The notes under the pieces were generated by a model, which did no database searches, had not been told where the DNA came from, and was given only the letters and a program-made list of their open reading frames with translations. A stretch of 64,000 bases of DNA. Origin: Tubiluchus corallicola (taxonomy: Eukaryota > Priapulida > Priapulimorpha > Priapulimorphida > Tubiluchidae). Position numbers and translations under genes: made by a program. Each line of letters begins with the position of its first letter. Within the stretch, counting starts at the first letter, position 1. Below are positions 1 to 64,000 of the stretch, one piece after another. The DNA lies in contig JAQGDQ010000082.1 of the NCBI GenBank assembly GCA_030141605.1, forward strand, positions 608,501 to 672,500, written 5' to 3'.

Positions 1-479
1 TTATTAGAATCTCCAAACGCTACAACAGTTACTCTACAGAATGAAAGAAGTCATGTATAACAAAAATGTATTTTTGTCCTAACTCGGAAAAACCGACAAA
101 GAGTGTCAAATTTAGCTAAATACATAAAAACTGAACATTTTGTTAAGTGATTTATGTGAAATTATAATCAAGAATATCATATGCACAGTAATTTTTCAAT
201 ACACCTATGCTTCATTACACTAGCTGCAAACTTGCTATTGTTCATTAAGCTATAAAGTTTGAAGCAAATCATTTTAATACTTACAGGGTACTGCAGATAA
301 ACTAATGATTAGTAATATGTACATACTCGTTACATACAGTTTAATGATCTGCAGTCATTTACAGCAAGAAGTTCGCTTAAAGCTTTCCAATACAGTCTGG
401 TTTTGAAGGAAACAAAAACCAATTCAAAACATTAAGTACACATATCACATTTAAATTAAAAATAATCCAGTAGCAGAAG
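1..479. other. HAT1 3' flank / probable 3' UTR
   Basis: AT-rich sequence directly downstream of the HAT1 stop codon, with no ORF of note. On the minus strand, ATTAAA-type polyadenylation hexamers can be read at 340-345 and 273-278, so the HAT1 mRNA may end within this stretch. No canonical AATAAA was seen on that strand here. Assignment as 3' UTR is inference. Confidence 0.4.
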
Positions 480-1049
480 TTAAGGTCTTAGCCTGTCTAA
501 CCGTTCAACTGTATGCCGATATTCCTTCTCCGTCTCCTCGTAGAGTTTCTGCAGTCTATCTAACCGATCTTGGGGGGACAAATTATCAAATGTGGCATTT
601 ATTTCCTCTGACGAGAGTGCCTTTTTTAGTTTTTCGTGAAACTGTTTGTATTTACTGAAAGGTTTATTGAGCCTGTTTTTCACATCGAGACGATAAATCT
701 TGTACTCGCTTTCGTCTGACGTGTTCGTTACTCGAAGACGGAGGATTTCATAAACCCGCCTTGCCTGCTTCTTATTAATACGTAACTTCTCCCGAGCCTC
801 TGATGCCATTGCACTCGAGAATCCTTCCTTCAATCTATCTGAATTGAATGCTTCCAATTTAGAACAGTTTTTGGCGTCGACGTAGTCACGAATGCGCATG
901 AAATCATCCGAAGGATCCTCGACCGTAATGTCGACTACGTCAGAAACATGAATTATATCATCATACACGGCTTGGAGCAGACGAGATCCAAGACCCTGCT
1001 TCTGGAATGGAGGCAGGATAAGCATCTGACTAATCCTTGGCCTAATTTT
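480..1049 (-). CDS. HAT1: HAT1 coding exon 6, terminal (residues 245-433)
   Basis: Acceptor TTTTTTCCTTGCAG before 1049; stop TAA at 482-480. Holds the acetyl-CoA-binding loop QKQGLGSRLL, the EDPS catalytic region, INKKQARRVYEILRL and a charged C-terminal helix. The open frame upstream to 1106 is intron read-through. An uninterrupted 570-nt terminal exon contrasts with the shorter exons before it. Confidence 0.96.
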   Translation of the reverse strand, partial: KIRPRISQMLILPPFQKQGLGSRLLQAVYDDIIHVSDVVDITVEDPSDDFMRIRDYVDAKNCSKLEAFNSDRLKEGFSSAMASEAREKLRINKKQARRVYEILRLRVTNTSDESEYKIYRLDVKNRLNKPFSKYKQFHEKLKKALSSEEINATFDNLSPQDRLDRLQKLYEETEKEYRHTVERLDRLRP

Positions 1050-4000
1050 CTGCAAGGAAAAAATTGCTTGCATAAAATTGTACTGAAAACGAGCAGAAAC
1101 TCGCATTTTAAATGCTAAAATTTGACAGGAAGAAAAACGGTTCTTATTTTTTTACTGTCAGTTTTAAATGCAATAATTTTTACCTTTGGATATGCATAGT
1201 AGTTATAAACGGTCATGTAACCGGCTATGCTGTATATCGGATTGCCTTCGGTCACATTTTTTTCAAATATAAGATAGTAATTCCATCTATAAATTATGAA
1301 AGAAAATAGTTTTTTAATGTTACTGAAAATAAAATACAATACGTAAGCACATATATAGGTTTACATTAAACTTTTATACACACACACACACACGCACAAT
1401 TCGCAAAAATGCACATGCACAGGCAATATTTTAAATTGACAGTAATAAAGTACAGTCAACCTCGGGACCAGAAAACACTGTCCCTTGTATCCGAAGTTGA
1501 GTCAGACCGAGGGTGTATCTAGACCTGTACTTTTACCCATATTTTTAGGGATTATTGCTACACATTCAGTGCAAATGGTATGTAGTGATGCGAGATGTAT
1601 GTGACCGCGGAAACCGAACTCTTCAAAGGCCGAGTTTGCGAAAAAAAATGAGGTTAAAAATCGATCAATTTCGCTTTGATCATAGGGTCCCTTATATGTG
1701 AAATAATTTACCTGGGTTTCTATTACGTGGAACCAGAAGATATCGTCCCTTATAATCGAAAGTCCCTTATATCCGAGTACCTTATATGCGAAGATTTTTA
1801 CATAGGAAAAAGGTTACGAAAAATCGGGACCGGTGTTCGTGGTCCTTATAAGCGAACACCTTATACCCGAGGTTGACTGTATAGTAAACAATAAAGACTC
1901 TAAACACTACAAAGAGAAATGAGTTTGTGGATGAAGAGAGAAGCAACGATGTGAACATAATGGTAAGAACAAATCTCAAAAAAAATTAGCTGAAAATCTC
2001 AACAAATAACTATAATATTAATTATAAGATTTGACTTGCATAAGTCACTAATATCAGAAATATGGGTGAATGTCTGAGCAGAGGAATGGTTCAACAACAC
2101 TTCTCATTTCAAAAACAGAGGCTATTGCCTATTACCTATCGTCATCAGCATCAATGAACGAAGCCCCATCTATGAACCATAGTATAAAAGTCTGCAAACG
2201 CTCGTGGTACTCCCGGAAACCAGGAGAAGACATGTCAGCCTTGTAGACTTCATATGTTTTATTTTTTATGCCTGAAACAAACATAAACAAATGCATAGAA
2301 AAGGAGCACAAACTTTGAAAAAAGTTTACAGTTAAGAAATAAACAAGTATTCAAATAATCTTGATAGCAATTATCTATTGTTTAATGTATCAGAACCAAA
2401 CAGCAGCCAAATTATAATTTTATAATGTCGCAAATCTACGAGAAAGGCAGCAATTTTCCTCCTAGATCCTCTATCAGTCTTTTAATCGGGCTAAACACCC
2501 ATAAATACATGCTTACACATAAATACTACACTACGCATACATAAATACTATACCATCATTTTGCATTGATAGACAACTTTCATTATGCATTGACACACCT
2601 TTGTCGAAAGTGTTGATTAAACAACCGAATGGCTTGAAATCTTCATCTTTCGGCAATTGCAACGTAAAATCATCTAAAGTTTGGCAATAACCTGGTGGAA
2701 TAACCTGCAAACATAGCAAATTTTGTAGCTAAAAAAATACTACTTTATAAAACTTCAAACAATGAACGTGCTAGGTGTTACCAACATCGCTACCAGTGTT
2801 TATGCACCACCGTAAATTAATTTTCCAACTACTGTAAACCTAATATGTATCACGGCAACTGAAAGATTATACCATGCTAGATCCCATTACGAGACTAAAT
2901 TTCCTTTCAAATGCATGTCCATAATTTTAGTACAGTAGGCGCCGCTTAACAGACTCACGGTTAATAGACTCGTCGCGTAATTGACTCAAAAATGCCCAGT
3001 ATGGGTCACTTCTATTCAAATGTACATAAAAACTGTCGGTAATTAACTCTAATAACTCCGCATAATTGACTCAACATTTTTGCTTCACATGCTTCAATAA
3101 GACACTTTCGTGTGACTAATAAACTTTTATGACTTTTACATTATCTTAGTTCGCTTTTGTCCTATAATATACATAGAAACAATCATGTTAAGTACTGTTT
3201 TTTTGTTTGTAAGCAGGAATGTTTATCATACGTTAATATGCTAGCCTAATGGTTTGCTTTGACCTGCCGGTCCACTCCAATTAACCTCGTAACCCAAGAA
3301 TTCCTAGGAAACTAAACATTTAATCACTTGCTTAGCAGTTTGCTTTTGAAGCTCTGGCTGTCTTTCCCAGAAAGTTTAATCAGTGAGATATTGCTGTTAT
3401 GCCAGGGATGCAGGTACAGTACAGTAAGTACATCACATTATAGTACGCGGGCGCTTAGACGAAGCTACAGACGCAGCTGCGGGGAAACACGAGTATTTGA
3501 CAAGAATTTGCGCATCATACACAACAGATTTTCAATGTCTTTATCATTATGAGAACTTTGTGAGCCAACTTCTTCGCGATAAAATGAAAAAGCCGACTTT
3601 GATGGAATTTTTGTAATTTTTGCAAATAGACAGACTTGTGTGATTTAGAAAAGTAAATCACCCATCGGTTAATTGGGTCAAAACACTTCGGTCCTAAATT
3701 GAGTCTATTAAGCGGCACCTACTGTATCGCCAAAAAATTTCAATTCGGTAAACTATTGCGCCGATCAATGCTGAATTTATGAAGAAATGTAAAAATAAAA
3801 TATTTAAATCTTACAGCAAAACTTGTGGTTTTGAAATGTTTAGAAAATTTAAAATTTTGAAATGTTTAGCACATTGTTACGACAAAATTATTTACATTTG
3901 GAAACCATATTTCGTACAATTGCCTTCCCGATGAGATCCCTATCCCAGGTTTTAATCACTCAAGCTGTTTTGTTGCACTACTTAGTACTTATTTCACATT

Positions 4001-5377
4001 ATCATACGTAGTCTTCGTAATTTTCAATGTGATGGTTTGCGGAATGGTTTGTAGCAAACGATATCGATTTTTTATTAATTTTCCAAAGAAGTAAAAAACT
4101 TTGTGGGTTTTATTCGCATTTGCTTTAACTTTTTTGAAGTTCTCGCACATTACAGCGGTAACTTATGGTTGATCGGTGATCTTCCGATATCGGCAATAAG
4201 GGAAGTTGATTGGTGCATTACTCAAAAATACTGATCAGCCAATCACTGTTACAGACACATACCCACAACTTTATCATTAGCAAAACATTTTAATTTGCCC
4301 ATTATAGTTACATGTCCTTACCTTGGCTATAGTTGCCAGAACACTGTCAGGTTGAACACCGTCAAAACTTGCCGAGTCCACTTTTTCTTTGTAAGAGATG
4401 GCAAGATAAGTGGTTAACTTAGATGCACTGTAATAGAGTTCAACCTAAAAAGTAGAAAAAGCAAATAAAGTGAATATGCAAATGTAATTTAAGTAAGTTA
4501 AGTAAGTAATCCGTAAAGAGAACTTCCGATTGTGCACAATCCATAAAAGCCAGATTGTACAATGTCGCTTTGCATGTGGCATCCCTAAAGTAATCGGACG
4601 TACAACACTACTACAAGTTATCCATCTTCATCTACTCGACAATCCATACTTGACACAACCATTAACAAAATATCAATTCTATAGATAGTAACACGCTTAA
4701 CCTGTTGCACATTTTCATTTGCGATTTTTAATTAAAAGTAACTATACTACCAATAATTAAACATGTGCTGCCACCCACATTTTTAATTGTTTATTATAGT
4801 ATCTTAATTAAAGTTTAATCCAGGTTGTAGCCTTGGTCTGTGCTGCTCACCTGTACCTGCTGGGCTTCCCATGTATGGCAATGAAGATTGCTAGTGAGTT
4901 TTACTAGCCAATCAGGAAGCTCAGCAGGTGCACGTGACTTGGGTAGCTCTGCCAAGGTCAGCCTCCTAGGGCCTTTTTTTCTTCCTTCTGATTATTGCTG
5001 CTGAGTTGTCACTATGTGTGCTTTCCTATCATGTAAATAGTGTAAATAGCAAATAAAATCTTTCACAGTTCAATGCAGTTTTCTATTCTCTAATTTTATG
5101 TAAACTAGTCACATGATTCAGTCTAAAAATATCTATTTCGAATTCTCTAAAAATTCAGCTACAGTAAGTCCTCACTTAACGATGCTAATGTGTTCCAGCA
5201 AAGCGCGAAATTAAGTGAAACATCGTTAAATGAAGCCAAGACTTCCATAGAAAGTAATGTAAAAGAACTGAGATATGTTCCATAGGCAAAAAAACCATTG
5301 CTGCTCAAATCATATAAATTAAAGGTTTTATGCGTTTTACTCATGTTTCTACTGATTAATTTTTTCTGGTTGCTGGA

Positions 5378-5415
<38 letters not shown>

Positions 5416-6238
5416 TACTAACCCAGCTAGAGGTTTGTCCTTAGTTAACATTTAAGTGTAGGCAGCAGTTAAATAATAAACACTGCGGCACAGTCAAAGC
5501 CAAGCGCTGGGCGATCTTAAGAATTTTATCTAGCCTAGCACTTATCTAGTCTTTACTGTGTAGCAAAGGTTTCAGTCAAAATTCCTTGCTCCCATGTTTT
5601 GCTTGATATAAACGGCTTGCATTTAGTAGTCAGTTGGGAAGCAAAAATGTATACTCGTATAATAATTGCACTGTTTATGTTATTAGTGCATTTTTAGAAC
5701 AGAATAACACAATATGTTCAATGCACCAAATTAGGTAAAAATAACAATTTGGTCTCGCACAAAGTAAAAAAATGTCGTTAAAACGAAACAGTGCCTCATT
5801 AAGTTAAGGTGTCAAATGGTTAGCGTCGTTAAGCCAAAACGTCGCTAAACGGAGAATCGTTAAGCGATGACTTACTGTACAAGTGGTTCAGTCAATCTAT
5901 ATAACCAATTTTCTATATAATCCTTTCGCAGCTAAACACAGCAGTTAAAATGCATTACACCAACCAAATACAAGTCGGCAATTTCAACTTATTGACAACA
6001 TAATAAACAGACTACGTGCCTTTAATCCCTTGTAACCGAAAATACTTTCACTCTCTCCAAACAACTGATGTGATAATTCAGGATGAAACGTTGTACGTTC
6101 GTCATGTATATCATCTTGTTGTTTAACAAGTTTAATATGTACAGCACCATTTGCATGGCACACAAAGTCTTTCAATTTATTTTGCAAAATTGAAATATTA
6201 TCATCACCACACACATTTCCGAAAGTAACTCCCGCCAT
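480..6238 (-). CDS. HAT1: Histone acetyltransferase type B catalytic subunit (HAT1), six coding exons, complete
   Basis: HAT1 acetylates newly made histone H4 (Lys5/Lys12 in known orthologs) before chromatin assembly, normally with an RbAp46/48-type partner. Coding exons in mRNA order: 6238-6020, 4444-4322, 2704-2554, 2271-2136, 1286-1184, 1049-480. They sum to 1302 nt, or 433 codons plus stop, with every phase consistent; human HAT1 is 419 aa. Recognisable conserved blocks are ELSHQLFG and FGYKGLK (N-terminal domain), IPPGYC, DFKPFG, GFREYHERLQTF, AGYMTVYNYY, RPRISQMLILPPFQ, the acetyl-CoA loop QKQGLG (residues 260-265), the catalytic-region EDPS (E288, D289) and RRVYEILRL. The start is the first Met of exon 1 (6238) and sits in a YY1-like AAAATGGCGGG context. 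Intron 1 fits only with a GC donor. Introns 1, 2 and 4 each contain a TIR element. The family call is firm; exact ends of exon 1 rest on alignment. Confidence 0.96.
1184..1286 (-). CDS. HAT1: HAT1 coding exon 5 (residues 210-244)
   Basis: Acceptor AATTTATAG before 1286, donor CCAAAG|GTAAAA after 1184; 103 nt. Encodes RWNYYLIFEK and SIAGYMTVYNYYAYPK, a strongly conserved GNAT beta-strand segment. Confidence 0.95.
1453..1879. mobile_element. TIR element (Tc1/mariner/pogo-type MITE) in HAT1 intron 4
   Basis: 427 bp bounded by perfect 14-bp terminal inverted repeats (CAGTCAACCTCGGG and its complement), flanked on both sides by TA (1451-1452, 1880-1881) as expected for a TA target duplication. 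The inside is non-coding, with repeated GTCCCTTATAT-like words. Family placement as pogo/Tigger-like is by TIR style only. Confidence 0.8.
2136..2271 (-). CDS. HAT1: HAT1 coding exon 4 (residues 165-209)
   Basis: Acceptor TTTGTTTCAG before 2271, donor GATAG|GTAATA after 2136; 136 nt, phase 1 to phase 2. Encodes YKADMSPGFREYHERLQTF and WFIDGASFIDADDD, the start of the GNAT fold of HAT1. Confidence 0.94.
2554..2704 (-). CDS. HAT1: HAT1 coding exon 3 (residues 115-164)
   Basis: Acceptor TTTGCAG before 2704 and donor GATG|GTATAG after 2554; 151 nt, ends in phase 1. Encodes VIPPGYCQTLDDF and DEDFKPFG, conserved HAT1 blocks. Confidence 0.93.
2933..3724. mobile_element. TIR element (Tc1/mariner/pogo-type) in HAT1 intron 2
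   Basis: 792 bp between TA dinucleotides (2931-2932, 3725-3726). Ends are imperfect inverted repeats: CAGTAGGCGCCGCTTAACAG at the left against CAGTAGGTGCCGCTTAATAG read from the right end. The left arm repeats variants of TTAATAGACTC/TTGACTC. There is no intact transposase; the short ORFs inside are artefacts of the repeat. Confidence 0.75.
4322..4444 (-). CDS. HAT1: HAT1 coding exon 2 (residues 74-114)
   Basis: 123 nt, phase 0 at both ends. Acceptor TTTTTAG before 4444, donor AAG|GTAAGG after 4322. Encodes VELYYSASKLTTYL onward, aligning with the family segment that follows FGYKGLK. The exon is too short to stand out as an ORF and was found by alignment and splice sites. Confidence 0.93.
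5162..5877. mobile_element. TIR element (Tigger-like) in HAT1 intron 1
   Basis: 716 bp between TA dinucleotides (5160-5161, 5878-5879). Inverted ends CAGTAAGTCCTCACTTAACG (left) and CAGTAAGTCATCGCTTAACG (read from the right). No coding capacity. Contains a (TA)n run at 5381-5413. Similar in style to, but distinct in sequence from, the elements in introns 2 and 4. Confidence 0.75.
5381..5413. repeat. (TA)n microsatellite
   Basis: About 16 uninterrupted TA units inside the intron-1 transposon remnant. Likely length-polymorphic. Confidence 0.9.
6020..6238 (-). CDS. HAT1: HAT1 coding exon 1 (residues 1-73)
   Basis: Starts at ATG 6238-6236 and carries ELSHQLFGESESIFGYKGLK, the histone-binding N-terminal domain. 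The exon must end after the AAG at 6022-6020 to join exon 2 in frame. The following bases are GCACGT, a GC donor. The nearest GT (6015-6014) would be out of phase and gives an immediate stop at the junction. Confidence 0.9.
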
Positions 6239-6245
6239 TTTTGAG
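6226..6245 (-). promoter_or_regulatory. YY1-like motif over the HAT1 start codon
   Basis: On the minus strand the sequence around the HAT1 ATG reads AAAAATGGCGGGAG, matching the YY1 core (AAnATGGCGG). YY1 motifs overlapping the initiation codon just downstream of the transcription start are common in TATA-less housekeeping genes. Function here is inferred. Confidence 0.45.
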
Positions 6246-7330
6246 AGCCTATGAACTTCTGCAAAAAGAAGCGCACCACGTTACTAACTATTTTCCTGTT
6301 CCGCTTTTCAGACCATCGGATTTTTCAGACTACCGACACAGTGTTGATAACCCTTTCACCAACGGTAATTCTTTAAAGTATTCCCATATTTTTGTGAAAA
6401 ATTGCAAACTCTACCTATAACGTTATGCGATATTGCTACCACATGGCTAAAATTGGCGCCACATGACAGTCTGATACTGGATGTATAATATTATTCAATT
6501 CAATTTTCAATTTATTTATGCTTTTCTTGCATAATATAGGTAGCCACCCTAAAATAGTATAGAAGAATAGTGTGCAAGATAATCAATAAAGCAATAATAT
6601 TGTAAAAATATGCGTAACAAAATTATTGGCAATTAACAAAAAATCTGTTTTATTTACAGATAATCGTAACTGTAACAGTTACTGTATTTCAGTTCTTCCT
6701 CTTTGTTTTATTAGCAACTCACTTTGCCAAAGGTGTTTAACGGCACTAGTGACGTCTTCTGCACTAGCAAATGCATCTCGAAGATGAAATCACAGCAGTT
6801 ATTAATTATTATTAACTCAATTATTTTTTGTTTGATTTTGGGTTTTCCAGTTAAACAGACTGAGCTGAGTGATGCACTTCAGCGCACAAATGCATTGATA
6901 ATGAATAATTAATATCATGATTACATGAGTAACAGCTTATTTTCGTGTAAATATACTAAGGAAGGATTTTTAGTGTGTATACGTAATGCCATCCTATGTG
7001 AATAGGTCGAATGATCATTCACGTACAAATAGACTGAAGTTCACTTTCAGTGTGAGTAAGCTGAATAACCATTTTTACTACAGACAGGTCCACTATGCAT
7101 TGTATAGTATTATAATTTTTAGTCAGTATTGCAGCAAACGTAATTCAAGTATGATGACAGTTACAGATAATGTCAATTAAGATATTACAGATAAGATATT
7201 ACATGATAAAGTAATGACAGTACAGTTGATCTAAGTTCAAAAGTTAATGAGCATTATTAATTTACATGGGCAGCACTGTATAAAACTGAATAGTTCATAA
7301 GAAAAAGAAACGGCCAAAATCACCTACATA
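6246..7330. other. Intergenic, HAT1 upstream side
   Basis: AT-rich, no supported gene. It must contain the HAT1 promoter if transcription starts close to the ATG. Short plus-strand frames (6724-6912, 6986-7180) show no family motif and no splice support. Confidence 0.5.
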
Positions 7331-7344
7331 CAAGGAAATATAAA

Positions 7345-7350
7345 TTTATT
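7345..7350 (-). terminator. Candidate polyadenylation signal AATAAA
   Basis: Canonical hexamer on the minus strand about 1.77 kb downstream of the USP stop codon; other AATAAA hexamers lie closer (for example near 8215 and 8450), so alternative polyadenylation is possible. Confidence 0.35.
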
Positions 7351-8756
7351 TTTAATGTAAAGAATGTCACTATATCTCTACATATAACTGTCAGAAATAT
7401 TATAAAAATTTATGTAGTTCATTATGTACACATAATCACGACGAAATCAGTGAATCGTCTGGATCTGGTAAAAATAATGATGTTCTACAGGACTGTACAA
7501 AAGCTAATTTTTTACAAGTTAACTATGACACCTACTAACACTTTTACTTTCATAACATTACAAGAATTATTACAAAACACCACAAAAACAACAACATGAG
7601 TATGTTTGCTCATAGATACTGCAATATAATCACATTACTTTCGTAATGTCATGATTAAGTTTTGCTCATTAACAAACAAATAACAATTATGTATTTTTGC
7701 ACAGACTGTGAGTTCCCCCTTTTAAAAAAGATTTAACGGCAAAGATTGAATGGCAAATTGACACTCTAATGAACAGCAGTTTGTGTATGCCATGTGAAAG
7801 CTTTGGTTCACAAATAATTAAAATAAAATTTCACAAACATTAAAATAGCTGCTGGTTTGAATCATTATCTTTGCCCCTAAGCAGTTCATATTTCAGTTTG
7901 TTTCATAGCTGCCTTTGTTTGGACACTGTAAACATTATTATTTTTTATAGTAGTTAATCATAACATCTGGAATGTGCAAAATAACAATGGAAACAAAATT
8001 CAATTCACCCTTAAAAATAAATAATATTATGATTATAGGTGGACGTGTTCAGTTTGGTACAAGTAGAACTACACACAGTGCACTTGTAAACTTAAAGTAT
8101 CTATAGCTTCATGATAACAACAGCTTAAAATTCCCAAAACATACAAGTAAAAGTATAAGGTTTCCCATGCTGAATCACCAATGCATTCACAATTTCACTA
8201 ACAGTTTGTATAAATTTTTATTACAACAATTTTGTAATAAGGCAATCTCAACAGGATGCAGTACAACTGGCATTACCAGAATATACATATATACCTTTCT
8301 AATATAAGCAGAAAGTTACTTTACCTTAAGCATTTAAACAGTGAAAGAAGTTCTACTAGAAATTGCAGAAAATTTGTAGTAAAGCACACACTATGACAAC
8401 CAGCTCTATTATATACTAGGTCACACAATTTTCAGAAGTACATTAATTTCATTTTTATTATGCAACAAAGTAACAAAATGGTTGGGCGGATTTCCACATT
8501 ATAGGACGGCTTCAATAACCCTCAGTACTAATTCAAATTCATGTCATTCATTGCTATTATACTAAGGCAGCACTAACAAGTCTCACAAGTACAAGACTGA
8601 ATTAGACAATTATTATTATAAACTCTATCATAATACCTCAAATTTCTCAGTAGCCGAGTAATGACCAATTGAAAGCTTCTACCAGTGCTGTGGAAAAATT
8701 CACAGCATGTCAACTGTACACAAGCTGATTATATGCATACCACAATACAACATATG

Positions 8757-8940
8757 AGGACGGTACAATCTTCATATCAGACGGATCATATAAGGACAAT
8801 TAATACACAGTGTACATAGCAGTGTAGTACATGAGCTAATTACATTTATACTACATGTGCAGTATAACAAACAAGGACGGTACAGTCAGCTGGATCATAT
8901 AAAAAACAACTGGTATATAGAATACACTGTACAAAATACA
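8757..8940. repeat. Imperfect tandem duplication in the USP 3' UTR region
   Basis: AGGACGGTACA...GGATCATATAA...ACA at 8757 recurs 117 bp later at 8874, with substitutions and a shortened spacer. Non-coding. Confidence 0.5.
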
Positions 8941-9124
8941 ACATTTATGTAGATCAACTAAATAATACATTTCAAAATATAATAACTAAGAAATATATTG
9001 CTTTGCATATTATACACACATCTCTAAGGTTAAGATAATCTTCATAATAGTTATTTGTATCTTATTTAAAGAAACATCTCATTTATAAAGATCACAGTCA
9101 AAAGTAGGCTGCTCACAACTAACA

Positions 9125-10727
9125 TCAGATTTTGGGCTTAAAGCGTGACATATAGAAGTCGCAGTCTGAACAGTACAATGCTGGTGGTACAATGTGTTTG
9201 ACCCGGCACAAATGACAGGGCACAGTCCTTATTCCTTCTTCTGGCATTGGGAATTCCTGGACTCCATTTGTGCGATTCTTATTTGGCATCTTTAGTGCTG
9301 GTTTAGGAGGAGAAGCAGTCTTTGGAATGGGAACACCGGTTTCGTTCATGTCTACGCAAATCTCAGCTGGTTCTTCACAAAATGTAACACGTCGTACACC
9401 ATCTGCCTGAGATGTTGACGGTTGTTTCTCACGTTTCCTTGGCAACGTGCAGTAGTTTGATATCCGCTTGTTATCAGTCTCATTAAGTACAGTTCTCATT
9501 CCTTCAGTATCAGCTGATGATGTTCTCACTAATTCGAACCTCCTTGCAAGCTCTTTAACATTAAGTTTTGTACTGTTCTCATCAACTTCATCTTCATTAA
9601 TATTCACAAAGGCTGGTTTGACAAACGTCCTTTCCAGCCCAACAGTAAAACCAGAACTGTCATCATTATTAGTTCTCACTGGTTCAGATTGTACACTACA
9701 AGTATCACTCTCTGTCCATGGTTTATCAGTTTCTCGGTTTTGAATTCTATTATATTCTTCTAAGTTTGAACTCGACAAATTAAGTTTTCGTTTCGCAATT
9801 TCTGCTTTTTGCTTCTCTTGCAAGTCAAGTTCACGCAAACGGCTACTGTATAACAATTCCAATTGTTTTTTCACATTGTCCACAGATTCACTGGGTTTTG
9901 AAGGAGATGGCGATTCTTTCTGTTCATTATCGCCCTGGCCAGAGAAGCTTGCAGAACGATTAAGAGTAGTTCCAAATCGCACACTATAAATACCTTCATT
10001 TTCTTGTGAAGATAACTGCTTGGGTTCTAAATCTGTATATTCTGCGTTAATACTGTTAATACGACTTGCCAGACTACCATCCGAAGCACTCAATTTGTCA
10101 GAAGTACGAGACCCGCTTGCAGACGCACTTAACGAATCAACATAGGAGTCATCATTAATGAGTAGGCCCAGTCGTTGAGCTGCCAAAGGCTGACTGCCAT
10201 CTGAAGGGAGTGAACTTAAACAAACATCAGTTCCACCACCTAAGCTATTTAAACTAGTTGACGAAGCAAACATAGTCTCTGCACCACAGTTGCCCGATTC
10301 CAAATTAGTATCACTCAATCCAGCTCGAAGATCTGGCAAGCTTTGATTCCGACTTCGTTCCCCCTGTGAACTGCGTAGTTTATTCTTATCCCGTGCTTTT
10401 AGTATTTTCATTAATTCGACTGCACTTGGCTTGCGCACAGACATTTGAGGAGTTTTGGAAGTGGTCGGCTGCACACCAGACACTGGTCCTGTTACTGTTG
10501 ACACGGATGAGACAGAGCTATTTGACTGTATCGAGGACTGACGTGAATGATTAACTTCCGGTAATGGAAGCGAATACGGCAAGCCAGTTGTTGCGACAGT
10601 AGTTGTGGTAATTGGTGACGGAGTATAATGACAAGAAGCAAAAGATGAAGCTGCAGGAAAATTGTAAGCAGACATAGGTGCACGAGATTCTTCTACTACT
10701 TGGCTGCTCGACTTCATCCCATAATTT
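9125..10727 (-). CDS. USP53/54 coding exon 13, terminal (residues 960-1493)
   Basis: 1603 nt; acceptor TTCACTTACAG before 10727, stop TGA 9127-9125. Mostly disordered Ser-rich tail, a charged likely coiled-coil ([20 protein letters not shown]) near residue 1250, and a terminal CHLC-x11-CSDC motif that could bind zinc, ending [11 protein letters not shown]. Confidence 0.95.
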
Positions 10728-13700
10728 CTGTAAGTGAAAAGAAAGCAAAATGGAAACGGTGTGATAAACTGGTTTTGGCATTTCAAATTATTTGGTGAAC
10801 TGTTTTATTTATGAATTCACAAAGCAAGTACTTGGGAATATATTGAAAATGGCACACATTATCTACATTATATATTGAACAAAGGCAACTGTTGCGTCAA
10901 AATAACAAACTCTGAAAATAATTTGCATGTAAAAGGCAGTAAAAGAATTACTGTGAAGTAAGAAATGACATCTCGATCACGAAGAGTCAAGTTGGCTTTG
11001 CGTTAAATGTGCCTCTAAGTCACATCAATTTATTTGCCAGCAGCTTGGGACATATCAGGAGTCTGTTGTGTAGGTCTTTTTCACGTTTTATTTAGTATGA
11101 AACACTAACATTCAGAATTTTATAGTATGAAGTACTAGCATTCAGAATTTTATATACTTCAGGTAAAATAAAGAAGTATACAATATTATTAAATTCGAAC
11201 TACTGTTGATAATAGCAACAACAACATCTAATTTCAGCAAACAAAAATATGTGCTTACCTATTGTTAATCATTGCATGCTGCTGTTGTTGCTGTGGGTTT
11301 ATTCGTTGATATAGCGTAGTTAGGTGCAGAGAAATTGTGTCATATTTGACTCGTGCATGTTCTAAAGATTCTGCATCTGGTGCTGAAACCTCTAAAGCTT
11401 GTTGAACGCAACCTTAAATAAATTAACAAAACATATTTAAAATAAAATGTCTAAAAGGTTTCTAAATTAAACCAGAAACCTTTTAACAACTGTTCTGGTG
11501 ATATGTTTTGTCTCGCATAGACTTTAAACATGCATTTCAAAGCAGCACAAGTGACATGGTTACATTTTCCATTACATTTAATCCTATTTTCAATGAACTT
11601 GAAATGATTATAACTTCATATGATCTATACGGAAAACAAAAATTCTCCTTACAAAAAATCCATACCTGAAGTCTGTTAGCAAACTGATGAAGCACTTTTT
11701 CATAGCAGAAATTAAAAAAAAACAAGACAAAAATTGTTTTTTGAAGAAAATTAACAACTTACTTGATGCAGCTGTGCAAAGAGCTAAAGCAGTCTTCAAG
11801 TCTCCATAAGTCTCTCTAATTCTTGACTGTTCCAAAAGACTGTCTGCTTCTAAGCACAAACTCTCGCATGGATTCTTGCAACCAACGATGACAGCTTTTG
11901 TAATTGGATCAGGATTACTAAAGTCTGTCATTTGATGTTCCATACTTTGGTCCAAAGTTAAATCGCATTCGGTGCTTTGATGTGATGTAATTTCCTCTTG
12001 CTTCAGTGTTTGATTTTCCACAACTTTCTGCAGCTTATTTGGTTGAGTATTATGAGTAAATGACGTAGCTGAACACTGACTTGATGAAAGACTCTCCAAA
12101 GATGTCAACGAGTTTGTGTCATCTTGGTGTAATAATTTGTTTGGCGATTTCTTAAAACTGGCATTACTGGACATACTAGCGAAGCTTTCAGTGCTACCAT
12201 GCAATCGGGAGTCTTTAAAGTCGTAATGAATTGCACGTACTGGAGCAGTCAGATTCATGACAGTGTGGTCTGAATTATGCCGCCGTTCCGGAATTCCTTT
12301 ATTATGCTGAAACCAGTTCAGCAATGCATTCATTGACTTAGCCTGATTTTCTGCTGCAGGAGGGGATTCGGTGGAGGAGCTTGTGCTGCTAGCACTATTC
12401 CGGTCGCCACTCTTGTAGCCAGAATCTCGCCTATGCGCCATGACAATAGCTTCAGGTATGTCAACTTTTAACTCTCCTTGGTAGCGCCGACGTGCTGCTT
12501 GCTCTGCAAACGATTCTATACTACTGTTACTGCTTCTGCTACCTGGAGTACCAGTAACTGGGCTACTCGACTTCTGAAAGTGTTTCTGCATGTTCAGTAC
12601 ACTCTCAACTGTACGTCTATCAATATAGGAATTTTCAATTGAGTTGCACTGTCCGTGGGTTTCAGGAGCGCTGAAGCCGTTTGATGTGAGATCATAACCA
12701 TTGCATGTAGACGAAGACGTTAAGGACTTGTTGTGAGGCAGTGTGGTATAACCATTAATAAGGTTACAGTCTGATGATGCAGCATTCAAAATGTTATTAT
12801 ACGACGCTGAAGTGTGCATTACTTTTGCAACAGCAGGATCAGTGATCTGATTAATTATACTTCCATCAGTTGCAAAGTGTCCAGGCTGAGAAGTGTTGCT
12901 ACCACTACCTCCTGCATGACATCGAATTATGTCGGTGCTCAGACGATCCCGTCCGCCACGTAAGCTTTCTCCTCTTTTTATCTGATTTGTGTGCACATGA
13001 GAAACTGGCTTTCTTAATGGTGAACTAGAAGCTTTTGCGGCATTGTTGCGGTAATGATTATTATTTGACAGTGTGTACTCAAAGTCTTCAACTGGTCCAG
13101 TAATCTGTCCTGACCATGACTGCTCTGATGAACAACTTGAATAGTCCTGTAGTGAGTGCCTCATGATGGCCTCAAGTGAGTCATCAGTTTTATTTAATGT
13201 ATCATCCAATCTAATAAAAAGCAAAAGAAAAATCTGTCAAAAATGATTCTTTCTGACAAATGCAATCAAAATACTATTCTTGCACTACTACTATTAACTA
13301 CTCAAGCATTTTATATACTGATTCTTATTAAGAACTATGAAGTGAAAGGAATACATAGCTTGGTCAAACATAAAGATAAAACAATTACCACTAACTGTGA
13401 GTCAAAATTAAATCACAGAAAAACTACCACGTTACAATTATTGCCAGTGTAAAATATTATTTTAAACACTTACCTATAGCTTCCCTCAGCTCTATAGTTA
13501 TTATAGTCAACAGCATCACCATTTGAGAGATGTTTAGAGCCAGTTTCGCCATCATGTAAGGAACTTGGAGTTACAGGACGAGCAAAATCTTTCATCAAAC
13601 CGTTGGGCATCTTTTGCGACATGTGAAGGTTGTCCTTGAAGCCTTTCAGGAAAAAAGAGATAAAAAATTAGTGAAAGCAAATGAACAAGAATAATCCATT

Positions 13701-16700
13701 TCCAATAACTCATTTTAATTATAATTTTTTAACACATAAACTTACAAATTTTGCAAAGAACAAAAAACTGCATTGAAGCTACCAAAATACAATAATCTTT
13801 ATCTCACCAGTAGCTCTCAAACCTGAATGCTGTAAAACCTTTTATCGTATACTCAAACCTACCAGGACTAAACGGTCGGCAACCTGGCACCATCGTAATA
13901 TGAGAAGGAGCAGCATCAACTGCGACTGGTAAGCCATGTGGATTCGCATAGAGTAAAAGCAGTGGCTGATAGTTTCCACGGCAACACTTGTCAACAACAT
14001 TCTCCCAAGAACCAATCTGTAAATTAAAACAATTCCTTATACAATGAACAAAAAGAGAACTCATTTTTAAAATCATAAAAGACAGGTGTGCAAAGAAATT
14101 GTTAAACGTAAGATAAGAGAAGCTATTTACCTCACGCACTCGAGCATCATCAAAATAAATCCACATATCACGTGACGTGTGGTAGAAAAAGGTTGAGTAA
14201 TGCTTGCCGTAATAAGAAACTATTCCTACTAGATTTAACATAGGTGACGCCTTCCATCTCTCGTCCAACACTGATGAGAAAATCTAGAGAAGGAAAGAAA
14301 AACACTTAAAGCAAATATTTTGATTTTTTTCAAGGCTTTTCCAAAAAATAGACTAACCAGTTTTCAAGCTGTTTATCAATTTCCTAATAAATTAAACACA
14401 AACAGAGATAATGAAACTGATATAAACTCACAAGTAACACGGCCAAGCATCACATTGCTATGTATGTATTATACCATATACATGTATGCTGATGTTACTT
14501 ACGTCGGGCAAACGTATGCACGCTCCGATGGCTTGCACTACTTCTTGAATATGGTGTGGCTTTGGCTTTTCCGATTCCCATGCTAAGCCTATGCTGATAA
14601 TATCAGGACAGTTGAGTAAATTTCTCCGGATTCTATTTCTTTCCCCACAATTTGCCTGAAAAACAAAACAAACTTAAGATAACCTTCTTTGAAAATGTCC
14701 ATTACCTCTAACAAAATATGGTATTTACAGCTGTCCTTTTGCCAGAACGGAAACAGTTTTTGTGCTACTAAATATAACCAAAGTAGCAACACAACAGAAG
14801 TAAACATTAAATAATTGAAATAGGAAAACTATTATAAAAAGAGGTACAACCCAGGCAGAGATCAATGAGTTAGTCACATGCTTAATATGAATACACTTAC
14901 AGGACAGTTGCGGAAATCTCCCATGGCTCCAGCTCTCCGCAATAATCGACCAAATCTCTCTAATGAAGTATCATCGGTTCTTTCAATAACTCTGCTCTCC
15001 GCTCTATAAAAAAATTTAACAGCGATACCTTTTAACTATTGTCTTGCCAACAATAGAACATATTTTTGATTCATTTACGAATATCTTGTCTCGCATTTAC
15101 CGTTTTCAATTTAAAAACGTACTATGAAGCAAATTAAACGGCTAGTGTTATTACAGTTAAATCATAGTAAGCTAGTTAAATCACATTCATTTGTAAAAAG
15201 TTCATTGTTTTCCATATGTAATCTCTATACCTATACCTCCAAATTAGTTGTGAATAGCCTAACAATGGAAAAAATTTGATGTTTTCCCTGACTTTAATGA
15301 CTTTTAAATGTTTAATCACAAGGATCATTTCAAATACATACGCTAAGGCAGTGGCTGATACATAATGCACCATTTGAGAATAAGGTGGTAGTTCAGTAGC
15401 AGCACCACAGCGGCCACATATACTCTGTGAAAGAAAATAAAATCAAAATGTTTTAATTATAAAATTTCTGCAAAAATTTTTTTTATAATTTTTTTATGCT
15501 AACTCCTAAAATCAATAACGGGTTAAAGCAATCTTAGGAACTGTAGAAAAAGAAAAAAACAAATTCTATGAAAGCTATCACTAACGTTACAAAGGAAAAA
15601 ATTAAATTAGATTTAATATTTCTTTCCAATGCAGACAGAAAACCACAGCTGATCTGCAATGTTATAATTCACACAGGAACAGAAACTAGCAACTGAAAAA
15701 ACGTAGCAATCGAATAAAGTCAGTCATAGATGGTTTATCAATAGTTTCGCAATAATGTTTGTAGTTCAGGAACTTTTAGAGAAGTAATCTTACCTGTTCT
15801 GAAATTCGCATGGAAAACTTCTGGTGAGATATGCAGTACTCTGCAGTACAGTTATCTTCTGGCTCAGAATGAGCAATGTGAAAATGCAGACGCTGCAACA
15901 TGTTTTCCTATAAATAACACAAAAACAAGAATATGTTTAGTGGTTAAAATACGTGTCAGAATCAAAATAGATTTTTCGGAACGTTGCATTTGGAAGGCCA
16001 TTATTAGCAAACGAATCAACATTTACATTCAAAGTAAATAAATAATTCACTTATTACTAGAAACTTTTAGAAACATGGCCACAGGTGGCACTGAGCCCTA
16101 GTACATGTGAGGCTCCTGAAGTTCAGGTTAATTGTGGTAGCACCAAGACTAATTATAAAATGTCCACCAAATTATTTGAATAAAATTAAGAGACTAGAAC
16201 CTAAAAATATAACTTATATAAAGAAATTTTCTATAAACAAATTTTTTACTAAACTTATCAGCTTAAACCAGCAAGTGAAACTTAAAAGGTAAACTTGTTA
16301 AATTATAACAAATTCCAATTGATGCGTTTTTATTGTTTTATTGCCAAGAGAATCTTGGAAAATATAGCAAATCCTGGAACTTTCACAAATCCTGTATTAA
16401 CCAATTTTATAAGGCACAGCACACAATAACCTATTGATAAATTAGTCAAAAATAAAAAGAAAACAAGAGCTTAACTTACAAAACACTCAGCTGCATCATC
16501 CATTAAACCAAGTTGAAATCTTTGCTGATCTTGAAATGTTTCGGCAAGAGCTTTTCTGAGAGAATCTGGTGGCAAGACGGTCTGTGAACTATACTGGAAC
16601 TGAGTGAACAGCATCTGTGAAAAACAACAAACAGAAATTGAAATAATTAGAAAAGTCAACTATATATCTATAGATACAAATAATCATCCAAATAGTATGG

Positions 16701-19700
16701 TCACTTTTGTACTGGACAATAACCAGGTATTTTCATATTATTATCTCATATTACTTATTGAACTATATGACTCGATAGTGTTGTTTGAGTTGTTGGATTT
16801 AACGAGTCATATAGTTTAATAAGTAATATGAGATAATAATATGAAAATACCTGGTTATTGTCCAGTACAAAAGACCCCAATAATACTGACTTAATATTCA
16901 TAAACGCAATGGAACATCAGTGATCACATATTATATCGAAGTGATAATACAAAACTAGTGTATAAAATTTATGGAGTTCAATAAATTATTATAACTAATT
17001 AAATATTACTATTAGTATTACTAAACAGCACAACATAACACTTTATTTATAATATATGTACACAATCTAGTGAATCTACACATACCCATGGTCGCACAAT
17101 GAAAATGTCATAAATACATGTTAGCAGTGTTTACATCAACATTTAGATTATTAGATTTATATGTATAGTCAGTTAACAAGGTGGTGAACTACATACCAAC
17201 ATTGAATAAACATTTAAAGCAAACTTTCAGTAAATGTCCCTACTTACATCAGAGAGAAGCTTTCCCAAATCAAATTCAAGGTAAACATATTTATCAAGTC
17301 TGATAGAATAAACACTATAGTACGTGTAGTGCATACAGTTCAATGTACAAATACTCTGTGACAGAATATAACCTGATTAAGTATAGGTGCTGAAAAATTG
17401 AGAGACTACCTTTAATGCACACACTATGCATGAGTGCCCAAGGCAAGTGTGGCCTGTAATTTCACGAAAGCTTCTCCGAAAAACATCTAGATGCCATAAC
17501 ACCTGAAATAAATGAAAAAGATAAGTTTTCTGGAACCAATAAAACAATTACATTCTGAAGTTACAGGTGAATTTTTAAACAGTTAGAACGGAATTAACTA
17601 AAACACTGCATTCCTAATGGCTGAGCAAAGTGAAGCTGGCGACAAAATATTTTTTACAAAGGGTCAACACCCAAACAAATCGCAAAAGCTGGACACTGGA
17701 CACCATGACCCTTCCCCATGAATTGCAAAACACAGAAAACTGCATTTTTTATGATTAAATGGGATAACCATCGGATACCAACCTGAATACAGGTGTACAC
17801 AATAAAAATAATTGTTGCAGTAATCAAATGCTCGCTGAAGCAATTACATAATGAATAATGTATTAAGCTAGTAGAAGCTCTTGAGCAGCGCCATATCGTA
17901 CCAAGAGAAGTCAAAGGCACTTTAACCACCAAATCAACATAATTGAGTGTATTTACTAAATAATTAATAAGCTAGTGGTTAGGTGTTAATAATTTAACAA
18001 TTCACCTGCATATAATAGAGATCAACACTAGTAAAAGAACACACAATGTTAAATTCCCAAGACTAAACTTGACTAAAAGGCCACTTGGATTCACCTTGAA
18101 TTTGAACCAAGAACATTATGATTACAAGTCCAGCACCATGACCATTAGACCGCGCATTTCCTTTAACGATCTAGTTACGGTGTGGTCTAAATTAATAAGC
18201 TAAGTAAGAACCTTTCTAATGCAAACCTACACGCCGAATCTTTTTCTATCAATCAACTCTTCTTAATTTTGACCACCCTGCATCAGAGAGCTATTCCACA
18301 CTGTTTTCTGTAGGTCAACTACCTAATGCTAATCGTTTTCTAAGCCCTCTTGGGAAATTCAACCGTCAGTGCATTTTTGCTGGATTATGGGCAAAAGTTC
18401 ACACGGAATTTAGCGAAAAACGAATCGCTACCGAACAATCCTTTTCTAACTTACATTCTTCAAGATTCAAGTAAGCTTCCTACGTTTGAAAACTAGAACG
18501 AATTGAAGACGTTAATCCATACATACTTAGTCACTTACTCCCACGCATTCGGTTTGTTAGGCTTGTTGGCTGGTGAATACAGCTAATTTTCTCCACGTAG
18601 AATTTACCTAATTCATAGCTAATTTCCCCAAGTAGTGTTTAGCTAATTCAAACGACTGTATTTGTATGCACAGCTGTGCAAAGTAATATACATGCATTTA
18701 TCGCCACCCGCAAGAATTAATTTTGATTAATTTTATCAAGAACATTTTCCACTGTTTTATAGGGGTTGTTGCCCGACCACTATGTTGATTAATAAGATGA
18801 ACGGAAACGCCGTAAATTCCTAATTTCCTCCCACTGGCTTCATTTACAGTTGCTTCATTCGTAACCGCACGTGATCTCACTACACAAAACACCTGTCTGT
18901 TGCCAAGGTTACAAGAAATGGGTGTGTGCGCTAATATTAACAGACGCAAATAGAAGAAATAGTAAATCTAGGCTCGCTATTAGACCTTTACATAATTTTG
19001 AATGAGAAGACTAAACAGCGAATACACTCAATAAGCTTACGAATAAAAAAACCGCCTCGTAAGGAGGGATTTTCATTTATTTGTTTTGTATTATTAGAAT
19101 GTTTTATTTAAATATTTCACGTATTTCACAGCTGTTCGTTAACTGACTACCGTAAGAAAAATTTACTATCAATGTAATATCGCAAATTGTAAAACACTTA
19201 CTAGGCCCATGCATTGGTTTAGGCCTACTTGAGAAATAACTGCACAATAATACTGATAAAGTATAAAGCGTCTTCCAAGAATCACAAAGTAATAAACGGG
19301 TAAACAAGGTGGTATAAAATTATTTCATGAAATGTAGATGATTACTATTTAAACATTGGCGGCAAGGATGCGATCTACACTTGTAATTTCCATGGAAACG
19401 CCCCCTACGCACTTGTAAGCCTGCGGAAAATCGCGCCACCTCACAACTCTGAGGAACTTTCTTAGATTATCGTCAACAGGAGGAAATGCAAATGAGAATT
19501 CAATGACGCGGTCCACCTTGAAATCGAGGAAATAAACCCATTTTCACAGCCGCCATTATCCCGTCGCATACAAGATGACAAGAAAATTGTACGTTATGGC
19601 AAGAAATCTTGTTACAGACGTAAAGGTATAATAATCTCAGAAGGTGAAATGTAGGCAGCCAAATTCTAAAGTTGCGCACAATATTAATAAGTGAAGTTCA

Positions 19701-22700
19701 ATCGCGCAAATATTTACATAAGCCACTGGCCAGTGCCTGAGCTGCAGGACGACCTCACTGGGTTTGTTGTCAGCAACTGCTTTAACGGCCGATTCCTAGT
19801 CGCATTCAGTCTATCCAATGTGTGAGGCTTTATTGGCATATGATACATTATACATATTAGCACATTACCGAGACACCTACTGCTTCTCGATAAGTAATTT
19901 AACAACTTCCGTAAAAGTACAAGATAGCAACACCATATTGCTGATTAATCCCAATTCAACGTCAACCTCATTTTCATTGATTAGAATCCTGTAATGAGGA
20001 GTAATTTTAACACAGCAGCAAAACGAACTTAGTTAACAAAGCAAACTGAAGCACTGTACTCACTTGCAGCTTATGAACACCAAACAAACAGAGAAATTAA
20101 ATTAAAACCTACTACAAGTTTTCATCAACATAAAACGCCCCAACAAAATGGCCGCTTTATAACCTTCTAGCGACTGCACCCTAATAAATTTATGAATACA
20201 AAGTACAAAGTATGCCAAGCCACTCCTTCAGCCCACTCAGATAACACGCAAAAACTTAGCACACTCAATCCGTCTTTTTGTTATCACATAGACTTCAGGC
20301 AAACCATTACATCAAGTCAGGGAGGCGGAGACTATGTAATGGAATGTTAACTTTAGGTGCAAAACTCCTAATCTGTAATTGCAATTGCGACTGTCTTGCT
20401 GATATGTTTACATTTTACTAGATTCTCACGTGAATCTAATTTTCATTCTCATTTTTACGTTGCATCTTCTTCGTGCCTTTTCATCTGCATCTCATCCTCC
20501 CATAAATTACATTTTATTCCCGCAACTGCACATTTTCTTTTGTGTTTGCCTTATTGGGCCTGACCTCAAGTTCGTCTTTTTCAACAGTCCCGATAGTTTA
20601 CTAATCAAAACTTCTTTATACTATTTACATACTTGTTTTTTTATAATTTTATTGAAATTAATTTCACCACATTTATGTATTTATTGTTATGGCAAATAAG
20701 AATAAACTAAACTAAAAAAAACTCCGCAGTAATTAAAATTTTGAGACTTGTTATACTCGGGAAGATGTAAAAATAGAAAAATGTGGGCTAAACGAGATAG
20801 CTGTATAAGCTCCATACAGCTGTTTATCATAAATACAAGATCATAAACTTAGTTCAACTCTTAATCTGTAATGAATTGATTACTATCAATAATCACTCAC
20901 CAAAACCAAGTTATTATAAAAACACGTATACAAAAATATTAAGCAAATGTCTACTTCTTTTAATTTAGAAAATTAATATAAGAAAAAGCGATGATACTTT
21001 CAGCAATTACAGCTAATAATAAAATAGCAGCTCTTTCGCCCATGTATGTAGTTTATTGACCAAATCAAATTACAAGATTACATGAAGGTAAATGCCACAA
21101 TCGATACATTAATGATTTTAGTCCAAATGTCACTTTACGCAAATTTTCTACTCAAATTTACAGCAGTAAAAACTGTGTTAAGCCTACAAAGTACTTTTTT
21201 TTTAAAGATCACAATGGTAAATCTATAAGCGAAACAAGCCACAAGCCACCCATAAATTTGCAGCTCGTGCATAAGTGAAACTGAATTCAATTCAAATGCC
21301 TCGCTTGCAATTTCATAAACAAATTCAAGCGCATTAAAATGTACAATTTACGAAGAATTCAAGCCGTTAAAATGTACGTGACCATCCGTTAATCTTAAGT
21401 TACGATTTCTAGCAAACCCCGGCCAGTAAAGGTGCGCACCAACCTCCACTTTTAGTCCAGAATCTGATCACTCAACTGCGTCTAGTTCTGTGCAAACAAA
21501 GCCTGCAAACTCAAGGCCAGTTTTACTACAAAGCAGCAAGAATAATGGCTCCTCTAGACATGAAGTGACCCCAAGTGAGATAAAACTGGTACAAGACGGG
21601 GCCGCTTAATGGTCAAGAGACAACAGGACAATACAGTAACAGCGTTCTGCCGATTTTTTTTAAACAAGAAAAGTCTATAAGCTAGAAGAGGGCAATTTTT
21701 GAACAAAAGTGTGAAATCACTCGCCTGGGCGTTAGTGAGCGTACAACAATAGAAGATAACATACAACGCCCAGGAATAGTTTTGCATATTGGGTGTAGGA
21801 AAAATGATCCTTGAAGGCGGAGGCGCCATGATTACAATCGCGCCTTGAATAAGGATATAATCCGATGTATATTTGTAACCTATAATCTTTCCTTGTTATA
21901 GGCCTTGCCTAAAGTCCCAAAGTTATATTAAGTCAGTCTAACTTTTATTACTTTTTTTGTTATAAAGCTCATTGTGCCAAACGATAATAAATTTATAAGT
22001 CTAACAGCAACAAAGCGAACGATTGAAATGAAAACAAAATCAACGAAATCAAGAAAGAATTTCTGTGAAAAAAAAAGAAAACATTTTCTTTTGATTAGAA
22101 AGTGTCAAATTAGTAAAATGAGACCAATGATCTCGAATACATGTTAAATTTAGTGCAACTATACAGTATAGAAATGGCTGTTAATGTATGAACGGAACTA
22201 AAATGTGGATAAAAATCTTACTTCTCGGTACAGGCAGATGCCCACTTTTATAAGCACTTTAAATGTCAAAACTTGAATTAGTTTTGTTGGGGGTATGCAA
22301 AAGAGAAATAACAAGAAAGTAGGCATCCACAACTTTCTATATATATATAATTAACAATAATAACAGATTGGAACTTGCTTAAAAGGTCCAAAAACTTGTA
22401 GGGATTAATGACACAGCCCCCTGTTAAGGCACTCGTGCCGCATCAGAAACTGATTGCATAACCTGCCCCGACGTTGAAATGCGAGAAAAAACTCGTCCCA
22501 ATGTTGAACTACAAAATTATGTAAAACAGAATAATGGTGCCATTGATCCAGACAAAGAGCATACAACTTTACAATTCAAGTTCAGAGTCATCAAGTTTTT
22601 GCTGCACTTGCCAGGTACGTTGAAGTGCCTCGAGGAATTCAGTTTTGTGTAACAAAGTAAAGATTGGCGCCTAAAGTTTTCTTGGCGCAGCGCCAGCTCA

Positions 22701-25700
22701 GGTACTGTGCCTGGGATTTGTTGAAATGAGAGTCAGTGAAAGAATGAAGTATGATTAATAACGCTATATGCACTTAATCACTATAATCTATGTGAGAATT
22801 ATTATAATTAATTATTTATATATATGTGTAAGAAAGTGTAAATCCAGAACTTGAAAATGGTGGGTTGTCATTTTTCAAAGGGAAATCCTGTCAAATGCAG
22901 GGTTCCCTGCAGAGTTTGATTGTCCTATAGGCTAACGCCTAAAGTTCTCAAGTTTGGGGGCCCTCAAGCTTTGGTAAATACAGAATTTGTGTTGAAAATG
23001 TATGTGTTAATTTGGTTTGCAATAAATAGTAAGTACTGGTATTTCTTAAACACTATTTTTACTGACAAACAAAAGACAGCTACTCTAGTTCATTTAAAGA
23101 ATTTGCAATATGTTTACTGTAAGCTATGTAAATGTGGCTAAAATATATCACGAGTAAAAAATATTCAAAATGGGTTACAAGGTGGCACCGTCTGAGGGAG
23201 GCCCTATGATTTAATTAGCCTAGGGCTGTCAGAAGGTCATAATCCGGCACTGGTTCCTTGTGGGAAGCTCTTCGGGACACATTTGTTTTCAAGGCTGACA
23301 TCTGTAATACTGGTTACTCGAGCGGAATGAAAATCTCTTTATTCGTTTTTGTGTTGTCATCCCTGAGAAACGTAATGATTTGATTGAGTTGATTTTTCTA
23401 ACTCTTGCTCACACCTGGCTCTCCCAGCTTAACACGTGCCCGTGGCATATTAATCACATTTTTAAGTCTGGATGAACGCAGTAAAAAACTTGCCCAGACG
23501 CATGAAAGATTTCTTTTAGAAGAAGGAGCACCTGCCATCTGAAGAAGATAAGTAGGTTAACTACAAAAAAGCGATTATTTCTGATCACCAAAACTTCAGC
23601 AAACACCTGCTACCTATACCTTCTCGACGATTCATGACTAATTAGCGTCATGGAAGCTGAGGAAAAGGAGCTTTAAACGTTCAAGTAAAGACTTATACAG
23701 ATAGCCGCGAGGTAAACGCCACAATCTAAGAAAAATGACGCCTTGAAAAACGTAAATTAACGTTACAAACTGAAGATAAAAAGGATTTGCAGTTTTCAGT
23801 TACATTTGCAGTGAATATATAATGAGAAAAATCAAGCGTACATAAAATTAAATATGTCATTCAATTTTCACCTTTTTATTTATTCAACCATGAGCAATCA
23901 ATTTGAAAAGCATTACAAAACTTGAAGTGACGATACCCAAACTGCAGATTTATACGTTGATTTTAATTACTATTAATTAAATAATTGTTTCATTCTTTAC
24001 TCATTTTTACTCATTCTATGATCACACCAAAAGTTCATAATTACACACATACACACTGCGCAATAGTACGATAGTGAATCGCTTAACCTTAACGAGTATT
24101 TTTTAAGAAACAGATCTCTTCCCTCTAAATTTCTACATAAAAGCACAAAAAGCAAAACAAAATGCTCGAAAAGCTGCTCTTTTCAAATGTCACTCACTTG
24201 TCAGACAAAAATCTGAAAAACGTACAACGTCTAAAAAGGATAATTCCAGAGCCATTCAAAATTAGAATAACATTGCTGCATCCTATACTTATCCCTACAA
24301 AGAATGTACTTTGTTTCCTATTAACCCGTAAATTTACGGGAAACATGAAAGAACTCGACTGCATACCACACTGCTGTAACGCACGTGAAAATATATAAAA
24401 GTTTATCGTTAACAAAAAATTTGATCATCGGTGAAAAATCAGAGAACTTCAATATCTGTAAAAGTTATTCACTTCTAGTAACAATAAGCAAGAGAGAAAT
24501 CTATTATCATGTAATTTAGGTAAAAAATAATTCGTATAATGAAATAGGTAACAAACGTGTTGGTAAAAGTAACAGTAAGTCGAAAAAAATCATGGGTTAC
24601 GTGGGTTAATGTTTAATCTTTTTGCGGGATGTAAACGTAAAGCAACCAAGCTAAAAAATTTCAAAGTCAAAAAGTACTTAAATTTAGTTGCTTGGGAACA
24701 ATCAAGCTCAAGTAACATTTTAATTTTTAAAAGGGTCAAAGTAAAAACAGAAGGAAGCCCCGCGATCCTAAAAACCATAATCGTTTTGCTACTTTTTGAA
24801 AATTTATATTTAAAAACGTATAGTACTATAGCTATATTATGACTTAAACATTTTGCAACTAATCCGGGTAATTTTTTACCGCCATCTGGCGTTTATCCAA
24901 CAAACTAATTGTATCATGAAAACACTATCAATTCGTATGTGTTGATGTTCATGCTCATCTCGCCATAGCAATGGCTCGTTAAACCGCCAAGCGGGCGCGT
25001 TTTTACACAAAATTTCTTTTTCATAAATCGCCATGAAAGGCTGGACATCGTGTCACCTGCCCAGTACACGTTAATTAACCACACCTATCTCACCTGAACA
25101 AACAACTTCACATTGACGTGAACGATACACGACGTGGAGTGTGCCAATTAAAAACAGATTTGTTTGTAGTCATGGTGTTTATAAATGAGCAGGTGAGACG
25201 AAACAGACGAAAACAAATGAGTCGACTTTGTCCCTATGAGGAGTTTCGTTTCACGAATGGCTTACTGCCCAACGACTCGTTCAATGTTACGATCAACAGA
25301 TCATTTAAGTGGCTCAGCTAGGGTATATGCCCTAGCGTTAGAAGCAGCTAGTTACGAACTCAAGACTACGTGGTTGTCTAAGTCCGAAATCTAAATCACT
25401 CCGCCACTCAACCCAGGACAAGTTATCTCAGCTGTTACTTAATTTCTCAGACTCAATGAATGCCCTCTGAGAAAAGCGAATGGTGAAGTAAGCCAAACGT
25501 CAGAAGGGATGCTAGAAAGGACGAAAAACATCTAACCCACGAGAGATTAGACAAGTTTAAAAATTATTACACCCTAAAAAATCTCATTCCCGCAGTCAGA
25601 TCATTAGTTTTAATGATGGCAGTGAAAATTTAGAAAAAGAAACAAAAGAAAACAATGTTGCCACGAGAGCAGCGCCCACCATTCAAAGTCAGCGAAAGTT

Positions 25701-28700
25701 GATGTTTTCACAATCAACTTTGGCTTTAACTGACACAAAAACTTAAGTAAATATTAAAGTAAAATTGAATTAACGAGTTTATGTAACTTCCTCAAAAATA
25801 CTTTTCTGGGGAAACAAAGGATAAGACTGCCAAGAACTCATTAGATGTAAAAAAACATACTACATACATATTAAGTAGATTAACTGAATCTTTAAAAAAC
25901 AGAACAATATGGCGCATACGTCAAAACATTACTGAATTACGAGTACTTATAATCTTAGGTTGAATCACACTTACGTTGCTTAACAGCTTCCAAAACCCTG
26001 TTTTGATACACGCCCTAGAAAAACCCAAAACGCAAATATTCATGCATTTCACCACAGAATAGCCTTGAACGAACCGGACCGTCTGAATTTGGTCCTCGAT
26101 GTAATTTATTTGTCAAGCAATTAACGCTGACGTGAAGCATGAGGCTTTGTATGGTGGGAAGAAAGCGAAATAATCCTTTGATTTGTTCAATAAGGGATTC
26201 AATTTCGAAATTCTGTTCCAGACATTAAAATAAGACGATTTCAGCGCTAGCTCGCCGAAGAAATCTAGCGTCATTATTGAAAGTCTGTGGGAAAATATGA
26301 GATGTAATCACGAGAACGAAAAGAGACGCGTTGTGTAAACATTAATGATTTACAATGTAGAAAGCATTTTGCGCAGTTATAATCACACATCCTATACAGT
26401 TTTACAACTGTTATATAGCTCGGTTTTCTGGTAAAATGCGATCTAGCACTAAAGAAAGCCAGCAAAGTCTATATAATGTACACAGTTGTGGCGGAACCGG
26501 AGCCTATCTCACTACGAAATCCTCTAAGATGAGATGCTTGACAGGTATAGACGTGTCTGAGCGTTTGTTACTAAGTACTTTAATTTTTTCTCTGCAATAA
26601 TATACACCAGTTTATTATGAACATGAGTCATCTGTCTGCAAATTTGTAACATATGGGCATAGAGTTTGACTCATGTGAATAACAGTAAATGACAACAAAA
26701 ATTTGTTTATAAAAACTGTAGTTTGTAGCTGAGTAAGTTTCAAATAACCCTGAAAATCTCCGGTTAAGGGTAAAATATTATGATTACAATTCCCCAGCCA
26801 TTAGGATGTTTTGAATTGAAGTTACGGTAAGGTTATATAGTCTCTTCTGACGCGATGACGATACCCTCCAGGTAAATATATCTATGACAAGACCTCCTGT
26901 CACTATGACTCACACGGCCATTACCACATGCAGGTGTGCACATACACCAGTTTTTACCTCAAAACGTTCTCGCAATCAAATCATAATCAACGCAAGCAGA
27001 GATGAGGGATGCATTCAGGCACTCACACAACTTTTATGAGCCACCATGATATGACGGATTACCTGTTGATTTAATTCAAGGACACCCACGCATGTGTGGT
27101 TTTGCCCAGGAAACCACCACAGAGTCCACGGCGTGATCTGGGTTTCAAAAGATAATCATGACATTGTCGCATGGCTACACCTGAATGGCGCGAGTTAACA
27201 CTTCTCCATTGATATTCATGTTACTCGTTTTGATTACTTCTATGCTGGCCACAGATATTTGGATGCGTTCCAAAATAAGTTAAGATTGATCACAACTCGT
27301 GACCGTTTGACCCGTATTGTCAGCTGAACTCGTCACCTGTATAGATGGTTGCTAACAACATCAAGTACGCAAATCCAGTCACGTTAAAAATCATACATTA
27401 AGTGAAACATCACACATATCTGTAAATATTAATTTCGTGTAATAAATTTAATAACATTGATTTTAGCTTTTTCTGAGCACGAGTGACACACAAGGACAGT
27501 CACTGTGCAGTCAGGAAAAGGCGGGTGGCAAAGAGCATCACGTTTTCCATTTTATGGTGTACATGACTCCTAATACAATATAAAATATCTCCCACTTCTT
27601 GGTCAAGTACTAATGAAACCTCAATCAATTAAACAAAGGGCGTAGAACTTATTTAACAACAATTCGGGTTTGAGTGTAATCCTGCAAGATAGGTCTGGGA
27701 AACGGAAAGGAACACGTCTGGGAAATAACAAAATTTCAACGTTTACTTGCGTTCAGCAATGAAAAAAATATCAGGTACTCTACACTGCACCACAATGGAA
27801 ATTACACCAGTGTATAGCTATCGCCGAGGAAACCCAATAAATGGAAAGCATTACCGCAAATAAATAATCACATAACGACATCCATGGTGCACAGAGAATA
27901 AAAGAATAGCCTTTGATCATAACTCAGTTTTAGTATGATGATTTACCGAAAACGCCGAAATTTTTACGACCCTTATGCAACAGAGCTCTGCCGACTATAG
28001 ATGCGGGCATTGAATTACTATATTGATGTGGTCACGTACGGCAAAGGTAATGCAATAAATTAATTTTAATGACCAATGAATGTTCAATGGTAACTATTAT
28101 GTGGTAACACCGCTCAGGCATAGAGAAGTTAGGTTTACTTTTTAAGCAATACCTGCAAAGAAAGCAATAAAACTACATTATACTAAAGCACAAAGTTGGA
28201 AAAAAGGTAACAGGAAAAAAAGGTAGTCACTGAAAAATGCATAAACTGACCACAGTGACCATCAGCAAAGACAATTCTATAATGTGATTTCTTCTAACCA
28301 AATTTAGAAGTAAGCACATCTTAAACAATTTTAACATATAGATTGCGTTACTTAGTTCAGCCAAGTTACCATACAACGCATTATTTGTGATGTGTGGTTT
28401 CCACTGATTTATGAAATTAAACGCTTTTTGCGTAGCATGCAAAATTTAAATAGGATTGGCTTCGCTACTTTTTGCAGTGTGTTAACGACTGAGGATATTT
28501 CAAACGTAAGTGTTATGGTTACACGTGCGGGATAAGCAATAAGTATTGGCAGTTTTCCAGCAACATCGCAGCAAAAACTATGAGCCAGCAGCAATATAAA
28601 ATATAATTTTAAACAGTAAAAGGAGGAAGATGGTAAAAACTATGAATCAACAGTAACACCATTATTTAAAGTATGTATATACCTAATTCTGTAGTTTTTA

Positions 28701-31700
28701 CACTTTGTGTTTTGGATCAATGTATATACCTAATTCTGTTGCATTTACAGATTGTGTATTGGACTAATCTATTCTTAAAGACATTTAATTTCTTGGTAAG
28801 ATCTGCCCATAAATTATAAATTACATGCTTGACTTGAGTAGCTTGGTAATATAAAATAATAATTTCGTGCTACTGAGAAAATGTGAAAAACTAAATATAC
28901 AGACTACCGACTTGCTCGTCTATGCTCCCACAACACTACAAAAGCCTATACAACAGTGTGACCAGAATTGCTGCTTTCGACCACTTTATTTTATTGCACC
29001 AATAAAAACTTGAATGGCGCTTTGAATGCGTTTAATATTTCAATGGCTGGGCTTATTGTTTCGAGCTCAGGTGTCACTGAACAACGCCCCTGCCTCAGTT
29101 TACGATGATGACTCAACAGAAGAAAAAGTCAAAATGGCTGCATGTTATCCGCATACAGATTCACGTGTTTATGATAATAGTCGCACATTTAGTATATAAA
29201 AAGAGATATATGATATGCAAGCTGTAAAGGCTTTACAAATGTGAAGGGTGCACTTAGCCAGGTACAGTGTACATACGTAATAATTACTGTCTTAAGTAAA
29301 TGTTTCTTACTGACATCAACAATTGTCCCTAAATTCAGACTTACATATCGCCAATTTAAAAATACGTTTTGTTGTAAGCACCTAATGTAAACATTAGTTG
29401 TCTCAGTATAGACAAATGAGTCAGCATAATCAAATACATTTACATCAACTATTTAAACTCCACATAACTACTGGCAGAGATTTTTACACTAGGCTTCGAG
29501 TATTATATTCTTTGCTAAATGTTATCTGAAACATATGTAAAGCTGAATGGAGGTTAACCTCTTTATTAGTACTTGGACGCACAAAAGCCTAATTAATTTT
29601 TTTGGCACAGTACTTAGCAAAAGTACAACGTATAACAAACTCTAGGCTACAGTGTAGCAGTTAACAGTAACAGCAATACTAGTTTCACGAGCTCAGTTTA
29701 AAACTATGCGGTTACATGATACTGGGCGACAGAATCATAAATTTCAATCATTCATTCTGCTGTTGGGAGTGACCGTGTCACCCGTAGAAGCGCATAGTCA
29801 TACTCACTCAAAATTGGACAAACAGTATCATAAACACTTGCCAAAGAGTTACAGTACCGGGCGTAAAGTTATAAAAGCCGATCGTAAAGTAATGCAGTCA
29901 ATGACCGTAAGATACCGTGAACAAAATTCACGCTAGCTGAATACCCGCGTTTGTAAAATGAGAAAACCTGCGTGCCTCACGCATGTCTCTTGTTTTGACA
30001 GTCAATTCACGCACGTTTTATTGTTTTCCAAAACAACAGACAACCAGATTGTTTAGAAATCCTGTTATACAGAGAAATTAATTCAATATGACGCGAATCA
30101 AAGATATCAAATATTTAATAAAGTTACTCTAACATCACATACAATTGTCATGTCAAGCTGCGAATGTATAGGCAAAGATGAAGCCTTTACACTAGTTTGT
30201 TACAAATTGCTTCTAATTTTATTTTCGCATTAAATATTACATCCATGGTTCCTGGGAATCACGCATGTAGGCTATAATGAACTAATGAGTATTAAAGGAT
30301 TTTGGTCTGCCCTCTGTCATTAACCACCTCCGCCCACCCGCAAACTAAGTGTCTACGCCACTCTTTACCAACCTCACTATCACAAGAGTGTTGCCTTACT
30401 GTAAAATATAAAAACCACTGTATTTTATAATAATTATCACCACTACACGGCAATATTAAATAATTCTCTTACTAATAATACAAGGCGAACACTTAAAAAA
30501 ATCAAATTAAGTTATTAAAAGATGAGAAGTACATTAATTATTAATTTTTTTATTAATTAGTTAAATATTATTACTTAGTTTTTCAGCACTTTTGTATATA
30601 CTAGATCACTCACCAGAAATTTAGTTTCTGTTCTACAACCTGAGTAGATATCAACATGCAAATCAAAAACTGCCCTTCTTGTGGCCCTTTTCTTATTTTT
30701 CCATGCAAATTTTTTAATCATGTCTGCTGTTAACTGTTTCTTACGCAAACTTATATCACCAATTAAATCCAAAAATTATATACCACACACTGTCACGACA
30801 CAACAGTTTTTAGCAAAAATTAACAAGTTCTTATATGGTCTTTTAAGCTCTATAACAAGGGCTTAAGAACACAATACAAACGATTTGACAGTCAACAGTT
30901 AAAAACGTTACACGACGCGCGACATAAGCCAGGAGAATTTCATCTTGTTCTTGCACACACGTAACGTAACGCTCTAATGATGAAAATGACTCGATCTCAA
31001 TTTACTGATTAAACCAACAGTTGAACCCAGGTCCATCAATCAACGTCACATTAAAAACATTTTATGATAAATCCACAGGTTAAATTTCGATTTGCACATT
31101 AATTAATCTAATTGAACTAATAGCCGCTTTTTCTCGGTCAGGACTATATTCATAATACAACATGACATTTAAACTATTGAATGTTAATAAGTATTTAAAT
31201 ATGGCAGCAAAAGAACCTACATACAGAAATATAGCTATGCTGCATGATGATGATTCCGTCCACGTTAAAGATCGAAAGTATAGGCCTAAACGGAACTGAA
31301 TCTCTATTATACAAGAAATTGGTCAATAATCGTTTATATTTCTAAACGCCTCCATTGCATTCAGAGGTTTTTGCACTCTCAAGTCTAACCGCTGCACCTT
31401 TTATTTTTTGGAAGATCAATACCACACAAGCGTAAGTGTAAATTCGTGTTTAACAAGAAAATGATAGAAATCGCAAAACACTTATTGTGGTTTATGCCAT
31501 TGAGATTCTAGTCAATATAATGCAGTGACTTGTATTTTACAGTAATCTCAAGTTTTTCAACATCGTTGATATAGACCAATGTAGATATTGCTAGTCTCTA
31601 ACATTTAAATAGCAAGACAATCACACTATCTGAGTGATTTGGCTTTGGAGAAACAGAAATTGTACAATGGTGTCACTCGTCAGAACATTTCAGTAAACTC

Positions 31701-34700
31701 GTGCCGTTTTACAAGCACTCAAGAACACTCAAAAGCCTTCGATAAATTACAAAATGGATGTGTCTGAAGATACAGTTTGGCAGTTCTTAATGAGTTGCGT
31801 GTCAAAGAAAGAGTTATTTTGACAGTAATTGCTTTTCATGTAGATACTCTTCACCTGACGAGGAAATAACTTTTCTTCCTCAAAAATTTAACAATATTGG
31901 GGGTTTTTCTTCCTTGTGTTAAAGCAAGACACTATGCAAAAGAAAACAAGCATATGAAAATAAAACTTGACTATGATTAAATTTGCAAAACTTATGAATA
32001 AAATTTATGAAATAAAACTTAATTATTAATATTAATAACAAAAAATTTATTATCACACATTATCTAAACATCTTAGTTATAAACAGGTGACCCGAAATTT
32101 GCACGGTAAACTACACATGATTTGACATAAATGTATCACTAACATGCGGTAAAAAAATAAAGAACTGCTAGGACTTGAAGCCAGAACTTTACTCTTCTGG
32201 AACATAAAAGCGGCAAACAACAAAACAACGCACGCAAAAACAACAACAGACAAAAAACAAGGTAGATTTTATAAGGAGCATCAGTTAATATTGCTTGTAG
32301 TGGGTACAGATTAAACTACAGACTTTTCTAAAAAAAACTTGATAGTTTACAGTGAAATACTGTACTTTAAATAACGTGATTATGCATGTTTGTTTGCAAG
32401 CTATCATTAACGAACAATCCTACAATAAAAAACCAAAATCACTTACTAGCTTTTACAACAAAATATCTTTTCTTTGCAATTCTTGGAAAGAAAAATGGCT
32501 AGTTTACATTGATTGGTTGTTCTCTTATACATATAAAACGATGCTTCATTAACAATCTTTCAAATAACACTAAAATCGCATTATACTATGCACAGAAAGG
32601 CAGGTGGTCACCACCTCAAGACACACCAACAAACAAACAGACTGGTCAAAGAGTAAAACGCTTTTGGTTACAAGACAGGTGACAATTTTAGTACTGCTAG
32701 TGAGAGATAATCTATCTTTCTAAAGAGGCTATTAAGGTATTGTACCCGCATCAAGTGATTAAAGGGTGACCTACTGTTTGATAAGTATAGGTTTCAGCAG
32801 TGAAAGTGTCTAGTCACCTGTCAAGATGCTGTGCCATGTGGTCAGTATGCACCTGGATGATGCTGAGTAATTCATGTGGTCAATCACTTGAAAAAATAAA
32901 CAAGTAAATGGGACGCTTACATTTTCCCACCACCCTAAATTTAAAGACACGATAAAGAAACATTCGTAGAAACGAGAATGTTGGCAAGACAGACAAATTA
33001 GAAAACAAACCCACGTGGAACCTAGCAGTACAGTATACACATTTGTCAATTAGGCAAGAACGATCAAGCCATACAATGATAGAAATAATAATAAAGGCAA
33101 TAATTATAACTGTTCATGGGTGTTCACATGTAATAGTGTAAACCAGTTGCAGATGCAAAAACGATGAATCTGAGTGACATAACCTACACGTCTCAATTAC
33201 GAAAACTCAGGTACATGGTGGTGCACCATGAAAGCCCTAAATCACAATTTAAAAAACTTTGGAAACATTTATATAAAAAAATGAAATAAGTTGTCGTAAA
33301 GGCCTCTAGTATATACTGACTAAACAAAATAGTAAATGTGCAATATTTGGACAAAAGTTCAGACACTTGCCTGAAAATGGGAGGAAATACAGATTACAGA
33401 ACCTAACTATCACTGAACCTGGTGTAATCTTACTAATGAACCTATATATAATTTATGCACAGATGTTAGCTTTAACACAGTCTCGGAAAGTGGCTCTCGA
33501 TACTTCAGAGATAAGTAATCTTGCATTTAAATGGTCATCCCGTGTCTCTCACAGCTAAATTTATCCATATGGCACGAGGCACAGACAAAAGTTCTTCACA
33601 AATGCTTATAGAACTACAGGAAGTTCAGTAAATAGAACAGCAGCAGGCTCAGTAACACCATATTGCCATCGGAAAGGACTTGCCTAACAGAGGCGGTCAA
33701 CTATTCATGTTAGATATGGCGCCATACGAACCACACAGTCAGCATGTTCACACACGCGTATTTAAAATCAGAACCTAAAACGTTTGCGAAAAAGGTTCAT
33801 TAAGTTTTGTGGAATGATAAATCCTAACATTCAGCCTTTCTTTAGCTGCTTTAACTGCTTGCTTTATTTCTTTTCTTTTGTTCATATTTTCTTCCTCTGC
33901 TTTCGCCATCACATTTTTGTAGGTGAAAAGGGTTACAGGTGCCTCAAAGTAACACTTTGAGCTTTTTTTATTATCAGATTTCTGCTTGACATTATTAAAA
34001 ACTTGAACTGGATCTACGATTCGGTAATAAACCCGCATATAATTATTTTGATTTATAATGTAATGATTAAACGCATACTACAAATAATTAATTTTACTCT
34101 AAAAATGAGATTTTTTTCTTGATGAGATGGGACGAATAAGAAGACAGGTAATTCAGTTGCCTGACAAATTTATCTCTCGCTTTCTGCTCTCCTGTCTGGG
34201 GCGTGATTGTCCTAAAACCTGCCTGACGAGTTTTCCTCCATTAAATGCCAACATTCATTATTATTGAATAGCTGATTGTGTGCATGGGAAGAGCTGTGCA
34301 GCTCTGTGGATGCACTCACAGTGCCAGTCACATCACATCATAGATAATAAATCCTATGAGGACACAGATAAGAAATCAAACGAAGACCTTTAAAATTATA
34401 GGTAGGGTCACTACACGCTTAGGTCATTTATGTTCAGGTTCACGCTTGAAATTATGTAGTAATAACCTAGACTACATGTGATATCGTCACTCACACCACG
34501 TCACAAAACAGATATCCTATGTTAATGAAAACATAATATTTTAAATTTTAAAATTAAAATTAGATGTATGGGCCTAATCGCTGATTTGTGTTTATCCCAT
34601 TCGTGTAGAGCAGTCATCAGCAGTTTTACACATAAAATCGTAGAAATGATATTAAATTCATACGGGTTTTTAATACAGTTCTCTGCTTCTACGTTTGTTG

Positions 34701-37700
34701 CAAACCAAAGCTTAAAGCAAATTAAAAAATTAAACATATTTCCTGCTTCTGCACAGTCAAAGTGTCCGTTAGCCCATCTGGTTTATTAATCATTTAAATG
34801 AACGCATTTTCTGTCATATAGCTCAATTTCTTACGATATTTCCATTATTTTGCCAATGAAGTTGTTATGAAATGACTCATTTTGTTATTGAAAAATCGCT
34901 GCATTTGTAGCAAGAAAACACTGATGTAGATACAATATCAGCTCAACAAAAGAGCCGACAGGAAATGATCTCTTTCCTCACGTTTGATGTTATTCAGTTT
35001 ACTTTTTTTCCTTTTTGCGGAAACAATTTTCAATTTTAGGAGATTTTCAGTTCGTTCAACTGAGCATCTGAAATCTTCTTGTTTTACTCACCAGTAATTC
35101 CTGCAACCAATTCTGCTCTTAAATCCTTAACACCCTATCAAATTCCAATTATGAAGTCAAAAATTTACTATAAATACGAGACAAGGAATAAATTCCCACC
35201 ATTTCAGAAAATCGAAACTATTTTCATGGCTAAGACTAATCTTCCAAATCCCACGTATTTGTGTAGCTTCTTAAGCCCCTGATTCGTCACACTAAGCCTC
35301 TGATTCGTCATCTTTTAACAAGTCGTTTTCATGAGGATTGTGCATCGCCACAGCTTAACTTTTCAACGCTGTCCAAACATGAAGGTGTCAAACCACTTTT
35401 AAAGTTAAACTGCAAATAAGAGGCGGGCATTTTGAATAGAAGACTCAAACAATAGATGCTCATCGGGAAACAATAATGGACGGGAAGCAAGACTCTCTAC
35501 CAAGAAGTCAAGAATCTCATCAATAGTAGACAGAGTCAATTCGACTTGTTTATGAATTTTATCCAACGTTCCTGGGTAGAAATGTTTGTTAAACGGGATA
35601 AAAAGATTTAACGATTGAAATATTTTCTGCGTATGTTTGTTTAATATCTGCAAAACATGATAGATATTGAACAGACTTTTGGCTTATGGCTATTCTCAGT
35701 CTTTAGAGTAAATAAAAGCGTATAGTGAACACTAAACTGTGTGGGAAAATATTTTAAATTTGGAATTAAAATAAGCGATGTGTAGCTGTTCATACCTACT
35801 TCTTACCGTTGAAAAGATATTTTGTAAAACGTAAATCTATAATACAATCTTAATTATGTAATGGCTATTTTTACGTATACGTGTACGTGTGTTTAATAAC
35901 ATAAAGGGCAAACCAAGCATATCAGAAGTAGATTGCTTCTACGACTTTACAATACTGAACATCATAATTTCGGTCATCAATCTTCGAAGGCTAAAGGGAA
36001 AATCATGTATCTTGTCAGAATTTCACGCCCTCTTAGCGTGTTATGGCGCTGCGGAATAATAAATAGCTACCAGAAATCAACCACCAATAAATTAGAATTC
36101 ATACAAGTAGACTATTATTCAAGCACTACACAAAAACAGCTTTCAGACAACACCGTTCTTTACTCACCTGAAACTGTACTAACGAGAGTGAAAGAGTTAA
36201 TCTCTAATTGGCTTATTTTTGATGTAGTTTCATTCCGAATGTTTTGATTTCAACGTTTGTTTATTCTATAGTGCAAAATAATAAACGCCTGACTGTAATG
36301 AGCTTCTCGAAAGAAACAAGCATGTACACCCCTTCACCCCAACTCGTCTGCGATGGTCTGTCACATCAAATAATTAACGATCAATCATTCAAACTCATAT
36401 GTACAATTATAATAACCTATTTGCGTGATTCGAAATCCATGTATATTATGCACTTTCTAATAATATTAAGATTGAAAACGGCAATATACTAGTGTGTGCG
36501 CCAGTCACTCTTGCAAAATCAATGAGTTGTGCCACTTAATATCAAATTTATTAAGGTTTAATTGCAATATATATATGTAAACACGTGTCATAGAAAATTA
36601 TTGTCTTATAATTATTATGCTCATTTAGTTTTGTATAAAAACGCACGCATAATGAATTATCTAACAATTGTTTTAAAATATTAGTTGATTCGTGTTCTGA
36701 ACACTTTCACTAAATATATTTTCAGTGGTAATAAACTATGAACCTGAAGCCTACATGTGTGCAGGACGCTTAACTTGTAGTTAACTAACGGTTTTAAGAG
36801 CTACGAAACAGCGTACGAGGCCTATTATTAACATAATTTGTCCAAACAAACGACATTCGTTATAATATACAAAGTTCGGCGGACGCTGGGAAGAAAGCTA
36901 AAGCGTCTTTGCAAACATATAATTTTCATTTTTAGTCACTGCGCTAAGTGTTTTCCCTTTTTACAAAATTAGTGGCTCTAAAAAAATTGACAACCCCCCC
37001 CCCCCCAGCCGCCAGACGGCTGGATACAAAACCAATACAGATTGATGTTTTATAATTCGTTTAGTTACAGTAACAATGCGGTAAATAGCATACTTTAAAT
37101 ACCAACAGGTAAAACACCAATATTACCCATGTTACCTGCACAAGCAGAGGTTTGACATCAGTGATAGACAGGTGAGACAGATGCGCCTGATTACAGGTAA
37201 ATACCTGGCAAGTTTTTGCGTCCAGAAAACTCGCCCCAGTGTTATGGCGCATAAGTGCATAAACTGTTCGTAAGCACAGTAACACCTTGTGATACCCAAG
37301 ATGATGATGATGATACTGATGGCCGATAATGATCGCCACTTTGCAATTATCAATAATTTTTATGAAGAAATAATTACGATGATGATAGGGAGAGGAACCT
37401 GTTTTTCAGGTGTGACTCATTGTGGATTCGTGGTATAATTTTATGCAAACTTTGTTCGCATAATCCGTCCAACACTTTCACTTAATATATACCTTTGCAT
37501 TTGGCACAATATATTATGAATTAATTGCATGGATATATTTCACAAAACTCACAAAACTTATATTCAATCTATTAGTCTCACCTGGCCTGTTAAATGACTG
37601 AGTGGTTTGAAAACTCATTTCTTGGTCTTCAATAAACAGGCAGTGGGAGCATAGAGCTCTCCCATATACTGATTAAGTTTCTATATATACCTATCAACAC

Positions 37701-40700
37701 CTGCTGACCACATAACTCTAAATAGCTTTTCTGGTGAGTAGAGTAGGTTAGCAGTTATCGAATTGTAATTTATATCATAAGCTAATCCATCTAATTTGTA
37801 ACTACCTAGTATATTATAGCTTATAATTGTTATAAATTGTTATAGTACAAACAATGTAGTCATTAGACAGAAATGTTACAATTTTCTTAACAGTTTTTCA
37901 AGAATTCAAGGGATGCACCTCATGCGCATATTCCTAGACATGATTATATTAGAAATTCATTTATTATAATCATTTCCACTTGTCCAGATATGGCATCACT
38001 TGTAGATTTTATCTTAAAATGTTCGACAGGAATTCGAATTATATAAATAATGCATTCTGTTCTTTTTTAGTAATGGAACATGTCTGATTACACATCTGCG
38101 ACGAATTATCTATCATTATATAGAATAATTAATTATCTTCTTCAAAATGCATTTAACCGTAATCAAGGTATTGAATGACACACTTCTTCAGCCCGCGCAA
38201 GGTACTGGGTTCAAATTCCCTGAATTTTCCAAATATTTTATTGATATTATGGATATTTACAGGCGATAATTCATCCAGGAAGAGGATAATTGGCTGGCAT
38301 GCTAACTGCAGCCACTTTTTTTACTCCAAAGGCCAATTAGTCGCCGAATTTGTACGATAATGGGTCCCCATATTAAAGCTTGTTGGACCACGCACGGATC
38401 ACCACGCACGCAAGGTAGGTAGTGAAGACTATAATAACAAATTTTCCTTCGAATATGACACAGGAGGTTATAATATCCACTTACTAATTTTTCTCAGTCA
38501 GCTGAGGATCTAACACATTTAAGATGTTAAACCCAGACTGATTATTGCTTAGCGGAGGATAATTACAATAAGTCAGTAAGCTTTTATGACGTAATGAATT
38601 ATGCGTGTATTGTTTCATAAAATTATTTTTACAAGGAAACATGTATGTCAACGTGAAACTCAAAGCACCCAATGACTTCACCTCTCTCTCCGGTCTCTCC
38701 GATCTTTCTAAGCAGCACACACACTAGTGCACGCATGGTGTATAGCTTGTTAACGATACGCACGCATGCATAAGCTCGAAAGCGGCCGACGACAACTCCC
38801 CCACTCAAGGTCTTAAAATCGAACAAAAGGCATTTCCGCGCAGCAAACAAAAGCACACCGGAAATACTAGCACCCATTCATGTGCTTTCTCAGAGCATGG
38901 TTCACCCCCCAGACCTGTAAGCTGTAAAACGGGATGAAGAAAGTAGGTTTGCTAATGCGACTAAAATGTTCCCTGAAACGCAAAAATCGATAAAATAGCA
39001 TCCTGTATGGGCTACCAGAAAAGGGATTTTGGAAAATTTCTTTAAAACTATAGCTGCGAACACTTAGGATTTCAAAAAGTGAAAACGCTACGGTATGAAA
39101 ACACATTTTACGGGATAGAATAATATGATTCATGCCTATAGATCTATAATCTCCTAAAAAGACTTAATACACAAATTACAAAGTTGTGCGCGCATAAGCA
39201 TTGGACAAAAAACCTCTCCCAAAAGTGTAATAATAGATTTGATTTAATATCTATAAAGGATGTTCTAAAAGAAACAGTGCACTAAGAAGTGTTATAAGCA
39301 CACAGTAGGTCAAACAAGTTATTTGGTAGAAAAATTGGAACAATGACGGCCTTTGTCAAAATATGAAATTATTTTTACGTCATAATGCAAGTCCAGGTTC
39401 ATTTTGTCATATTTCTATTGCACAGATTCTTTTGGAATGCCCTGTAGAACCAGTAACACTACAGCAGACTGCCGCAGGCAAACTTGCAAATTTGTTCCCC
39501 TGCTTTTAATAGCAAAAGCGCACTCGTAAAAAATTGCCCATTTCTTCCAAAAATCGTCAACACGAAAAGCTAAAAATGATTTCCGTCGCCTTTGGCGGAA
39601 AGGAAAAATATGAGCATCATGAATCAGGTAGCCTGAGTGAGCAGGTATATAATAATGTACCAATGATGTTCAAAATGGCAGACAGGATATGAAACGTATT
39701 CAGTGATCACGTCATTTGTACTCCATCGTGGGAACTGCAACACATTTACATAACACATTTGCATAATGACCAAAGCTCAGACCAAAAGAAATATAAGCCT
39801 TGTCAGCATAACTCGTGAAAATAACTGTTTATAGGCGTAAATCTAACATACAAAAACATGAAAATGCAGAGCAAAACTCTTAAAAGAGTGAAAATCAATG
39901 CAGGCAAAAATTTAACTCAATTAATCACTGAGTTACGACAAGCAGGTCATCAGCAGTTATCATGCTTCATTGAGTTTCAGAGCTTAACTGGACCCTCTAA
40001 AAAGTGACAAAAATGACTTTAGAAGTAATGAACACAAATGACACCTAAAACAATCAGCAAGGTATCAAAGCAAAATAACACCACAGCAACTATTAAACTG
40101 CTTTATTTTAAAAAAATAGTGTCTTGTTTCACCTCAAGACCGCGTGATTTTGCACACACAAAGCCTAATGACCAATGGAAGTGTGAAAATTATCTAGAAT
40201 TGCGGCCACTAGGTTGCACCACAGGCCTCTAATTGGTGCCAAAATTTCACTTTTCCGCAGTAATTAACGAAAGTCAAGCAAATGTATGCTACAGCTCGTA
40301 CTTCAAAACATTCCTAACTGATGGTTTTAAAGTATATAGCGTTACTATACTTTGCACAGTAATACAGGCATATGCAGGTATTATATAGCATACATACACT
40401 TGCCTTCTGGCGTTAGGTGACAGATGCATGTATGTAGGTAAAATATTGTCTACGAAGTAAGAAGGAAGGTAAAGACAGTTAAGGAGCCAAGCTGGCAGTA
40501 AAATTAATGACCTGCCACGAAGCTAAACTGTAATGGCTTATCGTACTCTGTGCAATTAAATTACTAAAGGGGCAATAAACTAATTCCGACCTATAGGGAG
40601 CTAAGACAACTCAGTCTTATTGATACTTAAGACAGGAAGTGCCTGACTTATTGTAGACAAGCTGATAAACAAAGCAAATTTTTAGGAACAGCACAGCAAG

Positions 40701-40959
40701 TTAAGATTTCTGACATTCCGTCAGAAATGAAACGACCTGCGTGATCTTTCTTCCCACGTATTTTTGAAAAGGCGCTTAGAAATGTAAATCAGTTCTAAAA
40801 AAGCAGTTTAAAAGCAGTTTAATTAGTGACAAAGCATACCTGCACAGCACTGTTGAGGAAGCAATTATTCTCTCCTGGATGATTGGTCAGTCCCTTGGTG
40901 TTAGTAATGGACATCCGACACCGGCGAGAATATTGAGGAGGCACTTGAACAGCAGCCAT
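9125..40959 (-). CDS. USP53/USP54-type ubiquitin hydrolase (echinus family), 13 coding exons, complete CDS
   Basis: Predicted 1493 aa. Exons in mRNA order: 40959-40840, 17502-17410, 16614-16480, 15907-15794, 15424-15342, 15003-14901, 14655-14503, 14283-14131, 14016-13863, 13642-13474, 13210-11763, 11412-11259, 10727-9125. They sum to 4482 nt with all phases matching and GT-AG sites throughout. Residues about 20-345 form the USP catalytic fold: Cys box [12 protein letters not shown] (C33), [15 protein letters not shown], a zinc-ribbon pair CGRC (157/160) and CPANC (215/219), His box [10 protein letters not shown] (H295), then YFDDAR (D312/D313). The order and wording match vertebrate USP53/USP54. 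Those proteins were long listed as inactive; more recent work assigns them K63-chain activity, and this copy keeps Cys, His and Asp. The remaining ~1100 residues are Ser/Thr/Asn-rich and probably disordered, with a charged helix near 1245-1282 and a four-Cys motif at the C-terminus (C1464, C1467, C1479, C1482). Which of USP53 or USP54 it matches best is not decidable; invertebrates usually have one copy. Confidence 0.94.
11093..11152. repeat. 30-bp tandem duplication in the last USP intron
   Basis: TAGTATGAAACACTAACATT at 11093 recurs as TAGTATGAAGTACTAGCATT at 11123; two near-identical 30-bp units. Confidence 0.75.
11259..11412 (-). CDS. USP53/54 coding exon 12 (residues 909-959)
   Basis: 154 nt; acceptor TTTATTTAAG, donor AATAG|GTAAGC. 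Helical segment [20 protein letters not shown] followed by a short Gln run; continues the helix begun at the end of exon 11. Confidence 0.89.
11763..13210 (-). CDS. USP53/54 coding exon 11 (residues 426-908)
   Basis: 1448 nt; acceptor TTTTTATTAG, donor TCAA|GTAAGT in phase 1. Ser/Asn/Thr-rich low-complexity tail with short motifs such as [13 protein letters not shown] and [18 protein letters not shown]. It ends in an Ala/Leu-rich helix ([16 protein letters not shown]). Open frame continuing to 11608 is intron read-through. Confidence 0.93.
13474..13642 (-). CDS. USP53/54 coding exon 10 (residues 370-425 plus 2 nt)
   Basis: 169 nt; acceptor TTTTTTCCTGAAAG, donor TATAG|GTAAGT. First exon of the disordered tail; no domain motif. 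Supported by exact phase fit to exons 9 and 11 and a full-length open frame. Confidence 0.88.
13863..14016 (-). CDS. USP53/54 coding exon 9 (residues 319-369 plus 1 nt)
   Basis: 154 nt; acceptor AATTTACAG, donor CCTG|GTAGGT. Encodes [20 protein letters not shown] and [10 protein letters not shown], the C-terminal end of the USP fold. Confidence 0.94.
14131..14283 (-). CDS. USP53/54 coding exon 8 (residues 268-318), catalytic His/Asp exon
   Basis: 153 nt, phase 0/0; acceptor CTTCTCTAG, donor GAG|GTAAAT. Encodes [19 protein letters not shown] (His box, H295) and [11 protein letters not shown] (third catalytic residue region). Confidence 0.95.
14503..14655 (-). CDS. USP53/54 coding exon 7 (residues 217-267)
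   Basis: 153 nt, phase 0/0; acceptor GTTTTTCAG, donor GAC|GTAAGT. Encodes [19 protein letters not shown] and ISIGLAWES, matching the conserved C-G-x-R-x-R-I-R-R block of USP53/54. Confidence 0.94.
14901..15003 (-). CDS. USP53/54 coding exon 6 (residues 182-216)
   Basis: 103 nt; acceptor TTTTTTATAG, donor CCT|GTAAGT in phase 0. Encodes a diverged helix, then [10 protein letters not shown], whose Cys starts the second zinc-binding pair completed in exon 7. Confidence 0.92.
15342..15424 (-). CDS. USP53/54 coding exon 5 (residues 155-181 plus 2 nt)
   Basis: 83 nt; acceptor TTTCACAG, donor TTAGC|GTATGT in phase 2. Encodes [17 protein letters not shown] and [10 protein letters not shown]: the first zinc-binding Cys pair and the conserved MVHY stretch. 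Confidence 0.93.
15794..15907 (-). CDS. USP53/54 coding exon 4 (residues 117-154)
   Basis: 114 nt, phase 0/0; acceptor ATTTATAG, donor ACAG|GTAAGA. Encodes [13 protein letters not shown] and [14 protein letters not shown], matching the family pattern before the zinc-ribbon cysteines. Confidence 0.94.
16480..16614 (-). CDS. USP53/54 coding exon 3 (residues 72-116)
   Basis: 135 nt, phase 0/0; acceptor TTTTTCACAG, donor TTTT|GTAAGT. Encodes [20 protein letters not shown] and [15 protein letters not shown], very highly conserved in the family. Confidence 0.96.
16704..16873. mobile_element. Near-perfect 71-bp-arm foldback element
   Basis: Left arm 16704-16774 is the reverse complement of right arm 16803-16873 with a single mismatch, around a 28-nt loop. 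The whole is non-coding and lies in the intron between USP exons 2 and 3. It looks like a young foldback MITE; no clear target duplication was found at the boundaries. If transcribed it would form a long hairpin. Confidence 0.75.
17410..17502 (-). CDS. USP53/54 coding exon 2 (residues 41-71)
   Basis: 93 nt, phase 0/0; acceptor ATTTCAG, donor AAAG|GTAGTC. Encodes [20 protein letters not shown] onward to CALK, matching the segment after the Cys box in USP53/54. Too short to appear as an isolated ORF. Confidence 0.93.
18084..18155 (-). repeat. tRNA-like SINE head, degenerate
   Basis: On the minus strand, a box-A-like GGTCTAATGGTCATGGTGC (near 18151) and box-B GGTTCAAATTC (18108-18098) are spaced as in a tRNA, with an anticodon-loop-like CTTGTAA between. 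The acceptor stem does not close, so it is not a functional tRNA; a tRNA-derived SINE or pseudogene is most likely. Confidence 0.5.
19500..19556 (-). promoter_or_regulatory. YY1-like motif in a locally GC-richer patch inside the big intron
   Basis: Minus-strand ATAATGGCGGCTG at 19559-19547 matches the YY1 core, in a stretch (about 19360-19600) richer in CpG than its surroundings. It begins a 19-codon frame (18 aa plus stop) starting MAAVKMG. Could mark an internal promoter; no other support. Confidence 0.2.
20420..20720 (+). mobile_element. Possible LINE 3' tail
   Basis: Pyrimidine-rich stretch ending in AAATAAGAATAAACTAAACTAA followed by an A run, resembling the 3' end of a non-LTR element. 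There is no recognisable reverse transcriptase; low confidence. Confidence 0.3.
25345..25416 (-). repeat. tRNA-like SINE head (Leu/Ser-type), degenerate
   Basis: Minus strand shows GAGTGGCGGAGTGATTTAGA (box-A-like, near 25409), GGACTTAGA where the anticodon arm would be, and GAGTTCGTAAC (box-B-like, 25361-25351). Spacing suits a tRNA-derived SINE; stems are broken. Confidence 0.45.
28674..28767. repeat. 47-bp tandem duplication
   Basis: TGTATATACCTAATTCTG begins units at 28674 and 28721; the second unit has diverged by a handful of substitutions. Confidence 0.75.
30614..30740 (-). other. Candidate coding exon C of an unrecognised nested gene
   Basis: A minus-strand frame encodes a basic, protein-like segment ([20 protein letters not shown], then [16 protein letters not shown]). 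It stops exactly at a strong donor, TTTCTG|GTGAGT, after 30614. Upstream acceptor candidates are TTAACAG and GCGTAAG near 30730-30750. It has no start codon of its own. I recognise no family. Chance is not excluded. Confidence 0.3.
33775..34077 (-). other. Candidate coding exon B of an unrecognised nested gene
   Basis: From an acceptor-like TTAATTATTTGTAG before 34077 a frame stays open for about 100 codons: [20 protein letters not shown], then a Lys/Glu-rich helix ([20 protein letters not shown]), ending at a TAG near 33775. Composition is protein-like and unlike the surrounding random frames. It could be a terminal exon or continue at a weak donor. Family unknown. Confidence 0.3.
35405..35647 (-). 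other. Candidate coding exon A of an unrecognised nested gene
   Basis: A good acceptor (ATCATGTTTTGCAG) precedes 35647 and the frame runs 80 codons to TAA at 35405. It contains [20 protein letters not shown] and [16 protein letters not shown], amphipathic and protein-like. There is no initiating Met downstream of the acceptor, so an upstream exon would be needed; a strong donor-like TTCAG|GTGAGTAA lies at about 36168 on the same strand. Family not recognised. Confidence 0.35.
36994..37006. repeat. Poly-C run
   Basis: Thirteen consecutive C, followed by a small hairpin CAGCCGCCAGACGGCTG. Unusual in this AT-rich window; such runs are prone to sequencing length error. Confidence 0.9.
40840..40959 (-). 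CDS. USP53/54 coding exon 1 (residues 1-40), catalytic Cys exon
   Basis: ATG at 40959-40957 has a favourable context (ACA before, G after). Encodes [20 protein letters not shown], holding the nucleophile C33, and ends at donor CAG|GTATGC in phase 0. Exon 2 begins with V-L-W-H-L-D, exactly continuing the family motif. Two acceptors lie upstream: TATTCAG before 40978 and TTTATACAG before 41024. Use of the second would add an in-frame Met at 41007 and 16 extra residues. Only this exon lies beyond the 23.3-kb intron. Confidence 0.9.
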
Positions 40960-43290
40960 TGTGAATTCACGGAATCTTCTGAATATCAAAAATTTCACAG
41001 CATTCAATTTATTTCATGGCCACCCTGTATAAAACAAAAAAGACTTGTCATTGAAGTCAGTGCTTAGGATCTGCAAAGTAACTCACGTAAGGAAATCTTG
41101 TATGTTACCTGATTTATATATTTTAGTAGACATTAAAGTGAAAACCACAGATGCATAGTCACCTGACCACATCACCTATAACAACGTAATGCTTGTTCTA
41201 AATGGAGTTCCATTTTTTCAGATTCAATTCTACAGGTAATCCATTGTTGCAGTTCCACAAAACACCTTTCAATAAGTTAAATTAAAATGTCACGTAGGTA
41301 TAGGCTGTTAATCACGTGTCACCTTACCAGAAAATCAAGAACGATTGTGCACAAGCTAGTCTTTATAAAAACAAGGCTGATAAATAGGCTTACTGAAGCC
41401 TTTAAATTAATTTTTAAAAACTTTGGTTTTTGCATAAGAATGATGACATAAAACTACATCAGTATTAGAACTGTCACATTGCAAGAGCAAAACTGGGTAG
41501 ATGGGTTTAATAAAAGAAAATTCTTATGTGGACGCAGGTTTTTAACGCAATAAAATCATGATAATATAAGGCGAAAGTAAAAACGCGAGCAATCGCATGT
41601 AGAATTGTGCAAAGTCAATCTTAACTTGATTATAAGTTTTTTTAAAACCCATCTATTACATTATTACAGATGAAGTTCAATGAACACCAGTGCATAATAT
41701 AGCCTAATTATCACTTGCACAATTCTAACCTGTTGTAGACTTCTATGTCCCTTTAGCTTTAGCTGTCGATAATGACAGCAATTTCTCCGAGACGCCCAAC
41801 AATTTAAAACAGCGCCACAAAGCGGGGAAAGTTTAAATAATAAACACGCACTGCGTTTATAAGCACAATAGCTTATTCACAACTCTCCAATTACAATACC
41901 CAAGGCTTATTCAGTTCAGGCACTATTACGTAAAAGCGCTCTATGAACTTTTCAAATTCGATTGAACTACAACGTCGGGTTGAGCAACAAGTTTAGAAAT
42001 GTGTTACAAGGTAGTTCAAAAGTCAAAGAAATTTTATTAACTTTCATTAACAAAGGCAGAATGGCTAGTTCATTGAAATGCAAATTTTACAACTGTTGAA
42101 ATGTTTACTGTTTCTCAACTTTAAAAAGCTTGAAGTAGGAACGCACGCAGGACGAAACTGTATAGTCAATTCTTTAAATTCAGTGTGTCTTAATAATGAC
42201 AAGTGAAAATTAAATAGCAGAAATTTTTTACAGCAAAATAAGCTGCTCAACACAATTACGAAATATACCTTTTAGCACTAAAACTTTTTGATACTCGTAG
42301 TAGTAGACTATGTAGCAGCTCAAGACTTAAGTTGAGCATCTATAGGTTCAACTTGAAAAAAATGAAACTGAACGAATTCGCTTTTACAAACTCGCTTTTT
42401 GTTATCAATATAAAGTGATCCATTGTTATGATTAAATATGCAGTTAGGTTACAATCAATATGCAGAGCAAAAGCTAGCAATTTCACCTGCGCTACGCATT
42501 GTGTACAAATATCGTCGCCGTTGTCATAGCAACCACCAGGTGATTCACCTACATGAGCTACTTGAAAGCTACAATACGCTCTCGGACGCAGGAGCGACTT
42601 TTTTACTCGATGCGCAGACGCCGAGATTAGGCCAACATTCATCCAGGTAAAAATTCAATTCAATTAAGCACTAAACACGCAAAGTAACATTTTTTCATTA
42701 TAATCTCGTTTCAACATTTCGCCTCGTATTCTTTCTGTAATCTGGTTTTCGCGTTTCGCCAACTTTCTCGTTAATAACGTAATTATCGTGAACTCTGACG
42801 TTAATAATTCTTGAAATCGAGAACCTGTCAGATTAAGTTACCAGTAAGAAGTAATAAAGATACATTATTGTCAGAATTTAACTGGTACTGCGACTGTGTT
42901 AATGTCAAAAGTTGGAATTTAAAATGACCCATATTTGATTATTTGTATAAGTGCAAGTGATTAGAAGAATCATTCATTTTAACCATAAACGCACAAAAAA
43001 TTGTAACTTCACATGTTTTGCAATCAGTGAAACACCGTGCTACGTTATCATAGTAAACTTCAGCACAAAAACATGCATTACTAGTTCCATGCAAACATGG
43101 AACCAGTAAGTAAATGGCTGGTGGTCACGGGTAACTGGATAAGAACTGAGAAATTTCTATCTGGATGAGTTAACTACACAGCATCCTCGAGTATAGCTTT
43201 CTAATATTATATGAGAGCTAAAAAAATTATTCTAAGGAGGGTTCAACAGTTGTTATGAAACTTGGAAATAAAACGCGTTTTATTAAGCGC

Positions 43291-43489
43291 ACAAAATAGA
43301 GTACCAAGTGACTTGAATGGGGCGATAGCAATGCCAACATACGTAATCCTAAGTTACACTGAGACAAGGGCATCAGCATGATTACTACTACAAAACAAAG
43401 TACCAGGTGACTTGCATAGGGCGATAGCAGTGCCAACAACGGTAATCCCAGTTACACTGAGACAAGAACATCAGAATGATTACCACTAC
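43291..43489. repeat. Tandem duplication, two ~99-bp units
   Basis: ACAAAATAGAGTACCAAGTG at 43291 recurs as ACAAAACAAAGTACCAGGTG at 43390; both units continue through GGCGATAGCA, TGCCAACA and GTTACACTGAGACAAG. About 85-90% similar by eye. Confidence 0.8.
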
Positions 43490-45800
43490 CTCGTTACGCC
43501 TCCCTTACATCCTTTTACACGGGAAATTTGAATAATAACGGTAGATGCACACTTGGACAATTGCACACCTAACCATTCGCAGCGTGCAGAACAATAGCGC
43601 AAGTTATGCAAGGCAAGGTGGGCTGATCAGTGTACACTACGGTTATAATTATCTTTTTCCCCAAATCCTAAATTAGAAACTTTTCAGGCAATTTCGAGAA
43701 ATCAAGAACAAAGGAACTGGACTGGTGACACATATCTAGTCCCACAGCGGGAACAGAAAGTTAGATTAGTCTATAAGGGAGATATTCTGTCTCACTCGAT
43801 TCGAAATACTCTTTTTTCTGAGGTTTACTTGGTGGTAATAATAATTCTGAAAACGATTAATTCAGCTCATGATCAGGCCACCTAATTTCAAGCCAAGATT
43901 TTCTCATTCTTAATCAAAATATGAACAGCCATATCTCACAACAAAAATGAGTGGCACGTCCTTGGTCACTATTCTTTAAGAACCTCGATTCTCGATAACT
44001 ACGAATAATTTGCAAAATGAAAAAATCTCTGACCAGCAAGTCTCCCGTTGCAGCTGCACAGTTCTAATCGCGCACAGGTGTGATTTGGCACAACGTCAAG
44101 CTCCCGATGGGTGAAAATGCAAACAATCCCATAAAGTTTCGGGAGGTTAAACTGCACAAGAGATTTGCTTAACACACTTGACGGTACTTAGTATTAGAGT
44201 ACAAACAAACGCAATGGGTTCCAACCTTGAAAATTCGAAACTATGTCAGTGGACTAAGCCTAATTTCACCACTAGGACCGCCATACTAGATCCATCGCAA
44301 CCCCCACATACTATATAGAGTGTAAAAATAAAAAGTATTGTGAGTCGTAAAAAGTATATTCACAAACTTTAAGTCAAAACAAATGAAGATGCAGTACGCC
44401 CATTATTTGATACAATAATACAAATTATAGGAGGAGAAATATTTGAGTTAGCCTTAATTCAAAATCATCCATTTTAATTTCTTAAGTACAGATAAAACAA
44501 AATTGCACTTCGCAGAAGCCATTATGATCCTTAAGTGAACAGAGCACTGGAGCAAAGCAGCATGCAAAGGTCAAAACGGTCCTAAGTACTTGCACACATA
44601 TATATCTATATATACGAACATAAATAAGTCACTTGAAGCACAGACAGTTCTAGAAATGACAACAAATTTTAAGTATTGCTGTCTCGATGGATTCAGAGGT
44701 TTAATAGTTTTAAATGATAACGAAACTAAATGTGTTCTATAATTGTTTTTTTCGGACAGAATGATATTAACCTTGTAGCGCCAGGCATGTGTAAACGAAA
44801 AGCAGTATATACGTTACACTAATTAACTCGTCCTTCAAAAAAACACTAAGCCTCGTACAATACTGAATACATGAACACAAAATTATCCACGAATGGTTTA
44901 ATGAGAATTACTCAAGGTATTTTCAACTCATGCAACATCTTTTTCAGACCGTTCTACTGTTGGTTAATGGCGCTGAATGGCAGGAAGTAACCATGAAAAC
45001 AAACAATGACTCAAATTGTAAACAAGATTCATGAGCACAGATGTACACGGAAGTTAACCAATTAAAAAGGGGGTTTCCTTTCATTTTTATTAAAATCACT
45101 GCCATGCATGTAAGAACACTCGAACTACCATGTAGCATCCAACCGTCCCCTGTCTAATGTAGTTTCTCTTTTAGCAAAAGTCTCTACTGAGTGTATATGT
45201 AAGTGTAGTAAAGCAAATTTTTGTAGCATCTCATCAACAAGAAAACAAATGTACAGTTGTACATTGTACAATCTGTATATTATAATGATCTATACCATGC
45301 ATGTATAATGTTGTTCACGGGACATGTTTAGGGGACACAATTTTCTATTAAGTGACCGTTTGATCTTACTAGGAGTACTATCTGCACAACAAGCTAGGTA
45401 AAAATTTGTCTTTGGAATACTACTAATAATGCAGATAAAGTATACCGCATATCCTCCATACAGTGGATCAGCCACTAACCATCAGATCAGCTCTGAAAAT
45501 CTTTCTCATTGAGTGGCCATTATGGTCACGTATAAACTTGTAAAAGGATTTCAGCGCTAGCTAGCCAAGTGCAAAATAGAGTTTGACAGCTAGTTAGAGA
45601 ACAAATCAACCAAACTCACAGAAAGGTTTGTAGAAAAATTCTAGTTAACAAAAAGGATAAACGATTGGTATGGACAGTAATCTAGGTCGCTCGTACAATC
45701 ACGCATTACGCGAACAAAAAACTTCCGATCCTTTCTTAGAAGCACAATTATTATTGTACAATAAATATTACAGCTTTACAAATTTTATACCAGCTCCTAC

Positions 45801-45958
45801 GGTGACCAGTAATAAAGCCACAGGGAAAAAAAGTCACGGAAAAAATCGCAATTTTGGCTAAAAAAGGTCACAACTGGCTAGGATTAGGGTTAGGGTTAGA
45901 GTTCATGTTAGGACTTTTTCCTGTGTCTTTCTTCCTGTGACTTTTTTACATGAATTCA
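45801..45958. mobile_element. MITE-like element with telomere-motif core
   Basis: Imperfect ~30-bp inverted repeats (GCCACAGGGAAAAAAAGTCA at left; GTCACAGGAAGAAAGACACA read from the right) flank an internal TTAGGGTTAGGGTTAG (45884-45899). The direct repeat CTCCTAC (45794-45800 and 45959-45965) is a candidate target duplication. Confidence 0.5.
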
Positions 45959-48939
45959 CTCCTACAGTATGTTTCTTATACATGGATACGTATTTTTAAG
46001 TCAAAATTAAAGCACAGTTATCGCACTATTGCACTAGAAATTGCCTACGTGTTCCCCTAAGTTGGCCACATGTATATCCAAGTTGTTGTACACAAATACA
46101 TAGCCATAAACGCTACTTCCAAGTCATAAAATTATTAGACATTGCTACTAGGCGACGCATATGTACACAGCCTTTACGGTACGATACACACCTAAATGCA
46201 AACTGTGAAGATATCAGATAAAAAATTTCATTCGTCGGAAAATTTTAAAACATGCTTAGAATTAGCTAAGCGTGTCATATAAGTAATAAAAATATTATAG
46301 TTTGATTATGGCAGAACATTATGTAATAATTTGGTGAATAATTTTACAAGGTTACATAATTTGTTTGAGCAGCATCAACGCCATAAGCTATTAAATGGAT
46401 TAACCTGTAACTACGAGAAGAGAAAATATGTATGAATGTGTGTTTCTAGTGTATCAATAGGTTTTAGAAAGGTAAAGTAGATCAGTAAAAAACAAAAAGA
46501 AAGGAAAACGATTTTTAGAAATACATAAATTATTTATTCGTTTATTGTTTTATTTATTCATTCTTGTGTTCGTTTGTTCGTTCATTTATACATTCATTTA
46601 TAATAAATTATTTATATTCATTTATAAAAGTGATTTTGACTTGAAGAAATTTGTAGAAAGAAATACAGTGTAAAAATGAAATAGTTTGATAGTCTCCTAG
46701 TATGCTTGCAGCTGCATGTAAATCAGTTACAGAATCTATGTAACCACGGTGTATGCACTTTTCTTTCCTGTTCAATTTTCACCATTGTACCTTTACATGA
46801 CTAAGAAGGGAGGCAGGACAAAAGAAGCCACGTCTCGCACGTGTTCAGGTGAGTGAAATTACACACATGCTGATTCATTAGAAGAAAACGGTGCACAACG
46901 ATTCCCACACGTGCAAGGGGAGTACATTACTTAATTATATACGACAGGACTGCATGGGGTGTGCCAGATCAGTGATTTTACCGACTAAGTTAATTAATAA
47001 TCCCACAGAACAGCATGTATAGTAAAAATCATAATTGCGCTGAGGTCCTGTACCATAGTAACATCACCTATATAGCGAATATAAAATAGTTTAATAACGT
47101 AGTAAAACTTATTACAGGTCTAAATACAGGTACAAAAGTGCATCAAGGTTTCAAGTTAGATTAAATTATCTAGCAGATTGGAGCTATGAAAGAAAACCTG
47201 GTACCTGGTTAGAACTATTTGATTTGCATTTGCTTTTTTAATAACCAAAACTAGTTATCTCTTCCTAAACTGTTTAGACTAGCTAAAGAAAAATACTGAG
47301 TTGAATGGTTCTTTGTTAAGTCTAGATGTCTTGCATGAGATTTAAAACATTAATGCTTGTAATTATGCTTCTCTACAGGGGCTCAGAAAATCTTTGCATC
47401 CTACCCCACGTGACCTAGCTGCTGTTAGTCACGTGACAAGGCTTTGTCTTGGCATAATTGGAAGCTGATTTGAATGGAAACAGGTAAGGCTGGCTAATGC
47501 ATACGCTGAAGACTAGATTTTCAGGTAGAGAGAGTATCTGCTGGAAGTGGATAGAGTCTAGTATCGTGGAAAATCGTGAAGAACGAAGCACATGAAATGA
47601 CTGACATCTTTGGCAATGAGGAAATTTTCAAATTATTTAAAAAAATTATAAGATAAGAATAGCAATATGCATTTAATTATCAGTTAAATCAAAACAAAAT
47701 GTACGTTTTTAAATAACATTATTTCAAGCAAACTAAGATGACACGGAACCGTACTAACAGTCACCATATTTATATATCTAATAGATATTTTAACCTGCAT
47801 TATATGTAGGAATGCCCTTAGGTAGAAATTCTATACATTCTTGCGGTCTTTGTTGAAGATATGATTGTATTGTTCTGCACTTATATGAAATTTTTACACA
47901 TTGTGCCCTCAAACCGGGTCATTCGGGTCACCTACTCCTATGTTGCAGTCAATATTCTTGCCTCGTGGCTGTTGTTTTATTCATCAGGTAAGACAATTGG
48001 ACGTTCTGAAAGGACAGGGTTAAAGTCAATAACACCTGCGAATCCAGGCCACCACCAAAGGTCAGTGACACGGGCTGGACATTGCAGGACAATGATGTAA
48101 TACCTATAATGATGAAGTGGATTAAAACGCTATAATGAGCTTAATGAGAACAATTAACACCTGTCCTGCAATTGTCATAAACAAGTTGAGGTTAGGCGCA
48201 AATTATTCATCAGGATCATTTGCCAACCTTAAATACAACGTATTCGGTTTGTTTGTTTGGTTGGTTATTCGTTCGTTGGTTTATTCAATCATTCACTCGT
48301 TTGTTTAACAGTATGTATGTCTATTTGTTGGCTTCGTTCTTTTGTTATTTCACTGAATCTAATTCATCTTTTCAAGCGTGTTTAAAGATCATGTGAGTTA
48401 TCCCATAATAAACTTCAAAGCACACACAAATGTCACAACATGCAAGTTTAGTCGTCACGTTACTTTAAACAACATATAAAGCTACAAATTAGATGTCAAT
48501 AGTTTATAAGAATTTATCACTTATTAGATTCACTGTTCATGTGCGTATTGACTCAGTGGTTCAATTCAATATTAGCCAAATCTTTACAATAGTAATCACT
48601 TTATTTGCCACTGAGTTACAAGTACTACGTCAACCTGTGTGTGTCTTTCCCTCACTGCGTGTAACCCTTCGTGCTTTTCGGAAAAGCCACAATTTCCATT
48701 TCCTGAGCTATCGATATGGTATGAATCAATTAAGTGCATGACTCATCGCAACAGGTAAATGAATATCCTAGTGTGTGACGACGGTGAGTACTACAAGCCT
48801 AAATTCAGCCACAACTGACGTGATAATTGCCACTTCAGCAGGGAAATAAGCACTGCTGTTATAACGCATAAACTACTTAGGTGTGCATGAACTATCAGCG
48901 CATTCGGACTAATAGTTGAGCGTATTTACCAAAAGCACG

Positions 48940-49265
48940 AAAGAAAGAGGGCGAGAGAGAGAAAAAGAGAGAGAAGGAAAGGCAGAGAGGGAGAGGGAGT
49001 ATGAGAGAAAAGAGTCTGGGGAAAGAAAGGGAAAGGAAAAGGAAAAGAGAGAAACGGAGAGAGAGGTCTAAGTAATAGTTAAAAAGAGAGGCACAAAAAT
49101 CAAATAGAAGAGGCAGAAGAAAGAGACAAGGGGAAAGGAAAAGACAGAAAGAGAGAGGGAGATCTGAGTAATAGTTAAAAAGAGAGGCACAAATCAATCA
49201 ATGGAAGAGGCAGAAAGATGGAAGTGGCACACTATTAATATATGAGTTGAAATGCCACACTATTA
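48940..49265. repeat. Purine-rich tract with a ~95-bp internal repeat
   Basis: Roughly 270 bases almost purely A/G on the plus strand. AGTAATAGTTAAAAAGAGAG plus GCACAAA occurs at about 49071 and 49167, and GCCACACTATTAATATATG-type words recur at the right edge. The long minus-strand Leu/Ser/Phe frame here is an artefact of this composition. Confidence 0.8.
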
Positions 49266-52200
49266 ATATATGTTTGTTGTTTACATGAAAATTGCCACTC
49301 TGCGTGATTCTCTACTACACTAATATTTACCATAATTAATAGCGGCATGCTGCTACAAACAAGCCGACGTGGAAGAAAGAGAAAAGGTGTTTGCCCACCT
49401 AATAACGTCTTCTCCGTCATGTCACAGAGATGTTTGTTAGTTACGCCTATTGTGGATACAAGAAAGTGAAGCTGTCCTACTCTTTGTCACGCTGTAGTAA
49501 TAACCATAGTAACAGCACAGGCATGGAAATTAAAATAGGAAAAACACATTATTACAAAGGAGATGATTTTTTTCGTAATAATTGCAAATAATCCAAATTC
49601 ACAGTAAGTCAACAATTTAAAGTACTAGACACCTGGATTTCAGCCTCAGATTTACACTTTTATAACTCATTGACCGTTGGACATTTCTATGAGTGACCAT
49701 TAGGCTGATTTAATCTATTTTCCAACCATCTGGGCACGAAATCTGGCGACTACCTGGTGAACATGTGTCCAGGTAGGCGGTTCAATGACAACCATGCTCG
49801 AACTAGTCTAGTGACAAACTAAGCTAGAAATCTGTAACTACACAAGCACATTTTATTGACTATTTTTGCTTAATGTACAATTAATTGTAACGGTAAGTCA
49901 AAAGGGACATCGTATTACGTATTCATGTAGGTAATTAAAAAAAAACTAGTGTCAAAAGAAAGACAGATAAAACATAAGTTCTGGTTCAGTGTTACCTAGG
50001 TCTGGGTGCCCGGTATTAATAAAAGGGTAAGAACCATTCTGCGCATGATTGACATTTTGCCTGCCAAAAAGGACTCACATAACGAAATCTCAACAATGCC
50101 CTCAAGAATTGCTTACAATAATGTTGCAAAACACAGAAAGAACAGGAAAGATTCGATTTCCACGCAGCCTCCGTCGCCCGGGCAATCCTGGAAGCATTTC
50201 CATGGAAACATGCATCCACAAAGCGCGGATTAGCCGCATTAAATAAGTACCTAAATCTGCTTTTTGTGTTGGACTAAGCTCTGGTTAGTAGAGGATACCT
50301 TTACCTAGAAGATTAAATAAATCAATGAATTTGTATGTATGACAAAATCATTTTACAAAGACTGACCGAAATTTTACTTTTCTTTGCAGTTGCAAATAAG
50401 TGTGAAAATCGCAAGAAACGAATGATAAGAAAATAGCTACCTACAGAGAAGATGAGACAATAAATCCTAAGATACTCATGATGCAAGTTAACAATAACAC
50501 CTTCTTTTCATAATTAGTTACATAAAAAGATACACTGGGGTTATATAAAACAGGACAAGTTATGTACATCCAAATGTTGTTTCACATCCGCATCTGCTAC
50601 ATAGTTTATTGCAAAACCTTCCTGTACAAAATCATGCATATGATATTAGATATAAATAGCTGTCCAATGCCAGGGTTAACACAAATGTGAAAGTTCATCT
50701 TCTATTGTTGGCCGCTTCTTCCTTATTCAAGATTCTAGAAGGGTAGATCTAGGAACAGATTTGGAGCCCGTAAAACAGGCATTAGAAAACCACCAGCTAT
50801 GACAAGGCCATGAAAATATCTTCAAAAACAATTTAATTTACCTTTTCTATAAATATTTAGCGTTATCGTGTCCTCAAGAGGTTTAAGTTTTTGACGTTTT
50901 CCTACTTTTACATACACCCCTGAACGTCTGCCTTGTATGCAAGACAGGTTACCGGACAGAGTCCTACAGAGGTGGATGCACTTTCAACGCCTTTGTAGCA
51001 GCGAACTTGCAAATTTGGTCAGTGAATGATTTCTGAATGGAAGAGCTTGTTATTTATGCTAAGCTATAGTCACTAAAAATCTGAAGTTCATAATCATGTT
51101 AAATGCAGTTTGGCAAAAAACTATGACGATGTTGATGGCTTTCAACACTGAACGTTACAAATGGGGAGACAACTATGGTGATGATGATACCGATAATGAT
51201 ACTGATGACAGCTAGGCTACGGCAACAACGACAATGATGATAATGATGATGCAGGGCACGTGACGAAGACAAAATTTCGAAACTAATAAAGTTCACAATT
51301 TGCAAAGAATAAAAAACATAAAGCAACAATCACCGCCCAGTAAAGATGCGATGACCTCTTGTACCAAACTCTTGTCCAGGTCGCTTACCAGGCTGTATAG
51401 GGATTATAACGTGGTCATTTCGAACAAATCTTCGAATTTGTAAGATTACCACCAGCCATTGTCTGCGTGCCAAGTCGACAATCTACTAAATTATTAATTA
51501 TCAAAAGAGTTAATCAAGCAAATGAAATGCCCCTCAAATTGAGCTCAGAGCTCGATTTCAATCAACACAAGTAATTAACTGGACAAAGAGTTACGGGCAG
51601 GTGAGACATGGATTAAGACGAAAGATTGATTTTCAGTCTTAGCCAAGAGTCAATGTCCAATTATTACACTAAGTAAGAGATCTGGTAACCTGGTCAGATG
51701 GTTACAGATCATACACCAAACGCTTCACTATCTGTAAGATTCGGCGAATAGCATCTCTATGCAATTCGATACTATTTATAACTTATGAATTTATATCATA
51801 CATTGATTCAGTAAGGGTGTGAAAGATAGTATAAAATGCCGTTTCATATATGCATCCAGCAGTAGATTCATGCAGCAAGTATACGTGCCCATTCTTTCCT
51901 TTGTACGAGTCTCTTTACCTCGTACAAATCTCCAAAAACAAGTTGGATAAAACCACAAAATGTCACAAGATAAACATAGAAACAGACAGTCGAGAAGGTT
52001 AGAAAAATAACACAGCTTGCCCTTCATTATGAGACTCTAACACCTGAATAAGCTATCCAATCCACCCCTTTCCAAATTTTTGGGGACTGGCTTACATACA
52101 TGAAACAGTCTGTGCATAAAACTCATCACTTTACTTAAGAGATTTTAAGAAAACGTAATAAGTGAACACTGCGGTCACTAACTTTTTTATTTCCTCACTA

Positions 52201-55200
52201 AATGTAAACGATATTTTAATCGACATAACTTCCAGTGATATATTTATCTTCGTTTATGAATCTGCATCCTGTCTGAAAAGTACAAGATTTTGCAACATTT
52301 AAAGTATTATCAAATGACTAACTTATGATATTAGATAAATTTGCAATTATCATAATCCTAACGTGTAAAAGGGAGTGCTGAATTCTCACACACACTTTCT
52401 TCCCTCAATGAAACCTGTTTCATCTACAAAAAACAAATATTATCACAACTTAGGAGCGATTACTGAATAACCCCTCATCCTTTGTGATGATGACGAAAAT
52501 AAACAATTCGTCGAAGAAGCGGATTGACAATTATTCTTAACTGTTTACGCTCAGGCAGTCTTACCTTGCCAGGTGTTTTATTTTTACAGACGGGCTAAAT
52601 AAAAATTACAGACAACAAGCATGGAAAGTAAAAATTTGTTAGACCATTATGACAATGCTCTAGATGCGACTAACTGGTCGTGCTGGTCTCGTATAACTTT
52701 AGTACATTCTCCTATGCTAATATTAGGCCCATTTGTCTGAAAACACAGAAAGATACTTGGAAAAACAAGCTAATTAAAGGCTGACACACACTTGAGGCAA
52801 AGTCACACCAAGGTGTCATCACTGGGTGTGAGGTGTCAATTTCAATTTGAAACGATTTGTGTCGTCCAGCCTAATGAAAAAACGACAAACAGTATAATTT
52901 ACCTAAACATCTAAAACGCCCCTTTGCAACAAACCACAAGCCTTAGCTCAATTCAAGTAATAACTAAAATACGACTACAACATTCAAATCGCCTCATTTT
53001 AGCCACCATTCCTCATAAGATACAACAAACAGTACATGAATTGATGTACAGTACTTTTTTCTACATAACGGTAGAGCTTTTAGTTCTTAAAACTTGACAC
53101 AAAGGCTGAAACTAGATTCATAACACAAGAGCAAATCGCGGAATTTTCATAGCCCTCGTCGCAGTTCTCACTAAAGCCAGTGATGTATATACATTAATTA
53201 CTTTGTAACCTTGTTCTAGCTAAACCACTTGCCTCTCTGTTTGCCATACAATGTGATTATTTACTGCGAAATTTAGGACTACCACATTTTTTCTGGGTAT
53301 ATAATTCAGACTTTGGATAAAAACAAAATTGCTTTGGAATTAATTCTTGTCAGAACTGCTTTTAATTTACACGATTATAAATCCGGCGGCATCTTTGATA
53401 ACCATTAGTATATTATCCACCACAAGTTAAACAAAGACTAGTTCTGGAATAAACCAAAAAGCATGAAAATGGTGATTACAAACAATGGTTTTATTATACA
53501 ACTTAGTGTGTGCTTAAAAGATTTAATTAAATTATAGCAGTGCCCAAACCTGAAGTGAAAGTTATTTAAGCTTGATGAACTGAGAAAATCATACCTGTAT
53601 TACGCATAGGCTTAACCACTATATAAGTATTACAAAAACCTTAAATTAGCAGAGGGGACAAACTAAAGATTTATTCAAGGTTTACGTATTTCCATTGTCT
53701 GACCTATATAATATATACTAGATATTATTTATTTGAAACTACAAGTGCTCTATGGAAATCAAAGCAATAGGCCTAAAGGAGTACCATGTATATACCCGCA
53801 TATATATAATTCAGGTGGTGCTGGTATATATATCTATATCTATATATATAAATATAGCTGAATTAGCTGATACACATGTACAGCACAAAAAACTAAAATA
53901 AACTCTAATTGTGTCAGATTCTACAATAGTACATTTACGTATATATTACGTAGGCTCTGATTATAGCTACACCGTCACAACTCACACCAAGAAACAAGGA
54001 TTTCAAGTTATCGATATATGAATGGAACGACAAGCACGTTAGCATAATTACACCAAAGGTAAGTTATTATCAAGTCTAGGCTGCAATATAGAGATTCATT
54101 TCAGTTTTCAAGTTATTACCATGTGTGGTTCCATGCCCATCCCAGGGCGAAAATGGATGCAGTAAGTTTTTTGGCTGTGATGCGTTAAAGTCTATAAGCA
54201 CAGCAGACCGGCTTGTTCTGAAAATCCGGCTCAATAGGCTGTAGATTAATAAAGGTACAATACACCCGACTGCGATAGACTTTATATAACTAAAACTGAA
54301 TGGGAATGTCCTATGCTACTAATAATATTGAAATTGGAAAGAAACTTCATGAATGTACGGAGGCTTCTATCACGTATCATAAGTACACACTAAAACGCTA
54401 CTTGCACAAATACATTTTTGACATTTTTTGGCTTCAACCACGACCGTACGTCGGTACTCAGCAATCGAAACCTCATTGTCTGTAATCTCAGTAGCTTTTA
54501 TGAAAAACATGAGAGTTGCCTCTTGTTCAAATATCACCCTCTGTACTTGAGCAATGAATAACTAGTCATCGTATGAAGGACATGAATTGATATGTTATGT
54601 TACGTTTTTATTTGACGTATACCACCAGAAACCTATATAGATTAGATTGTTTTACTATATACCTGCACGGTATTTTGACTTCGAACGTTTAATCTGCTAG
54701 AATTCAGCGCTTCGGGTGTTCACAAAAGATTAATTTATATGCAAGTTGTAGTTTTTTCTAAGAGTTTATTTACGTTTAATTAACAATTTAGCAGTAAGTG
54801 CTAACACGCCGCTGCATATGTAGTTCACGGCATAAATTTTAGACAATAGCTTGGGGCTGATGAACATTGTAAGACTACAAACAGACTCTCCAATACAGTA
54901 AACTAATCTAGGGCAAGCCTCCACAAGAACCAAGGCACGAAAGAATCGTGAAAAGCCACGGGGTTATAATAATACTGCTCGTACATCCTTTAATTTGGCA
55001 TAGTTGCCTTCATTTAAACCTTTTTACCTAATTAAATTTTCTGAATATGTTGTAGAAGAGTCAACAGCACACAACTATTAAACATTTCGGGAATTCAATT
55101 CTTTCGGATCGCAACATTACAATATGGTTGGAAATTATTTTACGAAAAAACGTTTAAATTATCCTTCCAATGCTTATCATTTGGGTGTGTGACATGTGCA

Positions 55201-56047
55201 GTAATGAATGAGAAACTACAATGAGGACGTTGCAATGAATGTCACGGCCAGCCAATATAGTTTACGAAAACTCAGGAAGTGGGACTATGGTATAGCCTAT
55301 CATTTTTGATTGGCATAGTTCCAGTTTACGCACAAAATCAACAACATGTATTATTACGCAACTGGACATATTTGCATTTCCGACGTGCAAAAATATTGTG
55401 TAGAAACAGTTCATATTGGTTTAGACACGATAATTATGCTAATCTATACAACGTGTAATCATGTGTTTCAGAATAGTACTAGAACCTACAGTTAGTATGA
55501 GTCATCCACGCTAGAAAGTGTAGCTAACTATTGGAGCAGGTACGGAATTCCTCAACATCTTTTCACAATACAAAACGTTTTTTTCACACGAGGATATTTT
55601 TACTAGTGGGTGAGACTGTAACAGAACCTTGAATGATAACCAATTACGAACATTCAGGAAGTTCGCTTAGCCCTCTAACGTAGTATACAGCCCGTCTCAC
55701 ACATAAATCTATTGAAAACGTGCTTTAAAAGTGTACCATTCATCGTACACAGGTTTACTAATCAAGCATTTTCAAGAAATGATACATACAATAATATCAG
55801 TTGTTATGGAGCCGTTTCTGAACTTACTGTGTAGTGTAACAGCATAATTTCCCTTCAAACTGTGAACTCAATAATAGGTCTATGAAAATAGCCAGGCTAA
55901 GATCAACGATTGCACAACAACATAATAGAAACTTACGTCAAATTTAGTGTCCAAAGTGTGCCAAATAACCAAAGTCTAATAACCATAAGTCATTATCATG
56001 CATTATTTTAGCGTAATTTCTTGTAGAAATTGTTTGCTTAAACTTAC

Positions 56048-56173
56048 CTTTGTTAAAAGCTTACAGTGCACACCTGTAAAATCTGTTAACCTGGAAGAGT
56101 TCACTTGCTAATCTCTTGCTCTCCTTCGGGATAAAGGCCACCCAAGACGGGAGGAACACTTGTTCTTATTAAG
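56048..56173 (-). other. Probable untranslated leader exon (USP gene)
   Basis: 126 nt between a textbook acceptor (TCTTATTTGCAG before 56173) and a textbook donor (AACAAAG|GTAAGT after 56048). The segment contains no ATG on the minus strand, as expected of a 5' UTR exon. It would splice to the coding exon at 40978 or 41024. Linkage to the USP gene is inferred from strand and position. Confidence 0.5.
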
Positions 56174-57187
56174 CTGCAAATAAGAAGGCTGTAGTTAGCT
56201 GATTTCAGATCATCAGTTTAAAGGCATTACAATTGTAAAACAAATACCATGTTGTTTTTACCCAAGTACCTATCTCTGTACAATAAAGACACATTGTACT
56301 GATTATTGCATATAGACGAAGTCCTAGATAATCATACCTGTAGGTCAAAGAGTTCAACGTTTGAGGTGGGGACTTGTGAGCATTGTAATAAATGGACACC
56401 AGGACTTTTTCATTTTACATACTAAGATTATTTTACAGAATACTCGTTATGTACTCATGAAGTAACTTTTAAGCAAGTCCCTTTGCATGCTACTAGTCTA
56501 AACTGAATTGAAAATGGAACGTTACACTCGTCTTAATCATTATTTTGGCACAAATTTATAAACACACTTAAAGGTTTAATTACTGTAAAACATTATTGTA
56601 TATTTAATATGAATAAGAAATATGCCTGCTTAGCTTACAAGTGACAGATATATAAGAGAAATGCTGATTGCTGAGTAGCCGTGTTGTTCCCTAAATTTAG
56701 AGTGCAGTTCCTATTTGGACCTAGGGGCCATAAAATAGTGAGGATACGCAACTTTTAGTCAAACTACTAAACTTCAAACACAATTAAAACTTGTTTATAG
56801 CCTTGGGTTGGAAGTATAAAATAAATTTTACACTTGTCATTTAGATCGCACAAGAGCAATATACATATCTGGCAATGTACGATCTTGCAAATAAACATTA
56901 TGCTGATACCTTAAATCGTTTTCTATTTTTATATAAATCTACACTGTATGTACAGCGCGACGAATTTTACATTATATGGGTACATCGTATATACAGCTGC
57001 ATAGTGTATACTGTGCAAATCTGATACAATTACATTTCTACATACCTGTACGTATTTATTAAAATTTAATCATGCTGAAAACATGGTGTTCTAAGACTAA
57101 GTTTCCTAATACAATAATATAGAAAATACGTTAAGTTTGACCCCTATATAACATTAAAACTTTTTGTAAACACATGAAACTACTTAC

Positions 57188-57295
57188 CAATGCTTCGTTT
57201 TCAATGTAATCCAAACTGGCTTGAGATACGACAGCAAAAAGATTCGTTAAATCTCGAAAAAACTTTAAATATTCACAAGTCACAAATGTATTTCA
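57188..57295 (-). other. Possible untranslated leader exon
   Basis: 108 nt between acceptor ACATTTTCAG (before 57295) and donor CATTG|GTAAGTAG (after 57188), again without an ATG on the minus strand. Weaker acceptor than the 56-kb exon. Confidence 0.35.
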
Positions 57296-58287
57296 CTGAA
57301 AATGTTTTGAAGAATTTCTAACCTTCTTTACTTTATCGTGGTCGTTAACGACACCAGATGGTTCCAGTATCCAATTATTCCTAACTGCTTAGCAGCTTAT
57401 TCAGATTTTACAAACCATGTCAAAAGTCGTATCTAGCACATTATGTCGAAAGTCGTATCTAACATAATTAGCCCCAAAGAGCTTAGTGCTAATAACACGA
57501 TGCATTTACACCGTGTCACTTTACAAAAAACTCAATAATGTACAAGTACTGGACGGTTTTCTAATTCTTATCTTCAAAATTAACGACGAATGCTTCCACG
57601 ATCAAAGCTTTGGACAGAATATCCCATTTAAGTTATCAAACCACAGGCATTTAGGACGGCATCAACACGAAGAATACGTAAGCACGTAGTTTAGTCACTA
57701 CAAAAATATAACTCTCTGGACGGTGTTAACTGATAGTCAATTGATAAGCGAATTCACGTCATAATGTCAAATCACGTTCAACAACATCCCAACTACCAAC
57801 AACGCAATAACGCAGGTAACACAAAATGGCGGGGTGATCAAATCTCTACCTGGTTTGACAGCTTACCTGCGCATAATGACGCTGCCACATTATAGTTGTT
57901 TAGCGGAGGCTCGTGATGATGCAGGTAGAAGTGCTGCGAGCGATGACAGATTTTTAAAAAAATTAAGAAGCCAAGAAATGCAGATATAAAACTGTATCCT
58001 GCCTCATACAACAATCCACTAAGTGACTATAATACGAAACACAATTATAATTATGTCATAGTTAGCACTAACATTTTAATTCTTGATTTTGTACTGTTTA
58101 AACATCCTAAACTAAAACAAAAGCAAAAATGCGTTTGATACATCAAAAAAGGCCACATCACTTTTTTTATTACAGTCACATTTGTATAACTGGTCAGAAA
58201 ATAAAGTGTGTGGTTATGATTATTACTATACATAAAATAATAATACCTACTATAGTTTCTAGAGATTTTAGTTTGATGTTGTCTCAC

Positions 58288-58304
58288 AGCGCCATCTTCC
58301 GGGT
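58288..58304 (-). promoter_or_regulatory. ETS + YY1 composite promoter motif
   Basis: Minus strand reads ACCCGGAAGATGGCGCT: an ETS core (CCGGAAG) merged with a YY1 core (AAGATGGCG), a combination typical of TATA-less animal promoters and usually oriented with transcription. It would point to the minus strand, placing a USP-gene start near 58.3 kb; a divergent promoter serving the plus-strand gene is also possible. Confidence 0.4.
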
Positions 58305-58899
58305 GTTTTTCACATTTAGGTCCTATTGTAGCTTATAATTATTCAATATGGGATATAAGGACGCAATAGATTTTCAATAACATAAATAGAAAATAATTCT
58401 TCTTCAGGTCATTTAAGAAGGCATGCCAATACTGTTATTGTAATGAACTTACCAAAACTGAATAACAGTCAACACGAATGACAGTCTGTCTTGAAAATAA
58501 AGTTGTATGATGCTTTTTGTGTGCTAATTAAGTTGATTGTGTATATACTTATCACAATTTAGCAACATACAGAATTGATTGCCTATTCTTTTGATAAGAA
58601 GCTAAAATTTGTGGAAAAAAATAAAAATTGTAGGCCATTATTTGTGAGCTCAAAACCTTTATTAAATTGGCTGGAGATTGTAACACATCAAATTCTTATT
58701 TGCTGATATTCACATAAGAAAATCATGCGAAAATTGTTTCATTGATATTCCGTGTATTTAACAAACTTGGCATGGAGCAATAAATGGATTAACATCACTT
58801 TAAGATAGCGGTAATTTCATTCTGGGAATTTTGAATGCGCATTTTTACACCAACGACTTGAGAAGGGCAGCGCATTGCCAATTTCCGTCAAAAAGTCTA

Positions 58900-59555
58900 T
58901 GAGAGTCCATATAATTTTTGTCTATAAAACTAACAACGATCTATTCCCTACATACTTCAAGAATCCGTAATTAAGAATATTGAATCACATAATACTCGAT
59001 GTAATGATTACTAACTCAGTTATTGTGGAGAAAATATTGCAAAACATTTCATTACCTATAGTGGACCTAAACTGTGGAACACGTTATCCCCTCTCCCCCA
59101 ATGTAAAGTGCCAGTACAACATATACCACTCTAAATTGTCAGTTAAGCGATATCTGTTCGCTGCTTATATAAATTAGTCTCTATAACTACCTATTGTTCC
59201 TGCGTGACACTCCAATCATAACCATGCATTGAGTAGAACCCAGAGTGCTTTCTAATCTCATTGAGCTGAATCTTCACAAGCCACTCTTCCTACGCTTTTG
59301 AACTTATCCGATTTTTCTATCCTTGTTTTGCGCAACTTCTTTCTTTTAAACTGCTTGAAACCCGTGCTTTAACGTTCTTTTTTCAATTATCCTTTGGACA
59401 TGCTTACAGTGGCGCAAGCACCTAATAAGTTTTTACTTTTGGTTTTTGCCCTTAATATGCATGGTGTCGCATCAAATCATCAATATTAGCTGTATATTTT
59501 TTCTCACCGCTTCTACATATTAAATCACTGTATTTCCAAATAAATAAATTACTTA
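58900..59555 (+). mobile_element. Decayed LINE (non-LTR retrotransposon) 3' end
   Basis: Frame pieces resemble the C-terminus of LINE ORF2: TYFKNP near 58945, YSGPKLWNTLSP near 59058-59093, then, after a frameshift, SKLSVKRYLFAAY near 59130-59170. This is the usual G-P-x-L-W-N-x-L-P then K-x-x-L-K-x-Y-L order. A pyrimidine-rich 3' UTR follows and ends in AAATAAATAAATT. Stops and frameshifts make it inactive. Confidence 0.6.
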
Positions 59556-59796
59556 GAAAAGTATACTGTTCAATTAAATTTTTACAAAATATTTTGTGAT
59601 ATTTTTGCATGAACGTTAAGTAATTTGTAGAAGTTTTAATTAGTTACAAAAAGTCACGAAATCCTCATAATTATTTTCAAATTAATGAGAGCTACCACCG
59701 TGCCTGAAAATTTCTAAACAGTGACAGCATAAGTTAACAAAAAATTACAAAAAGCCACAAGTCAATTTTTATTACAGGCATTTAGAAACTTTTATA

Positions 59797-60020
59797 GTTA
59801 AAACAACTCATCTTTATTAAAACTTTTACTTTACAAAGTTAAAATGTTAAAATTATGCCAAACGTTTCGACAGACAACTGCTGTCATCATCAGTGGTATG
59901 TTTGCATGTTTGTAAATTTATCACTGACAATGACAGCAGTAGTCTGTCGAAACGTTTGGCACGATTTTAAATTTTTAACTTTGTAAAGTAGAAGTTTCAA
60001 TAAAGTTGTGACGCTTTAAC
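59797..60020. mobile_element. Palindromic repeat with hammerhead-ribozyme-like cores
   Basis: Two ~100-nt arms in inverted orientation. Each arm carries GACAG-loop-CTGTC directly before GAAACGTTTGGC. On the minus strand of the left arm the preceding core is CTGATGA (59893-59887), giving the hammerhead pattern CTGATGA, stem II, GAAA (GAAAC at 59868-59864). The right arm (plus strand, 59924-59953) has CTGACAA, a degenerate core. Inverted copies fit the long-terminal-repeat-like ends of Penelope-like retroelements, which are known to encode hammerhead motifs. Helix III and the cleavage site could not be convincingly folded by hand. Confidence 0.5.
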
Positions 60021-61609
60021 TAAAAAACCCACAAAGTTTGCTAGTTACATCATTATTTTCAATTGAATGGCAGTTACCAAAAACAAAAATTCATATCCCG
60101 AGGCGACATAGGTTGACTTTATGCATTTATAGACAGTTTTAGCATATTTTTGTTAGTTTTTTCTAGTTTTAAGTGACAAAAGTAAAAAGTAAACCCAACA
60201 CGTTAAATGACTTAACATTTCCTTTAAGTAATAATACCCTCTTGCTGAGTCTAGGTCTCTGTTTGCAGAATGGCTACTAGCATGTTTTGATGTGGTACAT
60301 GCAAAATTTCTATAAGCAACTTGTGAGTGAGTACCATCAATTTACTCACCATCAAAAGACGAGTTACATAATGAGTTTTTAACGATTTGGGACGTGGTAA
60401 TATCGATTGTTTTAAAGGTCAAAATAATTTATTTGACAAATAGAGAGAATAATAAATGGCGAAAATAGGCAGATATCATTAAATTTGCCAAAAACCTTAA
60501 ACATGTCATAACTGCCCGCAGTAAAAGTCTCATGTTTTGTTATCATTATTATAAAGATTTTGATTCTTTGACTTGTTATTCGATTCAGTTGGTAGGCTGT
60601 TTATTGTTTGGATATCTTTGTTTGTTTGGAAAAACACAGAACAGCAGCTAGTTTTTATCTTTTCATTCAATATATTACAAATATTCGTAAATCCATAACA
60701 AAATTAATCTAACTTTAAAACAAAATTTAATAGAACATACAGGTCTTCCAGCAATGGAACTTGAAAATGTAGAGTGCGAAGATGACCATCTAAAATTTTT
60801 GTGCTGTCACCTAGTGACTGATTCAAAATGTAGTTCAAATTTCAAATTTTTGCTTTTCAACATTTACCTTTGTGCAAACGAATGAGTGACGACATTTTCT
60901 CTTTTTCCGTGAAACTGAGTGTGATTTCGCAATTTTCCGAAAATTTTGTCAAAATTGTAGATATAAAATGCTTTTAACTTGCCACTAAACTATACAATAA
61001 TTTCTATGAGTCCTTTTATACTTATGACTAAGATCTTGAAGTAAGAATTTATTTAAATATTGTTAATTACGGATTTTTTGTGTGTATAATGGTCATTTCT
61101 TATTGAGTGAACACCATCAGTGTTGAGTCAGTTAACTTCTCATTGTTTTGCACACTGCATTATGGCCCTGTGAATGCCTAATTTTTTACTTGCAATTAAA
61201 GTAAATTGTCAACGTAAAGCACTACATAGTCCTTCCTGTACTTTTAGGAATTGCGATTTATTCCAGCAACTGACTATTGCTGAGTTCAGTTTCGGTTCGT
61301 TCAAAGTCAGTTTTCTTTCCTGATAATGTTCCCGGTTAACTGTGGGCATGCTTTAATATTTTTATACCTTTTTATTTAAAAGTTTTTAGAAACCGTCTGC
61401 TCGACTGATTCTTATTAATGCATAATATTGGTATAGGCCTATTATTAGTAAAATGTTTATATTTCAGGTAGTATAAAATAGAATGCTGTGCTAAATATTT
61501 AAAATATGGTCACTCTATAGATGTATAGAAAACTCGGAAGGTTTCAGCAGATAGTTACTTTTCGGGTTTTTAGAGACAGTAGCTGCAAAATTCTAATAAA
61601 ATTTTTCAG
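60021..61609. other. Unassigned, upstream of the SAP30BP-like gene
   Basis: AT-rich, no supported exon. If the plus-strand gene has an untranslated first exon, as the acceptor at 61607-61609 suggests, it may lie here or further left. Confidence 0.4.
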
Positions 61610-61872
61610 AAATTTAATGGCAGCGAACAGTGGAATGTTGCCTCGTGTCGAGTCGCAAGCTACAATAGCATCGCTGGCTGCATATGATGATTCTGACATT
61701 TCTGATATTGAAGAAGAACAGAAGAAAAGTCCACAACTAGATCTAGAAGTTAAAGCTCAAGAAAACGAAGGAAGCCGAAATGCATCAGACAATGAAGTCG
61801 TGCCGATGGAAATAGATGATTCTGAATCTTCACCAAGTAGTGCTACTGGGCGCATATCTCCTATATCTCCTG
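61610..61872 (+). CDS. SAP30BP/HCNGP-like, first coding exon (residues 1-85)
   Basis: The acceptor AATTTTTCAG (branch-like CTAATAA upstream) ends at 61609 and the first Met after it is at 61617-61619. The frame reads MAANSGMLPRVE, then ATIASLAAYDDSDISDIEEE, and closes at donor CCTG|GTAATG after 61872. The S-L-A-x-Y-x-x-D-S-D opening followed by acidic sequence is like the N-terminus of SAP30BP (HCNGP), a nuclear protein linked to SAP30 and to splicing. The conserved HCNGP core lies outside the window, so the call rests on the acidic N-terminus only. An unspliced reading would start at 61521 instead. Confidence 0.55.
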
Positions 61873-63099
61873 GTAATGTGTTTAAAGCACAAGAAAATTG
61901 TCATTCACTTACATAAAACTTAAAAAATTTGTCTTGAAGGTTTGTACCACTTACATGCTACCTTTCTGCAAACAGGATTTGTGTTGGCAGTAACGTTGTA
62001 TAAAACATATAAATTTAAACTCCCGCGATGACCGTTAAACACAGCCATTTTGACGATAAGCCATTACAAGTTTAGATAACGCTGAGTAAAGTTTGAAAAA
62101 ATAATCGGAGCACTCGTATCGCACACGTCATTGACTAAGTAAAATTTTAAATTACTGTATCAGGTCAATAAGATTAAAAATATGCTTTTTGGTTAGTGAG
62201 TGGTGCACCCTGGAGGGGTGAGCCAGCGAGATTTTACCAATTGGTGAAAGCATTTTAAATAACTAATAATTTTCTTTTCTAGTTACATAAGTCTTTCAAG
62301 CAGGTAAGCGAGTGCTAAGTAAAATAACTTTGTACATGGAAAGCTTTTGGGACATAATTTTAGCATTGCACTTTCTTTCCCTGGTTTATGTTGTACCCTG
62401 TAATGGCATGGTCTGAACAGTATCATGGGAAATTTAAAATGAAAACAAACATTCAACCTTTCAACGCGTACAATATATACATAAAATTGCTGTAAAGTAA
62501 TATAATTTTTTAAGGCGATTTTTCTGAAAACCTACTTCAGGTACCTCTTTTCTTGTCCTTTAAGGTTTTCGAAATTTCTAATTTGTTTTACGCATAAATT
62601 CATTTTTTGTTTGAATGATTGTGCATCACAGTGTTTGCTAATTAGGGTTAGCTTTTCTTCATTTTAGTATATTTTCTTTTCCATGAGCTTTTTTTTTGCT
62701 AAATAATGTTCATTTTTAAAGTAATTGGGACCTGCTGCTATTCACGTACTTTAACTGGTTTAATGCACAATACTATGCATGACATTAAACCTGAAAGTAC
62801 AGTTGCTGACACATGTGGCCTGCAGGTCAGATCTTAGCTCAAAATTGGATATTGGAGTCTTAAAATTCAATGTGAATTACTGATTAATTTTACGGGTAAC
62901 AACGTGTAATTCCAAAACATTTGTTAATATAGAATGAAGGAAGTCATTTTTATCAAATTAAATCATATAAATTTTTTAATGATTTTATTGAGGAAATTTT
63001 GTTTGCTTTAGATCCTTGTTATTCTAATGTTACTTATGGTGAAAATTCCATATAATAATTGATTAGTAAACTATGGTAAAGAAGTTGTTTTTTTTTCAG
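61873..63099 (+). other. Intron 1 of the SAP30BP-like gene
   Basis: Donor CCTG|GTAATG, acceptor TTTTTTTTTCAG. No repeat or exon was recognised inside. Confidence 0.55.
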
Positions 63100-63248
63100 G
63101 TGGACATGATGATGCGTCACTGCAAGAAGTTTCTGTTAATCAGCTGGCTGATCATAAACCACGGTCGGCGAGAAAACTACGTTCCAGGACCGGACTGGTG
63201 TCTTATTCCACAGAAAAAGTAGAGGGCGATTCTGAATCTTCAGGGCAA
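63100..63248 (+). CDS. SAP30BP/HCNGP-like, second coding exon
   Basis: Acceptor TTGTTTTTTTTTCAG before 63100; phase 1 fits exon 1. Encodes GGHDDASLQEVSVNQLADHK, then RSARKLRSRTGLVSYSTEK and VEGDSESSG; LVSY followed by acidic residues is a second SAP30BP-like motif. The end is ambiguous: a GC donor GG|GCAAGT after 63244 or a GT donor CAA|GTACCT after 63248. The gene continues beyond the right edge. Confidence 0.55.
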
Positions 63249-64000
63249 GTACCTACATTGAATTTTTAGACACTCTATATTGCTTGAAAGGTAGAATTTC
63301 TTCTCATTTATCATTTTGTTTAAATCTGTGTTTGTTGTGCCAGCTTTTTATGTTTGCCACAGGCACAGGTATTTTGCGAAATACATGTTTGTTTCCAGGG
63401 AAATGAAAGTGTATTAAAAGTGTTATGTAAAGTAACCCGTACATAGTTTGTGAAAATGCTGTGTTTAAGCCAGCAAGCTGGGATTCTGTATACATTTACA
63501 CAATGTTGGCACACTTTTATGGAGAATGGGTGCACTACTAAATTTTGATCTTTGGAATATAACTAATGAACTGTTTGGTCTGCCAATCACATGAGTGATT
63601 ATATCATACTTGGATAGATTAAATGCGTAGAGCAAAAAATATACTATAACGGGGCATTATAATATTTGGCTTCCATTTTAAATAGCATCAGATGCACTAT
63701 GTGTGTTAAAGGAGTAATGAATTATATCGCAAGGTTTAGTGGTATACTGTATGTGATCTTGCTAATCTCTGATCGTTGTCTGAGCCGGGCATATTTTTTT
63801 CCGCAATGGTCCACATTATGCTGAGTTTAGTTTAGCGGTGTAAAATTTCTGAACAAGTTTGGAGCTCTTTGCCACAGGGATAAATCAATTTAGTTTAAAG
63901 TGATGCTGTCTGTTGAATCTAGATTTCTTTCACACTTGTATATTTTAGTTAGCTTGTATGGGTAATAAAATTGGCTGTCATTATAATACCGTATAATTGC
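63249..64000 (+). other. Intron 2 of the SAP30BP-like gene, cut by window edge
   Basis: No further exon with good splice sites was seen; short minus-strand frames at 63304-63535 overlap each other in different frames and have no motif. Confidence 0.45.

What the first reader, a model, noticed from the sequence alone, without database searches (positions are those of the whole stretch)
59797..60020. Inverted pair of hammerhead-ribozyme-like cores in a palindromic repeat
The left arm (minus strand) reads CTGATGA, a GACAG/CTGUC stem, then GAAAC; the right arm (plus strand) keeps the stem and GAAAC but has CTGACAA. Conservation of stem and GAAA in both arms suggests a selected RNA motif in the source element. 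Hammerhead motifs in the terminal repeats of Penelope-like elements are established knowledge. Head-to-head placement of two copies, one canonical and one decayed, is the unusual part.
Basis: partly seen in the sequence, partly recalled or inferred. Interest (0 to 1): 0.65.

Follow-up and report, generated by a model that had tools for sequence, protein, structure and literature searches.

The report
Penelope-type retroelement remnant with hammerhead motifs
The palindrome is a small, dead insertion of a common Penelope-like jumping element, whose two head-to-head end repeats each carry a hammerhead-type ribozyme motif (one intact at its core, one broken); this layout is ordinary for such elements.

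Summary
Window 59761-60022 is a 262-bp, 84% complementary head-to-head pair. The minus-strand left arm reads CTGATGA-T-GACAG..CTGTC-GAAACGTT. The plus-strand right arm has CTGACAA, with the catalytic G8 changed to A.

It is one of more than 500 copies in its own 343-Mb genome. The anatomy matches that published for Penelope-like elements (PLEs): a pseudo-LTR with a TATA box; a fixed 3' end and variable 5' truncation; a second, inverted pseudo-LTR upstream; a 31-bp 'tail' on only one outer end (21 of 27 pairs); and direct target-site duplications around the whole pair (here AAAAAGCCACAA/AAAAACCCACAA).

The head-to-head layout it called unusual is a textbook PLE form.

The hammerhead is the minimal, helix-III-less PLE variant. 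No Rfam model fires at threshold; one intact relative gave sub-threshold hammerhead hits. Core conservation and covariation within the family do not show selection on the RNA. Another subfamily shows a compensated stem II change.

No Penelope ORF was physically linked to these repeats, but decayed PLE RT and endonuclease pieces occur elsewhere in the genome.

Verdict: new member of a known kind; low interest.

The parts
59761..60022 (.). Whole insertion: head-to-head pair of Penelope-type pseudo-LTRs, no ORF between them
   Evidence: Consensus match on both strands; flanked by a target duplication; joined flanks align across the join with a neighbouring diverged unit
59749..59760 (.). Left target-site duplication AAAAAGCCACAA (its last 2 bases could equally belong to the element's CTT end)
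   Evidence: 11/12 identical to 60023-60034
60023..60034 (.). Right target-site duplication AAAAACCCACAA
59761..59906 (-). Left pseudo-LTR with tail (consensus positions 258 to 110)
   Evidence: 92% identity to the family consensus (locus L001)
59761..59789 (-). Tail, the roughly 31-bp 3' extension (consensus 228-258) found at one outer end only
   Evidence: Present on the left, absent on the right; the same one-sided pattern in 21 of 27 pairs
59861..59893 (-). Left hammerhead core: CUGAUGA (59893-59887), stem II GACAG/CUGUC, GAAAC (59868-59864), GU and U17 (59863-59861); predicted cut after 59861; only 3 bp of helix I remain (CCA/UGG)
   Evidence: Sequence; consensus comparison; cut site inferred from PLE hammerheads
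59899..60022 (+). Right pseudo-LTR, tail-less (consensus positions 98 to about 226); overlaps the left arm by 8 bp at the junction
   Evidence: 89% identity to consensus
59924..59956 (+). Right hammerhead core, broken: CUGACAA with G8 changed to A at 59929; stem II and GAAACGUU kept
   Evidence: Sequence; C3 and G8 single mutants of the Anolis PLE ribozyme lose activity (PMC11167929)

Best explanation
It is a short, non-coding insertion of a Penelope-like retroelement family: two pseudo-LTRs head-to-head with no ORF between them. Inferred mechanism: an RNA made from a pseudo-LTR promoter (the family consensus has TATATAAA) was reverse-transcribed in trans by a PLE protein. Synthesis started at the 3' end of the tail, primed from a nick in AT-rich DNA. 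The second, inverted copy was made during the same event by self-priming or template switching, and it ended at the tail-less stop. Staggered cuts left a 12-bp target duplication around the whole pair. Each repeat carries the minimal, helix-III-less hammerhead variant known from PLEs. In this copy it is now a passenger: the right core has lost G8, the left has lost most of helix I, and any transcript of the whole pair would fold into one long hairpin. Shown: family, anatomy, tail asymmetry, target duplications, variable junctions, core state. Inferred: enzyme, priming route, and any past ribozyme activity.
For: More than 500 copies. Sharp 3' end and variable 5' ends. One outer end has a tail of about 31 bp and the other does not in 21 of 27 pairs, and junction positions differ between loci. 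Target duplications enclose whole pairs: mean match score 8.1 against 4.9 for reassigned flanks. Joined flanks align with a neighbouring unit. The published anatomy of A. vaga Penelope is the same: head-to-head pseudo-LTRs, shorter inverted copy, 31-bp tail, TATA box, 8-10 bp duplications (PMC3846280). In the Anolis PLE the ORF starts at stem II and RT starts 111-118 nt into it; [quoted passage not shown]). Decayed PLE RT and endonuclease pieces are present in the genome.
Against: No PLE ORF was found joined to these repeats; the one RT locus read (L087) has no copy of the repeat within 4 kb. No Rfam hammerhead hit at threshold. No sign of selection on the core or of covariation within the family.
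Confidence: 0.86

Rival explanations
1. It is a MITE: a non-autonomous DNA transposon with long terminal inverted repeats, cut and pasted by a transposase that recognises the two identical ends.
For: Long inverted repeats flanked by short direct duplications; small, AT-rich, high copy number.
Against: The two ends are not equivalent: a tail of about 31 bp is on one end only (21 of 27 pairs). The inner junction differs between loci. Several loci show a single arm with no inverted partner found in the flank, and many are 5'-truncated. Duplication length varies.
Confidence: 0.07
2. The family is a metazoan retrozyme: a small non-autonomous element spread through circular RNAs that are cut out by hammerhead ribozymes in direct tandem repeats.
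For: Small AT-rich element with a type I-like hammerhead core; retrozymes are thought to be mobilised by PLEs (PMC7761336).
Against: Published animal retrozymes are direct tandem arrays of 150-450 bp with more complete hammerheads (PMC7229834). Here copies are inverted pairs or truncated singles, with a PLE-type tail and TATA box.
Confidence: 0.05
3. The palindrome is a host hairpin RNA gene, such as a microRNA precursor, rather than element debris.
For: Very stable hairpin, -123.4 kcal/mol, z -20; sub-threshold matches to several microRNA hairpin models.
Against: All the microRNA matches lie below the curated cut-offs, belong to unrelated families and occur on both strands, as any long palindrome would give. 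The hairpin follows from the inverted insertion.
Confidence: 0.02

Closest known systems
Penelope elements with inverted pseudo-LTRs, e.g. Pen2a_Av of Adineta vaga (PMC3846280)
   Same: Head-to-head pseudo-LTRs, shorter inverted copy, tail of about 31 bp at one end, TATA box, short target duplications, solo and truncated copies
   Different: No ORF in the window copy or in the copies seen; at least 500 copies; that paper does not mention a hammerhead motif
PAc (Poseidon) of Anolis carolinensis (PMC11167929)
   Same: Hammerhead in the pseudo-LTR; ATG at the start of stem II; two end points about 100-130 nt beyond it; AT-rich targets
   Different: PAc is an ORF-bearing element in tandem; here ORF-less pairs, mostly inverted, with the reading frame from that ATG closed by a stop in the consensus
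Minimal PLE hammerheads / RAGATH-1-hammerhead (RF03152)
   Same: Core nucleotides, short stem II, no helix III loop; RF03152 is the top sub-threshold Rfam match of one intact copy
   Different: Score 17.3 against a cut-off of 56.3; no hit in three other tested stretches
Metazoan retrozymes (PMC7229834)
   Same: Small, AT-rich, non-autonomous, hammerhead-bearing, probably moved by PLE enzymes
   Different: Retrozymes are direct tandem repeats with more complete hammerheads; this family forms inverted pairs

Membership tests
Penelope-like element (PLE) | ORF with telomerase-like RT and (usually) a GIY-YIG endonuclease, joined to the repeats | tested here: inconclusive
   None in the window copy.
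Penelope-like element (PLE) | Pseudo-LTRs in direct or head-to-head inverted arrangement | tested here: met
   27 inverted pairs in the sampled loci
Penelope-like element (PLE) | Optional tail of about 30-40 bp at one end only | tested here: met
   About 31 bp (consensus 228-258) on one outer end in 21 of 27 pairs
Penelope-like element (PLE) | 5' truncation and variable-length target duplication | tested here: met
   Variable 5' ends; duplications around whole pairs
Hammerhead ribozyme | Conserved core CUGANGA and GAAA with U16.1, H17 at the cut site | tested here: met
   Left arm and family consensus meet it; 26 of 57 copies are fully intact. The right arm fails at G8
Hammerhead ribozyme | Three helices including helix III, and a match to a curated model | tested here: not met
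   No helix III loop (sequence); no Rfam hit at gathering score. PLE variants are known to lack helix III (PMC6155905)
Hammerhead ribozyme | Compensatory changes in its helices | tested here: inconclusive
   None beyond shuffles within the family; one two-sided change in stem II of another subfamily, at two sites
Hammerhead ribozyme | Self-cleavage, as monomer or dimer | not testable with these tools
   Needs an in vitro assay
MITE / DNA transposon | Two equivalent terminal inverted repeats and fixed-length target duplication | tested here: not met
   Ends unequal by about 31 bp; single-arm copies; variable junctions and duplication lengths

The most novel reading that the evidence does not exclude
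The family is a large set of ORF-less PLE pseudo-LTR insertions in which the inverted partner is made anew at each insertion: junction positions differ between copies, while the tail end is fixed. The genome would then hold a large natural record of how PLE reverse transcriptase starts at two sites and how it forms head-to-head repeats.
Probability: 0.5. Interest if true: 0.35.

Novelty: new member of a known kind. Interest (0 to 1): 0.17.

Why it matters
It corrects the reading of a striking palindrome: two opposed hammerhead-like cores are what a PLE insertion with inverted pseudo-LTRs should look like, not an unusual ribozyme arrangement. The one modest gain is the copy set itself. Hundreds of short copies with fixed tail ends, variable junctions and target duplications could test models of PLE priming and second-strand synthesis that rest on few elements.

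Tried and rejected
Rfam scans of the whole window and of single arms: no hammerhead hit in the window. The microRNA hits were rejected as an effect of the long hairpin. The GIY-YIG Pfam search found five long ORFs that are bacterial uvrC genes on contaminant or symbiont contigs, plus one short broken match. Thirty RVT_1 loci were searched for CTGA[TC]GA...GAAAC motifs: three matches, none with a short family-type stem II loop. Covariation in stems I and II across copies: none beyond shuffles. Core conservation against the rest: not significant. Single-arm RNA folding: no better than shuffles, and the minimum-energy folds do not show the hammerhead. A first empty-site alignment used overlapping sequences and was discarded; the corrected one is. 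Two key papers on PLE hammerheads, and one on giant PLE-related elements, are not held.

Full report
What is there. Window 59761-60022 is a 262-bp near-palindrome with arms 84% complementary and 4 nt apart. The left arm, read on the minus strand, holds CUGAUGA-U-GACAG-CAGUUGU-CUGUC-GAAACGUU (59893-59861). The right arm, on the plus strand, holds CUGACAA-U-GACAG-CAGUAGU-CUGUC-GAAACGUU (59924-59956). The match by itself is weak (0.18 expected per window), but the family behind it is not: CTGATGATGACAGCAGTAG with at most one mismatch occurs 530 times in the 343-Mb genome, against 3 for the reversed control. DNA searches found over 1000 candidate places, of which 40 were scored per search.

What element it is. 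I compared 41 loci, each with 1.5 kb of flank, with a 258-bp consensus. Two of these (L038, L039) are near-identical, and L009, L016 and L017 share flanks, so they are not all independent. Read in the hammerhead direction, copies share a sharp 3' end (...GTAATAAAAATTGACTT) and have variable 5' ends. The repeat contains TATATAAA upstream of the hammerhead core. Most loci carry a second, inverted copy upstream. In 21 of 27 such pairs one outer end reaches consensus position 251-258 while the other stops at 221-235, so a tail of about 31 bp is present at one end only (my count from its table). The junction between the two arms differs from locus to locus. Flanks outside the pairs match each other far better than reassigned flanks (mean score 8.1 against 4.9, maximum 5.4 in 30 shuffles), with duplications of about 7-14 bp at most loci. 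In the window the duplication is AAAAAGCCACAA (59749-59760) and AAAAACCCACAA (60023-60034). Joining the flanks gives a site that aligns, without a gap at the join, to a diverged neighbouring unit starting at 59644 (score 58; shuffles at most 51).

Comparison with known elements. PMC3846280 describes Penelope elements of Adineta vaga with inverted pseudo-LTRs head-to-head, a shorter inverted copy, a 31-bp tail at one end, a TATA box and 8-10 bp target duplications. It also says that head-to-head is the most frequently observed arrangement and attributes it to self-priming. PMC11167929 shows for the Anolis PLE that the ORF begins at hammerhead stem II, that the cut lies 26 nt downstream of the ATG, that reverse transcription starts 111-118 nt into the ORF, and that the tail is the stretch between two RT start sites. 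[quoted passage not shown] This close agreement of anatomy is the main argument for PLE membership.

What could not be shown. No copy was seen joined to a PLE ORF. A probe written from general knowledge of PLE RTs found ten decayed matches (best E 1.4e-9). One of these loci (L087) also encodes, downstream and in the expected order, a Cys-rich endonuclease-like stretch (CSVCQELYNGQTKRPVRDRLMEHIRN) with 17 matches in the genome. No copy of the repeat lies in the 4 kb read there. Further loci could not be read. So the genome has PLE fossils, but the physical link is missing.

The ribozyme question. The core belongs to the minimal type described for PLEs: GAAAC-GU without a helix III loop, which is thought to act as dimers (PMC7761336; PMC6155905). 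Rfam models do not reach threshold. One intact relative, L022, gives RAGATH-1-hammerhead and Hammerhead_3 as its two best matches by score and E-value out of 4227 families, at the correct place and strand but with E 1.2 and 4.1. L021 and the window arms give none. Within the family the core is not more conserved than random sites (P about 0.11), and helices I and II show no covariation beyond shuffles. A different subfamily has stem II GACTGCA/TGCAGTC (54 sites at up to 2 mismatches, no controls). Two sites with otherwise identical sequence carry GACAGCA/TGCTGTC, a two-sided change that keeps the pair. That is suggestive but may be a single event. In the window copy, the right core has lost G8, which is essential in the Anolis ribozyme (PMC11167929). 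The left core keeps its nucleotides but has only 3 bp of helix I. A transcript of the whole pair folds into one hairpin at -123.4 kcal/mol, which would compete with any ribozyme fold. This copy is very probably inactive.

Verdict. The part it singled out as unusual, the head-to-head pair with one decayed core, is a standard PLE form plus neutral decay. New member of a known kind; low interest.

Noticed in passing
L081-L084 and L086 (G000 contigs C1247, C1597, C2076, C1761, C1997): Complete bacterial uvrC genes with bacterial neighbours sit on contigs of this eukaryotic assembly: contaminants or symbionts, apparently from more than one bacterial lineage.
   Followed up: no
L087:1836-2650 (G000 C307) and C562:109922-110811: Decayed Penelope-type RT followed by a Cys-rich GIY-YIG-like endonuclease stretch; about 17 endonuclease matches in the genome.
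   Followed up: partly
G000 C478:368613-368776, C1349:460713-460891 and other places: A second hammerhead-bearing subfamily with a 7-bp stem II (GACTGCA/TGCAGTC), also in head-to-head pairs. Two sites (C1056, C1562) show a compensated A-T/T-A swap.
   Followed up: partly
window 59644-59760 and 60035-60079: The element sits in a diverged duplication of about 101 bp; the neighbouring unit serves as a paralogous empty site.
   Followed up: yes
window 49023-49215: Two purine-rich tandem copies of a 96-bp unit.
   Followed up: no
window 480-1151 and 9125-14283, minus strand: Host genes: a histone acetyltransferase HAT1 exon (Pfam HAT1_C) and a ubiquitin hydrolase-like gene (13804-14283 matches UCH just below its cut-off).
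   Followed up: no
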